DNA of 64,000 nucleotides from Rhodopirellula europaea 6C (lineage in GTDB: Bacteria > Planctomycetota > Planctomycetia > Pirellulales > Pirellulaceae), in NCBI RefSeq assembly GCF_000338295.1, contig NZ_ANMO01000269.1:32501-96500 (forward strand), written 5' to 3'. Each line of letters begins with the position of its first letter. Positions within the stretch are counted from its first letter, which is position 1. Below are positions 1-64,000 of this stretch, piece by piece. Under the pieces are notes generated by a model. That model searched no databases. It worked only from the letters and a program-made list of their open reading frames with translations, and was not told where the DNA came from. The translations under genes and the position numbers were made by a program.

Positions 1-141
1 GTCGATCGTCCCTTCCGCAACTGCCAACCACGAGATTTGCTGCTCCAGGTTCGCAACTACTGCCTCTACAACAACCTCGAAGTGGAGCTCAAAAAGGAGT
101 ACTTTGACTTCGCCTGCGACAACTACTTCTCGGTGATGTAA
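1..141 (+). CDS. C-terminal fragment of a protein, possibly an AAA-type ATPase
   Basis: The first frame is open from base 1 and ends with TAA at 139-141, giving 46 residues; the gene starts outside the window. The fragment contains an NCQPRDLL segment and a helical, acidic end finishing in NYFSVM. This resembles the small helical lid at the C-terminus of AAA-family ATPases in planctomycetes, where a PRDLL motif is common. That likeness is from memory of the family and there is no P-loop here to confirm it. The codon use is like the neighbouring genes, so I regard it as truly coding; the function is only a guess. Confidence 0.45.
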
Positions 142-672
142 CCACCGAATCGGCGGCAAGCTTAACGACGATGCAAGCGGCCTGAACGCCGCGAAGGGAC
201 AGGGAAAGCAGCGATACGGTTCTCCGACGGGCCACGCCAGACCGGGGTGCGGGACAAATCGCGATCGAGCCTCCGGCAGCTCGCCCCCAAACCGTTGACC
301 GGCACGATGACTCGCTGGACTCGACCTTGTTGGGCGAAAGCTCGCTGGGCCCCGAAAAGGAGGCATCGCACTGAAACACGGCACCACACAGTGAACTCAA
401 CTCCCGGGTGCTCAACCACCGCCTCGATCTACCATGGCGTTTCTCTATACGCTTGTCTGTCCACGTCACCCGAGGGCGAGAAACCGGGCCCAGGACAGCA
501 ATCCACCGCCGATCAGCTCGTTCGTGCGAACCGGCGCATTTCCCGAAGGAGACTGCTCGCACCCGATAAATGGGTTTCGATCCTGGTTTGGCGGGCACTC
601 GTTCGCCGGTACAATGGGCATCCCTCCTTCGCTCATTTCAAATGAGTCCCGCCCCTCAGTCTGCTTCCGATC
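142..672. other. Gene-free stretch upstream of the cytochrome c gene
   Basis: I see no convincing gene in these 531 bases. The open frames in it are rich in Arg, Ser and Cys, overlap one another on both strands and resemble no family. A weak hairpin (GCGGC/GCCGC, about 178-193) lies behind the upstream stop codon but has no T-run. A possible promoter for the next gene lies at 588-615. Confidence 0.5.
588..615 (+). promoter_or_regulatory. Candidate sigma-70-type promoter for the cytochrome c gene
   Basis: TTGGCG at 588-593 and TACAAT at 610-615 are separated by 16 bases and lie about 60 bases before the ATG at 673. The -10 box matches TATAAT at five of six positions and the -35 box matches TTGACA at four of six. 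Planctomycete promoters are poorly conserved, so this is only a candidate. Confidence 0.35.
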
Positions 673-1902
673 ATGCCTATCTATTCTCCCTTGCCGCCGA
701 TGCCCGAATCTCATTCTCGCTGGAACACAGCCCAAACCAGACGGCAGTTTGCCTTTTGCGGCGTGTTTCTACTGACCTTGCTGTGCTCGCTGCTGCACCC
801 CGGCAGCTCCAACGCCGCAGATGATGCTGAAACAAACGTGATTCGGATGCCGGTCGACGAAGAAGGCTTGGTCGTCGATTTTGAACGGGACATTGCCCCG
901 ATCTTCCGAGAACACTGCTTGGAATGCCACGGAGCCGAAGAGGCGAAGGCTGATTTTCGCGTCGACGATCGCGACACCGTGTTCAGCTACGTTTACGGAG
1001 AGGATCTCGAATCGAGCTCGATGTACATCGACTACTTGATCAGCGAAGACGACGACATGTTGATGCCACCTCGCAGTCATGGCGGACCACTTGCGCCGGC
1101 GGAACTGGCATTGATTCGAATCTGGATCGAAGAAGGTGCCAATTGGCCGGATGAAGCGAACGTCGTTCAGCCCGATCTGGATGGCTCGGGCCAACCGATT
1201 GAGTTGGCCGATGGCATCCGCAAAGGTATCGACCCAACCGACGCGGGACTGCTGGCTCGGGTCTGGTCGTTCCAAGGATTCCTTCACCCGGCAACCGTCC
1301 ACTTCCCCATCGCCCTGTTCTTGGTCGGCGGGTTGTTCGTCGTGCTGGGTTGGAAGTGGCCCGCACTCGGTACACAAGTCCCATTGGTTTGTCTGCTGCT
1401 CGGTGCAGCCACGGCGATCGTTGCAACGATGATGGGTTGGTCCTTCTCAGTCGAAAAAGGCTACGGCTCTTGGACAAAGGTCAACTTCGATTCCGAACTG
1501 TTTTGGCATCGCTGGTCGGCCATCATCGTGACGGTCCTATCAACCATCTTCGCAATCATTGCTTTGAAATCGCTTCAAAGTGACGATGAAGCGGGACGCC
1601 AACGTCTGACAAACGTCTGGAAAATCGGATTGCTGGTTGTCGCCGGCATGGTCGGTGCAGTGGGTCACCAAGGCGGTGAGTTGACCTACGGAAAAGACTT
1701 TTACCCCAAGGCGATCAATATTCTTCTGGGCAAGCCTTGGCCACCGGAGTCAGCTCCCGAGACCGCTCTTGAAAGCGTTACCGAAGAAGAACAGTCGCCC
1801 GAGCTGACTTCTGACGCGGTCCCGACCGACTCGACAGTCCGCTTGAACACGTTCGCTATCCCCATCGCCATTCAGTCTCCTCCAGTTCCTTCGCGAGTTT
1901 GA
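673..1902 (+). CDS. Planctomycete-type cytochrome c / DUF2231 membrane protein
   Basis: The 409-residue product has a signal peptide or anchor at about residues 25-48. A planctomycete-type cytochrome c domain follows, with the heme-binding motif CLECH at 82-86 and a likely distal Met in the DDDMLMPP segment near 131. Residues 200-345 form a DUF2231 region of four hydrophobic helices, beginning with the typical LHPATVHFPIA. The tail is acidic. Known family members suggest a membrane-bound electron carrier on the periplasmic side; the partner is unknown. A second possible start is the ATG at 703. The stop codon overlaps the TTG start of ppk (TTGA), so the two genes are probably translationally coupled. 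Confidence 0.85.
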   Translation: MPIYSPLPPMPESHSRWNTAQTRRQFAFCGVFLLTLLCSLLHPGSSNAADDAETNVIRMPVDEEGLVVDFERDIAPIFREHCLECHGAEEAKADFRVDDRDTVFSYVYGEDLESSSMYIDYLISEDDDMLMPPRSHGGPLAPAELALIRIWIEEGANWPDEANVVQPDLDGSGQPIELADGIRKGIDPTDAGLLARVWSFQGFLHPATVHFPIALFLVGGLFVVLGWKWPALGTQVPLVCLLLGAATAIVATMMGWSFSVEKGYGSWTKVNFDSELFWHRWSAIIVTVLSTIFAIIALKSLQSDDEAGRQRLTNVWKIGLLVVAGMVGAVGHQGGELTYGKDFYPKAINILLGKPWPPESAPETALESVTEEEQSPELTSDAVPTDSTVRLNTFAIPIAIQSPPVPSRV

Positions 1903-4292
1903 CGTTGTCCCACGATCCTGCCCCCTCTCAGTCCGTCGGCAAACGCCCTCAGAAAAGCACCAAAACCGTGTCGCGACGCCAAGTGGAATCCGCGGCTGCT
2001 GACGCACCTCGGTTCATCAACCGCGAGTTGGCATGGCTGGAATTCAACGCTCGCGTATTGGATCAGGGGGATGATCCGTCGGTAAGACTTCTGGAACGAG
2101 CCAAATTCCTGGCGATCACCAGTTCGAATCTCGACGAGTTCATGATGGTCCGCGTTGGCAGTTTAAAACTGCAGGCGGTGAGCGGAGGTGGACGACGCGA
2201 CCCGTCCGGTCGAACCGCGACAGAGCAATTGCAGGCGATTTCGAAACGCTGCCAAGGACACGTCGACCGGCAATACCAATTGCTGCGAAACGAGTTGCTA
2301 CCGTTGCTGGGCGAACACAAAATCAATCAAATCGATCCGGCCGAATGCAGCGATCGATTGCTCGCCGCCGCCGAACGCCATTTTCGCGGCGACGTGCTGG
2401 CGGTGCTTTCACCACAAGCACTTCACGACCGACGCTTCCCCATGCTGCCTGGTTTGGGAATCCACTTATGCGTGCAATTGCGTCCGGGCGATGAGATCGG
2501 TCCGCAACAGACCCCACCACCGACCGACTCATTGGACGATCGAGTCCCGTCGAATCTCAAGCGGCCCACCAACTCGGCCAACCACCAGTCCAATTCTGAA
2601 ACCTCTTCGGCTTTGGAAGACGGTGCAGATCAAACCGAACCCGATACCCAATTCGCGGTGATCCCACTCGGCCGCACGCTTGGGCGTGTGATTCCGCTTC
2701 CGATCGAAAAGCCGCCGATTGAGAAGGGCGCGGCTCCCAAAGAAAGCGATGATGCGTCGCCCATCGAGTCGGGCTACTCCTACGCGTTGCTGGAAGACCT
2801 GGTCTCACACTTCGTTGACGAGTTCTTCCCCGGTCGCGAAGTGATTCAGTGCAAACCGTTCCGCATCACTCGCAATGCCGACATTGAACTTCGCGAAGAC
2901 GGCGCGGGCGACTTGCTCGGCGGCATGGAAGAAGTCCTCGAGAGCCGACGTCTGTCCGATGTTGTTCGGTTGGAGATCGACGCGAACGCGAATTCAGAGA
3001 TTCGCGACTACCTGATCAACAGCTTCAACGTCGATCCTCAATTCGTTTTTGACATCGACGGTCCTCTGGACCTGACGTACTTGTTTGCGCTTCACGGCCT
3101 GAAGGGAATGAACACCCTTCGCGACGATGAATGGCCTCCGCAACGCAGCCCAAGAATCGATCCCGCCGAATCCATGTTCACATCGATCTCGGACGGAGAC
3201 ATCATGCTGATGCATCCGTACGAGTCCTTTGATCCGGTGGTCCGATTGTTGGAAGAAGCCTCGGTGGACCCGGATGTTCTGGCCGTCAAGCAGATCCTGT
3301 ATCGGACCAGCCGCAACAGCCCAATCGTTGCTGCACTGATGCGAGCTGCCGAGCGAGGAAAATATGTCACCGCGATTGTGGAGCTGAAAGCCCGATTCGA
3401 CGAAGCCCGCAACATTGAATGGGCTCGCGAAATGGAACAGGCCGGCGTGCAGGTCATCTACGGCATTCGTGGATTAAAAACGCACGCGAAAGTTTGCATC
3501 ATCGTTCGTCGCGAACCTCAGGGTTTGGTGCGATACGTCCACTTCGGAACCGGCAACTACAACGAGGTCACCGCCAACTTGTACGGTGACATCTCGGTGC
3601 TGACCTGCGATGAGATCCTTGGAACCGACGCGACGATGTTCTTCAACGCCGTCACGGGAGCCAGCCAACCGCAACCACTTCAACAACTCGGCATGGCGCC
3701 GCTGACGCTGCGTCGCCAAATCCTGGATTTGATCCAAGGTGAGACCGAACGTTGCCGGCAGGGCCAGAAGGGCGAGATCATCGCCAAGATGAACGCGTTG
3801 GTGGACACCGAGGTCATCGACGCGTTGTACTTGGCCAGCCAAGCGGGCGTGAAGATTCGCTTGAACGTCCGTGGCGTTTGCTGTTTGCGACCGGGCGTCC
3901 CGGGAATGAGCGAAACGATTGAGGTCGTTTCGATCGTCGACCGGTTCTTGGAACACGCACGAACGTTCTATTTCCGCCACGGTGGCGATCACGAGATGTT
4001 CATCAGCAGTGCGGACTGGATGCCTCGCAACTTGGACCGCCGAGTCGAATTGCTTGTGCCCGTGATCGATCCCGCTGCCCGCAAACGCCTTCGGGAAACA
4101 CTGCAGCTGTATTTCCGCGACAATCAAAACGCGTGGCGGATGCAACCGGACGGGAGTTACCAGCGTTTGAAGCCACGAAAGAACGAAGCCCCCATGCGGG
4201 TTCAAGAGACACTGTATCATCAGGTGGTCGAGAATCGAAAAGCGGGCAAGCACGACCCGCAATCGACTTTCGAAACTCATCGTCCTGATTGA
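1899..4292 (+). CDS. ppk: Polyphosphate kinase (PPK1)
   Basis: This enzyme reversibly transfers the terminal phosphate of ATP to polyphosphate. The 797-residue protein begins with the PPK1 N-terminal signature (FINRELAWLEFNARVLDQ, about residues 38-55). The phospholipase-D-like catalytic core is intact: IMLMHPYESFDPVV, then GLKTHAKV with the phosphorylated His at about residue 529, GTGNYNE, and a second conserved His region in FLEHARTFYF followed by ISSADWMPRNLDRR. An unusual low-complexity insertion of about 60 residues, rich in Ser, Pro, Asn and Asp, interrupts the region around 200-255, so the protein is longer than the usual ~690. The start used is TTG, overlapping the upstream stop; no ATG lies nearby. 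Confidence 0.95.
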   Translation: MTLSHDPAPSQSVGKRPQKSTKTVSRRQVESAAADAPRFINRELAWLEFNARVLDQGDDPSVRLLERAKFLAITSSNLDEFMMVRVGSLKLQAVSGGGRRDPSGRTATEQLQAISKRCQGHVDRQYQLLRNELLPLLGEHKINQIDPAECSDRLLAAAERHFRGDVLAVLSPQALHDRRFPMLPGLGIHLCVQLRPGDEIGPQQTPPPTDSLDDRVPSNLKRPTNSANHQSNSETSSALEDGADQTEPDTQFAVIPLGRTLGRVIPLPIEKPPIEKGAAPKESDDASPIESGYSYALLEDLVSHFVDEFFPGREVIQCKPFRITRNADIELREDGAGDLLGGMEEVLESRRLSDVVRLEIDANANSEIRDYLINSFNVDPQFVFDIDGPLDLTYLFALHGLKGMNTLRDDEWPPQRSPRIDPAESMFTSISDGDIMLMHPYESFDPVVRLLEEASVDPDVLAVKQILYRTSRNSPIVAALMRAAERGKYVTAIVELKARFDEARNIEWAREMEQAGVQVIYGIRGLKTHAKVCIIVRREPQGLVRYVHFGTGNYNEVTANLYGDISVLTCDEILGTDATMFFNAVTGASQPQPLQQLGMAPLTLRRQILDLIQGETERCRQGQKGEIIAKMNALVDTEVIDALYLASQAGVKIRLNVRGVCCLRPGVPGMSETIEVVSIVDRFLEHARTFYFRHGGDHEMFISSADWMPRNLDRRVELLVPVIDPAARKRLRETLQLYFRDNQNAWRMQPDGSYQRLKPRKNEAPMRVQETLYHQVVENRKAGKHDPQSTFETHRPD

Positions 4293-4316
4293 TCTTGTCT
4301 CTGTTTGATCGAACGC

Positions 4317-4667
4317 ATGCCTGCCCCTGAACCGATCATCACGCCCACGCCGTCCATTCAACCGGTCATTCGCAGCCGTGTGCTGCCTCGTGTCTCGTTC
4401 CGAATGATGATGGCAATCACGGCGTTGGCCGCCATCCTTGCCGCGATCACGCGAGCGGCGGGCAACGGGGCCGTCTTTGCAAAGGCCACTCTCGCCTTCG
4501 TAGGTGTCTTTGTTCTTTTTTTCGCGATGGCCGCCGGCGCTTTTCTGGTTTCGTGGTTGGTCGCTCGATTGACGATCGGGCGCGTCGACCAATCTCGCCA
4601 AGGCAGCCCGTTCGCCAAAGACGAATTGCCGCCGCAGTTGCTCAAGCCTCGGGAGAGAGAACTATGA
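4317..4667 (+). CDS. Small two-helix membrane protein
   Basis: The 116-residue product has two hydrophobic helices, at about residues 27-47 (MMMAITALAAILAAITRAAG) and 57-80, with a hydrophilic tail rich in Pro, Arg and Glu. An in-frame TTG at 4305 would add four residues; ATG at 4317 is the more usual start. Its TGA overlaps the ATG of the next gene (ATGA at 4664-4667), so it is the first gene of the transport cluster that follows. I recognise no family. Membrane location and coupling to the ABC ATPase suggest an accessory part of that system, which is an inference from context. Confidence 0.7.
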   Translation: MPAPEPIITPTPSIQPVIRSRVLPRVSFRMMMAITALAAILAAITRAAGNGAVFAKATLAFVGVFVLFFAMAAGAFLVSWLVARLTIGRVDQSRQGSPFAKDELPPQLLKPREREL

Positions 4668-6997
4668 ACCGCTCGAAGCTTGCTTTCTGTTTCACAATCG
4701 CGGTGTTGCTGGTCGGAACTGCCTCAACACGCTCCTCTGCACAAAGCGACGCTGGTTCGCAAAGTTTTTGGCAGTTTGACGGATCCAACCTCGCAACTTT
4801 CCCCCGCGGTCGAGTCAATCGACTGGGGTACCAAATCATGGTTCGTGTTTCCGCCCCGGACATCCCGGAAACCCAGCGAGTTGAAATTGAGTTCGCATCG
4901 ACAGGGGGGCCGACGACGGCAGATCACAACTTCACTTTGCTGCTGAGTCCCCGCGCAGACGGGCACAGCCCACCGCAATCTGCACTGGAAGTGGAGCTTC
5001 CATTCCAAATCCCCGAACAAACCACCCAACAAACAATCGTCCGGCACGTCCCCAAAACTTCTTACGGAGACGCCTACGAAGTTTGGATTCTGGAAAATGG
5101 ACAATCCATCAGCCAAGTCCCCAACGAAATCGGCAGTCCGGTCCGGGATTACCGGGCGGTCGCCGACGGTCTCCGAGACGAACTTCGATGGCGGCTGATC
5201 TGGATCGACTCTGACAAAGACCCGAATGCACGCGAACCATCCCTGCAATCTCTCGTTGAATCAACCTTCGACATGCAGTGGGACGCCGACGTTTTTCAAC
5301 CCGAACAGCTCCGGGTCAATGAAGACGGGCGAGTCAACGAACCGTTTGTTGCTGTCCAAGCACACACTCCTAATGAACTGCCTCTCGATTGGCGATCGTG
5401 GCTGCCGTTTGACGCAGTGGTGATTCACCGGCAGGACTACTTGAGATTCCAGTCTGAACAACCAGCGTGGTGGAAATCATTCACACGGTGGGTTCGTGGC
5501 GGCGGCGTGGTGCTGATCCGTGGAACTGAGCCTGGCGAAATGAACGACACTCAAGAGATTAGCGTTTCCACGTCGACCATGAATGCGGCCACCATCGACG
5601 CTTTCGCCAACTCCGCTTTGCAAATGCTTCGCACCAGTGCAGCAGAAATGTCGAACAACTGGAATCGGATGTATGCGGCCAACCGACAAGCCAACGCAGT
5701 CGACGAGTCGCCTATGCAAGGCATAGATGCCATCGAAAAATTTCGCCGCTCATTCGCCGATGCCTTTGGAGGCAATGCCAAAGCCACTCGGCTGGGCACA
5801 GAGAAAGGCATGAGGGTGTTCCCATTCGAGGCAGGACTTCTCGTCCAATTGCCCGCTCACGAAGACAATGCCCCCCTCAGCACCTTGGATTGGCGAACCA
5901 CAAAAAACATCCTTGGTTTCCATGCCTACCGTACACTCCGCCGCGGCGTCGATCCCATGGTTGGTACCCAGCGGTTCTTCGAATGGATGATCCCGGGCGT
6001 CTCCCAACCTCCGGTTTACACCTTCATGGGATTCCTGGGACTATTTGTTGTCTTGGTCGGACCGGTGGCTTACCGCAAAACAACCAAGAGCGGACGCAGT
6101 TACCTGATGTTCTTGATCGCCCCCGTGCTCGCCGTCGCCACGACCGTCGCAATGATGGGATACGGAATCATCGCCGACGGTTTTGGCACTCGATTGCGAG
6201 CCCGACAAATCACTTGGGTCAACGCCGACGGCGACGCAATGTCCCGGACGCGCTCGACCTACTTCGCTGGCATCCGACCTTCCAACGGCTTGCGGTTCCC
6301 AGGCGACGCATCGGTAACGCTGCTTTTGGACAATGAGGAAACCAGCTGGGAAGACCGAATCCAGCAGCGATTCGATCCACGCGGGAAAGTCAACGTCACC
6401 GAGGACGAAATTCGTTTGTCGAGTCGCTTGCTTCCCAGTCGTCAACAACGCCAGTTCGTGGTCGAACAACCCCGCGACCAATTTGGCACGGTCCGCATCA
6501 TGGAATCTGAACCAGAAGCCGTTAAGCGAGTCAGCGTGGAAGTGAAAAACGATTGCGAGCTGAACTTGCAGGGGGTCTTGGTCCGCGATCAAGACGGACT
6601 CTTTTTTGTGGCCGAAAACGTTGGTTCAGGCGAAACTGCGCGTGCCAAGTTGCTGACCAAACTCGAAGCTTCGAAGTTGATGGGGGACTGGTACAAACGC
6701 CAATGGTTGGTGAGCTCAAAAACGAACCGTCGATCCGAGACGGCGGATCGACAAATGCGACGTCGCATGATGGACGAAACCTTCGATGTCATCAACAAAG
6801 TTCGATCGACGCTCGCGATGACGTCCGCGCCTTCCGACGGCGTTTTTGAGCATGAGCTTCAACAACGCATGCAGCTAGGTAAGTCGTTGCCCAATCGCTC
6901 CTACATCGCCCTGGCTGATTTGTCCGACGACGTCCCCGCCATCGATGGCGTCTCCATTGAAAACAGCATCCACTTCGTGATGGGAGACCTGCCATGA
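4664..6997 (+). CDS. Large membrane protein associated with an ABC transporter
   Basis: The 777-residue protein starts with a signal peptide (residues 1-27, ending SSAQ). A long periplasmic region follows, containing a stretch typical of proteins that hold a Rossmann-like or GATase-like domain (about residues 235-290, with RGGGVVLIRGTEPGE). Two membrane helices lie at about 451-470 and 482-507, followed by a C-terminal soluble domain. In other planctomycetes similar proteins sit beside ABC-2 exporters; that is recalled, not tested. The ATG overlaps the preceding stop, and its own TGA overlaps the ATG of the ABC ATPase gene, so the three genes form one translational unit. An open frame extends upstream to 4553, but that part overlaps the previous gene and is not needed. 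Confidence 0.75.
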   Translation: MNRSKLAFCFTIAVLLVGTASTRSSAQSDAGSQSFWQFDGSNLATFPRGRVNRLGYQIMVRVSAPDIPETQRVEIEFASTGGPTTADHNFTLLLSPRADGHSPPQSALEVELPFQIPEQTTQQTIVRHVPKTSYGDAYEVWILENGQSISQVPNEIGSPVRDYRAVADGLRDELRWRLIWIDSDKDPNAREPSLQSLVESTFDMQWDADVFQPEQLRVNEDGRVNEPFVAVQAHTPNELPLDWRSWLPFDAVVIHRQDYLRFQSEQPAWWKSFTRWVRGGGVVLIRGTEPGEMNDTQEISVSTSTMNAATIDAFANSALQMLRTSAAEMSNNWNRMYAANRQANAVDESPMQGIDAIEKFRRSFADAFGGNAKATRLGTEKGMRVFPFEAGLLVQLPAHEDNAPLSTLDWRTTKNILGFHAYRTLRRGVDPMVGTQRFFEWMIPGVSQPPVYTFMGFLGLFVVLVGPVAYRKTTKSGRSYLMFLIAPVLAVATTVAMMGYGIIADGFGTRLRARQITWVNADGDAMSRTRSTYFAGIRPSNGLRFPGDASVTLLLDNEETSWEDRIQQRFDPRGKVNVTEDEIRLSSRLLPSRQQRQFVVEQPRDQFGTVRIMESEPEAVKRVSVEVKNDCELNLQGVLVRDQDGLFFVAENVGSGETARAKLLTKLEASKLMGDWYKRQWLVSSKTNRRSETADRQMRRRMMDETFDVINKVRSTLAMTSAPSDGVFEHELQQRMQLGKSLPNRSYIALADLSDDVPAIDGVSIENSIHFVMGDLP

Positions 6998-8094
6998 GCA
7001 CGACTTCGCAAGAATCCCAATCGGCGGCTCAACCGACCGGCACGGCGAGCAGCAACCAGGTCTCAGCCGGAGTCCACGCGGGCACAGCGGATTGCATCGA
7101 ACTCCGCCGATTGCATCGCTATTTTGGCAAAACCCATGCGGTCCATGACATCTCGTTCTCGGTTCGCCGAGGACATGTGTTTGGCTACATCGGCCCCAAC
7201 GGTGCCGGCAAAACAACATCGATGCGAATCCTCGCGACGTTGGATTTGCCCAGTTTTGGCGATGCGTTTGTCGACGGATTTTCGGTCGTCAATGATCCCG
7301 AATTGGTCCGCAGCCGGCTCGGTTTCATGCCCGACAGCTTTGGCACTTATCGCGACGTCAACTGTGAAGAGTACCTGGACTTCTTCGCTCGAGCCTACGG
7401 TTTGACCGGCCGTGATCGCACACGACGTTTGCGTGAAGTGCTGGAATTCACCGGCACGATGGGCATGAAAGACAAACCAATTCGTGGCTTGAGCAAAGGC
7501 ATGAAGCAACGCCTGTGTCTCGGACGAGCCCTGGTCCACGACCCCGCCGTTTTGATTTTGGATGAGCCCGCGGCCGGATTGGATCCGCGAGCCCGGATTC
7601 AGCTGCGACAAATGATTCGCCAATTGGCCAATCGCGGCAAAACCGTTTTGATCAGCAGCCACATCCTGACGGAACTCGCAGAGATGTGTGACAGTGTCGG
7701 CATCATCGAACAAGGTCAACTGCTGGCGACGGGCAGCGTTGAAGACATCCAACGTCAACGAGCGCAACACCGCGAACTCACACTGCGAGTGCTCGAACGT
7801 GCAAACGACGCCGCCGATCTGATTCGCAACCACCTGGCCGAACACTCTTCCAAATCAAACGGCGTTCCCGTCGAAAATCAGTCTTCCGAAACCGACGAAC
7901 AATCCTTGCCGCCCGCATCCCAAGTCGTCGTTGATGGCGAACTAGTACGCTTTGAATTCGAAGGCGACGTTCGCGATCAAGCCAATTTGGTCGCTTGGTT
8001 GATCGGACAAGGTTTCCTGATCGCCGAAGTTGCCGCTCACAAGAAAAGCCTCGAGGATGTCTTCCTGCAGGTCACCGAGGGATTGGTTCAATGA
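6994..8094 (+). CDS. ABC transporter ATP-binding protein
   Basis: The 366-residue protein is the ATPase of an ABC-2 type exporter. Walker A GPNGAGKTT lies at about residue 67, the signature LSKGMKQRL at about 166, and Walker B LILDEPAAGLDP at about 187, followed by the H-loop SSHIL. The C-terminal 115 residues form an extra domain, interrupted by a Ser/Asn/Glu-rich stretch (about 285-310), as is usual for subfamily members that carry a regulatory tail. ATGA overlap couples it to the membrane protein before it. Its own stop overlaps the start of the methyltransferase gene. A likely permease partner lies 2 kb downstream at 10081. Confidence 0.92.
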   Translation: MSTTSQESQSAAQPTGTASSNQVSAGVHAGTADCIELRRLHRYFGKTHAVHDISFSVRRGHVFGYIGPNGAGKTTSMRILATLDLPSFGDAFVDGFSVVNDPELVRSRLGFMPDSFGTYRDVNCEEYLDFFARAYGLTGRDRTRRLREVLEFTGTMGMKDKPIRGLSKGMKQRLCLGRALVHDPAVLILDEPAAGLDPRARIQLRQMIRQLANRGKTVLISSHILTELAEMCDSVGIIEQGQLLATGSVEDIQRQRAQHRELTLRVLERANDAADLIRNHLAEHSSKSNGVPVENQSSETDEQSLPPASQVVVDGELVRFEFEGDVRDQANLVAWLIGQGFLIAEVAAHKKSLEDVFLQVTEGLVQ

Positions 8095-9095
8095 GCGACT
8101 TCTTTACCCCGCCCAAACCTGTCACTCCCCTGCCCTCGCCCGAGGTCACCGCTCGACAGAGCGAGGAGTTCGCCGCGAGACTTCGCAAACGTGCCAAACA
8201 CCTTCGTCGTTGGCCCACGAAACAAGACATCACGTGCTTCCGGCTTTACGAACGCGATGTCCCCGAGGTGCCTTTGGTTGTCGATCGATACGAAGACCAT
8301 TTGCACATTGGTGAATTCGAACGTCCCCACGATCGCAGCGACGATGAACACACCGTGTGGCTGGAACACATGGTCAAGGTCGCCGCAAAGACACTGGACG
8401 TGCCACGTTCCAAGGTCTTCTTCAAACAACGCAAACGCCAACGCGGAACGGCCCAGCACGAAACCGTGGCGAGCCGACACTACCAGATCGAAGCCAAAGA
8501 AGGCGGCTTGAAATTCCAGGTCAACTTGTCGGACTACATCGACACCGGTTTGTTTCTCGATCACCGCATCACCCGATCGATGGTTCGTGATGAAGTCGCC
8601 GGCAAACGATTCCTCAATCTGTTCGCCTACACGGGCTCGTTCACGGTTTATGCCGCTGATGGTGCGGCCGCATCCACGACCACGGTGGATTTGTCGAACA
8701 CGTATTTGACTTGGGCGAAAGAAAACATGCGTCTGAACGGTTTCGAAAGCGACTCGCACGAATACATTGCTGAGGACGCGATGACGTTTATCAAAAACCT
8801 TCCCGCCACCGCAGTTTTCGATGTAGCCGTCGTCGATCCTCCCACCTTCAGTAACAGCAAACGCACCCAAAAAGATTGGGTCGTGCAAGACGATTACAAG
8901 GATCTGATTCAGCAAACTCTCAAACACATCGCTCGAGACGGTGTCGTTTACTTCTCAACCAATTTCCGACAATTCCAAATGGACGAATCCGCTTTCCCGG
9001 GTGCCAAAGTCCACGAAATCAGCCGGCAAACCGTGCCAGAAGACTTCCGCAATCGACGCATTCACCGGTGCTGGCGAATCACGCGAACCAACTGA
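8091..9095 (+). CDS. rlmK: Class I SAM-dependent rRNA methyltransferase, RlmK-like
   Basis: The 334-residue protein resembles the C-terminal (RlmK) half of the E. coli RlmKL fusion, which makes m7G2069 in 23S rRNA. The SAM site NLFAYTGSFTVYAA lies at about residues 180-193, and the catalytic-region motif DPPTFSNSKR at about 252-261. The end, with FSTNFRQFQMD and RRIHRCWRITR, also matches that family. ATG at 8091 overlaps the ABC ATPase stop (ATGA); an upstream extension to 7995 would lie inside that gene and is rejected. It is translationally coupled to the transporter genes although a functional link is not obvious. The THUMP/RlmL half of the E. coli protein is absent. Confidence 0.85.
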   Translation: MSDFFTPPKPVTPLPSPEVTARQSEEFAARLRKRAKHLRRWPTKQDITCFRLYERDVPEVPLVVDRYEDHLHIGEFERPHDRSDDEHTVWLEHMVKVAAKTLDVPRSKVFFKQRKRQRGTAQHETVASRHYQIEAKEGGLKFQVNLSDYIDTGLFLDHRITRSMVRDEVAGKRFLNLFAYTGSFTVYAADGAAASTTTVDLSNTYLTWAKENMRLNGFESDSHEYIAEDAMTFIKNLPATAVFDVAVVDPPTFSNSKRTQKDWVVQDDYKDLIQQTLKHIARDGVVYFSTNFRQFQMDESAFPGAKVHEISRQTVPEDFRNRRIHRCWRITRTN

Positions 9096-9104
9096 CGGAG
9101 ACCG

Positions 9105-9905
9105 TCACCGGCCAACAATATCCTCGCCTCCGTCCTTGGTTACCAATGCTTCCAAGAGACCAACTTCGATGGAATTGGTGATGAACTTGACGGCACCGTC
9201 GCCAAAAACAATGTGTCCTCCGCCCTGGTGAGAATCGTCTTCAGAAAGTTCCAGCAAAGTTTGCATATCGATGTCTTCGGGGCTCATCCAATGAACCTCA
9301 TTTTGATGTTCGGTTTCGACAAACAAGATGGTGCTGGCCAAACCATCGGTCGCCTGACCGAACTTGGTTGAGACCGCCCCCTCGAACATGCCCGAAGGTT
9401 CCACAACTGCAACGTAGGAGGTCATCAACGGATCGCCCACCTTGGAAGGACAGGCATAGGCAGACACCGCGGTCGATGCCACCACCGTGTTCTCAGGTGC
9501 GTCCCAAGGTTTGGACAAATCAATCTGCTGATACAAAGCGTTCTGCCCCATGAAAGGCAGAATCGCCACTCGCCAACTGTGCAGTTTGTTGCCATTTTCA
9601 TCGACCGTGTACGCGGGCGGCAATTGATTGTAAGCGGCATGATAATTGTGCAACGCCAGCCCGATCTGCTTCATGTTATTGCTGCAACTCATTCGCCGAG
9701 CCGCCTCACGTGCTGCCTGCACCGCAGGAAGCGTGATTCCCACCACGATGCCGCCGCAGACAAGCAATCCCACAAACGCGAGCCCTAAGAGAGGAGCGAT
9801 CACGCACCCAGAATTGAAACCGCTCTGTCCCACCACTTGCGCCTCAACTGGCGCCGTTTCGGCGTAGGGATTTTCAGAAACGAGTGGATCAGGCGAATCG
9901 GACAT
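9105..9905 (-). CDS. DUF1559 domain protein without a pilin-type leader
   Basis: The 266-residue protein contains the DUF1559 core found in large numbers in planctomycetes: LPAVQAAREAARRMSC, then NNMKQIGLALHNYH, and near the end HIVFGDGAVKFI. Most family members begin with a type IV pilin-like GFTLVELLVVI leader. Here the start is a hydrophilic, Pro/Glu-rich segment of about 33 residues followed by a glycine-rich membrane helix (about 34-60), so it is more likely an ordinary single-pass membrane protein. It faces the methyltransferase gene tail to tail, nine bases apart, and is divergent from the permease gene at 10081. Function unknown. Confidence 0.88.
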   Translation of the reverse strand: MSDSPDPLVSENPYAETAPVEAQVVGQSGFNSGCVIAPLLGLAFVGLLVCGGIVVGITLPAVQAAREAARRMSCSNNMKQIGLALHNYHAAYNQLPPAYTVDENGNKLHSWRVAILPFMGQNALYQQIDLSKPWDAPENTVVASTAVSAYACPSKVGDPLMTSYVAVVEPSGMFEGAVSTKFGQATDGLASTILFVETEHQNEVHWMSPEDIDMQTLLELSEDDSHQGGGHIVFGDGAVKFITNSIEVGLLEALVTKDGGEDIVGR

Positions 9906-10080
9906 GGTGATCTCGTTGCGGAAGGACGGGGAAGCAACCCAAATTGACGACCACCTTCATCTTACCCTTCTCGCGAGCGGTGTGCTGAACGAGGGAGCAT
10001 CGGCGTGAACCACCTCGCGACGGAGCAAAACCCGGTATCATTCAGGACGCAAACTGTCCTTTTCTTCGATTGAACATCGC

Positions 10081-11670
10081 ATGAGCACCGCATCAATATC
10101 GGAACCGAGTGCATCCCTCCGCGAGAACTCCGCGTCGTGGTTGCTGCGTTTGGATGAGTGGGCCGCTCGGACGGGCGACAAACTCAATCCGATTCTGATC
10201 AAAGAAACTCGCCAAGCACTCAAGAGCCGGCAGTTCGTTGTCACGTTCTCGGTGCTGTTGGTCGCCGCGTTTGCTTGGACTGTGATCGGCAGTCTGATGC
10301 TGATGCCCCAGATCTACACGTCGCCGTCGGCACCTCGGTTGTTGATCGGCTACTACTTCGTGCTTGCCGTGCCGATGCTGTTGATTGTCCCGCTAGCAGC
10401 CTACCGATCTCTCGAAGCAGAAATCGATGACGGGACGCTAGAACTGCTTTCAATCACCTCGCTGAGTGCCTGGCAAATCGTGATGGGCAAACTAGCCAGC
10501 GCTTCGCTGCAAATGATGCTGTACCTGATCACGCTGTTTCCTTGCGTGGCTTACGCTTACACCCTGCGCGGCATCGACTTGCCGACGGTGGGATTGATCA
10601 TGGCGATGCTGATCGCCAGCGGTTTGCTGCTAACCGTCGTCGCCTTGTCGTTTGCACCGCTCGCTCGCGGTCGCACCGGACGCATCTCAACACTGCTCGT
10701 AGTGTTGATGGTGCTAATGCTTTGCGAGTACTTGGTTGGTGCCGGTGCGGTGGCACTGATTCTCTATGGCAATCCTTTGGACGCGGGCTGGACGTCATTC
10801 CTTTTGGTCGGCAGCCTGCTCACCGCGATTTGCTTCAGCCATCTGCTGCTGACAACCACCGCCGCGCAGCTCACTCCCGAAAGCGAAAATCGATCCAGTG
10901 GAATTCGCTGGTCGATCTTAGTTCTCACCGCGACCTTGATCGGGTTGGCAACCTTCACGATGGAGTGGAACCCAGGCGATTCCCAAGAAGGAATGATTCT
11001 GTGGTTTCCGGTTGCGATGATTCTGGCAGGAGTCTGGACCGGAGCCGGGGCCATGATGGCGGCAGAATCCAGCAGCCTGACGCCGCGAATCCAACGGGAA
11101 CTACCCGGCAACTTCCTCAGCCGGTTGACGCTCACGTTTCTGACGCCCGGGCCCGCAACAGGTTTGGTATTCGCCAGCTTGGGCTCGATCCTTGTTGCAA
11201 CCTTGTTGCTGGCCGCTGCCTACCGAGCCGAATCAGTTGTGGGACCGATGCCGGGCGGTGCGATGACATCCCTTTATCACTTGGTAATTGCCTACACGTC
11301 GTACCTTGTCATCTTTCTGTTCTGTGTTCGATGGATCGTCGCATTGGTGCGAATCAACAACAACCCGCGAGTCGAAATTGGCTTGGCCGCCTTCATCGTT
11401 GTCGCCGTCCTTGCCGCACTGGTTCCCTACGCGATTGGACTGCACCTGAACGACTATCGCCAATACGACTATTCGGCGTGGCAAATCACCAACTGGGTTT
11501 GGACCATTGGCATGATCATCGATCGAAGCGTGTCCGATATTTTGATTGGCGCATTGGGTGTTTGCGGCCTGATCGCTTTGTTGCTGTCCATCGCCACCGT
11601 TGGTCGACGATCCTTGGCGATCAAGACCGCTACACCGGAGGCCGTCTTGGCTGCTCGTGAAAACCAGTGA
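10081..11670 (+). CDS. ABC-2 type transporter permease
   Basis: The 529-residue protein has a soluble N-terminus containing NPILIKETRQALKSRQF, a signature of ABC-2 permeases of this kind, and then about twelve hydrophobic helices. The segment following the second helix, with YRSLEAEIDDGTLELLSITSLSAWQIVMGKL, is typical of the family. It is the natural membrane partner of the ATPase at 6994-8094, but it is separated from it by the methyltransferase and the opposite-strand DUF1559 gene, so it must have its own promoter in 9906-10080. The substrate cannot be told from sequence. Confidence 0.85.
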   Translation: MSTASISEPSASLRENSASWLLRLDEWAARTGDKLNPILIKETRQALKSRQFVVTFSVLLVAAFAWTVIGSLMLMPQIYTSPSAPRLLIGYYFVLAVPMLLIVPLAAYRSLEAEIDDGTLELLSITSLSAWQIVMGKLASASLQMMLYLITLFPCVAYAYTLRGIDLPTVGLIMAMLIASGLLLTVVALSFAPLARGRTGRISTLLVVLMVLMLCEYLVGAGAVALILYGNPLDAGWTSFLLVGSLLTAICFSHLLLTTTAAQLTPESENRSSGIRWSILVLTATLIGLATFTMEWNPGDSQEGMILWFPVAMILAGVWTGAGAMMAAESSSLTPRIQRELPGNFLSRLTLTFLTPGPATGLVFASLGSILVATLLLAAAYRAESVVGPMPGGAMTSLYHLVIAYTSYLVIFLFCVRWIVALVRINNNPRVEIGLAAFIVVAVLAALVPYAIGLHLNDYRQYDYSAWQITNWVWTIGMIIDRSVSDILIGALGVCGLIALLLSIATVGRRSLAIKTATPEAVLAARENQ

Positions 11671-12003
11671 AGCAGCAGTGACAATCAGTTGATTCGCGGC
11701 ATGCACTCACGATGTTCTATGGAGCGTCCCACATCGAGTTCTTGTTCACGATCGACGGGTTCAGTTGGTAGGATTGTCGTAGAAGCCGGAAAATGCTGAT
11801 GCTGTCCCGGAGCGGTGAAGATATCCACCGCAATAACATTCCAACCCGTGGTATCGAATCGAGCCCCGGTTGGAGCAAATTTTGGTACAGCTGCGACATG
11901 CGACCGCTCTCCCTGCACAAGCATGCCCTGATTGGCTTGCCGTCAGACTTCATTTCCCTCCTGCCTCGTTCATCCTAACCCGCCTGCTGTCTTGCACTCC
12001 CCC
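11671..12003. other. Gene-free stretch between permease and YeiH-family gene
   Basis: These 333 bases hold no gene I can support. Three overlapping open frames of 61-79 codons are present. The longest, on the minus strand at 11685-11924, reads fairly naturally as protein but matches no family I know. No terminator-like hairpin with a T-run follows the permease gene. Confidence 0.4.
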
Positions 12004-13653
12004 ATGAACTCCACATCCCCCACCCCGGACCCGACCGACACTGCCCGCGGTGACGACAACTCGAACGTCGCGACTCCACCAAGCCGACCAAGTCTGTGGC
12101 GAGACATGAGCACCAGTGAGGACTGGTGGGCGATCTGGTGCGCCGGCCTGCTGCTCGCCATCTCATTCGCAGTAGTTTGGTTTGGCCAACCGGATAACCT
12201 CAGCGAACTCCTTGCCGCTTCCCGAGCAAACGACGACGTCACCGAGGCTGCCGCGGAAACGGTGAACAAACCAATCAGCGAGACGCCCAAATTGATGGAA
12301 GGAGCAGGCGTCTCAACGTCGGAAGGCACAGTATCCGACGACACAACGGAAACCTTATCAGCGTCAGATCTCGCATCCGAAACGGAAGCCGTTGCTGAGG
12401 ATGCCGTGGAGACGAAAGAGGAGTCTTACGAATACACCAGTCCTCTCAAGCCGTTTCTCTCGAAACCGGGCAAATGGACCGACAACCCACTGGATGCCAT
12501 CTCATCGACTTGGACGGGTACCCTCGGTGTCTTTCTGGTTATCGCGGCACTTTTCGCCTTCGCAAATCAAACAAGAGGAAAATCTGCATCGGCATTTCTG
12601 ACGGCATTCCCGTTTGTGTTCTTGCTTGCCACGCTTGCTTACTGGATGTCCGGCCAAAGCGTGGTCAAGGCCTACAACCTCGAATATGCCCTTTGGGCGT
12701 TGCTAGTCGGATTGATCATCAGCAACACCGTCGGAACACCAGACTTTCTTCGTCCTGCAATCTCGACGGAGTTCTACATCAAAACTGGATTGGTCTTGCT
12801 TGGTGCCGAGGTGCTGATGAGCCGTTTGCTGGCACTCGGTCTGCCCGGTGTGTTCGTGGCCTGGCTGGTCACGCCAGTTGTTTTGATCACGACGTACTGG
12901 TTCGGCCAAAAGGTCCTGAAGATCCAATCGAAATCACTTAACATGGTGATCTCCGCCGACATGTCCGTCTGCGGTGTCTCTGCCGCGATCGCAACAGCGG
13001 CGGCCTGCAAAGCCAAGAAGGAAGAACTGTCGCTTTCGATTGGTTTGTCGCTCGGGTTCACCGTCATCATGATGGCGGTAATGCCTGCAGTGATCACCGC
13101 ACTGGGCTTCGACCCCATCCTTGGAGGCGCGTGGTTAGGCGGGACAATTGACTCGACCGGCGCGGTCGCTGCCGCTGGCGCTGTGCTGGGCGACGAAGCC
13201 CTCGAAGTCGCCGCCACGGTGAAGATGATTCAGAATATTTTGATCGGCGTGACCGCATTTTGCGTCGCCATTTACTGGGTCACATTTGTCGAAAGAGATG
13301 CCTCGGGACCGAAGATCGGAATCTCTGAAATCTGGTACCGTTTTCCTAAGTTTGTACTCGGATTCGTCGCGATGTCGATCCTGTTTTCGTTTCTCTACTC
13401 CTCCCTGACCAACGGCCCGGAACTCATCAACGCAATGATCGGCGGCTCCACCAAAACGCTTCGTGGATGGTTCTTTTGCCTCGCGTTTGTCAGCATTGGT
13501 TTGGAAACCAACTTCCGGCAACTACTGCCGCAACTCAAAGGTGGCAAACCGCTTGTCCTTTACGTCTGTGGTCAATCACTCAACCTTATTTTGACATTGG
13601 TGATGGCGTACTTGATGTTCAAAGTTGTCTTCGCTGACACGGTAACGCCATGA
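12004..13653 (+). CDS. YeiH-family putative sulfate/anion exporter
   Basis: The 549-residue membrane protein matches the YeiH (UPF0324, COG2855) family: [38 protein letters not shown], and [18 protein letters not shown] are family motifs. It is longer than usual because a hydrophilic, strongly acidic stretch (about residues 65-155, rich in Glu, Thr, Ser and Ala) lies between the first helix and the next. I chose ATG 12004; the frame is open to 11932 but the extra 24 residues look non-coding. The gene ends in an ATGA overlap with the next small gene. Members are annotated as sulfate exporters, yet the substrate is not firmly established. Confidence 0.88.
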
Positions 13654-13904
13654 GCGACCATGACCATAGCTTCCGAAAAAGCTCCTGCCGTGTTGGCGCG
13701 TTAGTCGGGATAGTTTCCTTGCTTTCGATCGTTTGGTTGGTGATTCTTCCCGCTTATGCTCGTCAGCCCAAGATGCGGCAGCACTTAAGATGGCTCGACG
13801 ACCAGGGCATCGACCCCAGTGCGATGTACTACACCGAACTGGAAGTCATGGAAGACATTCTCGCCAAACAACGACTGGCAGAGATTCGGCGAAAATCCCC
13901 CTAG
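13650..13904 (+). CDS. Small single-pass membrane protein, coupled to YeiH
   Basis: The 84-residue product has a hydrophilic start, one hydrophobic helix (about residues 17-36, [19 protein letters not shown]) and an acidic/basic helical tail. Its ATG overlaps the stop of the YeiH-family gene (ATGA), which supports it being translated. The TAG stop lies inside the left terminal repeat of the palindromic element at 13901-14021, so the element's edge now defines the end of the protein. No family recognised; an accessory role to the transporter is only suggested by coupling. Confidence 0.6.
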
Positions 13905-14021
13905 CAGCCTGTTGATTTAGTCGTATACCGAGTGACAACAATTAGCCGATGGGCGTTAGCCCCGGTTGGCGTCTGACTAACCGCCGCTAACGCGGTGCGG
14001 CTCATTAAATCAACAGCCCGC
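13901..14021. repeat. Palindromic MITE/REP-like element, full-length copy
   Basis: The element is bounded by imperfect inverted repeats: CTGTTGATTTA at 13909-13919 and its exact reverse complement TAAATCAACAG at 14006-14016, extending with two mismatches to CTAGC at both outer ends. Inside it are a perfect 8-bp inverted repeat (GCGTTAGC at 13943-13950, GCTAACGC at 13986-13993) and a nested CGGTT/AACCG pair, so the whole unit can fold. An 82-bp core (13911-13992) recurs at 43627-43708 with 73 of 82 bases identical. It has no coding capacity. It lies between two genes, directly at the stop of the left one. Confidence 0.85.
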
Positions 14022-14037
14022 TAGCAAAGTAAGTCAT

Positions 14038-14895
14038 TCAGTCCAAGCGGCCCATTTTCCCCGCTTGGTAGTCGGCGATGGCGGCGCGGATTTCTTCGCG
14101 AGTGTTCATCACGAATGGCCCCTGCCCCACAACGGGCTCGCCAAGTGGCTCGCCGGTCATCAACAAGACGCGGGATTCAGACTTCGCTTCCAAAACCACT
14201 GAGTCGCCAGAGCGTTCCAACAACGCTAGCTCAACCGCTTGGATTGAACTTTCGTTGACTTGGACCTTTCCTCTTTGAACGATCACAACGCACGTGTGTC
14301 CAGAGGGAACCGTCAGCGTTGTCGCTGCTTTGCCGGTGAGCTGAACATCCCACAAGTTGATGGGCGAGAACGTACTGGCCGGCCCCTTTGCATCACCAAG
14401 TTCGCCCGCAATCACACGAACCGTTCCCGCATCGTCTGGCAACACAACTCGAGGGAACTGGTCGTCACGCAGATCTTGATACTTCGGCGGTGCGGTCTTG
14501 TCGGTCGATCGCAGGTTCACCCATAGCTGAACCATCTCCAAAGTCCCGCCTTCGTTCGCGAATCGACGACTGTGGAATTCTTCGTGTACGACGCCAGAGG
14601 CCGCCGTCATCCACTGCACATCGCCGGGGCCAATTGCACCTCGGCTGCCACTGGAATCTCGGTGCTCGAGTTCACCCTGGTAGAGAATCGTCACGGTCTC
14701 GAAACCACGATGTGGATGTTCACCCACACCGCGTTTCGCTTCGTCGGGTGCAAAGTCATGCGGCCCGGCATAGTCCAGTAACAAAAACGGATCGAACTCG
14801 TTCCTACCGACGTACGAGAACAAACTTCGAACCGGGAAACCGTCGCCCACCCAGTGTTGCGGTACGTCCCGAATGACTCGCTGAACCGTTTTCAT
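14038..14895 (-). CDS. Pirin family protein
   Basis: The 285-residue cupin protein has the pirin N-terminal domain with the metal-ligand motif EHPHRGFETVTI and later HEEFHS, plus the family segment WMTAASGVVHEE. The C-terminal pirin domain follows (about residues 170-270). Bacterial pirins of this kind are cytoplasmic iron-binding proteins; some act as quercetinases and others bind enzymes, so the precise role is open. The length is normal for the family. No operon partner lies on this strand close by. Confidence 0.93.
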   Translation of the reverse strand: MKTVQRVIRDVPQHWVGDGFPVRSLFSYVGRNEFDPFLLLDYAGPHDFAPDEAKRGVGEHPHRGFETVTILYQGELEHRDSSGSRGAIGPGDVQWMTAASGVVHEEFHSRRFANEGGTLEMVQLWVNLRSTDKTAPPKYQDLRDDQFPRVVLPDDAGTVRVIAGELGDAKGPASTFSPINLWDVQLTGKAATTLTVPSGHTCVVIVQRGKVQVNESSIQAVELALLERSGDSVVLEAKSESRVLLMTGEPLGEPVVGQGPFVMNTREEIRAAIADYQAGKMGRLD

Positions 14896-14974
14896 TGCAC
14901 TTATCCCGCGTGAGAGTTCCGAACTCCTCTCCTTCTACGCGAGATCCAACGCGGCAACAAGCGTCCGAATTTAC

Positions 14975-15166
14975 TCAGGTGAAGTCACCTCGCTCGTTGC
15001 CTTCATCGTCGTATCGAATGAACGCAAAGTACACGAACGACACCGGCAGGCACGGCAGCAGTAGCAGGTAGTACCAGGAAATAAAGAACGCAAACGCGAA
15101 AATGATCGATACAAAAATCATCCAGACGATTTTCGTGTCACGCCATAAACCTCGAAACTGTTCCAT
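14975..15166 (-). CDS. Small membrane protein
   Basis: The 63-residue product (start ATG at 15166, MEQFRGLWRD) has two adjacent hydrophobic segments (about residues 12-45) and a charged end containing RYDDEGNERGDF. Such short proteins with a FRxLWxDTKxVW start and a YFAFxRYD end are, as I recall, conserved among planctomycetes. An alternative start at 15214 adds 16 residues of low-complexity Ser/Pro. It stands alone downstream of an empty region. Function unknown. Confidence 0.6.
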   Translation of the reverse strand: MEQFRGLWRDTKIVWMIFVSIIFAFAFFISWYYLLLLPCLPVSFVYFAFIRYDDEGNERGDFT

Positions 15167-15836
15167 CGATTCACTTCGTTTGCTTGGCGTTGGTGGGGAG
15201 CTTCCGCCAGCCAATCCGGCTGGTCTGCAATTCCGATGATCAATTTGCCAAGGGTGACATCGGGTAGAGCATCTCTTTTTCTACATTCAAATCGATCGCG
15301 ATACGACTGCGATGCGAGCAACACGTCCGATAAACCAATCCATTGCGCCGCCGCAAAAACGATTCGCGTCAAAACATTATGCCTTCCAAAGACGTGAATG
15401 GGCATGCGTGGTCATTCGGATGCGACGTTCTGTCCCGAACCTCAAAGCAAATGCATTGACTTTGGACCGGACACTTCAAACGTATCGCCAAATCGAGCCA
15501 GCAACCGCCAACCTCTTTTCAAAGATGACGTCGCACCACAAACGTTGGCGTTCCGGCGACGAATGCGAAACAAAACCTGCTGGGTGGAGATCCTACGTAG
15601 ACCGACAAAAGGATTCCCAATTCCATATCGTTTAACAGTATTTTCCCACAGCGTCAGGACTTCGCATCACCGACTCGAGGACGAACGTGCGCGTTCAAAT
15701 CGATCGACTTGGAAAAAACAACTCACCTCGCATGAAATCTCAGTGAACCCAGTTGAACGAGCTGGGTGATTCGCGAAGAATGACGCGGGTTGCCAAATGC
15801 ACCCTTCTCTGTCCCGACTTCTTTCGGAGCCAACCG
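15167..15836. other. Gene-free stretch upstream of the first sulfatase
   Basis: About 670 bases without a supportable gene. Overlapping open frames of up to 123 codons exist on both strands, but their products are rich in Arg, Ser and Cys and none resembles a family. The run just before 15837 carries a purine-rich CGGAGC about six bases before the chosen sulfatase ATG. Confidence 0.45.
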
Positions 15837-17393
15837 ATGTCCGTTGTTTCAAGACTCGTGCTCATAGCGGCAGCTGTCCTGCCCGCACTGTCGCTGCAAG
15901 CCCAAGACAAGCCCAACATCGTCGTCATCTGGGGTGACGACATCGGCGTGCACAACATCAGCGCCTACAACCATGGTGTGATGGGTTACAAGACGCCCAG
16001 CATCGATAGCCTCGCTAAAGAAGGCGCGATGTTCACCGATGCTTATGCTCAACAAAGCTGCACCGCTGGACGAGCCTCCTTCATCCTTGGCCAGCACCCA
16101 TTCCGCACTGGATTGCTGACCATCGGAATGCCAGGGAGTGAACACGGGATTCCCGATTGGACCCCAACCATCGCCGATGTGTTGAAAGAGCAAGGTTACA
16201 CCACCGGCCAATTTGGAAAGAACCACCTGGGCGACCGAGACAAGCACTTGCCCACCAATCACGGATTCGATGAATTCTTCGGCAACCTCTATCACCTCAA
16301 TGCCGAAGAGGAACCCGAAACTTACTACTATCCAAAAGATCCTGAGTTCCGGAAAAAGTATGGACCTCGCGGGGTCATCCATTCCTTCGCCGATGGTCGC
16401 TTGGAAGACACCGGTCCGCTCACCAAGAAACGCATGGAAACGATCGACGAAGAAGTCCACACCAAAGCCATGGACTTCCTCGAACGAGCAACAAAGTCAG
16501 AGAAGCCAGCTTTCCTTTGGTACAACTCGACACGCATGCACGTGTGGACTCACCTGAAGAAAGAATCGCAAGGCCGAACCGGCATTGGGCTGTATCCCGA
16601 CGGAATGGTCGAGCATGACGACTATGTCGGCAAAGTGCTCCAGAAGATCAAAGACCTCGGCATCGAAGACAACACGATTGTGGTCTACAGCACCGACAAC
16701 GGAGCTGAAACATTCAGTTGGCCCGATGGAGGCATCACGCCTTTCCATGGCGAAAAAGGCACAACCTGGGAAGGCGGTTTCCGCGTCCCATTGTTGGTCA
16801 AATGGCCCGGCGTGATCGAGCCTGGCACGGTCTACAACGACATCATTTCGCAAGAAGATTGGATGCCCACTTTCGCAGCCGCGACGGGTGAGCCTGAATT
16901 GGTCGAAAAGATGAAGAAGGGCTACAAAGCCAACGGCAAAGAATTCAAAGTTCACCCGGACGGCTACAACTTTTTGCCGTACTTCCAAGGTGACGCCGAA
17001 GAGGGTCCCCGCAAAGAGATATACTACTTTGGACAGGGCGGTGACCTGAACGCGGTTCGCGTCCAGAACTGGAAGATCCACTTCGCGACCGTCAACGGAA
17101 ACATCGCCACCGGCACGCGAGAAATCCCGGGCTGGCCATTGATCATCAACCTTCGCGCCGACCCTTATGAAAAAATGTGGAAAGAAGGCACGCTGGGGTA
17201 CTTCCGTTGGTACGCCGACAACATGTGGACCTTCGTCCCCGTGCAAAACTACATCCAACAATTCATGGCGACCATTCCGAAATACCCCTGGCAATCGGGA
17301 TCCAGCCTGAACGCGGCCGGCATCAACTATCAAACGTTGAAAGCCCAAGAGTGGATCAAGAAACTCGAACAAGTTTCTCCGCCACGCAATTAG
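15837..17393 (+). CDS. Secreted arylsulfatase (S1 family)
   Basis: The 518-residue enzyme has a signal peptide (residues 1-22, ending LSLQAQ). The metal-binding start of the alkaline-phosphatase-like fold, PNIVVIWGDDIG, follows directly. The formylglycine motif CTAGR, with Cys at about residue 75, is the form matured by formylglycine-generating enzyme. STDNGAE and GEKGTTWEGGFRVPLLVKWPG complete the S1 signature. It probably removes sulfate esters from a polysaccharide or similar substrate in the periplasm or outside. The ATG at 15837 gives a clean signal peptide; the frame is open to TTG 15753. A strong terminator follows at 17455-17490. Confidence 0.92.
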   Translation: MSVVSRLVLIAAAVLPALSLQAQDKPNIVVIWGDDIGVHNISAYNHGVMGYKTPSIDSLAKEGAMFTDAYAQQSCTAGRASFILGQHPFRTGLLTIGMPGSEHGIPDWTPTIADVLKEQGYTTGQFGKNHLGDRDKHLPTNHGFDEFFGNLYHLNAEEEPETYYYPKDPEFRKKYGPRGVIHSFADGRLEDTGPLTKKRMETIDEEVHTKAMDFLERATKSEKPAFLWYNSTRMHVWTHLKKESQGRTGIGLYPDGMVEHDDYVGKVLQKIKDLGIEDNTIVVYSTDNGAETFSWPDGGITPFHGEKGTTWEGGFRVPLLVKWPGVIEPGTVYNDIISQEDWMPTFAAATGEPELVEKMKKGYKANGKEFKVHPDGYNFLPYFQGDAEEGPRKEIYYFGQGGDLNAVRVQNWKIHFATVNGNIATGTREIPGWPLIINLRADPYEKMWKEGTLGYFRWYADNMWTFVPVQNYIQQFMATIPKYPWQSGSSLNAAGINYQTLKAQEWIKKLEQVSPPRN

Positions 17394-17454
17394 GTCGGCT
17401 CTCGTTGATCAGGCTCGGCTGAAACTCATCCGCTGAGCCGCGAAACTCTGCATC

Positions 17455-17490
17455 AACGGCCTCAACCCAATCCTGGGTCGAGGCCGTTTT
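17455..17490 (+). terminator. Rho-independent terminator after sulfatase
   Basis: AACGGCCTCAACCCA (17455-17469) can pair with TGGGTCGAGGCCGTT across a very short loop with one G-T type mismatch, and the stem is followed by TTTT. It lies about 60 bases beyond the sulfatase stop and separates that gene from the MoxR operon. Confidence 0.8.
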
Positions 17491-17573
17491 CCATGGCGTC
17501 CACCCCACGACGTTGCGATGTGCAAGCGAGGCCATTACAACCAATCCTTCCTCTTCTCCACTGGAACAATTGC

Positions 17574-18533
17574 ATGACGCCGCGGGAAACAATCGAGCAG
17601 ATCTCCAACGCGATGAACGCGGCCGTCATTGGTCAGCAACCTGTGGTGGAACGAATTTTGGTCGCCTTGCTGGCCAAAGGTCATGTCCTGATGGAAGGCT
17701 TGCCCGGCACCGCAAAAACTCGCTCCGTCAAAACGCTGTCCAAACTGGTCGACAGCCAATTCGGACGCATTCAGTTCACGCCCGACTTGCTGCCATCCGA
17801 CGTCACCGGATCAGAAATCTATCGCGAACAAAATGGCACATTTGAATTTCAAGAAGGACCGATCTTCGGCAACTTGATTTTGGCCGACGAAATCAACCGG
17901 GCCCCCGCCAAAGTGCAATCGGCTCTGTTGGAGGCAATGGAAGAACGGCAGGTCACGGTTGCATCGCAAACGCACACGCTGCCGGAACTGTTCATGGTGC
18001 TGGCGACCCAGAACCCGATCGAGCAGGAAGGGACTTACCCACTGCCCGAGGCGCAAATGGATCGCTTTATGCTGTACGTGCGAGTGGACTATCCCGAGGA
18101 CGCGGACGAAGCATCGATTTTGAAACTCGTCCGCGGCGAAAAGACCGGTGCAATCTCCGCGGCAACCGAGGCGATCTCGCAGCAATTGATCTTTGACGCA
18201 CAGAAGGAAGTTGGCACCATCCATGTCGCCGAATCGGCTGAAAAGTACATCGTCGATTTGGTCATGGCGACACGTCACCCGGATCGCTACGAAGGCGATC
18301 TTCCCAAGTGGATTCGGCTCGGTGCCAGCCCTCGAGGAACGCTGGCACTGGATGCTGCGGCACGAGCCCATGCTTGGTTGGCCGGACAAGACTTCGTTTC
18401 TCCCGACAACATCCGTGCGATGGCTCCGGCCTGTTTGGCTCACCGAGTCCACCTGACCTACGAAGCCGAAGCCGCCGGTGTGACTCGCACCGACGTGATC
18501 GATGCTTTGTTGGAGAACGTGGTTCCAGTCTGA
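17574..18533 (+). CDS. moxR: MoxR-family AAA+ ATPase
   Basis: The 319-residue ATPase has Walker A GLPGTAKT (about residue 42), Walker B LILADEINRAP (about 101), the sensor segment ATQNPIEQEGTYPLPEAQMDRF and the C-terminal lid with the family's PSPRG-like SPRGTLALD. MoxR proteins act as chaperones that assemble or activate metalloenzymes or VWA-containing complexes. It opens a classic operon with DUF58 and Bat genes, which fits that role. I took ATG 17574; the frame is open to 17493, but that part includes the terminator area. Confidence 0.92.
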   Translation: MTPRETIEQISNAMNAAVIGQQPVVERILVALLAKGHVLMEGLPGTAKTRSVKTLSKLVDSQFGRIQFTPDLLPSDVTGSEIYREQNGTFEFQEGPIFGNLILADEINRAPAKVQSALLEAMEERQVTVASQTHTLPELFMVLATQNPIEQEGTYPLPEAQMDRFMLYVRVDYPEDADEASILKLVRGEKTGAISAATEAISQQLIFDAQKEVGTIHVAESAEKYIVDLVMATRHPDRYEGDLPKWIRLGASPRGTLALDAAARAHAWLAGQDFVSPDNIRAMAPACLAHRVHLTYEAEAAGVTRTDVIDALLENVVPV

Positions 18534-18576
18534 ATCGAGTTTGCTTTCGAATGCCCGCTTTGAACGAAGGCTGCCC

Positions 18577-19506
18577 ATGTCCGCCCGAGTCACTGTCACA
18601 TTTCAAGATCTGCTTCAATGCAAAGCGGATGCGCGCGGGTTCTCACTCCAACCGCGCCAACCCGTTGGTTCCCTGCTAGCTGGACGCCACGCATCGCGTC
18701 TTCGCGGTCGCGGATTGTCTTTTGAAGAGCTTCGCCAATACCGACAGGGCGACGACATTCGTCAAATGGATTGGAAAGCGACCGCTCGCCTGCGATCGCC
18801 ACACATCCGTGTTTACAGCGAAGAACGCGAACGCCCGGTTTTGCTGCTGATCGACCAACGCACGCCGATGTTCTTTGGAAGCCAACGAGCAATGAAATCC
18901 GTCGCCGCGGCGGAGTTGGCCGCGATCGGTGCATGGCGTTCACTTGCCAGCGGTGATCGAGTCGGTGGGCTGATCTTCAATGACACCGAAATCGCCGAAG
19001 TTCGGCCTCACCGCAGCCAGACTCGCGTGCTCAACCTGCTGCATCAAATCGTCCGACTGAATCAAGAACTGGCTGTGCCGACAGCATCGTCCGCATCACC
19101 GCCATCCAGTTCGGCGGTGACCTTGAATCACGTTCTCGAAAATGCATCCCGAATCGCTCGCCACGACCACTTGGTGATCTTGATCAGTGACCTCGACGGC
19201 GCAGACGAAGAAACCACTCGCCTTGTGACTCGGATTGCGGCACACAACGACATTTTAGTGACCGCCGTCTACGATCCGCTCGGCATTCGCCTGACTGGTG
19301 CCCCTGGAATGCTGGCCAGTCACCGCGGACGCACTTGGGAACTTCCCGATCGAGCTTCCTTCCCCGATGACTTCCAAGAAGCGTTCGGGAAAGTCCTCAA
19401 GCATTGGCGAAGTGTCTTTCGATCGTTGCAAATTCCGCTGATGCCGCTTTCCACCGCGCGGCCCGTTGCCGAACAAGTCCGTGCTCTCTTTGGCAATACA
19501 GCGTGA
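18577..19506 (+). CDS. DUF58 domain protein
   Basis: The 309-residue protein carries the DUF58 signature GRGLSFEELRQYRQGDDIRQMDWKATAR at about residues 46-73 and a VWA-like C-terminal half, with DHLVILISDLDG near residue 195. DUF58 proteins are found next to MoxR ATPases and are thought to be their VWA-type partners. ATG 18577 is preceded by an AAGG purine tract about five bases upstream; the frame extends to 18502 inside the previous gene. Its stop overlaps the next ATG by one base (TGATG). Cytoplasmic, no signal peptide. Confidence 0.9.
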   Translation: MSARVTVTFQDLLQCKADARGFSLQPRQPVGSLLAGRHASRLRGRGLSFEELRQYRQGDDIRQMDWKATARLRSPHIRVYSEERERPVLLLIDQRTPMFFGSQRAMKSVAAAELAAIGAWRSLASGDRVGGLIFNDTEIAEVRPHRSQTRVLNLLHQIVRLNQELAVPTASSASPPSSSAVTLNHVLENASRIARHDHLVILISDLDGADEETTRLVTRIAAHNDILVTAVYDPLGIRLTGAPGMLASHRGRTWELPDRASFPDDFQEAFGKVLKHWRSVFRSLQIPLMPLSTARPVAEQVRALFGNTA

Positions 19507-20015
19507 TGAACACCAGCGACCCAACCAGCCTTGATCGCCTGAACGACATCGTCGTTCCTGCTCCCGTTTCGTGGTGGCCACTCGCGCCGGGATGGTATGT
19601 CCTGCTAGCCGGGTTGCTAGCCGCCATCACCTGGCTGGTTTGGAAAAACTGGCGAACTTGGAAATCGAACGCCTACCGCCGTGAAGCGATTCACGAACTG
19701 GAATCCGCGAACACAGCCGGTGCCATCTCGGGACTACTCCGTCGCACCGCATTGAAAACCCATTCCCGATCCGAACTCGCACAAATGACAGGCGACCGCT
19801 GGCCCGAATGGTTGTTCCAGCAACTTCCACACGAGTCCACGTCAACGATTTCGCCGATCGTTCGTGAGCAATTGGCGACCGCAGCCTACCGCGACACGGA
19901 CACACCATCGTTGGATGAGCTGCGAGCGTTCGCCGCCGTCTGGATCACCCAGCATTCATCCGCCTCGCCAAATTCTGCTGACGCCAACGCCACCAGCCAG
20001 GAACGATCATGCTGA
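19506..20015 (+). CDS. DUF4381 domain membrane protein
   Basis: The 169-residue protein starts with a short region containing LNDIVVPAPVSWWPLAPGWYVL, which is the DUF4381 hallmark. One membrane helix lies at about residues 29-48, and a basic cytosolic helical domain follows. DUF4381 members always appear in MoxR/Bat operons between DUF58 and the first VWA gene, as here. The ATG at 19506 shares a base with the upstream stop, and its own end overlaps the batA start by seven bases. The longer frame from 19404 is inside the DUF58 gene. Confidence 0.88.
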   Translation: MNTSDPTSLDRLNDIVVPAPVSWWPLAPGWYVLLAGLLAAITWLVWKNWRTWKSNAYRREAIHELESANTAGAISGLLRRTALKTHSRSELAQMTGDRWPEWLFQQLPHESTSTISPIVREQLATAAYRDTDTPSLDELRAFAAVWITQHSSASPNSADANATSQERSC

Positions 20016-21046
20016 CGCTTGCCTACGCGTGGTGCTTCTTGCTTCTGCCTCTGCCTTGGTTGGTGCGACTCTTCTTGCCGCCCAAGCAACGCGATCAAGT
20101 ATCCGTCCAAGTTCCCTTCGGCGATCGTTTGCAACAAGTCTTGGGTGGCAAACATTCCGACAGCACCCAACCGCAAAGCTGGACTCGACGCGTGCTGGCT
20201 GTTGCCATCTGGAGTTGTGCGTTGACCGCGGTCGCACGACCTCAATGGCTGGAACCTCCCATCACGAAAGAGATCCCGACACGCGACCTTTTGCTGCTCG
20301 TTGATTTGTCGGGCTCGATGGCACAGGAAGACTTCAAGAACGATGCCGGCCAAAAGGTCTCGCGTCTGGATGCGGTCAAAGAAGTACTTGATGGCTTCCT
20401 GGCAAAACGCAAAGGTGATCGCGTCGGCTTGGTCGTCTTTGGCGATGCCGCTTACCTGCAGGCCCCATTCACGACTGACCTGCAGCTATCGCAGGAACTT
20501 CTTAGCGAATGCGAAGTCGGAATGGCTGGGCCACGAACCGCGTTTGGTGATGCCATCGGCTTGGGCGTCAATTTGTTCGACGAAGACACAGAACGAGCCA
20601 AGACGATCATCGCATTGACCGACGGCAACGACACCAAAAGCAAAGTCCCTCCGGTCGAAGCCGCCCGCGTCGCAACTCAACGAGACATCAAAATCTACAC
20701 GGTTGCCATCGGCGATCCGACGACCGTCGGCGAAGACAAGCTGGACGAACAAAGCCTTCGTGAAGTCGCTTCCGAAACCGGCGGCAAGTACTTTTTCGCC
20801 GCGGATCGAGAACATTTGGCGGGCATTTATGACGAGCTCGACAAGATCGAAACGCAGATCATACAAACCATCAGCCACCGACCGCGCACCGATATCTACT
20901 ACTGGCCACTCGTGGTCGCACTGCTGCTTTCTATGTCGGAAAAAGCCATCGCAACTTTGAGGGCCCGAAGACAAACGGCGCCACCGGAGCAAGACCGTCG
21001 CATCCAGGTCAATCCAGTCACTGGCGAGATGGAGGTGGCAGCATGA
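20009..21046 (+). CDS. batA: BatA-like VWA domain membrane protein
   Basis: The 345-residue protein has two N-terminal helices (residues 5-25 and about 60-75), then a VWA domain with an intact metal-ion site: DLSGSM at about 98-103, a Thr in GPRTAFGDAIGLG and the Asp in LTDGND. A C-terminal helix is at about 293-310. It is expected to sit in the inner membrane with the VWA domain exposed, and to work with BatB and the MoxR ATPase. Operon position after DUF4381 and ATGA overlap with the next VWA gene are typical of aerotolerance (Bat) operons. Confidence 0.9.
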   Translation: MLTLAYAWCFLLLPLPWLVRLFLPPKQRDQVSVQVPFGDRLQQVLGGKHSDSTQPQSWTRRVLAVAIWSCALTAVARPQWLEPPITKEIPTRDLLLLVDLSGSMAQEDFKNDAGQKVSRLDAVKEVLDGFLAKRKGDRVGLVVFGDAAYLQAPFTTDLQLSQELLSECEVGMAGPRTAFGDAIGLGVNLFDEDTERAKTIIALTDGNDTKSKVPPVEAARVATQRDIKIYTVAIGDPTTVGEDKLDEQSLREVASETGGKYFFAADREHLAGIYDELDKIETQIIQTISHRPRTDIYYWPLVVALLLSMSEKAIATLRARRQTAPPEQDRRIQVNPVTGEMEVAA

Positions 21047-21999
21047 TCGATGCATGGAACTCGTTTCACATCATTCGTCCGGCGTATCTGCTGCTGATTC
21101 CGGTGTCCTTTGGTCTGGCGTGGATTTGGCATCGCAGCCGTGATCCGCTTCGAGGTTGGAAGAACCAAATCGACTCCGATCTGCTTGATGCTTTGACTCA
21201 TCACGATGGGCCACAATCCCAACACTGGTGGCAACGAATCCCAACGGTCGCCTGGTTATTGATTGGGTGGACGGTCGGCATCGTTGCAATCGCGGGGCCC
21301 ACTTGGCGAGTGGAAGCCAATCCGTTTGCCCAGGACGCTCAACCGTTGATCATCTTGTTGAAAGCGGACGAGACGATGGAGTCAGCCGCACTCACGACCA
21401 CACCGCTTGAACGAGCCACTTTGAAGATCGCTGACTTGGCCAAAACACGCCAAGGCGACCCGCTGGGGTTGATCGCCTACTCCGGATCCGCTCACACCGT
21501 GTTGCCCCCGACCGAAGACACCTCGGTCGTGGCCGACATGGCCTCAGAGATCAGTCCCGCGATCATGCCCGTTGCGGGCGATGCACTCGACCAAGCGATC
21601 ACCGAAGCAGGTCGTTTGATCAACCGCAATGAAGGCGGTGCGACATTGTTGATCATCGCGAACCAAGCCAGCGTCGATCCCAAGCAAGTCGCCGCGGCTC
21701 ATCAGGCGATCGGCTCTCCACCAATCCAAGTATTGAGTCTGCTGCCAGAGGAATCCCAAGAAACCGCATCACTGCAAGCCATCGCGAAATCGTTGGGCGG
21801 CACACGGGTTCCACTGACCGTCGATGATCAAGACATTCAATCGATCGTGCAGTACGCGGAACGACGTTCGTCATCAGGCATCGCGGGACAAAGCGACCGC
21901 TGGCAAGAGTCCGGCTACTGGTTCTCACCGTTGCTGGCCGCCATGGTGGCGTTGTCATTTCGCCGCGAACGCACCTCCACCGAGGACGTCTCCCAATGA
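21043..21999 (+). CDS. batB: BatB-like VWA domain protein with degenerate metal site
   Basis: The 318-residue protein has two N-terminal helices, a VWA domain and a final helix (about residues 287-305). The first metal-site motif is not DxSxS. The aligned position reads ADETMES (about residues 104-110), so the third residue is Thr and the fifth is Glu. The domain around it keeps its shape: LERATLKIADLAKTRQGDPLGLIAYSGSAHTVLPPTED is family-like. It may therefore bind partners without a bound metal. ATGA overlaps couple it to both neighbours. Confidence 0.85.
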   Translation: MIDAWNSFHIIRPAYLLLIPVSFGLAWIWHRSRDPLRGWKNQIDSDLLDALTHHDGPQSQHWWQRIPTVAWLLIGWTVGIVAIAGPTWRVEANPFAQDAQPLIILLKADETMESAALTTTPLERATLKIADLAKTRQGDPLGLIAYSGSAHTVLPPTEDTSVVADMASEISPAIMPVAGDALDQAITEAGRLINRNEGGATLLIIANQASVDPKQVAAAHQAIGSPPIQVLSLLPEESQETASLQAIAKSLGGTRVPLTVDDQDIQSIVQYAERRSSSGIAGQSDRWQESGYWFSPLLAAMVALSFRRERTSTEDVSQ

Positions 22000-22625
22000 A
22001 AACTTGGCTCATTCTTGGCGTGATCGGTTGGTCGAGCTGGTGGTGGACACCAGACCAACTCGGGCAACGACAAATGGAAAAGGAGCAATACGCCGATGCG
22101 GCCAACGCATTCGACGATCCGATGTGGCAGGGAGTCGCTTGGTACCGCGCCGGTGAATTCAAATCCGCCGCACAATCCTTCTCACGAGCATCCGGTCCCG
22201 ACGCGAAATTCAATCTTGGCAACTGCTGGCTGATGCAGGGAAAATACGACGAAGCGATTGCCAGCTATGACGACGCTTTGAAGCAACGCCCGGACTGGAC
22301 GGAGGCCCAGCAGAACCTGGACCTCGCGAAGGCTCGAAAGAAGGCGACCGAGTCCAAAGGTGGCGACGCCGGGGACCAACGCGTTGGAGCTGACGAGATC
22401 GTGTTCGACAAAGACAAAAAAAAGCAAAACGAAGGCCAGGACACGGACATCACCGCAGAGCAAGCCGTCAACGATGCATCGGTGCAAGCGGTCTGGCTGA
22501 GGCAGGTACAAACCAAGCCTGCCGATTTCCTGAAGTCGAAGTTTCGCTACCAAATGGCCAACCGCGACAAGGACACTCAAGACCAACCGACCGAAGCGAA
22601 ACCCAGCGAAGGAGAATCCCCGTGA
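21996..22625 (+). CDS. batC: TPR-repeat protein, BatC-like
   Basis: The 209-residue protein begins with a short hydrophobic segment and has two or three tetratricopeptide repeats (about residues 24-115): AWYRAGEFKSAAQSF, and NLGNCWLMQGKYDEAIASYDDALKQRPDWTEAQQNL. A charged, Lys/Glu/Asp-rich tail follows, ending after residue 175 with KPADFLKSKFRYQ, a motif also common in BatC proteins. It is likely anchored in or exported across the inner membrane and scaffolds the two VWA proteins. Start and stop overlap both neighbours (ATGA and GTGA). Confidence 0.85.
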   Translation: MKTWLILGVIGWSSWWWTPDQLGQRQMEKEQYADAANAFDDPMWQGVAWYRAGEFKSAAQSFSRASGPDAKFNLGNCWLMQGKYDEAIASYDDALKQRPDWTEAQQNLDLAKARKKATESKGGDAGDQRVGADEIVFDKDKKKQNEGQDTDITAEQAVNDASVQAVWLRQVQTKPADFLKSKFRYQMANRDKDTQDQPTEAKPSEGESP

Positions 22626-23953
22626 CACTCCAATCGCAACATGCTTTTCCTGCATCCTCTGTGCACGTTTTGTTAATCGCCCTAGCATTGACACTTGCAC
22701 CGACTGCTTGCCATGCCGTTGCCGCAGACGATCCGCCAGAACCGGTTACGCTCGAAATTCCCAACCCCAAGGCCTGGGTGGGTCAACGACTACCGTTCTT
22801 CGTCAAAGTCCGTGCGCCCGGTTCGTTTGTGGGTGCGACTTCGTTTTCCCTGCCACAGATTTCTCGAGCGGTGATCCTTCAAGTCGGAACGCCCGTGGTT
22901 TCCTCCGAAGAAGTCGGCGACGATTCTTGGTTTGTTCAAACTCACGAATTCGCGTTGTACTCGCAAGCCTTCGGGACAGTCGAAATCCCCGCGTTCGAAG
23001 TTCGCTACGCCAACCGAGATGGTTTCACTGGACCGGCCACGGACCACAAACAACAAACCTCCGACGTGTCCGTCGAGATTCAACAACCACCTGATTACGA
23101 CCCCAACGTTTTCCTGGTAACCGCTGAAGAAATCGACGTCCAAGAGACTTGGGATCCGCCACCGGGCGAGGCAAAGCAGGGCGACGTCATTCACCGAACC
23201 ATCACGCAGAAGGCCAACCAAGTCTCGGGGATGGTTCTCGCACCGCCGCCGACAAAGGTCCCTGACGGCATCCAGGCTTACGTTAAATCACCGCAAGTCA
23301 CTGACAACACCGAACGCGGTGAATTTTCGGGCGAACGACATGATACGGTGACTTATCAATTCAAAGGTTCCGGAACACTCACACTGCCCGCGATCCGGTA
23401 TGTGTGGTGGACCCCCGACGACGAATCCTATGGATCGAAAACCTTGCCGGAGGCCACTTATCAAGTCGCGGCGGCTCCCCAACCGCAACTCGCAACGGTG
23501 CAGGATCCCAGTTGGCCGCCCGTCGCATGGGCAGCTTTCATCATCGGAGCCGTGGCCATCCTCATCGTAACGCAGTCCCACCGAATCGCGGTTGGCTTTC
23601 GATCGATCAAACATCGACTCAACCCGCCCGACCGTTTCGCGGCCAGGAAGCTGATTCAAGCTTGCCGAACAAACGATGCTCGCGTCGCTGAAACCGCATG
23701 GAACCAGTGGCTTAACACGCAACCCGAGACCGTTGATCTCTCAAACGAACTGAGTGCGTCCGTCTTGGATCTACATCGTCGACTCTACGGTCAAACTTCC
23801 GGGACCGAGCCGACATCCGAGACCAAAGCACAAGCCGTATTAAACTGGAATGGCGAAACACTGCGTCGCGCATTTGAACAAAGCCTGCAACAGCATGGAC
23901 GTCGGAACCACGCTCCTCAGAACTGCCTGCCGCCTCTGAATCCCATCGCCTGA
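22622..23953 (+). CDS. batD: BatD-like oxygen tolerance protein
   Basis: The 443-residue protein starts with GTG, overlapping the previous stop. It has a signal peptide (to about residue 37), then beta-sandwich domains with the BatD hallmarks LPFFVKVRAPGSF and GDVIHRTITQKANQVSGMVLAP. A membrane helix lies at about 300-318, and a cytosolic helical tail follows. BatD is the last gene of Bat operons and is thought to be a periplasmic partner of BatA/B. No terminator is visible; the next gene lies on the other strand with 24 bases between the two stops. Confidence 0.85.
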   Translation: MTLQSQHAFPASSVHVLLIALALTLAPTACHAVAADDPPEPVTLEIPNPKAWVGQRLPFFVKVRAPGSFVGATSFSLPQISRAVILQVGTPVVSSEEVGDDSWFVQTHEFALYSQAFGTVEIPAFEVRYANRDGFTGPATDHKQQTSDVSVEIQQPPDYDPNVFLVTAEEIDVQETWDPPPGEAKQGDVIHRTITQKANQVSGMVLAPPPTKVPDGIQAYVKSPQVTDNTERGEFSGERHDTVTYQFKGSGTLTLPAIRYVWWTPDDESYGSKTLPEATYQVAAAPQPQLATVQDPSWPPVAWAAFIIGAVAILIVTQSHRIAVGFRSIKHRLNPPDRFAARKLIQACRTNDARVAETAWNQWLNTQPETVDLSNELSASVLDLHRRLYGQTSGTEPTSETKAQAVLNWNGETLRRAFEQSLQQHGRRNHAPQNCLPPLNPIA

Positions 23954-23977
23954 TGGAAGCAAAACGGATGCTCGTTC

Positions 23978-25324
23978 TCAGAACGCAATGTTCATCCGAA
24001 GTCCTAACAGGTACGCGTCAGCGACTTGTTCACGGGCTTGGTCAACCCACTGAAAATCTGGTGTCACCGAAATCGACTCGGTCAACTGACTGCGATAAAA
24101 GACTTCCACACCCTGCGAGTCGCCAATGGGGCCCAAGGCTCCGACCAACAAAGGTCCGATCTCGTCGCTGGTTCCGCTGTAGTAATACCCGACACCAAAC
24201 GAGTCCCCATCACGAAGCGGACTCGCACCGCCCAAACCTGCGCTGAGCAGATAGCTGATTGGGTTGGTGTCGCTGTCGGCGATTCCCGCGCGAGCGAAGT
24301 AGCCCCAGTGCCGCGACGAATCGCATGGGTCGACCCACAACGCTTGGTCCGTATTCCAGTACACCGACCACGAATCCGATGCTCGGTTGATCGCCACGTT
24401 GGGCAGAATGATCCGAGGGTCTTGTCCCAACGAAACATAGTCACGACTGCTCCACGAGGCACCGATCAATTGGTGACCTGGTGTGCCCAACCAATCGGTC
24501 GCAACTCGCATTTCCCCGGACACGACCACGCCATCAGCGAACAACTCATCAAAGCCATCGGAATCGGCCGTGTCGGTTGGATTCATCACGAGGAAGTTGA
24601 AGGCTGGTTCACCTTCGTCGCCCAAAACGATGAAACCGCAACCCAGCGAAGAATAGGGAACCGATCGCAACACAATCGGATTGGCAATGAATGCCACGTT
24701 GGAAAACTGCGTGATGCCACGTCCGCTCGCATAGGCATTCGCGTCGCCGTCAAGGGTATCCAGTTTGCCTGCGTAAACCGCGAAACGTTCTGACAGGAAC
24801 TGCGTGAACAGCACATTGGTCAGATACAAACCTTCGCTATCCGCGACTGGCAAATCAGCAGCCAAGGTTGGCGGCAAAATCACGCCCGCGGACTCACCGA
24901 TGGTTTGCCCAAAACGATGTTCAGCCCGCAGCTTTAGGAACAACCCTTCGTGAACGCCAAGTTTTCCAAGATCCATGTTGGCCACGTAATCGCCGTGACC
25001 TCCGTAGCGAGCGGTTTCTTCGAGTCCGCCGCTGACCGTGCCAAAGTAATACTGGGTCAAATTGTTTGAAAACGTGATCCCGCTGTCCGCCAAACTTTTG
25101 CGGATCGATTTGCACAGGCAGTCCTCGCCCGAACAGTTTTCGCCGCAGCATAATGCGGAGTCACAGGACAACGAATCGCACCCGACAGAATCACACGCGA
25201 ACAACGGAGAACAATCGTCCACCTGAGCTTGCGCGGTTTGTATTCCAAAACTCGCCAGGATGAACCCGGCGCAAAGAACGACCCTCGCGATGTGAAGGTT
25301 CTGTGCAGATTGGTTTTGGTCCAT
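23978..25324 (-). CDS. Carbohydrate-selective porin, OprB family
   Basis: The 448-residue protein has a signal peptide (to about residue 33, ending AQAQ), then a Cys-rich stretch with about twelve cysteines in 50 residues (about 35-75, such as ENCSGEDCLCK). A beta-barrel of the OprB type follows: FSNNLTQYYFGTVSGG, a repeated aromatic-Gly pattern and a C-terminal LRMNIAF ending in Phe, as outer-membrane proteins need. It should form a sugar-permeable pore in the outer membrane. I started at ATG 25324 because it gives a clean signal peptide; the frame is open to 25435. Confidence 0.88.
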   Translation of the reverse strand: MDQNQSAQNLHIARVVLCAGFILASFGIQTAQAQVDDCSPLFACDSVGCDSLSCDSALCCGENCSGEDCLCKSIRKSLADSGITFSNNLTQYYFGTVSGGLEETARYGGHGDYVANMDLGKLGVHEGLFLKLRAEHRFGQTIGESAGVILPPTLAADLPVADSEGLYLTNVLFTQFLSERFAVYAGKLDTLDGDANAYASGRGITQFSNVAFIANPIVLRSVPYSSLGCGFIVLGDEGEPAFNFLVMNPTDTADSDGFDELFADGVVVSGEMRVATDWLGTPGHQLIGASWSSRDYVSLGQDPRIILPNVAINRASDSWSVYWNTDQALWVDPCDSSRHWGYFARAGIADSDTNPISYLLSAGLGGASPLRDGDSFGVGYYYSGTSDEIGPLLVGALGPIGDSQGVEVFYRSQLTESISVTPDFQWVDQAREQVADAYLLGLRMNIAF

Positions 25325-25592
25325 CGAGGTGCCTCGAAATCGCTCAAAAAAGGCTTCATCGTCCAAACAATTCACACCCTCCATTTCGGTTGTTTGAGCA
25401 CCTGAACCGTTCATTTCCTGAATGCACAAAAACAATGCTTCGGAAATTACACTGGAAGTTCAAGTTCTGCGGATTATCTGGTCTTCGGCAGGAGAAATTC
25501 GCGACTCGACTCTCTAAGATTAGAGGACGATCATCGGCAGCAATTGCCTCGATTGAACCTCTCTTCTCTACTGCCGGCTGGAACACTCACAA

Positions 25593-26564
25593 ATGAATTC
25601 AGGCCCCACACTGCTGCTCGGTGCATGCCTCACGGCGGCGATTTTCGGATCCACCGCCCCCGGCCTCGTGGCACAAGACAGCCAACCGACCGTTGCCGAA
25701 TTACCCTTGGCATCGCCAGTCCGCGAACGGCTGAAACAGTACGCCGATGCGTTCAATGACCGCAAATTGGATTCACTCGGCCAGTTCCTCGCGTCAGACG
25801 TTCACTATCAAGACGAAACGTCAGGGCGAACGGCACAGTCGGCCAACGAATTGATTGATTTGATTCGAACCGCTGTCGAGGCCGAACCAACACTCAAACT
25901 CAGTGCGAGCGTCGAGGACATCAAGCAGACCGCTCCCGATCAAGCGACCGTTCGCGGCACGACAACGCTGACATCCGAAGATGCCCCCGACGAAGTCTCC
26001 TCGTTTGAAATCGCATTGGCAAAAGCATCCGACGAATGGACGATCCAATCGATTACCGAACGAGCGATAGATTCGGCTGAATCTGCCAGCCCGATCGAGT
26101 CACTCAGCTGGCTGGTGGGGACATGGAAAGAGGACGCCGAGGATGGACTGAACAGCCGCATTGAATTCCTTCCCGGGAATCGTTTCCTGCGACGCACGTT
26201 TCAAATGGGATCGAATGCTGAACCCATCGGCTACGAAATGATTGGCTATGACCCTCGATCCAATCTCGTGAAATCATGGACCTACTTTGCCGACGGCAGC
26301 TTTGGCAGTGGTCACTGGGTGGGCGAAGAGGATCACTGGCGAATGGAGATGACCCAAACTCTCGCCGACGGTGGACAGGCAACCGCGACGTGCATTGTTC
26401 GACCGATCGATCAAAATACGATGACCGTTCGAATCATCTCGCGTGTCGTCAATGGTCAACCACTTCCCAACGGCAAAGCTGTCACGCTGACTCGTCAAAC
26501 AGACACCTCATCGACCTTCGAACCTTCGACCAACACCGCGACCCCATCGGGAGCCAACCAATGA
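25593..26564 (+). CDS. Secreted NTF2-like/SnoaL-type protein
   Basis: The 323-residue protein has a signal peptide (to about residue 27, GLVAQ). Residues 40-165 look like an NTF2/SnoaL fold: VRERLKQYADAFNDRKLDSLGQFLASDVHY, then an EWTIQSITE strand pair. The second half (about 170-295) resembles the DUF1579-like domain of planctomycete NTF2 proteins, starting LSWLVGTWKE, with repeated beta strands. A Ser/Thr-rich tail ends the protein. The stop overlaps the ATG of the next gene (ATGA), so it is co-translated with the repeat protein. No catalytic residues can be named. Confidence 0.75.
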   Translation: MNSGPTLLLGACLTAAIFGSTAPGLVAQDSQPTVAELPLASPVRERLKQYADAFNDRKLDSLGQFLASDVHYQDETSGRTAQSANELIDLIRTAVEAEPTLKLSASVEDIKQTAPDQATVRGTTTLTSEDAPDEVSSFEIALAKASDEWTIQSITERAIDSAESASPIESLSWLVGTWKEDAEDGLNSRIEFLPGNRFLRRTFQMGSNAEPIGYEMIGYDPRSNLVKSWTYFADGSFGSGHWVGEEDHWRMEMTQTLADGGQATATCIVRPIDQNTMTVRIISRVVNGQPLPNGKAVTLTRQTDTSSTFEPSTNTATPSGANQ

Positions 26565-28486
26565 ATCTTTTGATCAATCAAACGCAGCCTCTGCGTTGGG
26601 TGTCGGTTTGCATCGCTTTGTCGATCATCACCATGGCCCAGCCATCACTCGATGCGGGTGGATTTGGCGGACGCGGTGGTGGACGAGGCGGCGGTGGAGG
26701 TGGCCGTTCGTTTAGCGGCGGCGGAGGGGCGCGCCCCAGCATGGGCGGAGCTCGTCCGAGCATGGGTGGAAGTGCGAACTTCAATCGCGGAAACATGGGC
26801 GGCAACCGCATGCCCGTCAACCGACCTCAGACCAGCATGCCACATGTCGGCGGCAACAACTTCAGCCGTCCGAACGTCAGCGCACCCAACTTCAATACAA
26901 ATCGTCCGGGAACGAGCCGTCCCAGCACCGGATTGCCCAGCACCAGTCGGCCAAGCATCCCCAGCACTGGCACACGCCCGTCTCGTCCAGGCACGTCGCT
27001 TCCAGGCACCTCGCGTCCGGATATCTCTCGCCCCGGATTGAACCAACCCGGAGTCACGCGTCCGGGCGGCAACCAGTCCAATCGTCCCGATCGACCAAGC
27101 ACCCTGCCCGGCAACCGTCCCGGATCCGATCGCCCTGGTTCCGATCGCCCAAGTATCGACCGACCGAACATCGACCGCCCAGGAAACAGTCGGCCCAACC
27201 TGCCCGGCGGAGATCGTCCCGGTGGTAGCAATCGCCCCGGGATGCCCGACTTTGGGAAACTTCCCGCGGGCCGTCCATCCGCCGGCGACGTTGGCAACTT
27301 CCTGGGAATCGATGGTCCACTGCGTCCCGGCGGTAACGAACGTCCGAACTTATCCGATCGCCCGGAACGACCGAATCGACCGGGCACACCCGATCGTCCC
27401 GGTGCGGGTGATCGGCCTGGCAATGGCAACCGACCTGGAATCGGAGATCGCCCAGGCGGTGGTGACCGTCCCTCCTTCGCCGATCGTCCTGGATCTGGAA
27501 CACGTCCCGGTCTCGACCAGCGTCCCAACCCCGGTGATCGATTGCCACCGGACCGTCGCCCGAACATCAACATCGGCGATGTGAACATCGGCAACAACAA
27601 CATCATCAACAACAAAGTTGGCTGGGCGAACCTCGATAACAATCGAGTCAACCAGATCAACAATCGTTGGCAAAACCGAATGGCCAACGTCAGCAATTGG
27701 CCCACCATTCCACCACATCGATTTGATCATTTCCATCGATGGGGCAATCAAGTTCGCCGAGGTTGGCACTACCATGGTTTTGGACCGAATTGGTGGGTAC
27801 GACACCCATTCCGATTCTGTGGTTGGCACTACTTCTATTCGTATCGGTATTACCCATACACATATTGGTGGAGCACACCGACTTACCCCATGGTGACCAA
27901 CTGGTTCACACCGACCGCATCTTCGACGACGCTCTCGCAACCGGTCTACTACGACTATGGCAGCGAAGGCAACGTGACCTATCAAGACAATCGCGTTTAC
28001 ATCGGTGGCGAAGAAGTGGCGACCACGGAAGAGTTCGCACAAACAGCCGCCACCCTCGCGACCGTCGAAGCACCCGCAGACGAAGAGTCCGCTGAACAAT
28101 CCGAATGGCTGCCCTTGGGAACCTTCGCGTTGACAACGGACGCCGACGATGTTGATCCCGACCGAGTGATCCAACTCGCGGTCAACAAAGAAGGGATCAT
28201 CTCCGGAACGCTCTACAACCAGAAAACGGATGAGACTCAGGCCATCCAAGGACGAGTCGACAAGGAGACCCAACGAGTCGCCATGCGAATCGGCGAGAGC
28301 GAAAATGTTGTCGCTGAAACAGGTCTCTACAATTTGACCCAGGATGAAGCGTCCGTTTTGGTTCACTTTGGAACCAAAACACAAGACACCTACATGCTCG
28401 TGCGATTGCCCAGCCCCGAGGATTCGGACGAGTCGGCCGACTCATCCGATGACGAATCTGGCGATGCATCGAACGACGAAAACTGA
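26561..28486 (+). CDS. Secreted Arg-Pro-Gly repeat protein with conserved C-terminal module
   Basis: The 641-residue protein has a signal peptide, then a Gly-rich region (residues 30-75), then about 250 residues of short repeats built on RPG/RPN/RPS with Asp or Asn (DRPG and NRPG recurring; about 95-335). An Asn/Trp/Tyr-rich zone follows, with WHYFYSYRYYPYTYWW. The end holds a module with GNVTYQDNRVYIGGEEVAT, which is, as I recall, shared by many planctomycete proteins. An acidic tail closes it. The ATG overlaps the previous stop; the frame is open to 26276 but that part is in the neighbour. Probably a cell-surface or matrix protein; function unknown. Confidence 0.8.
   Translation: MNLLINQTQPLRWVSVCIALSIITMAQPSLDAGGFGGRGGGRGGGGGGRSFSGGGGARPSMGGARPSMGGSANFNRGNMGGNRMPVNRPQTSMPHVGGNNFSRPNVSAPNFNTNRPGTSRPSTGLPSTSRPSIPSTGTRPSRPGTSLPGTSRPDISRPGLNQPGVTRPGGNQSNRPDRPSTLPGNRPGSDRPGSDRPSIDRPNIDRPGNSRPNLPGGDRPGGSNRPGMPDFGKLPAGRPSAGDVGNFLGIDGPLRPGGNERPNLSDRPERPNRPGTPDRPGAGDRPGNGNRPGIGDRPGGGDRPSFADRPGSGTRPGLDQRPNPGDRLPPDRRPNINIGDVNIGNNNIINNKVGWANLDNNRVNQINNRWQNRMANVSNWPTIPPHRFDHFHRWGNQVRRGWHYHGFGPNWWVRHPFRFCGWHYFYSYRYYPYTYWWSTPTYPMVTNWFTPTASSTTLSQPVYYDYGSEGNVTYQDNRVYIGGEEVATTEEFAQTAATLATVEAPADEESAEQSEWLPLGTFALTTDADDVDPDRVIQLAVNKEGIISGTLYNQKTDETQAIQGRVDKETQRVAMRIGESENVVAETGLYNLTQDEASVLVHFGTKTQDTYMLVRLPSPEDSDESADSSDDESGDASNDEN
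27060..27545 (+). repeat. Degenerate tandem coding repeat (Arg-Pro-Gly units)
   Basis: The DNA is built from variable 9-18 bp units, such as GATCGTCCC and GATCGCCCTGG, that encode the DRPG/NRPG repeats of the surface protein. Unit lengths vary between about three and six codons, so they are divergent rather than exact. Long open frames on the opposite strand here are by-products of this composition. Confidence 0.7.
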
Positions 28487-28517
28487 TTCTTTTTCAACCA
28501 AACAATGAGACAACATC

Positions 28518-29453
28518 ATGCTTCGACACTTTTTACTCATTGCCGCCATCCTCTCGACCGCCTCGTTCGCGACTGCCAAGCCTCGCACTTGGACCAGTGC
28601 GAACGGCGCATACAAATTGGAAGGTGAACTGATCGGATCCAATGACACCACGGCGATTTTGAAGCGTCGCGGTTCAGGTCGTTTGGCCGCGGTCGAATTG
28701 AAAGACCTCTCTGAGGAAGATCGCGAATTCGTCAAAAAACAGACCAAGGGCGATTCGGAACGAGAATCCGACGACCTCGAGATGCACACCTGGACCTCTC
28801 GCGATGGCCTGAAGATCCGTGCGAAGATTCTCGCCTACGGAAAGAAGGATTACACGCTGGATCGCAAACTGGGCGCTGTGACCATCAACGGCAAAGCCTT
28901 CTCAACCTTTGATCCGCTGCACCAGAAACTCATCCTGCGTGTCCTCAGCGTTCTTGAAAAAACGCCTTTGGAAAAAGAGTCCGACCTCAACAAATTTGTG
29001 TCGCTCTTCGCCGGCCAACCCAAGACGTACCCGTTGGAAGGTGTGTTGATGGAGTTACCATCGGGTGACCAAATCGCGGTTCCATTCTTCATGTTCAGCG
29101 AGAAGGATCTCGACGTTCTTCAAGCCGGCTGGGAGAACTGGCAAAAGTACCACTCCGACGAAGACGCTCGTGCCCGTGAAGATTTGATGATGCGTTCCGA
29201 AGCATCGCACTACCAGCAAACGATGGCGCAAGAGCAACAACGACAACAGTTGGAAGTCCTCAAGTTCAACATGGCCGCCGCGCGCACCGGACTGACATCC
29301 ATTTGGGAAGTCCAGATCGCCCCCAACGCAGGCGTCTATGGTCGGCCGACCAGCGTCATGGTGACCGCTCGTGATAGCTTGACCGCGTCTCAAATGGTTC
29401 TGCCAAACTACCCGGGCTACTACATGATCGGTGTCCGGAAAGTCAGCTACTGA
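28518..29453 (+). CDS. Secreted SHD1-domain protein
   Basis: The 311-residue protein has a signal peptide (to about residue 20, FATAK), then two SHD1 (SLA1 homology domain 1) type repeats: RTWTSANGAYKLEGELIGSNDTTAILKRRGSGR ending with LKDLSEEDREFV (about 21-75), and a second TWTSRDGLKIRAKIL (about 92-130). Each has the short beta-barrel pattern xWTSxxGxxxxx. Planctomycetes have many SHD1 proteins, of unknown role. A coiled-coil-like stretch rich in Gln and Glu (about 232-255) follows. It lies 31 bases after the repeat-protein gene and is probably co-transcribed. Confidence 0.85.
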   Translation: MLRHFLLIAAILSTASFATAKPRTWTSANGAYKLEGELIGSNDTTAILKRRGSGRLAAVELKDLSEEDREFVKKQTKGDSERESDDLEMHTWTSRDGLKIRAKILAYGKKDYTLDRKLGAVTINGKAFSTFDPLHQKLILRVLSVLEKTPLEKESDLNKFVSLFAGQPKTYPLEGVLMELPSGDQIAVPFFMFSEKDLDVLQAGWENWQKYHSDEDARAREDLMMRSEASHYQQTMAQEQQRQQLEVLKFNMAAARTGLTSIWEVQIAPNAGVYGRPTSVMVTARDSLTASQMVLPNYPGYYMIGVRKVSY

Positions 29454-29493
29454 ATCAGGCACGACTTGGATCGCCCCGCCACTCTTTGAGTCG

Positions 29494-29667
29494 TCAGGGC
29501 AGATAGAAACCAAACGTCATTTGCAACCGAGTCGCATCGGCTTGGTCGCTATTTTGGTTCTCTCGTTTTCCGTTACAGATACTCAATCCCGATGAACACG
29601 CGGTCGATCGGATTGTGAATCAGGTTCACGCCAAATAGTTGGTTGAACGCAGGTTGGTGCCGCCTGA
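29494..29667 (-). other. 3' end of DcaP-like gene split by two frameshifts
   Basis: Reading the 3' part of the porin gene in other frames restores a normal barrel end. The first shift lies at about 29649-29667 and opens a frame reading NQLFGVNLIHNPIDRVF and then IGIEYL, which meets TAA at 29573-29575. A one-base extra A there (about 29572-29575) hides a third segment, GKRENQNSDQADATRLQM then TFGFYLP, ending with TGA at 29494-29496. Together they give the Y-L-Y-G-K-R-E-N and closing aromatic strand typical of DcaP-family porins. This is either decay or sequencing error. Confidence 0.75.
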
Positions 29668-30902
29668 CCTGCAATCGGATCGAGGGTCAGTTCGCTATAC
29701 GTCAGGTTGGAAGTTAGGCGATCGTTCCAGACGTGCTTCAGCCCGATCATCCATCCAAACATTGGCAAGATCTCTGCGGTGTTCGGGCCGGTGGATACCA
29801 CATCGGGTGATCCTCGATAGCTGCCGATCCCTTCTCCAAATGTGATTTGAGAATACACCCGCGTGTCTTCCAAGAACTTGGCCGATCCGGTGAAGTTCAA
29901 TCCCCAAGCGGTATCCGTCAGCACTGGATCCCCGACCGGCTGAAAGCCTAATTCGCGAATCACAAACGCCGCCTGAAAATCGCTGCGGTCTCGTTCCAAT
30001 TTCACATGCGTGATCACATCGGGCGTTTCGGTGCGTCCCTCACCCGTGATACCGATCGGGATATCAATTTCAATCCGTGGGTCTTCCAGTGAAACCGCCC
30101 AAGACCATCCTGAATCTCCCAGCGGCAGATCCAATCGCACAAGCCCTTGCCGTCGGTTCACGTTCGAGACCGCACCTTCGAAATCCAACGTTTGTGGAAC
30201 GGCCGATGGATGCGTGAACGTGGTCCACGTTTGCCCGGCGGTAAAGTAGCCCATCGTTCCGTAGGCGTGACGCAATCTCAGCGAACCATTGCTCCCATCT
30301 TCGCCGCCAAAAAAGTCCGCTTCCACAAAGGCTCGAACAACCTCTTGCTGGACTTTCCATCGAGTATCGAAACTCAATCGCGATGAGCGTGCGTGGAAGC
30401 GAGCATTCTTTCGGTCCGCGGCACCGACGGGGATCTCACTGGTGTCAAACGAATCCACCGAGTCGATCGGATCAAAGTCTGAAATAAAATCCGCTTTAAC
30501 AAATCCGCCGATCTTCAAAGCGGCCTCTTCACCAAACACAACAATCCCGCGGTCGAAATCAGGGAACGCGGTGAAGTTGTTTTGTTGTTGCTCGCCACGC
30601 GATCGGTCAAACGACTCCGACGTAAAGGACTGGCGAACCGAACGCTGCAGCGATCCTTCGTCCAATTCCTGCAGAACTTCTGTGACAGGTGATTCGATCG
30701 CGTCCAAGCTTTCGCTGAATTCGGTGAACTGCGTCAACAATACCGGATCTTCGATTGGATCCTGCTCCGCCAACCGCAACAGCGACGCGAGGCTATCCTC
30801 CGCGTTGAGCGGTGACACGAGCAGTCCCGCACCGATCAAAAGAAAGAGCCATCGCCCGCAGGCAAGCTCAATGGTTGTTCGTGCAATGCAATTGAAACTC
30901 AT
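29583..30902 (-). CDS. DcaP-like outer membrane porin, C-terminus frameshifted
   Basis: The annotated frame gives 439 residues: a signal peptide (to about residue 34, PLNA), a helical or coiled region (about 36-110), then a barrel beginning with LKIGGFVKADFISDFDPID and continuing with RHAYGTMGYFTAGQTWTTF. This is typical of DcaP-like trimeric porins. The last 25 residues (after AGQAAP) are unlike the family and end in RPRVHRD, because the frame is lost near 29660. The missing strand is intact in other frames downstream to 29494. If the shifts are real, the protein lacks its closing strand and probably fails to insert in the outer membrane. Confidence 0.75.
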   Translation of the reverse strand: MSFNCIARTTIELACGRWLFLLIGAGLLVSPLNAEDSLASLLRLAEQDPIEDPVLLTQFTEFSESLDAIESPVTEVLQELDEGSLQRSVRQSFTSESFDRSRGEQQQNNFTAFPDFDRGIVVFGEEAALKIGGFVKADFISDFDPIDSVDSFDTSEIPVGAADRKNARFHARSSRLSFDTRWKVQQEVVRAFVEADFFGGEDGSNGSLRLRHAYGTMGYFTAGQTWTTFTHPSAVPQTLDFEGAVSNVNRRQGLVRLDLPLGDSGWSWAVSLEDPRIEIDIPIGITGEGRTETPDVITHVKLERDRSDFQAAFVIRELGFQPVGDPVLTDTAWGLNFTGSAKFLEDTRVYSQITFGEGIGSYRGSPDVVSTGPNTAEILPMFGWMIGLKHVWNDRLTSNLTYSELTLDPIAGQAAPTCVQPTIWREPDSQSDRPRVHRD

Positions 30903-31617
30903 GCGTCTTCGATTGGTATGAGTTCCTCACACTGACCAGCCATCAACCGGCACTCAATGGCGATGATCCGTTTTCCCGAGTCACGACTGGACGCACCTAT
31001 CGCCGCAGAATCACTGCGCAGCCGATCTCGACTCATTGTCTTTCTCGGCATCGACGATGCGAAACTTAAACGATTCTTCCGAATCTGACGCCTGGCAATC
31101 AGCGTCATTCTTCATCGATAGCTATTTGTGCCACTCGACCAAAAATCGCGATCCCCTTCAGATTCTTTGCGCATGGCTATGTAACTACCCGGTTAGTCCA
31201 CCCCGGAATGTCAGTCGTCCCAAACGCAGGTCCCGTGATCCAAACACCGCCCTGTAACGCCGTTCATTTAGAACCAGACACAGACGCTCACCCTGACAAG
31301 ATTTTCGCCGGGCGAGTGCTCAATTCGATCCATGTCTCCAACATGGGGCAATTGGTCGCCGGTGGCATGGTCCCAACGGATCGGACGGATGAAAAACCGA
31401 CGCATTTCGCGGTCTGAATCTAGCTGAGCGACATTGATTGGCACCCGCTGCCCGGCGGTGCACGCGAGCAAGCCGCTGTCTATACTGGCGACGTCCAAAT
31501 TGCCGGAATTCCTATCATGTTTCTTATCCGTGCGAACAGTTGGATGAACTATCTCTTCTAATCGCTCCGCGGATCGACACTTTTGATCCACATCCTTGAA
31601 CGTACCGAGCCGAAACC
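30903..31617. other. Gene-free stretch between two divergent secreted-protein genes
   Basis: About 715 bases without a supportable gene. A 137-codon minus-strand frame at 31268-31681 overlaps the start of the next gene and looks like no protein family. Promoters for both divergent neighbours must lie here, but I could not pick clear boxes. Confidence 0.45.
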
Positions 31618-33036
31618 ATGCGAACGCTGTTGAAGTCGGGCCCTGCGGTGGCCCTTGCTCTTCTTTTCTCGATTTCTTCATCAGTTATTCAGGCTGAAGA
31701 AAAAGCCAAGATCGAACTGCTGCTTGATCGATCGCCTGCTCCCGGCAACGCAATCGGTTACGTCAACGTTCCTGCACTGAACAAACTGATGAAGGACGCT
31801 GGCTTCTCACCAGCCGCCGCTTCAGCAGTGAGCGAAGTCTGGTTTTTGGCCGACCTCGACATTGGATCCTTGCGTCCCAAATGGGAAGCCGGTTACGCCG
31901 TTCTCAATCAACCGGTCGATGCGAAGAAATTGGCCGATCGCTTGGGTGGCTATGTCGACAATGTCGTCAACCACGATGTCGTTCATGCTCCCAATCAAAC
32001 CTACTTCGTTCCCGGTGAAGACCACCCGGAACGTTTGGGCATCCTCCGTCCAACCGACCGATCGTTGTTGGCAGGATGGTTGACTCCTGTCATCGACGTG
32101 AAATACACGCCGTTCTTGAGCGCCCATGCAAAGCAACCGGAGTCGTATCTGTCGTTCATGTTGGCGATCGACTTGAACAATGTCCTATCGCCTATCCCAC
32201 TGAAGACGCGCCTCGAAGGACTCAAGTCACTGAAATCCAACTCGCCTGAATCCGTTGCCGGCACTTTGGCATCGATCGAAGGTTGCAGCATCATCGTTGG
32301 CCGACGCAGCCTCAACGAATGCATTGCGAAATTTGAATTTTCAAAATCGCCTTCGTCGCTGAAGTTGATCGCTCCCGAATTGCTGGCCGAAATCCTTCAG
32401 CGCAACGGAACCGACGCTCCGGAAGTCAAACAATGGGAAGTATCGGTCGACGGGAATTCTCTTTCGCTCAAAGGTCCCGTCACTCAATCCAGTCTCAGTG
32501 GTTTGATGGGAATTTTCAGCCTGCAAAGCCAAGCTCAACAGGCCGCCGCACGAGCCAGCTTGTCAGAACAAAGCGAAGAGCAACGCGTTGCCTACGAATC
32601 CAAACACTACTTCGATGAAGTCAACTCGATCATCGAGCACACACGTGACCACAAATCACAGACTGCCGGAGCGATGGCAAAGTGGAGCGATCAACGTGCT
32701 CGACAAATCGATGAACTTGGAACGCTCAATGTCGATCCCGACATGATTCAGTACGGAACCAACGTGGCCGAACTTCTTCGCGGAAACGCATTGACGGTTC
32801 GTCAAACCAACATCGACGCCGGAAAAGTCAAAGCCAGCCAGAGCCTCGACACCGGCTACTACAATGATGGCTACGGGTACTACAACACCAATAGCACCAC
32901 CGACTATCAACGTGTCACCAGCGCCATCGCCCAGGGAAACGCCTACGGGAATTACCGCGAGGCACTCAATCAGATCGACAAACTGACCGCCGCCATGCGT
33001 CGCGACATGACTCAGAAATACAAAATGCAGTTCTAA
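31618..33036 (+). CDS. Secreted protein of unknown function
   Basis: The 472-residue protein has a signal peptide (to about residue 26, VIQAE). A domain of alternating strands and helices follows: GNAIGYVNVPALNKLM, then SEVWFLADLDIGSLRPKWEAGYAV. This pattern is found in planctomycete proteins that I cannot name by domain. The C-terminal third is hydrophilic and helical, with a Tyr/Asn/Gly stretch at about residues 418-430 (GYYNDGYGYYNTNS), ending in YKMQF. No catalytic motif is visible. The gene stands alone and is closed by a terminator at 33066-33112. Confidence 0.75.
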   Translation: MRTLLKSGPAVALALLFSISSSVIQAEEKAKIELLLDRSPAPGNAIGYVNVPALNKLMKDAGFSPAAASAVSEVWFLADLDIGSLRPKWEAGYAVLNQPVDAKKLADRLGGYVDNVVNHDVVHAPNQTYFVPGEDHPERLGILRPTDRSLLAGWLTPVIDVKYTPFLSAHAKQPESYLSFMLAIDLNNVLSPIPLKTRLEGLKSLKSNSPESVAGTLASIEGCSIIVGRRSLNECIAKFEFSKSPSSLKLIAPELLAEILQRNGTDAPEVKQWEVSVDGNSLSLKGPVTQSSLSGLMGIFSLQSQAQQAAARASLSEQSEEQRVAYESKHYFDEVNSIIEHTRDHKSQTAGAMAKWSDQRARQIDELGTLNVDPDMIQYGTNVAELLRGNALTVRQTNIDAGKVKASQSLDTGYYNDGYGYYNTNSTTDYQRVTSAIAQGNAYGNYREALNQIDKLTAAMRRDMTQKYKMQF

Positions 33037-33065
33037 GCAACAAACAAAACTCTTCAGACGTCACC

Positions 33066-33112
33066 AAAGCCGATCGACTCCAGACTCAAACTGGTTAGTC
33101 GGTCGGCTTTTT
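33066..33112 (+). terminator. Rho-independent terminator
   Basis: AAAGCCGATCGACT at 33066-33079 pairs with AGTCGGTCGGCTTT, with one mismatch in 14 pairs, and the stem is followed by further T residues. It stands 30 bases behind the stop of the secreted protein gene and faces the convergent sulfatase gene. Confidence 0.85.
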
Positions 33113-33248
33113 CGTTGCAGTTGCCCTGCAAAGTTGGACGCGAATTTCCGAGCGTGGTTTGCCCAGCATCGGCGTATCGACGTGAGACTCGTCAGCCACC
33201 TTCAATGAAACTGGCAAACTCTTGCCGCTGAGCGTTTTCAGGTGCTTC

Positions 33249-34841
33249 TCAAAGTCCAACTTCTTTGGCGGGATACTTTTTGAAAGTTGCCCCGTGAGCC
33301 TTCAGCTTTCCGAGAACCGTTGCGAGCCACGCATTGCGTCGGTGTCCCACAGGCGACTGCTCCTTGGGATCAATGTAGAGATTGAACAGCCAAGGCGCCA
33401 AACCGACGTCGACCAACGTTGAATAGTCGATGTGCATGTGAGTCGATTCTGGCAGCACCGCTTTGACATGCACTTTGTATTCACGCATGCGACAAGACAT
33501 CAGCTCTTTCCCCCACCAGAAATACACTGTTTCACGTTTGGATTGCCCATCGTCTTGCAGCAGAAAAGATGTTTGATCGATGTAGTCGTAGTAACGATCC
33601 GTCGGAAGATCGCTGGTCGGGATGTCTGCCAGCTTCAGCGATACGCCAAACAAATCCAGCAGATCAAACAAACCGTCACTTTGTCGCCCACCGGAAATGA
33701 CACCTTTCCAATACGCGATCCCGGGGACACGAACGCCTCCTTCAAAAGTCGTTCCTTTGGCGCCACGAAACGGCGTGTACCCTGCATCAGGCCACCCGTC
33801 CATTTGTGGCCCGTTGTCACTGGTAAAGAACACGAACGTATTTTCCAGGACACCGGCTTCTTTCAACGCGGCCATGATGTCGCCAACGTGCAGGTCCACC
33901 TCCGCAACTGCTTCTTTGTAGTAGTATTTCGCCGCGCTCAATGATCCCAAGTCTGGGTTCGGAAAGTTATCGCAGTGAACCTTCAAGAAGCAGTGCTCCA
34001 AGAAGAACGGCTTGTCCTCTTTTGCTAATTCCTTGATCCGTTGGATAGTGAAATCGGCCAGCACTTTCTCGGCACGCCCCATGTCTTCAATCGACTGAAT
34101 CTGTTTCAGTTCCTCGGTTCGTCCGTCTTTGAAACCATGTGTTAAATGGTTGTCGGGCGCAATCGCCTCAAAGGCTCGCGATCGTTCGGGGTTGTTGACC
34201 AAATCAGGAAAGCGTCGCTCGTCGAACCGCTGAGAGATCTCTTTCTGAGCAGGATAGTACCCGTAGTACTCATCGAAACCGATATCGTGTGGACGCATGC
34301 CAACCGGCTCACCAACATGCCACTTCCCGGTCAACAATGTGTAGTAACCGGCGTCACTCAACAGTTTCGGAAGACTAATCTCGTCTTCCCAAGGATTTCG
34401 AGTCAATTTGTCTCCGGCCAAAATCGGTCGAGTCAGCCCCGTCCGGACTGGCAAACGGCCGGTCAGGATCGCCGAACGAGTTGGAGTGCAGGTCTGCTGG
34501 GAATAACAACTCGTCAGCCTCAATCCCTCGCCAGCCAACCGGTCGATGTTTGGTGTCGCCGCACCAATCGCGGCACCTCCGCCATAGCATCCTGGATCCC
34601 CGTATCCCATGTCGTCGACCACCAACCACAGGATGTTCGGCCGCTTCCCGTGCTTCGCTTTGATCTCAGCCAGTTTGTCTCCAGCGGCCCTATCCTGCGT
34701 TGCAAGCGGGATTGCCGCTTCGTGATTCTCAAGCGAAACAACCGTTCGATCCAACGTGGGTGTCTCTGCGTTGCAAATCGACACGCTCCACAAAGCTGGA
34801 ATGCACAGAATGCCGGCACCACGCAATAACTTTCCAATCAT
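33249..34841 (-). CDS. Secreted arylsulfatase (S1 family)
   Basis: The 530-residue enzyme has a signal peptide (about residues 1-25, ending SICNA), a helical spacer, then the S1 sulfatase fold: PNILWLVVDDMGYGDPG at about 68-84. The formylglycine motif CTPTR has its Cys at about 118, and GKWH, SDNGPQ and FRGAKGTTFEGGVRVPG complete the set. It should hydrolyse sulfate esters outside the cytoplasm; the substrate is unknown. ATG 34841 is preceded by AGGGGA at a good ribosome-binding distance. Upstream ATGs at 34865 and 34982 lack such a site. A coding-like frame continues past the stop (33095-33250). Confidence 0.9.
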   Translation of the reverse strand: MIGKLLRGAGILCIPALWSVSICNAETPTLDRTVVSLENHEAAIPLATQDRAAGDKLAEIKAKHGKRPNILWLVVDDMGYGDPGCYGGGAAIGAATPNIDRLAGEGLRLTSCYSQQTCTPTRSAILTGRLPVRTGLTRPILAGDKLTRNPWEDEISLPKLLSDAGYYTLLTGKWHVGEPVGMRPHDIGFDEYYGYYPAQKEISQRFDERRFPDLVNNPERSRAFEAIAPDNHLTHGFKDGRTEELKQIQSIEDMGRAEKVLADFTIQRIKELAKEDKPFFLEHCFLKVHCDNFPNPDLGSLSAAKYYYKEAVAEVDLHVGDIMAALKEAGVLENTFVFFTSDNGPQMDGWPDAGYTPFRGAKGTTFEGGVRVPGIAYWKGVISGGRQSDGLFDLLDLFGVSLKLADIPTSDLPTDRYYDYIDQTSFLLQDDGQSKRETVYFWWGKELMSCRMREYKVHVKAVLPESTHMHIDYSTLVDVGLAPWLFNLYIDPKEQSPVGHRRNAWLATVLGKLKAHGATFKKYPAKEVGL

Positions 34842-35119
34842 CCGCTGTCCCCTATTTGAGTTCATGTCGATTGAGCAGCCCTGAGCATTCGCGAGCCGAT
34901 CTGTTTCCGCCGCCTTCTGTTTCCGCCACATACACTGATGCCGGCACAAGATTGCTCCAACCAGAAACTTCAACGCTCGCACGCATTGCTACATCTTGAA
35001 TGCAACCATAATATCCCAAACTGCCGGAGCCAAACCGAAGTCCTGATGCACGAAATAGCTCACGCGTGAACAGGCACCGTCCGACCACAACGCTCTTTCG
35101 CGAAACAAGAACTGACTGA

Positions 35120-36595
35120 ATGATCGATCTCGGACAATACTTTCAAATTCATATCGATGCGGTTTCGATCGGGTTGGTCGCGCACGTCACCATCGAAGCG
35201 ATCACGATCATTCGCGTGATGACGCGACCGCACCGCGAACCGGCGTCGCGTGTTGCTTGGGTCACCATCATCGCTGCCGTGCCGTTTCTGGGCGTGCTGC
35301 TGTATGTGTTGTTCGGCGAAACCAACATCGGTCGACGCCGGATGGAACGCATGAAGCAAGTGATCAAACGCTTGCCTGCGATGCCAGAGATCAATCCGGA
35401 GGAATCTCGGAACGCATTGGCCAACGTTCCAATTCGATATCAACATTTGTTCCGAATGGGTGAATCGATCAATGGATTCGAAGCGATCGGCGGCAACTCC
35501 GGAACGTTGATGCAAGATTCCAACTCCGCGGTCGACTCCATGGTCGCAGATATCGATCGAGCAACCGATCATGTGCATCTGCTCTTCTACATCTGGTTGC
35601 CCGACAACAACGGATTGAAGATGGTCGAAGCGCTCAAACGAGCGGCGAAGCGAGGCGTCACTTGCCGAGCAATGGCGGATGACTTGGGTTCGCGGACGAT
35701 CATTCGATCGGCTCATTGGAAAGAGATGCAAGAAGCTGGCGTTCACCTTTCACGAGCTCTGCCGATTGGCAACCTGATGCTACGTGCACTTCGCGGACGC
35801 ATCGATCTTCGCAATCACCGAAAGATCCTGGTGATCGATGGAACGGTCACATACTGCGGAAGCCAAAACTGTGCCGATCCCGAATTCCGCGTCAAACCCA
35901 AGTACGCTCCTTGGGTCGACGCCGTGATTCGTTTCGAAGGACCGGTGGTCCGTCAGAACCAAGAACTCTTTGTCGCTGATTGGATGGCCGGTACCGATGA
36001 CGATCTGACCGATTTGCTGGACCGACCGCTTCCAAATACCGGGCCTGGTTTTGCGGCTCAGGTCATTGGAACGGGACCGACTGTTCGCGATTCTGCGATG
36101 CCCGAGGTCTTCGAAACCTTGTTCCACACGGCGAGACGCAAACTGACCATTTCCACGCCGTACTACGTGCCCAACGAATCCATGCAACAAGCTCTCTGCG
36201 CAGCGGCGTGGCGAGGTGTTGAAACAACAATCATTCTGCCCGCCAACAATGATTCACGAATTGTTGGGGGAGCCAGCCGAAGCTACTACGCAGGATTGCT
36301 CGAAGCCGGGGTTCGAATACACGAATACACCGGCGGGCTGTTGCACACCAAGTCTGTCACGCTGGACGACGAAGTCACCTTGATCGGTTCCGCCAACATG
36401 GACCGCCGCAGCTTTGACCTGAACTATGAAAACAACATTTTGTTCCATGATTCGCAACTGACCGCCGACGTCTTCGCCAGACAATGCGTCTACATCGATC
36501 ACTCCAACGAGATCACGGCCCAGCAGGTTTCGGAGTGGTCGCTTCCCCGTCGCCTGTGGAACAACGTGCTGGCGACGCTGGGCCCGATTCTTTAG
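35120..36595 (+). CDS. cls: Cardiolipin synthase
   Basis: The 491-residue membrane enzyme joins two phosphatidylglycerol molecules into cardiolipin. It has two N-terminal helices (about residues 10-30 and 45-65), then two phospholipase-D motifs: HRKILVIDG at about 233 and HTKSVTLDD at about 409. Each is followed by the matching Gly-Ser-x-Asn strand (CGSQNCADPEF and IGSANMDRRSFDLNYENN). The length is normal for ClsA-type enzymes. It is divergent from the sulfatase gene and followed after 34 bases by a permease gene. Confidence 0.93.
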   Translation: MIDLGQYFQIHIDAVSIGLVAHVTIEAITIIRVMTRPHREPASRVAWVTIIAAVPFLGVLLYVLFGETNIGRRRMERMKQVIKRLPAMPEINPEESRNALANVPIRYQHLFRMGESINGFEAIGGNSGTLMQDSNSAVDSMVADIDRATDHVHLLFYIWLPDNNGLKMVEALKRAAKRGVTCRAMADDLGSRTIIRSAHWKEMQEAGVHLSRALPIGNLMLRALRGRIDLRNHRKILVIDGTVTYCGSQNCADPEFRVKPKYAPWVDAVIRFEGPVVRQNQELFVADWMAGTDDDLTDLLDRPLPNTGPGFAAQVIGTGPTVRDSAMPEVFETLFHTARRKLTISTPYYVPNESMQQALCAAAWRGVETTIILPANNDSRIVGGASRSYYAGLLEAGVRIHEYTGGLLHTKSVTLDDEVTLIGSANMDRRSFDLNYENNILFHDSQLTADVFARQCVYIDHSNEITAQQVSEWSLPRRLWNNVLATLGPIL

Positions 36596-36629
36596 GTCCT
36601 CGATTTTTGGGTCACTGCCGGAATCAAAC

Positions 36630-38084
36630 GTGATTGCGACGTGTGGCGGTGAAGACGTCCGGCGATTGGACTACATTAGCGACCACCGGCCCCGGACGAT
36701 CTGTTTCCCTGCTTCTGCCGGCACCGAATCAAGCTCGGAATATTTTCTCGAAAGCAGTCGTTTGAGCGGCAAATACGGATTCTGGACCCTCGCGTTTCTA
36801 GTCATCGCCAACATGATCGGCGCTGGCGTTTTCACGACTTCTGGGTATTCGCTGGCCGATCTGGGTTCTCCCCAACTAGTCCTGTGGGCGTGGCTGGCCG
36901 GCGGTGTGATCGCCGTCGCGGGTGCGATCAGCTACGCCATGCTGATCCGAGTCATGCCACAGTCGGGTGGCGAATACCTATTTCTTTCGCGCGCCGCGCA
37001 CCCCTTGCTCGGATACGTCGCTGGATGGGTTTCGCTGATCGCAGGTTTTTCGGGCGCGATCGCTTTCGCGGCCACGGCACTGGAAGGTTATCTATTGCCA
37101 GAACACTTGCGTCCCGAATGGATGCCCGCCGGTATCGTGACCATCATGGCAATCGTCCTGGCGGGCTTCTTCCATGGTTTGCACCCTCGCGTCGGTGCCA
37201 CCACACAAAACATCGCCGTCAGCGTCAAACTGATTCTGCTGGCCACGATCCTTCTCTTCGCGGTCTACCAGTGGTTCGGCGGCGATTTGATCGTCCGCGA
37301 TTCTGAAGCGCAAATGACTGCTGAAACCACCTCATGGTCGCGGTGGGTTGCCTTCGCTGGAAGTCTGGTTTGGATCTCATTGAGCTATTCAGGTTTCAAC
37401 GCAGCGGTTTACGTCGCCGATGAGGTCATTGACGCGACACGTGTGGTGCCTCGAGCGCTGGTCTTCGGCACGATCGCAACGACGTTGCTGTATTTATGCC
37501 TCAACGCCGTCTTTGTGTTTGCACCCTCCGCTGCAAGCATCATTGGCAAACCGGATGTGGCGGCAATCGCGGCCGCCAGTCTGGGTGGCAATGGTTTCGC
37601 TCACTTTGTTCGCTGGACGATCGCGTTGTGTTTGCTGACATCGGTCCTCAGCATGATGATGGCAGCACCACGTGTGTACGCAAAAATGGCCGACGATGGC
37701 ATGCTGCCGGCTTGGATGCGGTTCCGAGGCGAAGCTCCCTTTGCCGCGACGGTGGTCCAAATGATGGTGGCCATCACGCTTGTGTTGATTTCCGACTTGC
37801 AAGGATTGTTGTCCTATCTCGGACTCACGTTGTCGCTGTCTGCGGCTTGCTCGGTGTGTTGCCTCTTCTTGCCATCTATCCGCAATCATCCGAAAGCCGC
37901 ACCCAAACACTGGCTGGTCGCCCCGGCTTTCTATGTCGCCGCAACGATCCTTTCCGCCGCCATCATGACGATCAACGATCCGAAGCAATTGATTGCGACC
38001 GGAATCACATTCATGGTTGGCGGGACAATGTATGTGCTGACGACTCAGTTCAAATCAGACAACACGCTCGACCAATCAAGCTGA
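36630..38084 (+). CDS. APC-family amino acid permease
   Basis: The protein has about twelve membrane helices and the APC-family start KYGFWTLAFLVIANMIGAGVFTTSGYSLADLGSP, in which the IGAGVF segment forms the substrate site. Substrate unknown; amino acid or polyamine transport is the family's usual role. The start is unclear. GTG 36630 gives 484 residues with a 44-residue hydrophilic leader that is not family-like; TTG 36762 would give an N-terminus of family-typical length (LSGKYGFW). I give the longer frame and note the doubt. Confidence 0.88.
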   Translation: MIATCGGEDVRRLDYISDHRPRTICFPASAGTESSSEYFLESSRLSGKYGFWTLAFLVIANMIGAGVFTTSGYSLADLGSPQLVLWAWLAGGVIAVAGAISYAMLIRVMPQSGGEYLFLSRAAHPLLGYVAGWVSLIAGFSGAIAFAATALEGYLLPEHLRPEWMPAGIVTIMAIVLAGFFHGLHPRVGATTQNIAVSVKLILLATILLFAVYQWFGGDLIVRDSEAQMTAETTSWSRWVAFAGSLVWISLSYSGFNAAVYVADEVIDATRVVPRALVFGTIATTLLYLCLNAVFVFAPSAASIIGKPDVAAIAAASLGGNGFAHFVRWTIALCLLTSVLSMMMAAPRVYAKMADDGMLPAWMRFRGEAPFAATVVQMMVAITLVLISDLQGLLSYLGLTLSLSAACSVCCLFLPSIRNHPKAAPKHWLVAPAFYVAATILSAAIMTINDPKQLIATGITFMVGGTMYVLTTQFKSDNTLDQSS

Positions 38085-38138
38085 ATCTCAAACTCGCCGC
38101 GCAGCGCAACAAAAGCTCGATCAGTTGCCAAAGACCGA

Positions 38139-38843
38139 TCACTCTTCCGCGTTTTCGCGGCGCTGAGACACCTGCATTCCGATCATGCGTGCGATCACGA
38201 TCGCCACGTACAGTTGCCCAATCATCGCTTGCATGACAGCCATCATTTTGGCAGGCCGAGACAGCGGCACAACGTCGCCATAGCCAAGCGTTGTTAGCGT
38301 CACGTTGCTGAAGTAGATGAATTCACTAATCAAGCGAGTGTTCTGCGGCGAATCCGATTCGACCACCGGAAACGAAAATGCCCCCGGTTCGATGAGTTCG
38401 ACCAACGTATAGAGAAACGCCCACAGCAACCCCAGCAGAAAGTAGATCGACACGGCACCGATGATTCGGTTGGCGTCGATCGGACCTTCGCAAAAGACGT
38501 TTACGCCGACCGCGTGGATGAGAGTTAAAAAGACCAGTGCAAAACAGACATCGCTAGCGATTGCCAAACCCATCAATCCGGTGATTTCGTTGGCCCAAGA
38601 AGTCGCATAGGCCAAAACTCCCACCAACAAAGTCGCCCACATCCGCTTGGTGGAACCGGAAAACGAACGAATCGCCGAAAGCACGACCACAAAGAAGAAT
38701 CCATTGATGACTACTCGATGGACCACATTCTCCGCGGACAAGCATGATTGAATAAAGATCAAGGCAACCAGAGCCAACAACAGTTCGCCATGCCGAGGTT
38801 CTCTCAACCATCGATGCGATTCAAGTTTGAGTGGGAGGGTCAT
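38139..38843 (-). CDS. Potassium-channel-like membrane protein
   Basis: The 234-residue protein has five or six helices and ends in a two-helix channel module: FIYFSNVTLTTLGYGDVVPLS carries the TLGYGD selectivity filter of K+ channels (about residue 187), followed by the inner helix MMAVMQAMIGQLYVAIVIARMIG. There is no cytosolic ligand-binding domain after it; it ends with a short charged tail. K+ selectivity is predicted from the filter alone. The gene is alone on this strand and ends 54 bases from the convergent APC permease gene. Confidence 0.88.
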   Translation of the reverse strand: MTLPLKLESHRWLREPRHGELLLALVALIFIQSCLSAENVVHRVVINGFFFVVVLSAIRSFSGSTKRMWATLLVGVLAYATSWANEITGLMGLAIASDVCFALVFLTLIHAVGVNVFCEGPIDANRIIGAVSIYFLLGLLWAFLYTLVELIEPGAFSFPVVESDSPQNTRLISEFIYFSNVTLTTLGYGDVVPLSRPAKMMAVMQAMIGQLYVAIVIARMIGMQVSQRRENAEE

Positions 38844-39090
38844 GCCAGCGAATCAATGGATCAAGGAAAGCGAGCCACGGATTGGAAGAAGTAGGAATTC
38901 CTGGTTCAGATTGTCCCGCTTCGGAATTGCTGCGTAGGACGTTCAATCCGCTTGGTGTAGGATGCTACGCGGATCCCGTCACTGAGTCGATCACTTCGAT
39001 TCGCAAGGTTTCTATTTTCATCCGGAAGTTCATGACTCACGTCAGGACTTTCCATTGCCAATGGTTCATCACGCTGTCCCCTTTTGACGC

Positions 39091-40503
39091 ATGAACAAAC
39101 TCCTACTTGCCCGCCTTTGTCCAACGCTTGCGAAACCGAGGCGGCATACCTGCATCGCTAACGCGTTGAACGCATTGGCCCTGTGCTTGCTCGCGACGTT
39201 CGGTTGCACACCTGCCTCCAACGAATACCAAGCTCCTCCGCCTCCGGAGGTGACAACGGCAAGTCCCGTTCAACAAAGTCTCACCATTTTCATCGAAGAA
39301 AACGGCGAAACCGAAGCGGTGGAACAGGCGGACATTCGTGCCCGTGTTGGAGGCTTCGTCGAGAAGCTTTCCTTTGAACCAGGGCAACTCGTAAGCGTCG
39401 ACCAAGAACTCTATCGGATCGAACCGGATACCTATGAAGCCAACCGCAATGCCGCCGCAGCATCGGTGGAGGCTTCCAAAGCAAGCATCCAGGTGAGCGA
39501 AGCTGCATTGGCCGCGGCATTGGCCGAAGTACAAAAGGCCGAGAACGACTTGAAGCGTGAACGACGCCTGGAAGCATCCAATGCGGGATCCCAAGCGACT
39601 CTGGATGCGGCATTGGCAAGTCGTGATTCAGCGTTGGCCCAGCAAAAGGCGGCCGAAGCCAATATCGAAGCCGACAAAGCCAAGCTGCTTCAAGCTCAAG
39701 CTCAACTGGCGCAAGCGGAATTGGACCTGAAGTACACCGTGGTTCGTGCCCCGATCGAAGGCCGCGTTTCCAAAACTGAAATCAAACTCGGCAACCTCGT
39801 TCAAGTCGGCAGCACGCTGGCGACGGTGGTCGACCAAAGAAAAATCTTCGCCAACTTCAGCATCAGTGATCGAAAATTGCTGGAACTCGTCGAAGCCCGT
39901 CCGGAAACCGACGAACCGGCAGACTCACCCGAGGACTGGTCCAAGATCCCTGTCTATCTCCAACGCGACGGTGACACCGACCAATGGTTGTCAGGAAAAC
40001 TGGACTACGTCGATCAACGAGGCATCGATCAAAAGACCGGTACGTTCGGCTTGCGAGCCGACTTCGACAACCAAGACGGCAAACTGCTGCCAGGCATGTT
40101 TGTGATCATCCGTTTGCCCGTTCGCGAAATTCCGAATGCCATTTTGATTCCTGAACGAGCCATCGTCCGCAATCAAACGGGATCGTATGTGATGTTGGTC
40201 GGTCCCGAAAACCAAATCGAACAACGCAAGGTCTCCATCGGTCAAACACTCGATGGCTGGGCACTGATCAAAGAAGGCCTCACCGCCACAGACACGTTTG
40301 TTTTGGACGGGCTGCAACGTGCTCGACCAGGCAGCACCGTCACACCCAAGCCAACGGAATTGTCCACGAAAGACAGCCCTATGTTGCGAGCAGCGGTTGG
40401 GCCCAACGATGAATCCGCCGAACCAGAATCCAATTCTGAAACAGCACCGACGGTCAATCCGACCAACGATGAACCCGCCTCCGATTCATCCACCGCGGAC
40501 TGA
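39091..40503 (+). CDS. RND efflux periplasmic adaptor lipoprotein
   Basis: The 470-residue protein is a membrane fusion protein of an RND efflux pump. It has a lipoprotein-type leader (LLATFGC, Cys near residue 35), a lipoyl/barrel-sandwich strand (VEQADIRARVGGFVEKLSFEPGQLV), and a long Ala/Glu-rich alpha-hairpin at about residues 110-215. The second half, PIEGRVSKTEIKLGNLVQVGSTLATVV, and a beta-barrel follow. A Ser/Glu/Asn-rich tail of about 50 residues is extra. It lies three bases before the pump gene and is clearly in one operon with it. Confidence 0.92.
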   Translation: MNKLLLARLCPTLAKPRRHTCIANALNALALCLLATFGCTPASNEYQAPPPPEVTTASPVQQSLTIFIEENGETEAVEQADIRARVGGFVEKLSFEPGQLVSVDQELYRIEPDTYEANRNAAAASVEASKASIQVSEAALAAALAEVQKAENDLKRERRLEASNAGSQATLDAALASRDSALAQQKAAEANIEADKAKLLQAQAQLAQAELDLKYTVVRAPIEGRVSKTEIKLGNLVQVGSTLATVVDQRKIFANFSISDRKLLELVEARPETDEPADSPEDWSKIPVYLQRDGDTDQWLSGKLDYVDQRGIDQKTGTFGLRADFDNQDGKLLPGMFVIIRLPVREIPNAILIPERAIVRNQTGSYVMLVGPENQIEQRKVSIGQTLDGWALIKEGLTATDTFVLDGLQRARPGSTVTPKPTELSTKDSPMLRAAVGPNDESAEPESNSETAPTVNPTNDEPASDSSTAD

Positions 40504-40506
40504 ACC

Positions 40507-43500
40507 ATGTCAAAGTTTTTCATCTACCGCCCGATCTTTGCCACGGTGATTTCCATCGTGATCGTGATCGCCGGAGCGGTCTCGTTCTTTGGACTTCCGG
40601 TCGAGAAGTTCCCACCGATCACGCCGCCGACGGTCCAAGTGACCGCGGTCTATCCCGGTGCCAACGCTCGAACGGTCGCCGAAACCGTTGCCGCTCCCAT
40701 CGAGCAATCGGTCAATGGTGTCGAAGGCATGATCTACATGTCATCGACCAGCACCAACGAAGGCCTGTACACCCTGACGGTCACTTTCGAATTGGGAATG
40801 GACCTGGACATCGCTTCGGTGCTGGTCCAGAACTTGGTTGGCAGTGCGGAAGCCAGCCTACCTCAAGAAGTTCGGCAACAAGGCATCACGACCAAAAAGC
40901 GTTCCACACAAACGCTTCAGTTCATCGCGTTGACATCGCCCGGTGGAACTCACGACGGATTGTTTCTGAGCAACTTCTCGCTGGATGTTCGAGACGAAAT
41001 CAGTCGCATCAAAGGCGTCGGTGACGTTCAGTCATTTGGCGATGGCGATTACAGCATGCGAGTCTGGTTGGACCCCCGTTTGTTGAAGCAGCGTGGGTTG
41101 ACAACCGAGGACGTGGTTTCGGCAATCTCCGAACAAAACGTCCAAGTCGCGGCGGGACAAATTGGTGCTCCGCCCGCTGATTCTGGCACCGCGTTCCAAT
41201 TTTCAGTCAACACGCAAGGTCGCTTCTCGAGCGTCGAACAATTCGAAAACATCATCGTTCGCACAGGCGACAACGGCGAAGTGCTGCGTCTGGGCGATCT
41301 CGCTCGAATTGAACTTGGTGCCGAGGCCTACACCTACTCCAGTTCGTTCACCGGCGATGCCGCCGCGACACTCGCGATTTACCAGTTGCCCGGCGCCAAC
41401 GCTCTGGAAACCGCAGAAGCGATCCGGATCAAAATGGAAGAATTGTCTTCGGCGGCCAACTGGCCGGATGATGTGGAATACCAAGTCGCTTACGACGCGA
41501 CCGAATTCGTCACCGCCTCCATCACCGAAGTCTACAAGACGCTCGCGATGGCAATCGCGTTGGTCGTGCTCGTCATCTTCATCTTCTTGCAAGACTGGCG
41601 AGCGACGGTCGTTCCAGTCGCTGCGATTCCGGTGTCTTTGATCGGCACGTTCGCCATCATGGCTGGCATCGGGTTTTCCCTGAACATGTTGTCCTTGTTC
41701 GGCATCGTGCTCGCCATTGGAATCGTGGTCGATGATGCCATCGTGGTCGTCGAAAACGTCTCGCGACACATCGCCGATGGATTGTCCAGCCGCGATGCCG
41801 CCGTCAAAGCCATGTCCGAGATCACCGGTCCCGTGATCGCCACGACCCTCGTGTTGCTGGCCGTCTTTGTGCCGTGTGCATTCATGCCGGGCATCACCGG
41901 TGAATTGTTTCGTCAGTTTGCATTGACGATCTCAGCCTCGGTGATCATCAGCACGATCAACGCGTTGACGCTCAGCCCCGCCCTATGTGCGATCTTCCTT
42001 CGGCCACCGACCGAAACGAAGTTCATCGGATTCCGACTGTTCAACCAAGCCTTTGATCGAACCACAGCCGTCTACGGTGCCACTGTCGCGAGACTGGTCC
42101 GTTTGACGTTGATTGTTTCGATTGCTTCCATTGCCTTGGTCATGGCGACGGGCTGGATCCTCACCCAGTTGCCAACCGGATTTGTTCCAGACGAAGACCA
42201 AGGCGTGTTGTTCGTCAACATTCAATTGCCTGACGCAGCCAGCAAAGAACGCACCGATGAAGTGGTCAAAAACTTGGACCAGGTCTTCGAACAAACCCCT
42301 GGAGTCAGAGGTTGGCTGTCCGTCACCGGCTACTCGTTGCTCGGAGGAAGTGGTGGCCCCAACGTCGGGTTCTCGGTTCTGGTCCTGAAACCATGGGAAG
42401 ACCGCGATGCAAAAACCGAAAGCGTCACCGCGATCCAGCAATACCTGCAAAAACAATTCGCGTCGGAACAACGTGCCATCCTGTTCACGTTTGCTCCACC
42501 ACCAATCGATGGATTGGGAACGGCCGGCGGATTTCAAATGGAAGTTCAGGACCGCGGCAGCAATGGCTACCTTCCGTTGCAAAATGCGACGGAGGAACTC
42601 GTCGCCAACGCCTCCACTCAATCCAGCTTGGCAGCTCTGAACAGTTCCTTCCGAGCCACCGTTCCTCAGCTCTATGTGGATGTCGACCGAGAAAAAGCGA
42701 AGACGATGAACATTCCGCTGAGCAGTGTGTTCGCTACCTTGCAAGCATCGCTGGGTTCGTCCTACATCAACGACTTCACGCTCAACAACCGTTCGTATCA
42801 AGTCCGCGCGCAAGCCGAAGCACCGTTTCGACGATCCGCCTCGGACATCACGCAACTCGATGTGCGCGACAGCAACGGCAACATGGTCCCACTCGGATCA
42901 ATCGTGACGGTGCGAGATCACTTTGGACCAGACGTTGTACGACGATACAACATGTACCCCAGCGCCGCGGTCAACGGTTCCGCAGCACCGGGCGTCAGCT
43001 CCGGTACCGCGCTCGAGTTAATGGAACAAACCGCCGATCAAACCTTGCCCGCTTCATTCTCCTATGAATGGACGGGGATGTCCTTCCAAGAGAAACAAGC
43101 CTCCGGTGGTCAGTACATGATCTTCGGTCTGGCAATCTTGTTCGTGTTCCTGGTTCTCGCGGCACAGTACGAAAGTTGGACCAGCCCCGCTGCGGTCATC
43201 GCGGTCGTGCCTCTGGCCGCTCTCGGTGTTGCCTTGTCGCTGACGCTGCGTGGAAGCGACAACAACACCTACACTCAGATCGGGATTGTGCTGCTGGTTG
43301 CTTTGGCCAGTAAGAATGCGATTCTGATTGTGGAGTTCGCCAGCGAACAACGCGCCGAGGGAAAATCAACTCGTGATGCAGCAACCACGGCGGCCAAGCT
43401 TCGATTCCGAGCCATCCTGATGACGGCGTTTTCGTCGATCCTCGGTTTCTTGCCGCTCCTGGTCGCGACCGGTGCCGGTGCCGCCAGTCGCCAAGCCGTT

Positions 43501-43620
43501 GGAACCGCGGTTGTTGGTGGCATGATTGCCGCCACCATCTTCGCTCTGCTGCTCGTCCCAACGTTCTTTGTCGTCTTCCGAACGCTGTCCGAACGGATGG
43601 CTCGCAAATCTGACACCTAA
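40507..43620 (+). CDS. RND efflux pump inner-membrane transporter (HAE1 family)
   Basis: The 1037-residue AcrB/MexB-type pump has the family start MSKFFIYRPIFATVISIVI and twelve helices. The proton-relay Asp pair occurs in helix four (IGIVVDDAIVVVENV, about residues 400-415). The porter domains include GMDLDIASVLVQN and the DxxxLKQRGLT segment. Length is normal. It is a multidrug/hydrophobic compound exporter by homology. No outer-membrane TolC-like factor lies next to it, so it must be supplied from elsewhere. A copy of the palindromic element begins directly behind its TAA. Confidence 0.95.
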   Translation: MSKFFIYRPIFATVISIVIVIAGAVSFFGLPVEKFPPITPPTVQVTAVYPGANARTVAETVAAPIEQSVNGVEGMIYMSSTSTNEGLYTLTVTFELGMDLDIASVLVQNLVGSAEASLPQEVRQQGITTKKRSTQTLQFIALTSPGGTHDGLFLSNFSLDVRDEISRIKGVGDVQSFGDGDYSMRVWLDPRLLKQRGLTTEDVVSAISEQNVQVAAGQIGAPPADSGTAFQFSVNTQGRFSSVEQFENIIVRTGDNGEVLRLGDLARIELGAEAYTYSSSFTGDAAATLAIYQLPGANALETAEAIRIKMEELSSAANWPDDVEYQVAYDATEFVTASITEVYKTLAMAIALVVLVIFIFLQDWRATVVPVAAIPVSLIGTFAIMAGIGFSLNMLSLFGIVLAIGIVVDDAIVVVENVSRHIADGLSSRDAAVKAMSEITGPVIATTLVLLAVFVPCAFMPGITGELFRQFALTISASVIISTINALTLSPALCAIFLRPPTETKFIGFRLFNQAFDRTTAVYGATVARLVRLTLIVSIASIALVMATGWILTQLPTGFVPDEDQGVLFVNIQLPDAASKERTDEVVKNLDQVFEQTPGVRGWLSVTGYSLLGGSGGPNVGFSVLVLKPWEDRDAKTESVTAIQQYLQKQFASEQRAILFTFAPPPIDGLGTAGGFQMEVQDRGSNGYLPLQNATEELVANASTQSSLAALNSSFRATVPQLYVDVDREKAKTMNIPLSSVFATLQASLGSSYINDFTLNNRSYQVRAQAEAPFRRSASDITQLDVRDSNGNMVPLGSIVTVRDHFGPDVVRRYNMYPSAAVNGSAAPGVSSGTALELMEQTADQTLPASFSYEWTGMSFQEKQASGGQYMIFGLAILFVFLVLAAQYESWTSPAAVIAVVPLAALGVALSLTLRGSDNNTYTQIGIVLLVALASKNAILIVEFASEQRAEGKSTRDAATTAAKLRFRAILMTAFSSILGFLPLLVATGAGAASRQAVGTAVVGGMIAATIFALLLVPTFFVVFRTLSERMARKSDT

Positions 43621-43716
43621 CGGGCGGTTGATTTAGTCGTATACCGAATGACAACAATTGGCCATTCGGCGTTTGCCCCGGTTGGCGTTCGACTAACCGC
43701 CGCCAACGTCACGACG
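43621..43716. repeat. Palindromic MITE/REP-like element, truncated copy
   Basis: The 82-bp core at 43627-43708 matches 13911-13992 without gaps at 73 of 82 positions. The left end (GTTGATTTA) is kept but the right terminal repeat TAAATCAACAG is missing, so the element is cut or decayed after about 43710. It starts immediately after the TAA of the RND pump gene, as the first copy does behind its gene. In this copy the inner hairpin is partly mismatched. Confidence 0.8.
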
Positions 43717-43762
43717 GCGAAAAACGTCTATCGAAGATCGATCGCGGTAAAGCTTCCTAGTG

Positions 43763-44917
43763 TCAGCTTGCCGGGATCGATTCGTTGGCACTTGGTCCCA
43801 ACCGCCCTGCCATGACGCGTGCCACCGGACGAGTCACATCCATTCGGTCCAGTGCGATCTTGATTGCTGCCGTGATCGGCGTCGCCAAGAACATGCCGGT
43901 GATTCCCCACAATGTTCCCCAAAACATCAGTGCCAACAGAATCACCACGGGATGCAAGTCGGCCGAATTGCCCATCAGCTTTGGTTCCAACAAATTGCCG
44001 CTGGCGACCTGAATCGAACATGTCACCGCGATCGCACTGATCATCCAAAGCAAACTGCCATCGGGATGCAACAAGATGAAAGGCAGCGGCAAAATGCTTG
44101 CCAAAATTGGGCCGATGTTGGGAATGTAGTTCAGCAAGAATGCCAACAACCCAAACGTGAGCGCCATCGGCACACCAAACAACCAAAGTGCCATCCCGAA
44201 TACGATGCCGGTTGCCAGCGAGATCATCGTTTTGACAAACAAGTACGATCGAACCTGCCGATCGACTTGATACGCCAATGTGTTCTCGCCGTATCCGCTC
44301 AGGTTGCCAAGCAACAGGAAGAAGACGTAGATCAAAATCACAATGCTGGTCGACCCAAGCTGAAACAGTTCGCTCGACAGGCTCGCCACCGCGTTTCGCA
44401 GAAACGCTTCCAACTGGTCTCGTAAATCCGCGGCCGCATTGGCCAGCAACTCATCGGATTCCTGCCGCTCCACGGGAACGACCGTGGCTTCTGGTTCCCC
44501 CACCAAGTCCGCGACCGCAGCTTCGGATCGTTCTCCCACCTCGCTCGCTTCAAAACGCTCGGCAACGTTTTCATGCAGCCAGTCTTCCGCGTTCGAAACA
44601 ATCTCTGACACCCGCATTCGGTACAGCTTGCCTTCTTCGGACATCTGAGCCATCGACAACCAAATGCTCATCCCAACCAGAAACGTTCCGCCGATCGCCA
44701 GTGCGAACGTGACGCCCGCCGCAACGATGCGATTCACATTCAGACGTGCCTGCAAAAAATCTAGAATCGGCGTGATTCCGCTGACGATGAACAATGCCAC
44801 CACAAACGGAATCAAAACGGACCTCAACCAATACACCGCCGCCGTCAACGCGATTGCCGTGAGGATCAACAAACAGGCATCCTGCACCGGGTTGCTTCGT
44901 AGAGGCCGGTTCGTCAT
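43763..44917 (-). CDS. AI-2E family transporter (PerM-like)
   Basis: The 384-residue protein has about seven or eight helices and the AI-2E/PerM family motifs: LIPFVVALFIVSGITPILDFL near the N-terminus, then LAFLLNYIPNIGPILASILPLPFILL and a closing ATPITAAIKI. An acidic hydrophilic insert (about residues 120-165, with many Glu) lies between helices three and four, where the family has a soluble stretch. Substrates vary in this family (autoinducer, Na+/H+ exchange) and cannot be predicted. It is convergent with the RND pump gene. Confidence 0.9.
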   Translation of the reverse strand: MTNRPLRSNPVQDACLLILTAIALTAAVYWLRSVLIPFVVALFIVSGITPILDFLQARLNVNRIVAAGVTFALAIGGTFLVGMSIWLSMAQMSEEGKLYRMRVSEIVSNAEDWLHENVAERFEASEVGERSEAAVADLVGEPEATVVPVERQESDELLANAAADLRDQLEAFLRNAVASLSSELFQLGSTSIVILIYVFFLLLGNLSGYGENTLAYQVDRQVRSYLFVKTMISLATGIVFGMALWLFGVPMALTFGLLAFLLNYIPNIGPILASILPLPFILLHPDGSLLWMISAIAVTCSIQVASGNLLEPKLMGNSADLHPVVILLALMFWGTLWGITGMFLATPITAAIKIALDRMDVTRPVARVMAGRLGPSANESIPAS

Positions 44918-45127
44918 GGGTGACTTCGTCCTGGTTGCGTTGGAAACGATGATTGCGGCTTGGCAGGGTTCGCTCGTGTTGCTCGGCGGAACTATACCAA
45001 AACACCGTTTTCGTCATCAGCCACCGCCCGTGACCAGATGACTTTCTCAATCAAGCACGTACCTGCGTCGCGGGCATCTCTGCATCAGCGATTGAAGGAA
45101 CATGCCGAATCATTTACCTGCAGCAGT

Positions 45128-45958
45128 TCACTTCTCGTTTTGGTGCCGCAACAACCAAGCGTAGACCTCAGGGTTTGCATACGTCTCTGTCCAGCTGTCA
45201 TGGCCTGCTTCTGGGTAGATCGTCAGCTTGACGTCCCCGCCGGCTCGCTGGATCGCGACGACCATCTCTTCGCTTTCTTTGAGCTCGACGACGGAGTCCT
45301 TCCCACCATGAAACGCCCAAATTGGAAGCGTCGCGAGTTCGTCCGCCCACTCCGTCTTGCCACCACCACAAATCGGAATGGCCGCCGCAAAACGTTCAGG
45401 GTGAGTCGCTGCCAGACGCCATGTCCCAAAGCCGCCCATACTCAACCCGGACAGATAAACGCGAGAAGTATCGATCGAAAGATGTTCTTCCACGTGATTG
45501 AGCAACGCCATCAGCTCATCAACCTTCCAAGACTCGACCACGTCCGCGCGTTCCTTGCCCGGCTTCGGACTTTGAGGTGACACAATCACGAACGGAAACT
45601 CCTTTCCTTCTTTCGCGACTCGTTTGGGTGGCCCGTGCACGGCAAGTTGTTTGAAGTTCCCATCGCCGCTTTCGCCCAACCCGTGCAAGAACAACAGCAT
45701 CGGAACCTCCTGCCCTGCTTGGTAGTTGCTGGGGGTGTAAAGCAAAAACGGAAGCTTGTCCGGCCGACCTTCGGCAGGCTCCGGAATGGCGAAAAAGTTC
45801 TCAGTCTGCTGGCCCGGTTCCACCTGAATCTGTGACGCAGACTCAACACTCGATGTCGCAGAATCCTGTGCCGACAGATTGCTACTGGAGGAACAATTCA
45901 TGACAAAGGTCGTCGCAACGAAGGTCATCAAAGAGAAAGCGGGGACACTGCGTTTCAT
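45128..45958 (-). CDS. Secreted serine esterase of alpha/beta hydrolase fold
   Basis: The 276-residue protein has a signal peptide (to about residue 30, NLSAQ). The catalytic triad is Ser 173 in GLSMGG, Asp in FHGGKDSVV, and His in EAGHDSW. An oxyanion segment LLFLHGLGESGDG precedes it. This is the feruloyl-esterase/prolyl-oligopeptidase-like form common in planctomycetes. It may release acyl groups from polysaccharides, a good companion to the divergent sulfatase gene, but the substrate is inferred. Divergent from the double-sulfatase gene with a 314-bp gap between. Confidence 0.88.
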   Translation of the reverse strand: MKRSVPAFSLMTFVATTFVMNCSSSSNLSAQDSATSSVESASQIQVEPGQQTENFFAIPEPAEGRPDKLPFLLYTPSNYQAGQEVPMLLFLHGLGESGDGNFKQLAVHGPPKRVAKEGKEFPFVIVSPQSPKPGKERADVVESWKVDELMALLNHVEEHLSIDTSRVYLSGLSMGGFGTWRLAATHPERFAAAIPICGGGKTEWADELATLPIWAFHGGKDSVVELKESEEMVVAIQRAGGDVKLTIYPEAGHDSWTETYANPEVYAWLLRHQNEK

Positions 45959-46272
45959 GGTCTGTCTATCAAAAGAAAGTGGTGCAGATGGGAATACTCT
46001 GAGGCACGAGACGACTCAAAGCGGTCGCCCCTCGCGGCCTGCGATGGAACGTCACCGCATCGCAGCATAATCCCTGGAAAGCGGCAGTTTGTCCGCTGTC
46101 ACGAATCGAAACAAAACAGCGATGACAGCGGCATTGTATCATCGACACTTCCAACCGGATTCCCCCAGATCCCCTTCGCTGATCACCAACGTTCATTCTG
46201 TCGTGATGAACGACTTACGACCGGTTCTCAGCATTCACGCACGCCCGTTTTCTCGCGCCCGAAAGATTCGCG
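45959..46272. other. Intergenic region with an inverted repeat
   Basis: The 314 bases between the divergent esterase and sulfatase genes hold no gene. They contain a perfect 9-bp inverted repeat, CCGCTGTCA at 46093-46101 and TGACAGCGG at 46123-46131, separated by 21 bases. It is centred near 46112 and could be a shared operator or a hairpin. Confidence 0.55.
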
Positions 46273-49200
46273 ATGATGCATCGCCCTTTGCTCGCTTCGA
46301 TGATTTGGATTTTGCTGGCCGCGCCGTCCACTTTCGCGGACACACCGCCGGCACCATCCAAGCCGAACGTCCTGTTCATCGCGATGGACGACCTGAATGA
46401 CTGGATCGGTTGCCTGGGCGGCCATCCGCAAACCATCACACCTAATCTGGACCGATTGGCCGCCAGCGGTGTTCTCTTCACCAACGCTCATTGCCCCGCA
46501 CCCGCCTGCAACCCGTGCCGGTCGGCTGTCTTCACCGGAAGAGCCCCCAATCGATCGGGCCTGTATGACAATCGGCAACAAATGCGTGAAGTCATGCCGG
46601 ACGAGGTCATCTTGCCTCAATACATGAGGAACCATGGCTACCACGCTTCGGGGTCAGGCAAACTGCTGCACTACTTCATCGACGCCGCGTCCTGGGATGA
46701 GTACTTCCCAAAAGCGGAATCCGAGAATCCTTTTCCGCAAACATTCTATCCATCGCAGCGTCCCGTCAGTTTAGAACGCGGCGGACCGTGGCAATACGTC
46801 GAAACGGACTGGGCCGCACTCGACGTGACGGATGAAGAGTTCGGTGGCGACTGGGCGGTCAGCCAGTGGATCGGCGAACAACTTCAACAAAAGCATGAGC
46901 AACCATTCTTTCTCGGTTGCGGAATCTATCGCCCGCATGAACCTTGGTTCGTCCCCAAGAAGTACTTCGAGCCATTTCCTCTCGATTCGATTCAACTCCC
47001 GCCGGGATACCTCGAGAATGACTTGGACGATGTGCCTTCGATTGGACAGCGAGCGGCACGCAACCGTTACTTCGCCCACATCCAAAAGCAGGACCAGTGG
47101 AAACAAGGCATCCAAGGCTATCTCGCTTCCATCCATTTTGCCGATGCGATGCTCGGTCGCGTGTTGGATGCGTTGGAGTCAGGACCGAATGCAGACAACA
47201 CCATCGTTGTGCTTTGGTCAGATCACGGTTGGCAATTGGGTGAAAAAGAGCATTGGCAAAAGTACACACCGTGGCGAGGTGTCACCCGCATCCCCTTGAT
47301 GATTCGCGTTCCGAAAACTCCCAGTCCATCGCTCCCAAACGGCACTCCAATTGGAGTCCGATGTGATGCCCCGGTGAATCTGCTCAGTCTCTTTCCGACT
47401 TTGCTCGACCTTTGCCAATTGCCACCCAATCCCGTCAACGATGGGCCGAGTCTCCTGCCGCTGCTAAAGGAACCAAACACGGTCACTTGGAAACACAACT
47501 CGGTCACCTACTTGTCTCAACCCGGTGCCTATGCCGTTAGCGGTCGAACTCATCGTTACATTCACTACCAAGACGGAAGCGAAGAGCTCTACAACATCCA
47601 AGCCGATCCATACGAGTGGAACAACTTGGCGACAACACCGGATGCGGCTGAACATCTCGCTCAGTTCCGTTCGGCATCACCGACTAATTTCGCCAAGCGT
47701 ATCGAACCGTCGGTGAAGTCACTCGCGAAACTGACCTTTCGCACGATCCCTGAGGAAGGCGTTCCCGCGTCCAAGCCCGATGGCAACCAGTTCCCGGTGC
47801 ACTTCATCAACCAACAACGCGATCAAGTGGAATTGTGCTGGATCGATGCCAAAGCAAAACCAAGGTCTTATGGATTGATCCAGCCCGGCCAAACCAAAAC
47901 CCAATCGACTCGCCCGGGTGCCGTTTGGATGGTGAAAGAAGCCGATGGAGACAAACAACTCGGTTACTTCCGAATTGGTGACCGGACGGCTCAAGCGGTC
48001 ATTCCCGCCAGCAAACCCAATGTCGTCATCATCCTCACCGACGATCAAGGCTGGGCTGACCTGAGTTGTCAAAACGAAGTCGATGACATTCGAACACCAC
48101 ACATTGATGGTTTGGCAGCACGTGGCGTTCGCTGCACCAACGCTTACGTGACTTCTCCCCAGTGCAGCCCTTCCCGAGCCGGATTGATCACGGGCCGATA
48201 CCAACAACGTTTTGGCATCGACACCATCCCGGATATGCCGTTGCCGACCGATGCGGCGACCATCGCCGAACACTTGCAACCTCAAGGCTACAAAACCGGC
48301 TTCGTCGGCAAATGGCACTTGGAACCCAACGTCACTTGCATCGATTGGATGCACCGTGAATTACCGGCGATGGCGGGTAAACCCAGACGCCAAGTCCGGA
48401 TTCCATGGATCAAGATCCAGCCCTATTCTCCGGCACAGCAAGGTTTCGACGAATACTACTGGGGAGCGATGACGAACTATCGCACCAACTTCGATCTCGC
48501 CTCAGGTGATCTGCTTCCACAGATGAAACAAATTCACGACAAACGTTTTCGCATTGACATCCAAACCAACGCGGCAGTCAACTTCATTCAACGCAATCAT
48601 GACCAGCCGTTCTACTTGCAACTGAACTACTACGGTCCGCACACGCCGCTGGAAGCAACGCAGAAATACCTCGATCGTTTTCCTGGACCGATGCCTGAGC
48701 GAAGACGCTACGCGTTGGCAATGCTGTCAGCGATTGACGATGGAGTGGGACAAATTGTCGACCAGTTGAAAGCCGATGGATTGCTCGACAACACATTGAT
48801 CGTCATGACCAGCGACAACGGTGCCCCGCTGAAGATGACCAAGCCAGACTCGTCCATCAATGGTGACGCCGGTGGCTGGGACGGATCACTCAACGATCCT
48901 TGGGTCGGCGAGAAAGGAATGCTTTCCGAAGGCGGTATCCGCGTGCCGATGATTTGGAGCCTTCCCACTCAATTGCCCAGCGGGATCACCTACGACTGGC
49001 CAGTCAGTACGTTGGATATCGCACCAAGTGTTTTGAAACTTGCCGGCGGAGAACTTCCTTCCGGTGAGGCAGCGTTGGACGGCATCGACTTGATCCCACG
49101 ATTGAACGACATCCAAAATCCGTCCACGCGAACGCTTTACTTCCGATTCTGGGATCAAGCCGCCATTCGCCGTGGCAAATGGAAGTACATCTTCGTCGGC

Positions 49201-49410
49201 GATGGTCGTCGATTCCTGTTTGACCTCGAAAGCGATCAACACGAAAATCGCAACCTAGCGGAGGACTATCCAGAACTCGCTGACAAACTCCACGCCAACT
49301 TGGCGGCCTGGACATCGGAACTAACGCCCAAAGGCATGCCGCAAGGAAAGAAGATGCGAGAGCAAGCGTGGTACGACTTCTACTTTGAAGAAGCCGATCC
49401 CGTGAACTAA
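46273..49410 (+). CDS. Double sulfatase joined by a VHL-beta-like domain
   Basis: The 1045-residue secreted protein has a signal peptide (to about residue 22) and two complete S1 sulfatase domains. The first (about 30-490) is iduronate-2-sulfatase-like: PNVLFIAMDDLNDWIG, formylglycine motif CNPCR with Cys 79, and SDHGWQLGEKEHW. The second (about 580-1040) is arylsulfatase-like: PNVVIILTDDQGWADLS, CSPSR with Cys 631, GKWHLE, SDNGAPL. Between them, about residues 505-575 follow the von Hippel-Lindau beta-domain pattern: FPVHFINQQ, VELCWID, YGLIQPGQ and VWMVKEADG. It probably acts on a polysaccharide with two kinds of sulfate ester. No frameshift or internal stop separates the parts. Confidence 0.9.
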   Translation: MMHRPLLASMIWILLAAPSTFADTPPAPSKPNVLFIAMDDLNDWIGCLGGHPQTITPNLDRLAASGVLFTNAHCPAPACNPCRSAVFTGRAPNRSGLYDNRQQMREVMPDEVILPQYMRNHGYHASGSGKLLHYFIDAASWDEYFPKAESENPFPQTFYPSQRPVSLERGGPWQYVETDWAALDVTDEEFGGDWAVSQWIGEQLQQKHEQPFFLGCGIYRPHEPWFVPKKYFEPFPLDSIQLPPGYLENDLDDVPSIGQRAARNRYFAHIQKQDQWKQGIQGYLASIHFADAMLGRVLDALESGPNADNTIVVLWSDHGWQLGEKEHWQKYTPWRGVTRIPLMIRVPKTPSPSLPNGTPIGVRCDAPVNLLSLFPTLLDLCQLPPNPVNDGPSLLPLLKEPNTVTWKHNSVTYLSQPGAYAVSGRTHRYIHYQDGSEELYNIQADPYEWNNLATTPDAAEHLAQFRSASPTNFAKRIEPSVKSLAKLTFRTIPEEGVPASKPDGNQFPVHFINQQRDQVELCWIDAKAKPRSYGLIQPGQTKTQSTRPGAVWMVKEADGDKQLGYFRIGDRTAQAVIPASKPNVVIILTDDQGWADLSCQNEVDDIRTPHIDGLAARGVRCTNAYVTSPQCSPSRAGLITGRYQQRFGIDTIPDMPLPTDAATIAEHLQPQGYKTGFVGKWHLEPNVTCIDWMHRELPAMAGKPRRQVRIPWIKIQPYSPAQQGFDEYYWGAMTNYRTNFDLASGDLLPQMKQIHDKRFRIDIQTNAAVNFIQRNHDQPFYLQLNYYGPHTPLEATQKYLDRFPGPMPERRRYALAMLSAIDDGVGQIVDQLKADGLLDNTLIVMTSDNGAPLKMTKPDSSINGDAGGWDGSLNDPWVGEKGMLSEGGIRVPMIWSLPTQLPSGITYDWPVSTLDIAPSVLKLAGGELPSGEAALDGIDLIPRLNDIQNPSTRTLYFRFWDQAAIRRGKWKYIFVGDGRRFLFDLESDQHENRNLAEDYPELADKLHANLAAWTSELTPKGMPQGKKMREQAWYDFYFEEADPVN

Positions 49411-49587
49411 GAAGGCGTGTCGGGTCCATTCGTTTCTCGCTGCTTCGCACCCTCTCCGCTGAAACGAGATCGTGCAGTTTGCAACGCCAGTTTTGGCATT
49501 GTTCTCGTATGCAGCACCTCTCCAAAAACGAATTTTTGGGGGAGGTCGAACCAGGCCGTACAGGACGAGGCGATGGAGGGGGTTCTC

Positions 49588-50319
49588 TCAACCGCTTGCA
49601 AACGTCGGAACAACAAAGTCGTGCCACGTCACTCCGTCCGGTAGGACCATGGATTCGGCAAATTCCAAGTGCAGAATTCGCCGGTGCCGCCAAGTGCCGG
49701 GATCAGACGAACCGCTGCAATGGCTGAGCAAAGGTCTCATCGCCAACACATCACCCGCCTCCGCGAAAATGGAAACGGCCGCGCCGACGTCTTCCCCGTC
49801 GCTGTCACTTGAATGATGCGAACCAGGAATCACTCGCAGTGGACCATTCTCATCGGTCACTTCGTCCAGATGAATTCGAAGCGTCAGCATCCGTCGCAAC
49901 ACGTCGTCGGCCGCGATGAAGTGAGGGACTCCCGCCTTGACCGTCGGCCGTGAGAAACAAGCAGAACTCACCGAGTTGTCTTCAACCGCGACGGATGTGT
50001 CCTTGTGCCAAGGCAACGCCCAAGTCCGATCGGGCGGCTTGTCAAAAAACAAAGCTCGCACCAATCCCAGCTCATCACCGAGTTGCTTTCTCAAGAAGCC
50101 AATCAACGGTTCACATTGCCAAACCGTTGTCACCTCAGGAATGCTGCCGATCAAATTGCGAGCCGCGTAAACATGACCGCGACTGGACCGAGCCCGAACG
50201 GAGTCAGACTCCTGCACCAAAGTCCGCGTGCAAACATCCAGCAGATGCTCGACCACCGACCTCGGCACCGCGTCGCGAAGAATCTGGAATCCGTTTTGAT
50301 CCAGCTCGTCACTGCTCAT
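49588..50319 (-). CDS. Phytanoyl-CoA dioxygenase (PhyH) family protein
   Basis: The 243-residue Fe(II)/2-oxoglutarate-type enzyme has the His-x-Asp iron-binding pair in PWHKD (His 105, Asp 107), a distal His in LLSHCS (His 200) and Arg residues at about 211-214 for 2-oxoglutarate. ENGPLRVIPGSHHSSDS is typical of the family. Members hydroxylate a range of small molecules. It lies 59 bases downstream of arsA on the same strand, so it may share the ars transcript; a link to arsenic is not known to me. Confidence 0.85.
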   Translation of the reverse strand: MSSDELDQNGFQILRDAVPRSVVEHLLDVCTRTLVQESDSVRARSSRGHVYAARNLIGSIPEVTTVWQCEPLIGFLRKQLGDELGLVRALFFDKPPDRTWALPWHKDTSVAVEDNSVSSACFSRPTVKAGVPHFIAADDVLRRMLTLRIHLDEVTDENGPLRVIPGSHHSSDSDGEDVGAAVSIFAEAGDVLAMRPLLSHCSGSSDPGTWRHRRILHLEFAESMVLPDGVTWHDFVVPTFASG

Positions 50320-50378
50320 ACGATTTGCCGCCTGCCGGAATGCCTTGCCCGAATTGTCTCGTCAAACAATGCCCTGTC

Positions 50379-52160
50379 TTAGCAAGAAGCCTTGTCCGCG
50401 ATCAACTCCCGCAAACCTTCGATTCCGATAGGCGGGTCTATTTGCCAAGGAATGACCACCACTTGTTTCGCGTGTTGATCAAAAACCTCACGCAAGTAGG
50501 GTCCTTCACTTTGTTGACGCCCAACCAGAATCGGATCTTTGACAACCAGCGGACTAAGCGATTGATTGACCACCCATGCAAACGGCTCGATCTCAGCTCG
50601 CCGCAGGTCTTGTTGCAACCGCTGAGCTTCATGAACCGGAGTCGACTCAGGCAACGTTACCACCAACACTCGCGTGAAGTCTGGATCTCGCAAACGCGGC
50701 AAAAGTTCCCGAACGCTTTCCGGCACCTCGTTGGTCTGCCGCGAAACTTCGCGGTGATAAGCGAGTGCCGAATCCAACAGAAGAATCGTGTGTCCGGTGG
50801 GCGCGGTGTCTAGAACGACAAAGCCATCTTCGCCTTCCGCCACCGCATCGGCAAAGGCTCGAAACACGGCGATTTCCTCGGTGCAGGGAGAACGAAGGTC
50901 CTCTTCCAACAAGGCTCGTCCTTGTTCATCCAAACCATCTCCCGCGGTCTGCAAGACCTCTTGTCGATAAGCCTCAGTCACTTCGGAAGGATCAATCCGA
51001 CTGATCGTCAAACCGCTCAACTCATCGGCGGCCATGGTCGCACTCACGTGCGCGGCTGGGTCAGTGGTCGACAAATGAACCTTCAATCCTCGTTCAGCAA
51101 GCGCCACGGCAACGGCGGCGGCGATGGTTGTCTTGCCAACACCACCTTTGCCCATCGTCATGATCACACCGTGTTGCTGAGCCGCTAACTGGTCGATCAA
51201 CGCGGGTGCGGGCAAAGCCTCCAAGATCGAAACGCGTTCCTCACTGGCAATCTCGTTCGTGGCCTTCTCCACGTTCGGTTCGTCACTCCCAAGCTGACGA
51301 ATAGAATCGATGCCGACCAACCCATGAGGTGCCAAAGGAACAATCGTGCGTTGCAGTTGAGCGAGCCCGCTGGGTATTGCCGCTAAAGCCTCTTTACAGC
51401 GTTGCTCCATCGCATTGGCGATCGGATCCAACTCACCTTGCGCCTCGAAGTTTCCGTTGATGATTAAGGCTTGGTTCTCAACGCCGAGTTCCCTCAGTTC
51501 GCCGCTGGTTCGATCCGCCTCACGAAGCGTGGAAGCTTCCGGGCGCGTCACCAACACCAGCGTTGTACGAGACGCATCGCTAAGGGACTTCACTGTTGAT
51601 TGGTAAATAGCTTGCTGTTTTTGCAAACCCGCCAGTGGCCCCAAACACGAGGTTCCTGATGTGTTGTCATCCATGAATCCCGACCAAGCCGATGGCAACG
51701 TCAACAACCGCAATGTGTGCCCGGTCGGCGCGGTGTCGAAGACGATGTGATCAAAGTCTGCGGTCGCGCTCTCATCGCCCAACAGTCTGGCGAATTCATC
51801 GAAAGCAGCAATCTCCACCGTGCACGATCCCGAGAACTGTTCTTCCATGCTTTGCACGGCAGCCTCCGGCAAAACGCCACGATACGGTCCCACCATTCGC
51901 TCGCGATATTCCGCTGCCGCCTGCTCCGGATCAATGTTCATCGCCGAAAGGTTGTCCACCGCCGGAACGGACGTCGGCTTGTTACTGAGTGTCACGCCCA
52001 GGACTTCGTCCAAGTTCGACGCGGGATCGGTTGATACGAGCAGAACGCGTCGGCCTCGATCCGCCAAACGCACCGCGGTGGCACAGGCCATGGACGTTTT
52101 GCCAACGCCACCTTTGCCCGTGAAGAACAAATTGCGAGTCGGTGATTCGAGGTAGTGCAT
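50379..52160 (-). CDS. arsA: Arsenite-stimulated pump ATPase ArsA
   Basis: This two-domain ATPase powers arsenite export with a membrane partner. Both halves have the P-loop GKGGVGKT (about residues 15-22 and 337-344). The metalloid-binding cysteines stand where E. coli R773 ArsA has them: Cys 113 in SGSCTVEIAAFDEF, Cys 172 in TSCLGP, and Cys 426 in RSPCTEEIAVF. The DTAPTGHTLRLL signal sequences are in both halves. I used ATG 52160 (593 residues, family 583); the frame to 52304 is not needed. It follows arsD by 62 bases. Confidence 0.95.
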   Translation of the reverse strand: MHYLESPTRNLFFTGKGGVGKTSMACATAVRLADRGRRVLLVSTDPASNLDEVLGVTLSNKPTSVPAVDNLSAMNIDPEQAAAEYRERMVGPYRGVLPEAAVQSMEEQFSGSCTVEIAAFDEFARLLGDESATADFDHIVFDTAPTGHTLRLLTLPSAWSGFMDDNTSGTSCLGPLAGLQKQQAIYQSTVKSLSDASRTTLVLVTRPEASTLREADRTSGELRELGVENQALIINGNFEAQGELDPIANAMEQRCKEALAAIPSGLAQLQRTIVPLAPHGLVGIDSIRQLGSDEPNVEKATNEIASEERVSILEALPAPALIDQLAAQQHGVIMTMGKGGVGKTTIAAAVAVALAERGLKVHLSTTDPAAHVSATMAADELSGLTISRIDPSEVTEAYRQEVLQTAGDGLDEQGRALLEEDLRSPCTEEIAVFRAFADAVAEGEDGFVVLDTAPTGHTILLLDSALAYHREVSRQTNEVPESVRELLPRLRDPDFTRVLVVTLPESTPVHEAQRLQQDLRRAEIEPFAWVVNQSLSPLVVKDPILVGRQQSEGPYLREVFDQHAKQVVVIPWQIDPPIGIEGLRELIADKASC

Positions 52161-52222
52161 AACAGTGGACACGTAAGAGAAAGATTCGATCGGCCATCGG
52201 TTCGATAAACCGCCAGTTGAGA

Positions 52223-52591
52223 TCAGCAGCAGCCCGAACCGCCGCAGCATCCTCCATCTGCCGTCGGCAACATGGGTTTCACTTGCGTCTTCGTTTCCGT
52301 CCACAACGCCAGGTTTTCTCGCGAGGGATAGTCACTGCGACTAACGATTCGGCCATCGACCATAACCAACGGCAAGCACTCGACGCCGTCTTCGTTCAGC
52401 ATCTGCTGGACGGTCGCGTTGCCAGCAAACTCGGCTGGTTCCTGAGCCAAATTGAATCGCTCAACGCGGTGACCTTGTTGTTTCAGCCAATCCAAATCGG
52501 CTGCGAACCGTGGCAACGTTTCATCCACCTGAGGCCCGCAAACACCGGTGCTGCAACACATTGCCCGGTCATAAATCTGAACGTGACTCAT
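52223..52591 (-). CDS. arsD: Arsenic metallochaperone ArsD
   Basis: The 122-residue protein delivers arsenite to ArsA and also acts as a weak trans-repressor in known systems. The As-binding cysteines are conserved: Cys 12, 13 and 18 in AMCCSTGVCGP, then vicinal pairs Cys 115-116 and 121-122 at the end (GGCCGGSGCC). The start ATG 52591 is preceded by AAAGGAAG at ribosome-binding distance; the frame is open to 52678, but the added part is the promoter region. It is the first gene of the ars operon. Confidence 0.95.
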   Translation of the reverse strand: MSHVQIYDRAMCCSTGVCGPQVDETLPRFAADLDWLKQQGHRVERFNLAQEPAEFAGNATVQQMLNEDGVECLPLVMVDGRIVSRSDYPSRENLALWTETKTQVKPMLPTADGGCCGGSGCC

Positions 52592-52687
52592 TGCTACTTC
52601 CTTTCCAGATCGCCAATCGCCGCTAGACGATACAAACAAGTAAAATAGAAGGGCGAATGAACAAACGTGAAGGCTCAAACCCCTTCA

Positions 52688-52714
52688 ATATCGCCAATCT
52701 ACGATTAACGATAT
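52688..52714 (-). promoter_or_regulatory. Palindromic operator in front of arsDA
   Basis: Two 12-bp arms (ATATCGCCAATC and, reversed, ATATCGTTAATC) face each other across TAC, with 10 of 12 positions matching. The size (12-3-12) suits a dimeric winged-helix repressor such as ArsR/SmtB. It overlaps the -10 box of the proposed arsD promoter, so a bound repressor would block RNA polymerase. Confidence 0.7.
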
Positions 52715-52736
52715 CGGTCATTCCCATGGTCGTCAA
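52708..52736 (-). promoter_or_regulatory. Candidate arsDA promoter
   Basis: Read on the minus strand, TTGACG (52736-52731) is followed by a 17-base spacer and TATCGT (52713-52708). The -35 matches five of six bases and the -10 four of six. The start codon of arsD is 117 bases downstream. The -10 lies inside the palindrome at 52688-52714. Confidence 0.6.
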
Positions 52737-52803
52737 CACAAAAAGTGCAGCAAGTTCTCGCGTGATCGCTTTTGCCGGCGGTTTCACGCCCCAGAATCGC
52801 CGC

Positions 52804-55683
52804 TCATTGATAGTCGAACAGGGCCGTTGCGGTCGTGTCAGAATCGCTAACGACACGCGCCCAGCAAGCAGAAAAACCAAGCGGGAACTCGTGTCGGATC
52901 GTGCTGTCCGCGGGAACAATCAGCTTCTTGATCGGAATCCACCGCCCTTCGCCGTCCAAATCAACTTCCAAGGTCATCGCTACCGGATTCGAGTGCGTGT
53001 GCGACAGTGTCACCACTTTCTTGTCGTATCCCCGCATCAGATATGCGTCCGACGGTTTTCCCGCTCGAACGACGGAATCTTTCCAGAGTCCCCCGCGGCC
53101 GACTGGTTTACCAAACTTCCAAAGGTCATCCACTCCACCGAACCAAAGTCCCATTCCTGACGCCGAATCCCGAAACACATGCTCGCTCGCTGCCGCGTCT
53201 TGTTTGACACCAGCCAGCACCAACAATCCGTTCCACGAACAATAGTCCGAGATACGTTTCCCATGGCTCGACACCGGGCGAATCAAATTCCAAGCCGGTG
53301 GGGCACCGTTGATCACCAACGGGACCTCATAAAACGTCCCATGAATATTCGCGATCGTGCGTTCTGATTCGACTTCTCGCAACGCTCGAGGCCAACCCGA
53401 CTCAAAGGGTTTGTCATAGATCGCATCACCCTTGGGCAGTCGATAACGTTTTCCCTGATACCGAATAATGACGGAGGCTTCATCCACCGTGAACTCCGGT
53501 TCCACTTGCAGCTTCTCCGCCAACCCCGAATCAAATTCGTCTGACACAAACTGGAAGTCGCTCTTTGTGAATTCAAATGCCTTTCCATCATCAGTCAGCA
53601 GCCGCAAGTCACGACTGCGTTTAGCCGGGTAGACCAATGCATTGGTGGCTTGTGAATCATCCACGTTCGCCAAGCTAGCGAACAGCTCGTCATGACGCTG
53701 CTGATTTGGATAAGCGGATGTTTGATGCAAGAACGCAGTCGCCACGCAATCGTGATCCGTTTTGAACCGCACCCAAACGGCGTCCATCTCTTCGGGAAGC
53801 ATCTCGACAACCGAGTTTTCACCGGCCACCGAAACCTGACGAAAGTCAATCCACTCGTTCGTTCCATTGGGGTCAATTTGCATCGTGACCTGAACGGAAG
53901 CATCCTCAGGCACCGCGATGTTTTTGGATTGCTGCGAAGCCTTCGATTTGTTCAACGTCGCTCCCTCACCACGAATCATCTTCACGGCTGCGTTGCCATC
54001 AACGAACGCGGTGTGCGGCATGCCAAATGATCCAGGCGTGTGCTCGGTTTCATTAGCGGGAATCGAAATTTTCCCTGCCGGGAAGGAACGCATGTAAACC
54101 CGATCGTGGTGTCCATTGCCCCACCGAACTTCCATCTGAGTCAACTGCCAGTCCGGCGACATGGGCGGGTCACCTCGATGATCCACGGCCAAGTAAACCG
54201 TGACAGGCTGATCGACTTGGAAGGCATAGCCCGGTGCCGGCCGAGTCCAGTTGCCACGTCGTACCGTCACGGTCGGAAGCGCACTCAACTCCTCCGGCAT
54301 CGATGTGATTTCTTGTTGGTCAGTCGCTCGCAGTGTGACCACTGGCTTCGATTTCAACCGGCCAACGGCCAAGTACAAGGTTCGCGATTGGAAACCATCG
54401 ACGAGAAACGGATCGGACCATTCGTTGGCCTTCACTTCATCATCAATCCACGGCCCACCATAAGCGGATGCCGGTCCCCAAGTCTTCAAATCTTGGTAGT
54501 CACCAAACCACAGATTGCTCTGCGGTTGGCCCGCCAAAGGATTGCCTTGAACACTGGTCTCATCCGTTGCCAGCACCAACTGATCGTTCCAAGCACAGAA
54601 GTCCGGAACGTAGCGGAGGTGACTGCCAATTGGCCGAATTCCCTTGGACTGCTTCACCGAAAACGTCTTGGGAAAATCAAAGAACATGCCATGCATGTCC
54701 ATCATCCATCGTCCGTCCGTGAACTCACGAATTCGCGGCCATTCGGTGTACCAACCGTGACTGGCGTCGTTGCAATAAGCTGCCTTGGGGAGCAAATACG
54801 TGTGCCACTTGCCGTCTTCCAACACCTTCAGCCGAACGGTTCGCCGATCCCATCCCATCGTCCAAATCGGATCGTCCCCATCGCTGCCTCCGGTGATCCC
54901 ATTGGGGCCGGTGACTTCCGTGTACTGCCGACGCTCGACGATCTTCCAAGTCTCACCATCCCACTCCGCCAGCACGCCGCGTTCTTCCTCCGTCTTGGCT
55001 TCGCCACCCACCAAGACATCCTTGTAACTTCCCACATGCAATTCCCCGTTGTTGGAAATCACCAAACGTCCTTGCGAAGTGTAGCCACCCTTCCCATGCC
55101 ACCCCGGAACGGGCTTCTTGAACAATCGATTGACCTCCAAGGAGTGCACGTTGGCTTCCCAAATCGCGCCTTCCATGTCGATGTAGTGCACCATGTTCTC
55201 CGGGTCATTCAGATGCCGCGTGATCGCCGTCACTCGCATCGGCATTTCAGTGGGCGAGATCGTCCGCACGTTACCTTTGGCATCGATCAGATGATGGCCA
55301 ATCAGCAACTGCTGTGACTCTTCATGGATCATCCGTCCCGCAGGTGTCCCGCCGACGCTTTCGGGATGCACATTCAAAGGCTTCGTCAAATCGGGATCAA
55401 TGGAGAACAGCTTGTGTTCGCTTCCGCGTGGCATGTGTGGTGCATAGTTGACCATCCATAACTTGCCAGCCCACGGCACGATCGCCCCGATCCCACATTC
55501 GTTGTGGCCCGTTTTCAAATGAGCCCCGTTCTGGCTGTAAATGCCATACGTCGTCAGGTGCGGGTAAACCCCGCTGATGAACAGATCGGTCCGCGCAGGT
55601 GGTTGCTGACCACAGACCCAACAGGCATTCGATACCATCATCAGAAGCAAAAAGCACGGGATGAGACGCCGCAAGGTTTCCAT
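52804..55683 (-). CDS. Large secreted protein with an internal duplication
   Basis: The 959-residue protein has a signal peptide (METLRRLIPCFLLLMM...WVCGQ) and no domain I can name. It contains a duplicated stretch: about residues 280-436 and 735-891 share the order LPK-x-A, GWPR, (M/I)HGxF, IRPIxSH, DxCxWN, LVLA, LWFG, DL, GG-W, SD. The pattern suggests two propeller-like or beta-rich halves. I started at ATG 55683, since the frame to 55824 runs into the next promoter region. It is divergent from the ECF sigma gene. Homologues exist in planctomycetes as uncharacterised proteins, to my recollection. Confidence 0.8.
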   Translation of the reverse strand: METLRRLIPCFLLLMMVSNACWVCGQQPPARTDLFISGVYPHLTTYGIYSQNGAHLKTGHNECGIGAIVPWAGKLWMVNYAPHMPRGSEHKLFSIDPDLTKPLNVHPESVGGTPAGRMIHEESQQLLIGHHLIDAKGNVRTISPTEMPMRVTAITRHLNDPENMVHYIDMEGAIWEANVHSLEVNRLFKKPVPGWHGKGGYTSQGRLVISNNGELHVGSYKDVLVGGEAKTEEERGVLAEWDGETWKIVERRQYTEVTGPNGITGGSDGDDPIWTMGWDRRTVRLKVLEDGKWHTYLLPKAAYCNDASHGWYTEWPRIREFTDGRWMMDMHGMFFDFPKTFSVKQSKGIRPIGSHLRYVPDFCAWNDQLVLATDETSVQGNPLAGQPQSNLWFGDYQDLKTWGPASAYGGPWIDDEVKANEWSDPFLVDGFQSRTLYLAVGRLKSKPVVTLRATDQQEITSMPEELSALPTVTVRRGNWTRPAPGYAFQVDQPVTVYLAVDHRGDPPMSPDWQLTQMEVRWGNGHHDRVYMRSFPAGKISIPANETEHTPGSFGMPHTAFVDGNAAVKMIRGEGATLNKSKASQQSKNIAVPEDASVQVTMQIDPNGTNEWIDFRQVSVAGENSVVEMLPEEMDAVWVRFKTDHDCVATAFLHQTSAYPNQQRHDELFASLANVDDSQATNALVYPAKRSRDLRLLTDDGKAFEFTKSDFQFVSDEFDSGLAEKLQVEPEFTVDEASVIIRYQGKRYRLPKGDAIYDKPFESGWPRALREVESERTIANIHGTFYEVPLVINGAPPAWNLIRPVSSHGKRISDYCSWNGLLVLAGVKQDAAASEHVFRDSASGMGLWFGGVDDLWKFGKPVGRGGLWKDSVVRAGKPSDAYLMRGYDKKVVTLSHTHSNPVAMTLEVDLDGEGRWIPIKKLIVPADSTIRHEFPLGFSACWARVVSDSDTTATALFDYQ

Positions 55684-55838
55684 GATCAAGCTCAACAAGG
55701 TTCGGTGGGAGGACGGCTCGAAGATAACCGCACTGCCCTGAAATAGCGGCAAACGAATCAATTGGACATAAATTTTGAGCGACTTTGAATTTCCCCCCAT
55801 GTTTTTGTCCAAATGGACCGTCAACAGGCTGTCTTCCT

Positions 55839-56450
55839 ATGCATAACGAGAAACTGCCCGCACCGCGATTGACCAACGGCATGAATTCACATCACGAAAC
55901 GCGCGACTCCGATCCTGCGATCACCGGCCCCGTTGATCGCACCGAAGAATTCGTTCGCCTGCTTGGGCACACCCGTCGGCATCGTTTTGCTTACCTGATG
56001 AGCTTGATGAATGACCGAAATGACGTCGAAGAAGTCCTGCAAGAAACCGATTTGGTACTGTGGCGAAAGTTTGATGACTTCGAACTGGGAACCAACTTCA
56101 CGGCTTGGTCGTGCCGCGTTGCATTCAATCAGATGAGAGCGTGGCGGCAGAAACAGCACCGAAGTCGATTGCAGTTTTCAAATGAATTTCTTGATGCCGT
56201 TGCAACCCAACTGGACACACAAACAGAACGATACGACCAACGCTTGGAAACGCTGCGCGCCTGCGTCCGTTCCTTGCCCGATCGTCACCAGCAACTGATT
56301 CAGCAGCGGTACACCGACGGCGACAAAATCGAATCGATCGCCGCTCGAACCGGTCGATCCCTCGACGCGATCTATCGCATGCTCAGCCGCATTCGTGATT
56401 CACTGCGAGATTGCGTGTCTCGCAAAATGGAGGCAGGCCTGACGTCATGA
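55839..56450 (+). CDS. ECF-type RNA polymerase sigma factor
   Basis: The 203-residue protein has sigma region 2 (RRHRFAYLMSLMNDRNDVEEVLQETDLVLWRKFDDFE) and region 4 (LPDRHQQLIQQRYTDGDKIESIAARTGRSLDAIYRMLSRIR). The lack of region 3 marks it as ECF type, close to the Rhodopirellula/Verrucomicrobium family. ATG 55839 is my choice; ATG 55881 and TTG 55785 are also possible. Its TGA overlaps the ATG of the FecR-type gene (ATGA), so the pair is likely to be a sigma/anti-sigma unit. Confidence 0.88.
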   Translation: MHNEKLPAPRLTNGMNSHHETRDSDPAITGPVDRTEEFVRLLGHTRRHRFAYLMSLMNDRNDVEEVLQETDLVLWRKFDDFELGTNFTAWSCRVAFNQMRAWRQKQHRSRLQFSNEFLDAVATQLDTQTERYDQRLETLRACVRSLPDRHQQLIQQRYTDGDKIESIAARTGRSLDAIYRMLSRIRDSLRDCVSRKMEAGLTS

Positions 56451-57823
56451 ACGACTCCAACCAAAATCGATTCCTGAAATTGCGAGACGTGGCTCTCGAC
56501 GGTCGCGCCACCCAAGAAGAAATTCGCGAACTTGAATCCATCGCGAAGGCGTCCCCCGAACGACTCCGCGAATTTGCTGAGGCGGCTGCGATCCATGGCG
56601 AACTGTGTTTGCTGGGCATCGAGGCTCGCGAACAACAACGAACCGCGAATCCAGTGACTCGCGAAACAAAGGGTTCCCGAACCTGGCGAAGCATCACCTG
56701 GGCGATGGCTTTGGCGTCTTCCGTTCTGGTGGCGACCGCCCTTTGGAACCGCAACGCCAACCCAGCAGATCCCAACGAAACCTTTGCGGTGCTGGAAACA
56801 ACTGTCGAATGTTTGTGGCAGACGTCGACCGTGCCGCTCGCGGAAGGACAACGACTCGGCGTCGGACACTTGCGATTGGCCAGCGGATTTGCGTCGCTGC
56901 GTTTTGACAACGAAACCCAATTGGACCTGGAAGGCCCCGCCGACCTGCAAATCCTCGATCCAATGCACTGCCGTCTCGCCAGTGGAACCGCAGTCGTCAC
57001 CGTCCGCGATGGCTTGCGAGGATTCGTGGTCGACACTCCCACTGGCCGCCTGACCGATCAAGGAACCAGCTTCGGCGTGTCGGTCAAATCCGATGGAGCC
57101 TCCGTGGTCGAGGTGTTCGATGGACGCGTCGATCTCGAAGTTCGGGAAACAGGCGAAACGCGAAGCCTGACCCAACAAACATCGGCGTGGTTGTTGTCCC
57201 AGCAAATCTTGTCACCCAATGAATACCGTCTGCCTTCAACAAACGACGCTCGCCGGCTGACACAAATCTTCACCTCTCAAGGCGACGGCGGGGACGTCTG
57301 GATTCAACGCGACCCAGAAAACCGAAAGGGCCCCGAAGATCTGTTGCTCGTCAAAAAGTCCGATGAACTGATTGAATTCGATCGCCAGATCCTCCTGCGG
57401 TTTGACTTCCGCGGCCTGGCTGACCAGCCGATCGAGCGAGCCGCTTTGCAGCTAACCGCGGTTCCTTCGGGAATCGGATTCGCATCGCGAACTCCCGACT
57501 CAACGTTCTCGGTCTACGGACGCTCCCTCCCGAACGAAGCAACACCGCTCTCACCCGACACCGTTCGCTGGTTGGATCTGGAAACCGAAACCAGTGGCTG
57601 GTCTTTGGTGGATCGTTTTGTGATTCCCAAAGGCAGCCAATCGGAATCTCACACCATCGAGTCCGCGTCGCTCAACGATCTTGTGAACCAACACCGCAGC
57701 GACATCATTGAACTCGTGATCGTCCGCGACACACCGGAGACAATGGGCGGGGGATTGGTTCACGCCTTCGCCAGTTCGCGACATGAATCCATCCCCGGTC
57801 CCACCCTGCGAGTCTGGCAGTAA
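56447..57823 (+). CDS. FecR-like protein with a C-terminal DNRLRE-like domain
   Basis: The 458-residue protein has a cytosolic N-terminus (about 1-80, with LRDVALDGRATQEEIRELES, an anti-sigma-like helix set). One membrane helix lies at about 86-102, then a FecR domain (about 125-245) with the LEGPADLQI and VVDTPTGRLTDQGTSFGV signatures. The final part (about 270-458) looks like the DNRLRE/CBM96 type beta-sandwich (DVWIQRDPENR, LLRFDFRGL, RAALQLTAV). It probably senses something outside and controls the sigma factor to which it is translationally coupled. A LamG-type domain is the more usual tail in planctomycete FecR proteins. Confidence 0.85.
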   Translation: MNDSNQNRFLKLRDVALDGRATQEEIRELESIAKASPERLREFAEAAAIHGELCLLGIEAREQQRTANPVTRETKGSRTWRSITWAMALASSVLVATALWNRNANPADPNETFAVLETTVECLWQTSTVPLAEGQRLGVGHLRLASGFASLRFDNETQLDLEGPADLQILDPMHCRLASGTAVVTVRDGLRGFVVDTPTGRLTDQGTSFGVSVKSDGASVVEVFDGRVDLEVRETGETRSLTQQTSAWLLSQQILSPNEYRLPSTNDARRLTQIFTSQGDGGDVWIQRDPENRKGPEDLLLVKKSDELIEFDRQILLRFDFRGLADQPIERAALQLTAVPSGIGFASRTPDSTFSVYGRSLPNEATPLSPDTVRWLDLETETSGWSLVDRFVIPKGSQSESHTIESASLNDLVNQHRSDIIELVIVRDTPETMGGGLVHAFASSRHESIPGPTLRVWQ

Positions 57824-57841
57824 GAGCCTCGTCGCAAAATA

Positions 57842-58819
57842 TTAGTGCACGTGCTGCCTCAGAAAACGCCGCATGTGATTCGCGATCACGTCACCGTCTT
57901 CTTCCAGTGCGAAGTGACCGGTATCAAGCAAGTGCAGCTCCGCATTCTTCAGATCGCGTTGATAGGGGTATGCACCTTCGGCAGGAAAGATCGCGTCGTT
58001 CTTCCCCCATACGATCAACGTCGGCGGTTGATGCTTGCGCAGGTAAGCTTGCCACTGAGGATACAACGGTGGATTGCTGCCATAGCTGTGGAACATTTCC
58101 AGTTGTATCTCATCGTTCCCAGGACGATCGAGCAATGGTTGAACATGTCCCCAGTTGTCAGGGCTGATCGTCGCGACGTTGCGGACGCCATTGGTGAATT
58201 GCCACTTGGTCGCATCAAGCGTCAACATTGAACGAAGTGACTCCCGATTTTCTGATGATCGTTCTTTCCACAACGCTTTCACGGGAATCCAAAACGGGTT
58301 GTCGATGCCTTCTTCATAGGCGTTTCCATTCTGAACGATCAGCGTTTGAACTCGTTCTGGATGTGCCGTCGCTAGTCGGAATCCGACCGGGGCACCGTAG
58401 TCCATCACGTACAACGAGTATCGATCCAGCTTCAGTCGTTCGGTGAAAACTTGAATCACGCGAGCCACGTTGTCGAACGTGTACTCAAACTCGTCGACCG
58501 GCGGAGCCGAACTGTATCCGAACCCGGGATAGTCCGGTGCGACCACGTGATAACGATCCGCCAAAGCTGGAATCAAGTTTCGAAACATGTGAGACGAGGT
58601 CGGAAACCCATGCAACAGCAACACGGTGGGTGCATCTTTCGGCCCCGCTTCTCGGTAAAAGATCTCCAAATCGTCGATCCGCATCGTGCGATGCATGACC
58701 TGTGAATCCGCCACGACGTGCGAGTGGTCTTCTGCGGTTGTGGTCGTAGCGATCGAGCCGGAAAAAGCCACGACGATGGCTATTCCGATGACCGCATGGG
58801 TGAGTGATTGAATTTTCAT
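57842..58819 (-). CDS. Secreted haloalkane dehalogenase/epoxide hydrolase-like alpha/beta hydrolase
   Basis: The 325-residue protein has a signal peptide (to about residue 29). [13 protein letters not shown] supplies the oxyanion hole. The nucleophile is Asp 140 in VMDYGAPVG, not Ser, which places the enzyme with haloalkane dehalogenases and epoxide hydrolases. The remaining triad residues are Asp 275 in WGKNDAIFP and His 302 in [10 protein letters not shown]. Real activity cannot be told; a halide-binding Trp next to the nucleophile is not present (Tyr stands there), which favours an epoxide-hydrolase-like reaction. It is the third gene of the operon that starts at 60048. Confidence 0.85.
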
Positions 58820-58934
58820 GATTCGATATTTCGAGTTGATTGGATGAGTGGTCGGATGGATGTTCAATCGTCTGTTCGTTCGCCAAATGCCCTCGCGGAA
58901 ACGGTGTTCACGCGAGGGCAAGTGATTGGCGGCT

Positions 58935-59405
58935 TCACTTCACGAGGTCTTCCAACCCCGGATCGTCCGATGGTCGGACGCCCAAGGGCCAATGAAACTT
59001 TCGCTCAGAGACATCGATCGCATGGTCGTTGATGCTGGCTTCACGACGCCTCATCAAACCATCGGGATCAAATTCCCAGTTCTCATTTCCATAGGCACGA
59101 AACCAACTTCCGGCGTCGGTTTGGTACTCGTACTGGAATCGAACGGCGATTCGATTTTCAGAGAACGCCCACAATTGCTTTGCGAGTCGATACTCCTTTT
59201 CCAATGTCCACTTTCCAGACAAAAAGTGAACGATTTGATCGCGCCCCCGCAGGAACACATCCCGGTTCCGCCATTCGCTGTCGATGGAATACGCCAGCGA
59301 AACTCGCTGCGGATCCCGCGAGTTCCATGCGTCTTCCGCCGCACGCACTTTTTGCATGGCGGACTCACGCGTGAAGGGCGGCCGGATGTCAGTTGGGCTT
59401 GCCAT
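58935..59405 (-). CDS. DUF1348 (NTF2-like) protein
   Basis: The 156-residue protein matches DUF1348: [61 protein letters not shown], and [13 protein letters not shown] are the conserved blocks. The fold is NTF2-like, with a hydrophobic cavity that could hold a small molecule. No enzymatic role is assigned. The gene lies 49 bases after the carboxymuconolactone decarboxylase-type gene and 115 before the hydrolase gene, on the same strand; all three are likely to be one operon. Confidence 0.88.
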
Positions 59406-59454
59406 GTTGGTTCTCCATTGTGTCTAGCGCAACGCTTGGTTATCCCGCTTCGCG

Positions 59455-60048
59455 TTAGGCGACGCTGCAAGCTTCACTGTGGCAACCGCACGACTCCGTT
59501 GCCGAATCATCCGACAACTTTTCAGCCGCCGGAAAATCCACTTCGGTTTGAGCGACATGGTTGAGGTAGTTGGTCAAGATGTTCAGAGAAACGTTGGCAA
59601 CCGTTTCAGCGATCTCCGCATCCGTCACCCCCGCTTCGCGAGCGGTCGTGACATCGGTGTCGGACACCAACCCGCGTTTCGCGACAACATGATTTGCAAA
59701 CGTCAGAATGGCTCCGGCCTTGGCGTCATCCGCTTTGCCTCGACGAGCGTCGAGAATCTCAGACGCGGTCAGGCCCGACATTTTGCCGAGCGCGGTGTGA
59801 GCGCTGAGGCAGTAGTCACACGAGTTTGCTTGGCCAACCGCCAAGGCAATTCGCTCGCGTTCTTTGGCGGTCAGTTCACCGCCCGCGAGAGCTCCACTGA
59901 ACTTCAAATACGCATCCAAGACAGCGGCTGAATTGGCCATCACACGCATCAGGTTCGGCGTCATCCCAAGCTTGGATTGGACAGCGTCGAGCAACTCTTT
60001 GGCTTTGCCGGTCGCGTCAGCGGGGTTCACAGTTTCGATTCGGGACAT
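59455..60048 (-). CDS. Carboxymuconolactone decarboxylase (AhpD-like) family protein with Cys-rich tail
   Basis: The 197-residue protein has the CMD/AhpD core with the redox pair Cys 77 and Cys 80 in ANSCDYCLSAH and the nearby His 84, as in alkylhydroperoxidases. Residues 1-60 form the usual helical lead, and NILTNYLNHVAQTEVDFP a family-like end. An additional tail carries CGCHSEAC (Cys 187, Cys 189, His 190, Cys 194), which might bind a metal or provide more thiols. It is the first gene of a three-gene operon. Peroxide-type redox chemistry is a family-based guess. ATG 60048 has GGAG at a ribosome-binding distance. Confidence 0.88.
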   Translation of the reverse strand: MSRIETVNPADATGKAKELLDAVQSKLGMTPNLMRVMANSAAVLDAYLKFSGALAGGELTAKERERIALAVGQANSCDYCLSAHTALGKMSGLTASEILDARRGKADDAKAGAILTFANHVVAKRGLVSDTDVTTAREAGVTDAEIAETVANVSLNILTNYLNHVAQTEVDFPAAEKLSDDSATESCGCHSEACSVA

Positions 60049-60119
60049 GGTTGGACTCCATTAGGATCCGAGTGGTTTGGAAAGCACCGACAACAATCGT
60101 CGGTTTCGATCCTCCCTTA

Positions 60120-60135
60120 GGCACGAACCGTGCCA
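60120..60135 (-). promoter_or_regulatory. Sigma-54-type (-24/-12) promoter for the CMD operon
   Basis: Read on the minus strand, TGGCACGGTTCGTGCC has the GG and GC dinucleotides exactly ten bases apart (GG at 60134-60133, GC at 60122-60121). It agrees with TGGCACGNNNNTTGCW except for two positions near the -12. It lies about 75 bases before the ATG at 60048. The same bases form a palindrome (GGCACG/CGTGCC), so an operator role is an alternative. The divergent sigma-54 activator gene supports the promoter reading. Confidence 0.65.
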
Positions 60136-60205
60136 ACCGAACCAAACAAAACCTAAGTCACTTACATTAAACAACTTACAAGCCACACGCCAAAAAAAAC
60201 CGCGT

Positions 60206-60258
60206 CACGAAATCTCGTGGATCCACGAATTTCCGTTGCGAGACCACGAATTTTCGTG
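60206..60258. promoter_or_regulatory. Three palindromic 14-bp enhancer-type boxes
   Basis: Box 1 at 60206-60219 is CACGAAATCTCGTG, box 2 at 60224-60237 is CACGAATTTCCGTT and box 3 at 60245-60258 is CACGAATTTTCGTG. Boxes 1 and 3 are inverted repeats; box 2 differs from box 3 at two positions. Starts are 18 and 21 bases apart, about two helical turns. They lie 70-125 bases upstream of the -24/-12 promoter and end 13 bases before the activator gene's ATG, so they suit a sigma-54 activator that also regulates its own gene. Confidence 0.75.
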
Positions 60259-60271
60259 CATTCTGAGTCCC

Positions 60272-61879
60272 ATGATTGAGCAACGAATTCCGCTGATCCG
60301 CGACCACAAAGAACTGTTGTTGGCGATGCCTCAACAGCGAAGCGTCGCCGACGTTTTACGATTGGTCGTCGATCACCTTGCCAGCTCACACGCGGTGGCC
60401 TTGGCCCGCATTTGGTTGATCCAACCGGGCGAAGGTTGTCCCACGTGCCCGATGCGATCGGAGTGCCCCGACCAAACCGAATGCCTTCACTTGGTGGCCA
60501 GTGCGGGAACGTCGGTCGTGGATCCCAACACGGACCTCAGCCGCATCGATGGTTCCTTTCGTCGGTTCCCACTGGGCGTGCGGAAAGTCGGACGCATCGC
60601 CGCTACCGGGACTCCGCTGGAAGTTCCCAACATCGATGGCGATCCCGATTGGTTGGTGCATCGCGATTGGGCCCTGCAAGAAAGCATCCTTGGTTTTGGA
60701 GGCCAACCGCTGGTTCACCGCGGCGAGGTACTGGGTGTACTCAGCGTCTTCGCTCGCACCACGATCGGTGATGCCTGCTTCGATTGGTTGCGAATGATTG
60801 CGGATCACGTTGCCTCGGCCATCGCCAACGCGCGGGCCTGGGAAGAAATCGAAACCCTTCGTGGACGCTTGGAACTTGAAAACGATTACTTGCAAGAAGA
60901 GCTACGTGGGGAAGCATTCGGTGAGATGATCGGGCAGAGCGATGCGTTGCAAACCGTCACGCAACAAATTCGTTTGGTCGCACCCACCGACTCGACCGTG
61001 TTGGTGATGGGCGAAAGTGGCACTGGCAAGGAACTGGTCGCGCGTGAGATCCATGCTCGCTCCTCTCGTCGCGAACACCCGCTGATCAAAGTCAACTGCG
61101 CAGCCATCCCGCGTGAGCTTTACGAAAGCGAGTTCTTTGGACACACCAAGGGCAGCTTCACCGGTGCGTTGCGAGACCGCATCGGTCGCTTTGAACTGGC
61201 CGATGGCGGCACCTTGTTTCTCGATGAGATTGGCGAGATCCCCCTGGACCTGCAAAGCAAACTGCTGCGAGTTCTGCAGGAAGGCGAGCTGGAACGCGTC
61301 GGCGAAGAACGGACTCGCGAAGTGGACGTTCGAATCATCGCCGCCACCAATCGGGATCTAAAGGCTGAAGCAGAAGCCGGCAAATTCCGACTGGATCTTT
61401 ACTACCGACTCAGTGTGTTCCCAATCGATTTGCCACCGCTCCGCAATCGAAAAGGCGATCTCCCACTGCTGGCCGATCATCTCCTCACGATTCTTTCCCG
61501 ACGACTTGGCAAGCCGACACCGAGACTCACACGAGCCAACGCCAATGAACTTCAGCGTTATGACTGGCCCGGCAACATTCGCGAATTGCAACACGTGCTC
61601 GAGCGTGCGTTGATCACGTCCCCGCCCGGAAAACTCAAACTAAATCTCGCGTCGCAACCCGACATCGAATCAAAAAAGACTACTCTTGTTCAGTCGAATG
61701 AAACTGACGAGATCATGACCGCCGCCGAGCTCCGCTTGTTCGAGGCCAACAACATCCGCAAAGCACTGCAAACGTGTGGCGGCAAAGTGTATGGCGACAC
61801 GGGTGCCGCCGCTCTTCTCGGCATGAAGCCGACCACCCTTGCATCACGAATCAAATCGCTCGGCATCGCATCTTCGTAA
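60272..61879 (+). CDS. Sigma-54-dependent regulator with a four-Cys GAF domain
   Basis: The 535-residue regulator has an N-terminal GAF domain (about 25-190) with Cys 56, 59, 65 and 71 in [18 protein letters not shown], a linker helix, then a complete sigma-54 AAA+ domain. That domain has Walker A GESGTGKE at about 247, the sigma-54-contacting loop GSFTGA at about 294 and Walker [12 protein letters not shown] at about 312. A Fis-type helix-turn-helix ends it (about 485-535). The second loop residue is Ser instead of the usual Ala in GAFTGA. I chose ATG 60272; the frame is open to 60077, but that part holds the control boxes. The GAF cysteines may bind a metal cluster or sense oxidation. Confidence 0.9.
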
Positions 61880-61932
61880 AACACATTGAACGTTCTCGTG
61901 TTCGGGCGATTGCGGGCCGTCGCTCAATTTCG

Positions 61933-62739
61933 CTAGCAATGCATCACGCAACCGCCGTCCACGTTGATGGTTTGACCGGTCACTTCTTTGGCTCGTTCTG
62001 ACGAGAGGAACACGATCATCGCGGCAACGTCTTCGCTGGTTTGCCAACGGGCGAGCGGAATCACGTTCTTGATCTTTTGATCCGTCCAGTCTTCGTAGGA
62101 AAGTCGATCTTGTGGTGGGGCGCCGTCATACCAAGCCTGCCAAACCGAACGGTTCAGGGCCGTCTTCACCATCCCGGGGCAAACCGTGTTCACCCGAACA
62201 TTGTGCGGTGCCAAGTCTTTGGCCATGCACTGTGCAAAATTGATGTTGGCTGCCTTGCTGGCACTGTAGGGCGGATCGGTCTGCGATCCCATCTGTCCCG
62301 CGATGGATGCCAGAAACACAAACGTGCCCGATCTTTGCTCAACTAACGGCGGTGCCAGTGCCGCAGCAACGTTGGCCATTCCGATGACGTTGACCTCCAG
62401 AGTTCGTTTCCATTCACTCGGGGCAACACGGGTGAACGGAAACCCAAACTTCCCCGACCCAATCGCAGCGCAGTGCACCACATGGTCGAGACGTCCGTGT
62501 TCATCCATGCAGGAACGGACCGCTTGCTTGACCTGTTCTTCATCGACAATGTCGACGATCTGCGTGCCGACTTTCACGCCCAGCTCTCGTAACTCGTTCG
62601 CAGCATCTTCGACTTTGGGCGAGACATCCCAAAGTTGAATCGAACAACCTTCTTCCGCAAACAGCCTCGCGGTTGCCAACCCAATCCCGCTGGCGCCACC
62701 CGTGACCAAAGCGGTGTTGCCGCTCAATTTCAAATCCAT
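61933..62739 (-). CDS. Short-chain dehydrogenase/reductase
   Basis: The 268-residue SDR has the NAD(P)-binding motif TGGASGIG at about 13-20, NAG-equivalent HCAAIG at about 89-94, and the catalytic Ser 145, Tyr 158 and Lys 162 in LASIAG and YSASKAA. The Asp 38 after the second strand (LWDVS) favours NAD(H) as cofactor. The C-terminal end (EVTGQTINVDGGCVMH) is typical of classical SDRs. Substrate unknown. It converges with the regulator gene, with 53 bases between their stops. Confidence 0.92.
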   Translation of the reverse strand: MDLKLSGNTALVTGGASGIGLATARLFAEEGCSIQLWDVSPKVEDAANELRELGVKVGTQIVDIVDEEQVKQAVRSCMDEHGRLDHVVHCAAIGSGKFGFPFTRVAPSEWKRTLEVNVIGMANVAAALAPPLVEQRSGTFVFLASIAGQMGSQTDPPYSASKAANINFAQCMAKDLAPHNVRVNTVCPGMVKTALNRSVWQAWYDGAPPQDRLSYEDWTDQKIKNVIPLARWQTSEDVAAMIVFLSSERAKEVTGQTINVDGGCVMHC

Positions 62740-62917
62740 CTCTGTTGTCCTAGGAATGATCGGTAGAAGAGTGCGGTGTTCAGGAAAGCGGAAGGATTCG
62801 TTGACTCATCCACTACGGTCGCCACCGAATCGTCGTCGAGATACGAACATCGCCCGCATTCAACCTGAGTTCATGCCGTGACAAAACTCATGGAGATGCA
62901 TCCAGGGAAAACGTCGT

Positions 62918-63304
62918 TCACGACGCTTCCACAGCTTTGCGATTTTCGCGTTCCTGCAGCAGTTGCAATGCGTGAGCTTCGCCCCACTTTTTCAGTGTCA
63001 GCAGCACGGGCGTGAGCGACTCGCCCTCTTCCGTCAATTCGTATTCGACTCGCGGTGGCACCTCGGCGTAGACGATCCGATTGACCAACCCGCTGTCCTC
63101 CAATTCGCGAAGCTGCTTGGTCAGCATTCTCTGCGTGACACAGCCAACCTTGCGTTTGAGAGCGCTGAATCGGAGGCGTCCGTCGACCATCAAATAGTAA
63201 AGCACGATGCCCTTCCATTTGCCGCCAATCAGTTCCAGCGTTGCCTCGACGGGACAAGCAGGTAGTTCATAGCTCGAATGCCGTGCTTTTCCATTGGTAT
63301 CCAT
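62918..63304 (-). CDS. HxlR-family transcriptional regulator
   Basis: The 128-residue winged-helix protein has the HxlR hallmark [24 protein letters not shown] with Cys 17, followed by the recognition part [34 protein letters not shown] and an [10 protein letters not shown] wing. In relatives such as YodB or HypR the conserved N-terminal Cys senses quinones or disulfide stress. I used ATG 63304; the frame to 63349 is open. It is divergent from a quinone oxidoreductase gene, a classical regulator/target pair for this family. Confidence 0.92.
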
Positions 63305-63334
63305 TGTGTGCCTATGCGCCTTGAAAGTGCGTTC

Positions 63335-63362
63335 TTGCCGGTTTGGCATCTACTCCTATTAT
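63335..63362 (+). promoter_or_regulatory. Candidate promoter of the quinone oxidoreductase gene
   Basis: TTGCCG at 63335-63340 and TATTAT at 63357-63362 have a 16-base spacer. The -10 matches five of six bases and the -35 four of six. The region between the divergent hxlR-type and oxidoreductase genes also contains two TACT direct repeats flanking the -10, which could be part of an HxlR site. Confidence 0.4.
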
Positions 63363-63456
63363 CACACCGTACTAACAAACAAACAGTCACGCGACCGCGG
63401 AAACAACTAAATGTTCTTTCGCGTCCGATCCACTCTCGAATCAAAGGAAACCAATC

Positions 63457-64000
63457 ATGAAAGCCATGCTGATCAAGAACTACGGTGAAAACGCAGCCTT
63501 CGAGGCATCTGAAGTCGATCAACCCGAAGTCAAACCGGGGCACGTCCTGGTCAAGATTGCCGCTTCGAGCGTCAACACGGTCGACACGATGATTCGCAAC
63601 ATGGGAAAGGACCTTCCTCTCTCGCCTGACACACCCGCCATCCTTGGAATGGACTTCGCCGGAACCGTCGAAGCTGTCGGCGAAGGTGTGCAGAACTATT
63701 CCGTCGGCGACGAAGTCTATGGCTGCGCCGGCGGGCTGGCAGATCTGCCGGGCACCTTGGCTGATTACATCGTGGCCGATGCCGACTTGATCGCTCACAA
63801 GGCGAAGAACCTGTCGATGAAAGAAGCCGCGGCGTTGCCACTCGTTGCAATCACCGCATACGAAGGCCTGGTTCGCGCCGGCATTCAAGCGGGCCAGAAG
63901 GTCCTCGTCCATGGAGGATCAGGCGGCGTGGGCCATGTCGCGTTGCAATTGGCCAAGCACTTTGGAGCGGATGTCTATTCCACCGGCGGCGGTGACAAAC
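63457..64000 (+). CDS. Zinc-type quinone oxidoreductase (MDR family), partial
   Basis: The gene runs off the right end; 181 codons are visible. The start MKAMLIKNYGENAAFE and the GroES-like N-terminal domain (HVLVKIAASSVNTVDTMIRNMG, LGMDFAGTVEAVGEGV, SVGDEVYGCAGGL) are those of NADPH:quinone reductases of the medium-chain dehydrogenase family. The Rossmann part begins with VLVHGGSGGVGHVALQLAKHFGADVY, whose GGSGGVG is the cofactor-binding motif. No zinc-ligand cysteines are seen. Divergent from the HxlR-type regulator. Confidence 0.92.
   Translation, partial: MKAMLIKNYGENAAFEASEVDQPEVKPGHVLVKIAASSVNTVDTMIRNMGKDLPLSPDTPAILGMDFAGTVEAVGEGVQNYSVGDEVYGCAGGLADLPGTLADYIVADADLIAHKAKNLSMKEAAALPLVAITAYEGLVRAGIQAGQKVLVHGGSGGVGHVALQLAKHFGADVYSTGGGDK

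What the first reader, a model, noticed from the sequence alone, without database searches (positions are those of the whole stretch)
46273..49410. Two sulfatase domains joined by a VHL-beta-like domain in one secreted protein
The sequence shows one uninterrupted frame with two complete S1 sulfatase domains (formylglycine motifs CNPCR at residue 79 and CSPSR at residue 631). Between them, residues ~505-575 match the von Hippel-Lindau beta-domain pattern: F-x-N, V-x-L-x-W, Y-x-x-I-x-P-G, and G-x-x-W. Bacterial VHL-beta domains are known as isolated domains in planctomycetes and elsewhere. Their use as a linker between an iduronate-2-sulfatase-like and an arylsulfatase-like domain suggests a processive enzyme acting on neighbouring sulfate groups, with the VHL part positioning substrate or partner.
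Basis: partly seen in the sequence, partly recalled or inferred. Interest (0 to 1): 0.8.

Follow-up and report, generated by a model that had tools for sequence, protein, structure and literature searches.

The report
Double sulfatase with a VHL-type domain
A planctomycete gene encodes two sulfate-removing enzymes in one protein; the small domain between them, related to the human tumour suppressor VHL, is really the tail of the first enzyme, and its binding pocket differs from that of human VHL.

Summary
Window 46273-49410 (+) is one 1045-aa ORF with two intact S1 sulfatase domains (motif cysteines C79, C631) and a genuine VHL beta domain (PF01847, 26.5 bits; cut-off 21). The "linker in a processive enzyme" reading is not supported. 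VHL belongs to the first sulfatase: 42 of 47 relatives with a readable end carry it after that domain, 35 with no other sulfatase in the frame. A second, S1_19-like sulfatase was joined without a linker in one lineage (7 genomes). Another lineage fused other sulfatases in front of the same unit, once giving three in a row.

New here: His115, a hydroxyproline contact of human VHL, is present in 40 of 50 other planctomycete VHL domains read (27 of 27 lying in front of a dipeptidyl peptidase) but in 0 of 65 sulfatase ones, which keep the aromatic cage and have Arg at Tyr112 (62 of 65). One loss explains this on the best tree without those columns, but the decisive fork there has support of only 45.

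Most likely: two tethered sulfatases plus an accessory, possibly glycan-binding, VHL tail.

The parts
46273..49410 (+). Whole gene: S1A sulfatase - VHL beta - S1B sulfatase, 1045 aa, stop included
46273..46338 (+). N-terminal signal peptide (residues ~1-22)
   Evidence: Read by eye from the sequence; no signal-peptide program was run
46363..47712 (+). S1A sulfatase domain (residues ~31-480), nearest solved relatives P18_S1_7 (6HHM) and iduronate-2-sulfatase (5FQL)
   Evidence: name of 6HHM from PMC9096561
46507..46521 (+). S1A formylglycine motif CNPCR (residues 79-83)
   Evidence: sequence; C79 and R83 invariant in A3 (there C55 and R59)
47764..48006 (+). VHL beta domain (residues ~498-578), C-terminal accessory domain of the S1A family
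47905..47928 (+). Altered pocket strand of VHL (residues 545-552): Thr546 = human S111, Arg547 = Y112, Ala550 = H115, Trp552 = W117
   Evidence: pocket residues of human VHL from PMC9528729 (passages)
47995..48021 (+). Linkerless junction (residues 575-583): end of VHL (AVIPA) runs straight into the start of S1B (SKPN)
   Evidence: same joint in the window and the six other fused proteins
48010..49335 (+). S1B sulfatase domain (residues ~580-1021), nearest solved relatives PfS1_19B (6PRM) and PfS1_19A (6BIA)
   Evidence: names from PMC9096561
48163..48177 (+). S1B formylglycine motif CSPSR (residues 631-635)
   Evidence: sequence; C631 and R635 invariant in A2

Best explanation
The protein is a secreted, two-enzyme sulfatase. 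Its first part is a member of a conserved sulfatase family ('S1A-VHL', S1_7/iduronate-2-sulfatase-like) that usually carries a VHL beta domain at the C-terminal end. In one planctomycete lineage a second, S1_19-like sulfatase was joined in frame to the end of that VHL domain, without a signal peptide of its own and without a linker. The two active sites most likely work independently, as tethered sulfatases that remove different sulfate groups of the same sulfated polysaccharide outside the cytoplasm, so that one signal peptide and one gene deliver both. The VHL domain is an accessory module of S1A. Its pocket lacks the His that human VHL uses to hold hydroxyproline but keeps the aromatic cage and the Ser/Thr, and carries an Arg typical of the sulfatase copies. 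Its most likely job is non-catalytic contact: binding part of the (anionic) substrate, or packing against S1A. SHOWN: architecture, conserved catalytic-type residues, family history, fusion, pocket differences. INFERRED: secretion, shared substrate, independent action, the role of VHL.
For: S1A-VHL without a second sulfatase is the rule: of 51 S1A loci (L002-L052), 4 are cut by a contig end before VHL; of the other 47, 42 have VHL and 5 do not, and 7 of the 42 have another sulfatase in the frame. The fused S1B domains form one clade (SH-aLRT 100); the fused S1A-VHL rows share a clade with two unfused rows (98/95), so one joining is enough. In relatives S1B is mostly unlinked: two single-contig genomes have S1A and S1B millions of bases apart (G024, G352). 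The joint is the same and linkerless in all 7. Both cores are invariant. A functional tie is suggested because all 10 of 397 genomes with a close S1B also have S1A (52 of 397 have S1A; hypergeometric 6.6e-10; 3 of the 10 are the fusions themselves, so 7 of 7 otherwise), against 2 of 6 for the weaker S1B tier. VHL facts.
Against: The co-occurrence is not corrected for kinship or for sulfatase-rich genomes; the two S1B tiers were divided after seeing the list; and searches scored only 2 and 4 candidates per genome, so absences are soft. The window neighbours that I scanned (efflux pump, AI-2E transporter, esterase-like hydrolase, PhyH, ArsA-like ATPase, sigma factor, FecR) give no substrate, and both halves are distant from characterised sulfatases. 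Three close S1A relatives (L036, L040, L044; S1A 67-68% identical) lack VHL, so VHL is dispensable there. Two unfused rows (L005, L052) fall inside the fused clade, which needs a loss of S1B or a second joining: 0 of 200 bootstrap trees hold the fused rows together, though the AU test does not reject it (p 0.06). No structure could be predicted.
Confidence: 0.62

Rival explanations
1. VHL is purely structural: a C-terminal cap or dimer contact of S1A with no ligand of its own, and the conserved Arg547, Pro548 and Asp570-Arg571 make contacts inside the protein.
For: The sulfatase VHL domains conserve residues outside the pocket too (G564 61 of 61, N513 61 of 61, D570 60 of 61, R571 58 of 61), and VHL follows S1A at a similar distance.
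Against: The aromatic cage (W523, Y533, W552) and T546, whose counterparts line a ligand pocket in human VHL, are kept as well; close relatives do without the domain (L036, L040, L044).
Confidence: 0.3
2. One reading: VHL is a linker that positions substrate between two active sites in a processive enzyme.
For: VHL does lie between the two sulfatases in 7 genomes.
Against: VHL ends the protein in 35 relatives without a second sulfatase and in the two N-terminal fusions; there is no spacer at the joint.
Confidence: 0.07
3. VHL still reads hydroxyproline and steers the enzyme to hydroxyproline-rich sulfated glycoproteins (for example algal cell walls).
For: W88, Y98, S111 and W117 of the human pocket are kept or replaced alike (pocket from PMC9528729 passages).
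Against: His115, one of the two side chains that hydrogen-bond the hydroxyl of hydroxyproline, is absent in 65 of 65 sulfatase VHL domains, and Tyr112 is Arg in 62 of 65.
Confidence: 0.06
4. The fusion is a chance gene joining with no advantage: sulfatase genes shuffle often in these genomes and some joints simply persist.
For: This genome has 125 sulfatase matches (some are pieces of one domain) and two further frames with two sulfatase domains (C29, C96); L132 joins yet another sulfatase to an S1B-like domain; Kim et al. 2016 (PMC4807772, section on sulfatases read) report a two-sulfatase gene in two planctomycetes and high rearrangement; two relatives inside the fused clade have no S1B.
Against: Catalytic-type residues have stayed intact in both halves at 71-82% identity, and the close S1B was found only in genomes with S1A (10 of 10).
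Confidence: 0.25

Closest known systems
S1_7 sulfatases: P18_S1_7 (6HHM, ulvan endo-2-sulfo-xylose sulfatase) and human iduronate-2-sulfatase (5FQL)
   Same: Catalytic core and overall alignment of S1A; best solved-structure matches (171 and 129 bits).
   Different: The matches stop before the VHL domain; too distant to carry a substrate over.
S1_19 carrageenan sulfatases PfS1_19B (6PRM) and PfS1_19A (6BIA)
   Same: Best solved-structure matches of S1B (224 and 192 bits).
   Different: Distant; S1B is fused and has no signal peptide of its own.
VHL beta domain (PF01847), human pVHL
   Same: Above Pfam's cut-off; W88, Y98, S111 (as Thr) and W117 equivalents kept.
   Different: Ala for His115, Arg for Tyr112; tail of an enzyme. 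Pfam reported no other VHL-type domain in the frame at E 1.
Bacterial VHL-domain protein of Litorilituus sediminis (PMC9002001, passages)
   Same: A predicted secreted bacterial protein with a VHL beta domain.
   Different: 213 aa with no enzyme domain named in the passages seen.
Two-sulfatase gene of planctomycetes P1 and P2 from Porphyra (Kim et al. 2016, PMC4807772; section read)
   Same: One gene with two sulfatase domains of different origin.
   Different: There the 5' domain is arylsulfatase-A-like and the 3' domain iduronate/choline-sulfatase-like, the reverse order; 'VHL' does not occur in the text. Not compared by sequence.
Sulfatase-glycosidase fusions of Kiritimatiellales (PMC6388578; passages)
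   Same: Fusions of S1_7-type sulfatases.
   Different: Partners named are glycoside hydrolases; 'VHL' does not occur in the text.

Membership tests
PF01847 VHL beta domain | Score above Pfam's gathering cut-off (21 bits) | tested here: met
   26.5 bits in the whole protein, 31.2 alone; 44 of 66 members of A3 match at E 0.01, 5 of the 66 having no VHL
pVHL-type hydroxyproline reader | Aromatic cage W88, Y98, W117 and S111 | tested here: met
   65 sulfatase rows: W 59, Y/F 62, W 64, T/S 64
pVHL-type hydroxyproline reader | His115 (hydrogen bond to the hydroxyl of hydroxyproline) | tested here: not met
   H in 0 of 65 sulfatase rows, A in 60; role of His115 from PMC9528729 passages
pVHL-type hydroxyproline reader | Binds hydroxyproline peptides | not testable with these tools
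   needs protein
S1 formylglycine sulfatase (S1A) | C-x-P-x-R motif and metal/catalytic residues | tested here: met
   CNPCR at 79-83; D39 D40 K130 H222 D317 H318 K330 invariant in 66 rows; catalytic roles recalled
S1 formylglycine sulfatase (S1B) | C-x-P-S-R motif and metal/catalytic residues | tested here: met
   CSPSR at 631-635; D590 D591 K680 H682 H790 D848 N849 K881 invariant in 12 rows; catalytic roles recalled
S1 formylglycine sulfatase | A formylglycine-generating enzyme in the genome | tested here: met
   8 PF03781 matches in the genome, two of them pieces of one frame
SulfAtlas subfamilies S1_7 (S1A) and S1_19 (S1B) | Falls in the subfamily clade | tested here: inconclusive
   Nearest solved relatives only; no SulfAtlas profiles at hand
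Processive two-site enzyme | Several turnovers per substrate encounter | not testable with these tools
   needs kinetics

The most novel reading that the evidence does not exclude
The C-terminal VHL tails of planctomycete sulfatases (shared with Verrucomicrobiota and Kiritimatiellota), carbohydrate esterases and LRR proteins are a new kind of carbohydrate- or anion-binding module, made from an ancestral (hydroxy)proline-reading VHL pocket by losing His115 while keeping the aromatic cage, with an extra Arg for sulfate in the sulfatase branch; the VHL domains in front of dipeptidyl peptidases in the same phylum (27 of 27 with His115) still read proline or hydroxyproline peptides, so that VHL-type reading existed in bacteria outside oxygen sensing.
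Probability: 0.25. Interest if true: 0.8.

Novelty: new variant of a known kind. Interest (0 to 1): 0.48.

Why it matters
It shows a VHL beta domain as a lasting accessory part of a widespread family of sulfatases, and gives a natural contrast: one group of bacterial VHL domains keeps most of human VHL's hydroxyproline pocket in front of peptidases that (recalled) cut after proline, another lacks its His115 in the tails of carbohydrate-active enzymes and LRR proteins. That makes the question of what VHL domains bind outside oxygen sensing directly testable with small recombinant domains. The double and triple sulfatases are test objects for whether tethering sulfatases speeds breakdown of sulfated polysaccharides.

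Tried and rejected
VHL as linker or processivity device: rejected, see relatives without a second sulfatase and the N-terminal fusions. Assembly artefact: rejected by six further genomes. Origin from a gene pair in the same order: no pair of the close S1A and S1B was found, but one distant pair was: in G464 (L134) an S1A-like gene without VHL (42%) is followed at once by an S1B-like gene (43%); it is the only one of 17 S1B loci outside the fusion with an S1A-like neighbour above 40% within about 1.5 kb. For the N-terminal fusions I first suspected that the upstream sulfatase of L031 was the fused partner of L024; it is not (about 20% identity). PhyH (next gene, opposite strand) as a hydroxylase partner of VHL: dropped, since of eight window neighbours searched none recurs in more than four of 55 loci, and PhyH in none (several loci are short). 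Substrate from neighbours: 20 flanking frames of nine loci (not all frames there) held no consistent CAZyme set. Alignment A1 was discarded because MAFFT laid S1B rows on S1A; A2 and A4 align them properly. The first S1A tree was a quick tree; it left out 17 loci as truncated or duplicate (L041, L042, L045, L048, L087, L089, L091, L093, L094, L100, L102, L106, L109, L113, L115, L116, L117), and the 61 VHL rows leave out the same loci. The VHL trees have few columns (86 and 77) and many unresolved forks; that uses 17 of the 65 sulfatase rows. PADLOC and promoter/terminator scans gave nothing of use.
Full report
WHAT IS THERE. Window 46273-49410 (+) is one open frame of 1045 aa starting with ATG ATG. 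By eye it begins with a signal peptide. Pfam finds two Sulfatase stretches (9.1e-97) and a VHL beta domain at residues 508-563 (26.5 bits; 31.2 bits when a 110-aa piece is scanned alone; gathering score 21). The first half (S1A) is nearest to P18_S1_7 (6HHM, 171 bits) and iduronate-2-sulfatase (5FQL, 129 bits); the second (S1B) to the S1_19 carrageenan sulfatases 6PRM (224 bits) and 6BIA (192 bits). Enzyme names and activities are from passages of PMC9096561; passages of PMC5066984 put iduronate-2-sulfatase in S1_7 and carrageenan 4-sulfatases in S1_19 and S1_7. The catalytic-type residues of both halves are invariant among the rows aligned (roles recalled). The genome has 125 sulfatase matches, some of them pieces of one domain, and 8 matches to the formylglycine-generating enzyme family.

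VHL BELONGS TO S1A. A search of one genome per species gave 54 loci. L002-L052 encode S1A relatives; L053-L055 are distant sulfatases (25-26%). By BLAST and a profile built from the family's own VHL domains, 4 of the 51 are cut off before VHL (L041, L042, L045, L048); of the other 47, 42 have VHL directly after S1A and 5 have none (L036, L040, L044 with S1A 67-68% identical; L046, L047 at 47-48%). They come from Planctomycetota, Verrucomicrobiota and Kiritimatiellota (titles). In 35 of the 42 the frame (at most 746 aa) has no room for another sulfatase, and it ends within 16 residues of VHL. Pfam itself sees VHL in 44 of the 66 rows of alignment A3 at E 0.01, 5 of the 66 being the rows without VHL, so its annotation under-reports the domain.

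THE FUSION. S1A-VHL-S1B in one frame occurs in the window, L002 (Neorhodopirellula pilleata), L003, L004 (S1B cut by the contig end), L010, L051 (Planctomycetes bacterium CA13) and G464, where a contig gap splits the gene. L010 is the gene of G525 (identical protein). In 397 genomes of the class, 52 have an S1A match at 1e-150 and 3 of these have the fusion; G257 and G405 are the N-terminal fusions below, and one further long frame (G584, 995 aa) was not read. The seven S1B domains are one clade (SH-aLRT 100). The seven S1A-VHL parts share a clade (98/95) with two unfused rows, L005 and L052, which group with L010 (97/95). The genomes of L005 and L052 have no S1B match at 1e-90, and the tail of L052 after VHL (PANEPGMNEKVDK) resembles the joint of L010 (PANQPNVVV). 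I read this as one fusion and one later loss. Holding the fused rows together as a clade occurs in 0 of 200 bootstrap trees but is not rejected by the AU test (p 0.06). The joint is the same in all seven: the last strand of VHL (AVIPA) is followed at once by the start of S1B, with no spacer. That S1B starts there at its mature end rests on the two separate S1B proteins whose N-termini were printed (L118, L121).

WHERE S1B CAME FROM. S1B relatives outside the fusion, at 49-55% identity, were found in 7 other genomes of the 397 (which scored 4 candidates per genome). One of them (G647) lies in a longer frame of 837 aa. In the two genomes that are single contigs, S1A and S1B lie at 0.93 and 4.89 Mb (G024) and at 0.43 and 4.81 Mb (G352); in the other five they are on different contigs. 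In Aporhodopirellula aestuarii (L007) S1B (53%) is also on another contig than S1A-VHL. Against this stands one distant pair in the order of the fusion: L134 in G464, S1A-like (42%, no VHL) directly followed by S1B-like (43%). It is the only such neighbour in 17 loci looked at. All 10 genomes with a close S1B (fusions included) have S1A, against 52 of 397 overall (6.6e-10) and 2 of 6 for the weaker S1B tier; I divided the tiers after seeing the list, and the figure is not corrected for kinship or for sulfatase number.

A SECOND, INDEPENDENT FUSION. L024 (1054 aa) is sulfatase X - S1A - VHL. L028 (1503 aa) is X - sulfatase Y - S1A - VHL, with X 87-89% identical to that of L024. They form a clade with the unfused L031 (100/100), away from the S1B fusions. 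L043 carries an X-like gene (46-48%) right behind S1A-VHL. The window's genome has two more frames with two sulfatase domains in register: C29 (1049 aa) and C96 (1586 aa, the second domain in two pieces). Kim et al. 2016 (PMC4807772; section on sulfatases read) reported a two-sulfatase gene with the reverse order in two planctomycetes. Sulfatase fusions are therefore a known kind. I found no paper on a VHL-bearing sulfatase in the open-access library (listings only except the papers named here; one search listed 15 of 20).

THE POCKET. PMC9528729 (passages) lists W88, Y98, H110, S111, H115 and W117 around hydroxyproline in human VHL, with hydrogen bonds from the side chains of S111 and H115 to its hydroxyl; Y112 lines the neighbouring pocket. 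The alignment puts these at W523, Y533, S545, T546, A550, W552 and R547 (columns to numbers: my count; the match to human VHL is weak, E 0.93, though it is the top hit). A Pfam search of 294 genomes of the phylum (at most 18 candidates scored per genome) found PF01847 in 42 genomes and 0 of 14 controls, 58 matches. I read 54 of them (30 loci giving 31 rows, and 20 regions giving 23 rows); not read there were the window's own, G205:C17 (read as L101), G100:C127 and G189:C20. With the 61 sulfatase rows plus 4, one search counts His at 115 in 0 of 65 sulfatase, 0 of 4 SASA-esterase and 0 of 5 rows labelled LRR (in one, L079:1435-2349, the LRR partner was not confirmed in the frame); in 27 of 27 VHL domains lying in front of a DPPIV-type peptidase (all in one frame); in 0 of 1 lying behind such a peptidase (L144); and in 13 of 13 others. 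So 40 of 50 non-sulfatase rows have it. Arg at 112 occurs in 62 of 65 sulfatase rows and 0 of 50 others. W88, Y98, S/T111 and W117 are kept in most rows of every group; H110 is kept in only 15 of 27 DPPIV rows and in no sulfatase row.

On a tree with all columns the sulfatase VHLs are one clade (98) and join the SASA/LRR/L144 tails with 89. On a tree without residues 544-552 (67 rows, 17 of them sulfatase) the sulfatase clade has 96 and one change of the His state is enough, but the fork that joins the two His-less groups has only 45, so two losses are not excluded; the Arg state needs 3 changes.

HOW IT PROBABLY WORKS. Shown: two sulfatase domains with complete catalytic-type residues, one frame, VHL as the tail of S1A, joining with S1B in one lineage, a pocket that differs between groups. 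Inferred: the protein is exported, each active site works on its own, both serve one sulfated polysaccharide, and VHL helps S1A by contact with substrate or by packing. No substrate can be named.

VERDICT. The protein is a new variant of known kinds.

Noticed in passing
L056-L062, L065, L067-L070, L073-L078, L081, L084 and L141-L143, L145, L146, L156, L159: VHL beta domain in front of a DPPIV/S9 peptidase, with most of the hydroxyproline pocket of human VHL (His115 in 27 of 27); a candidate bacterial proline/hydroxyproline reader.
   Followed up: partly
L144:1412-2788 (-): DPPIV/S9 peptidase with VHL at the other, C-terminal end, lacking His115: the pocket seems to go with position rather than with partner.
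   Followed up: partly
L140:1441-4215 (-) and L148:717-3498 (+): Neighbouring genes for a SASA carbohydrate esterase and an LRR protein, about 20 bases apart, each ending in a VHL domain without His115.
   Followed up: partly
L028:1198-5706 (+): Three sulfatase domains plus VHL in one 1503-aa frame.
   Followed up: partly
L134:890-4167 (-): S1A-like gene without VHL directly followed by an S1B-like gene, the order of the fusion, in a genome that also has the fusion (G464).
   Followed up: partly
L132:1-3114 (+): Another double sulfatase frame: a different sulfatase in front of an S1B-like domain (46%).
   Followed up: no
G000 contig C29:11147-13738 (-) and C96:16180-19062 (+): Two more frames of the window's own genome (1049 and 1586 aa) with two sulfatase domains each.
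   Followed up: no
L157:1433-3154 (-); L158:3-5361 (+): VHL domain at the end of a protein kinase with MORN repeats (L157), and of a protein with F5/8 type C and NPCBM domains (L158), the latter beside a second VHL frame.
   Followed up: no
L071:559-2457 (+), L080:491-1714 (+): VHL domains in proteins with a stretch matching the metallopeptidase-type profiles PF07737/PF06167.
   Followed up: no
L052:7650-7692 (+): Tail after VHL (PANEPGMNEKVDK) that looks like a remnant of the S1B joint, followed by short sulfatase-like frames (7789-8016, 8072-8785, 8793-9500).
   Followed up: partly
window 52804-55824 (-): 1006-aa frame in which Pfam found nothing over its cut-off.
   Followed up: no
window 49588-50319 (-): PhyH-type dioxygenase gene convergent with the sulfatase gene; no relative of it found in 55 S1A loci.
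   Followed up: yes
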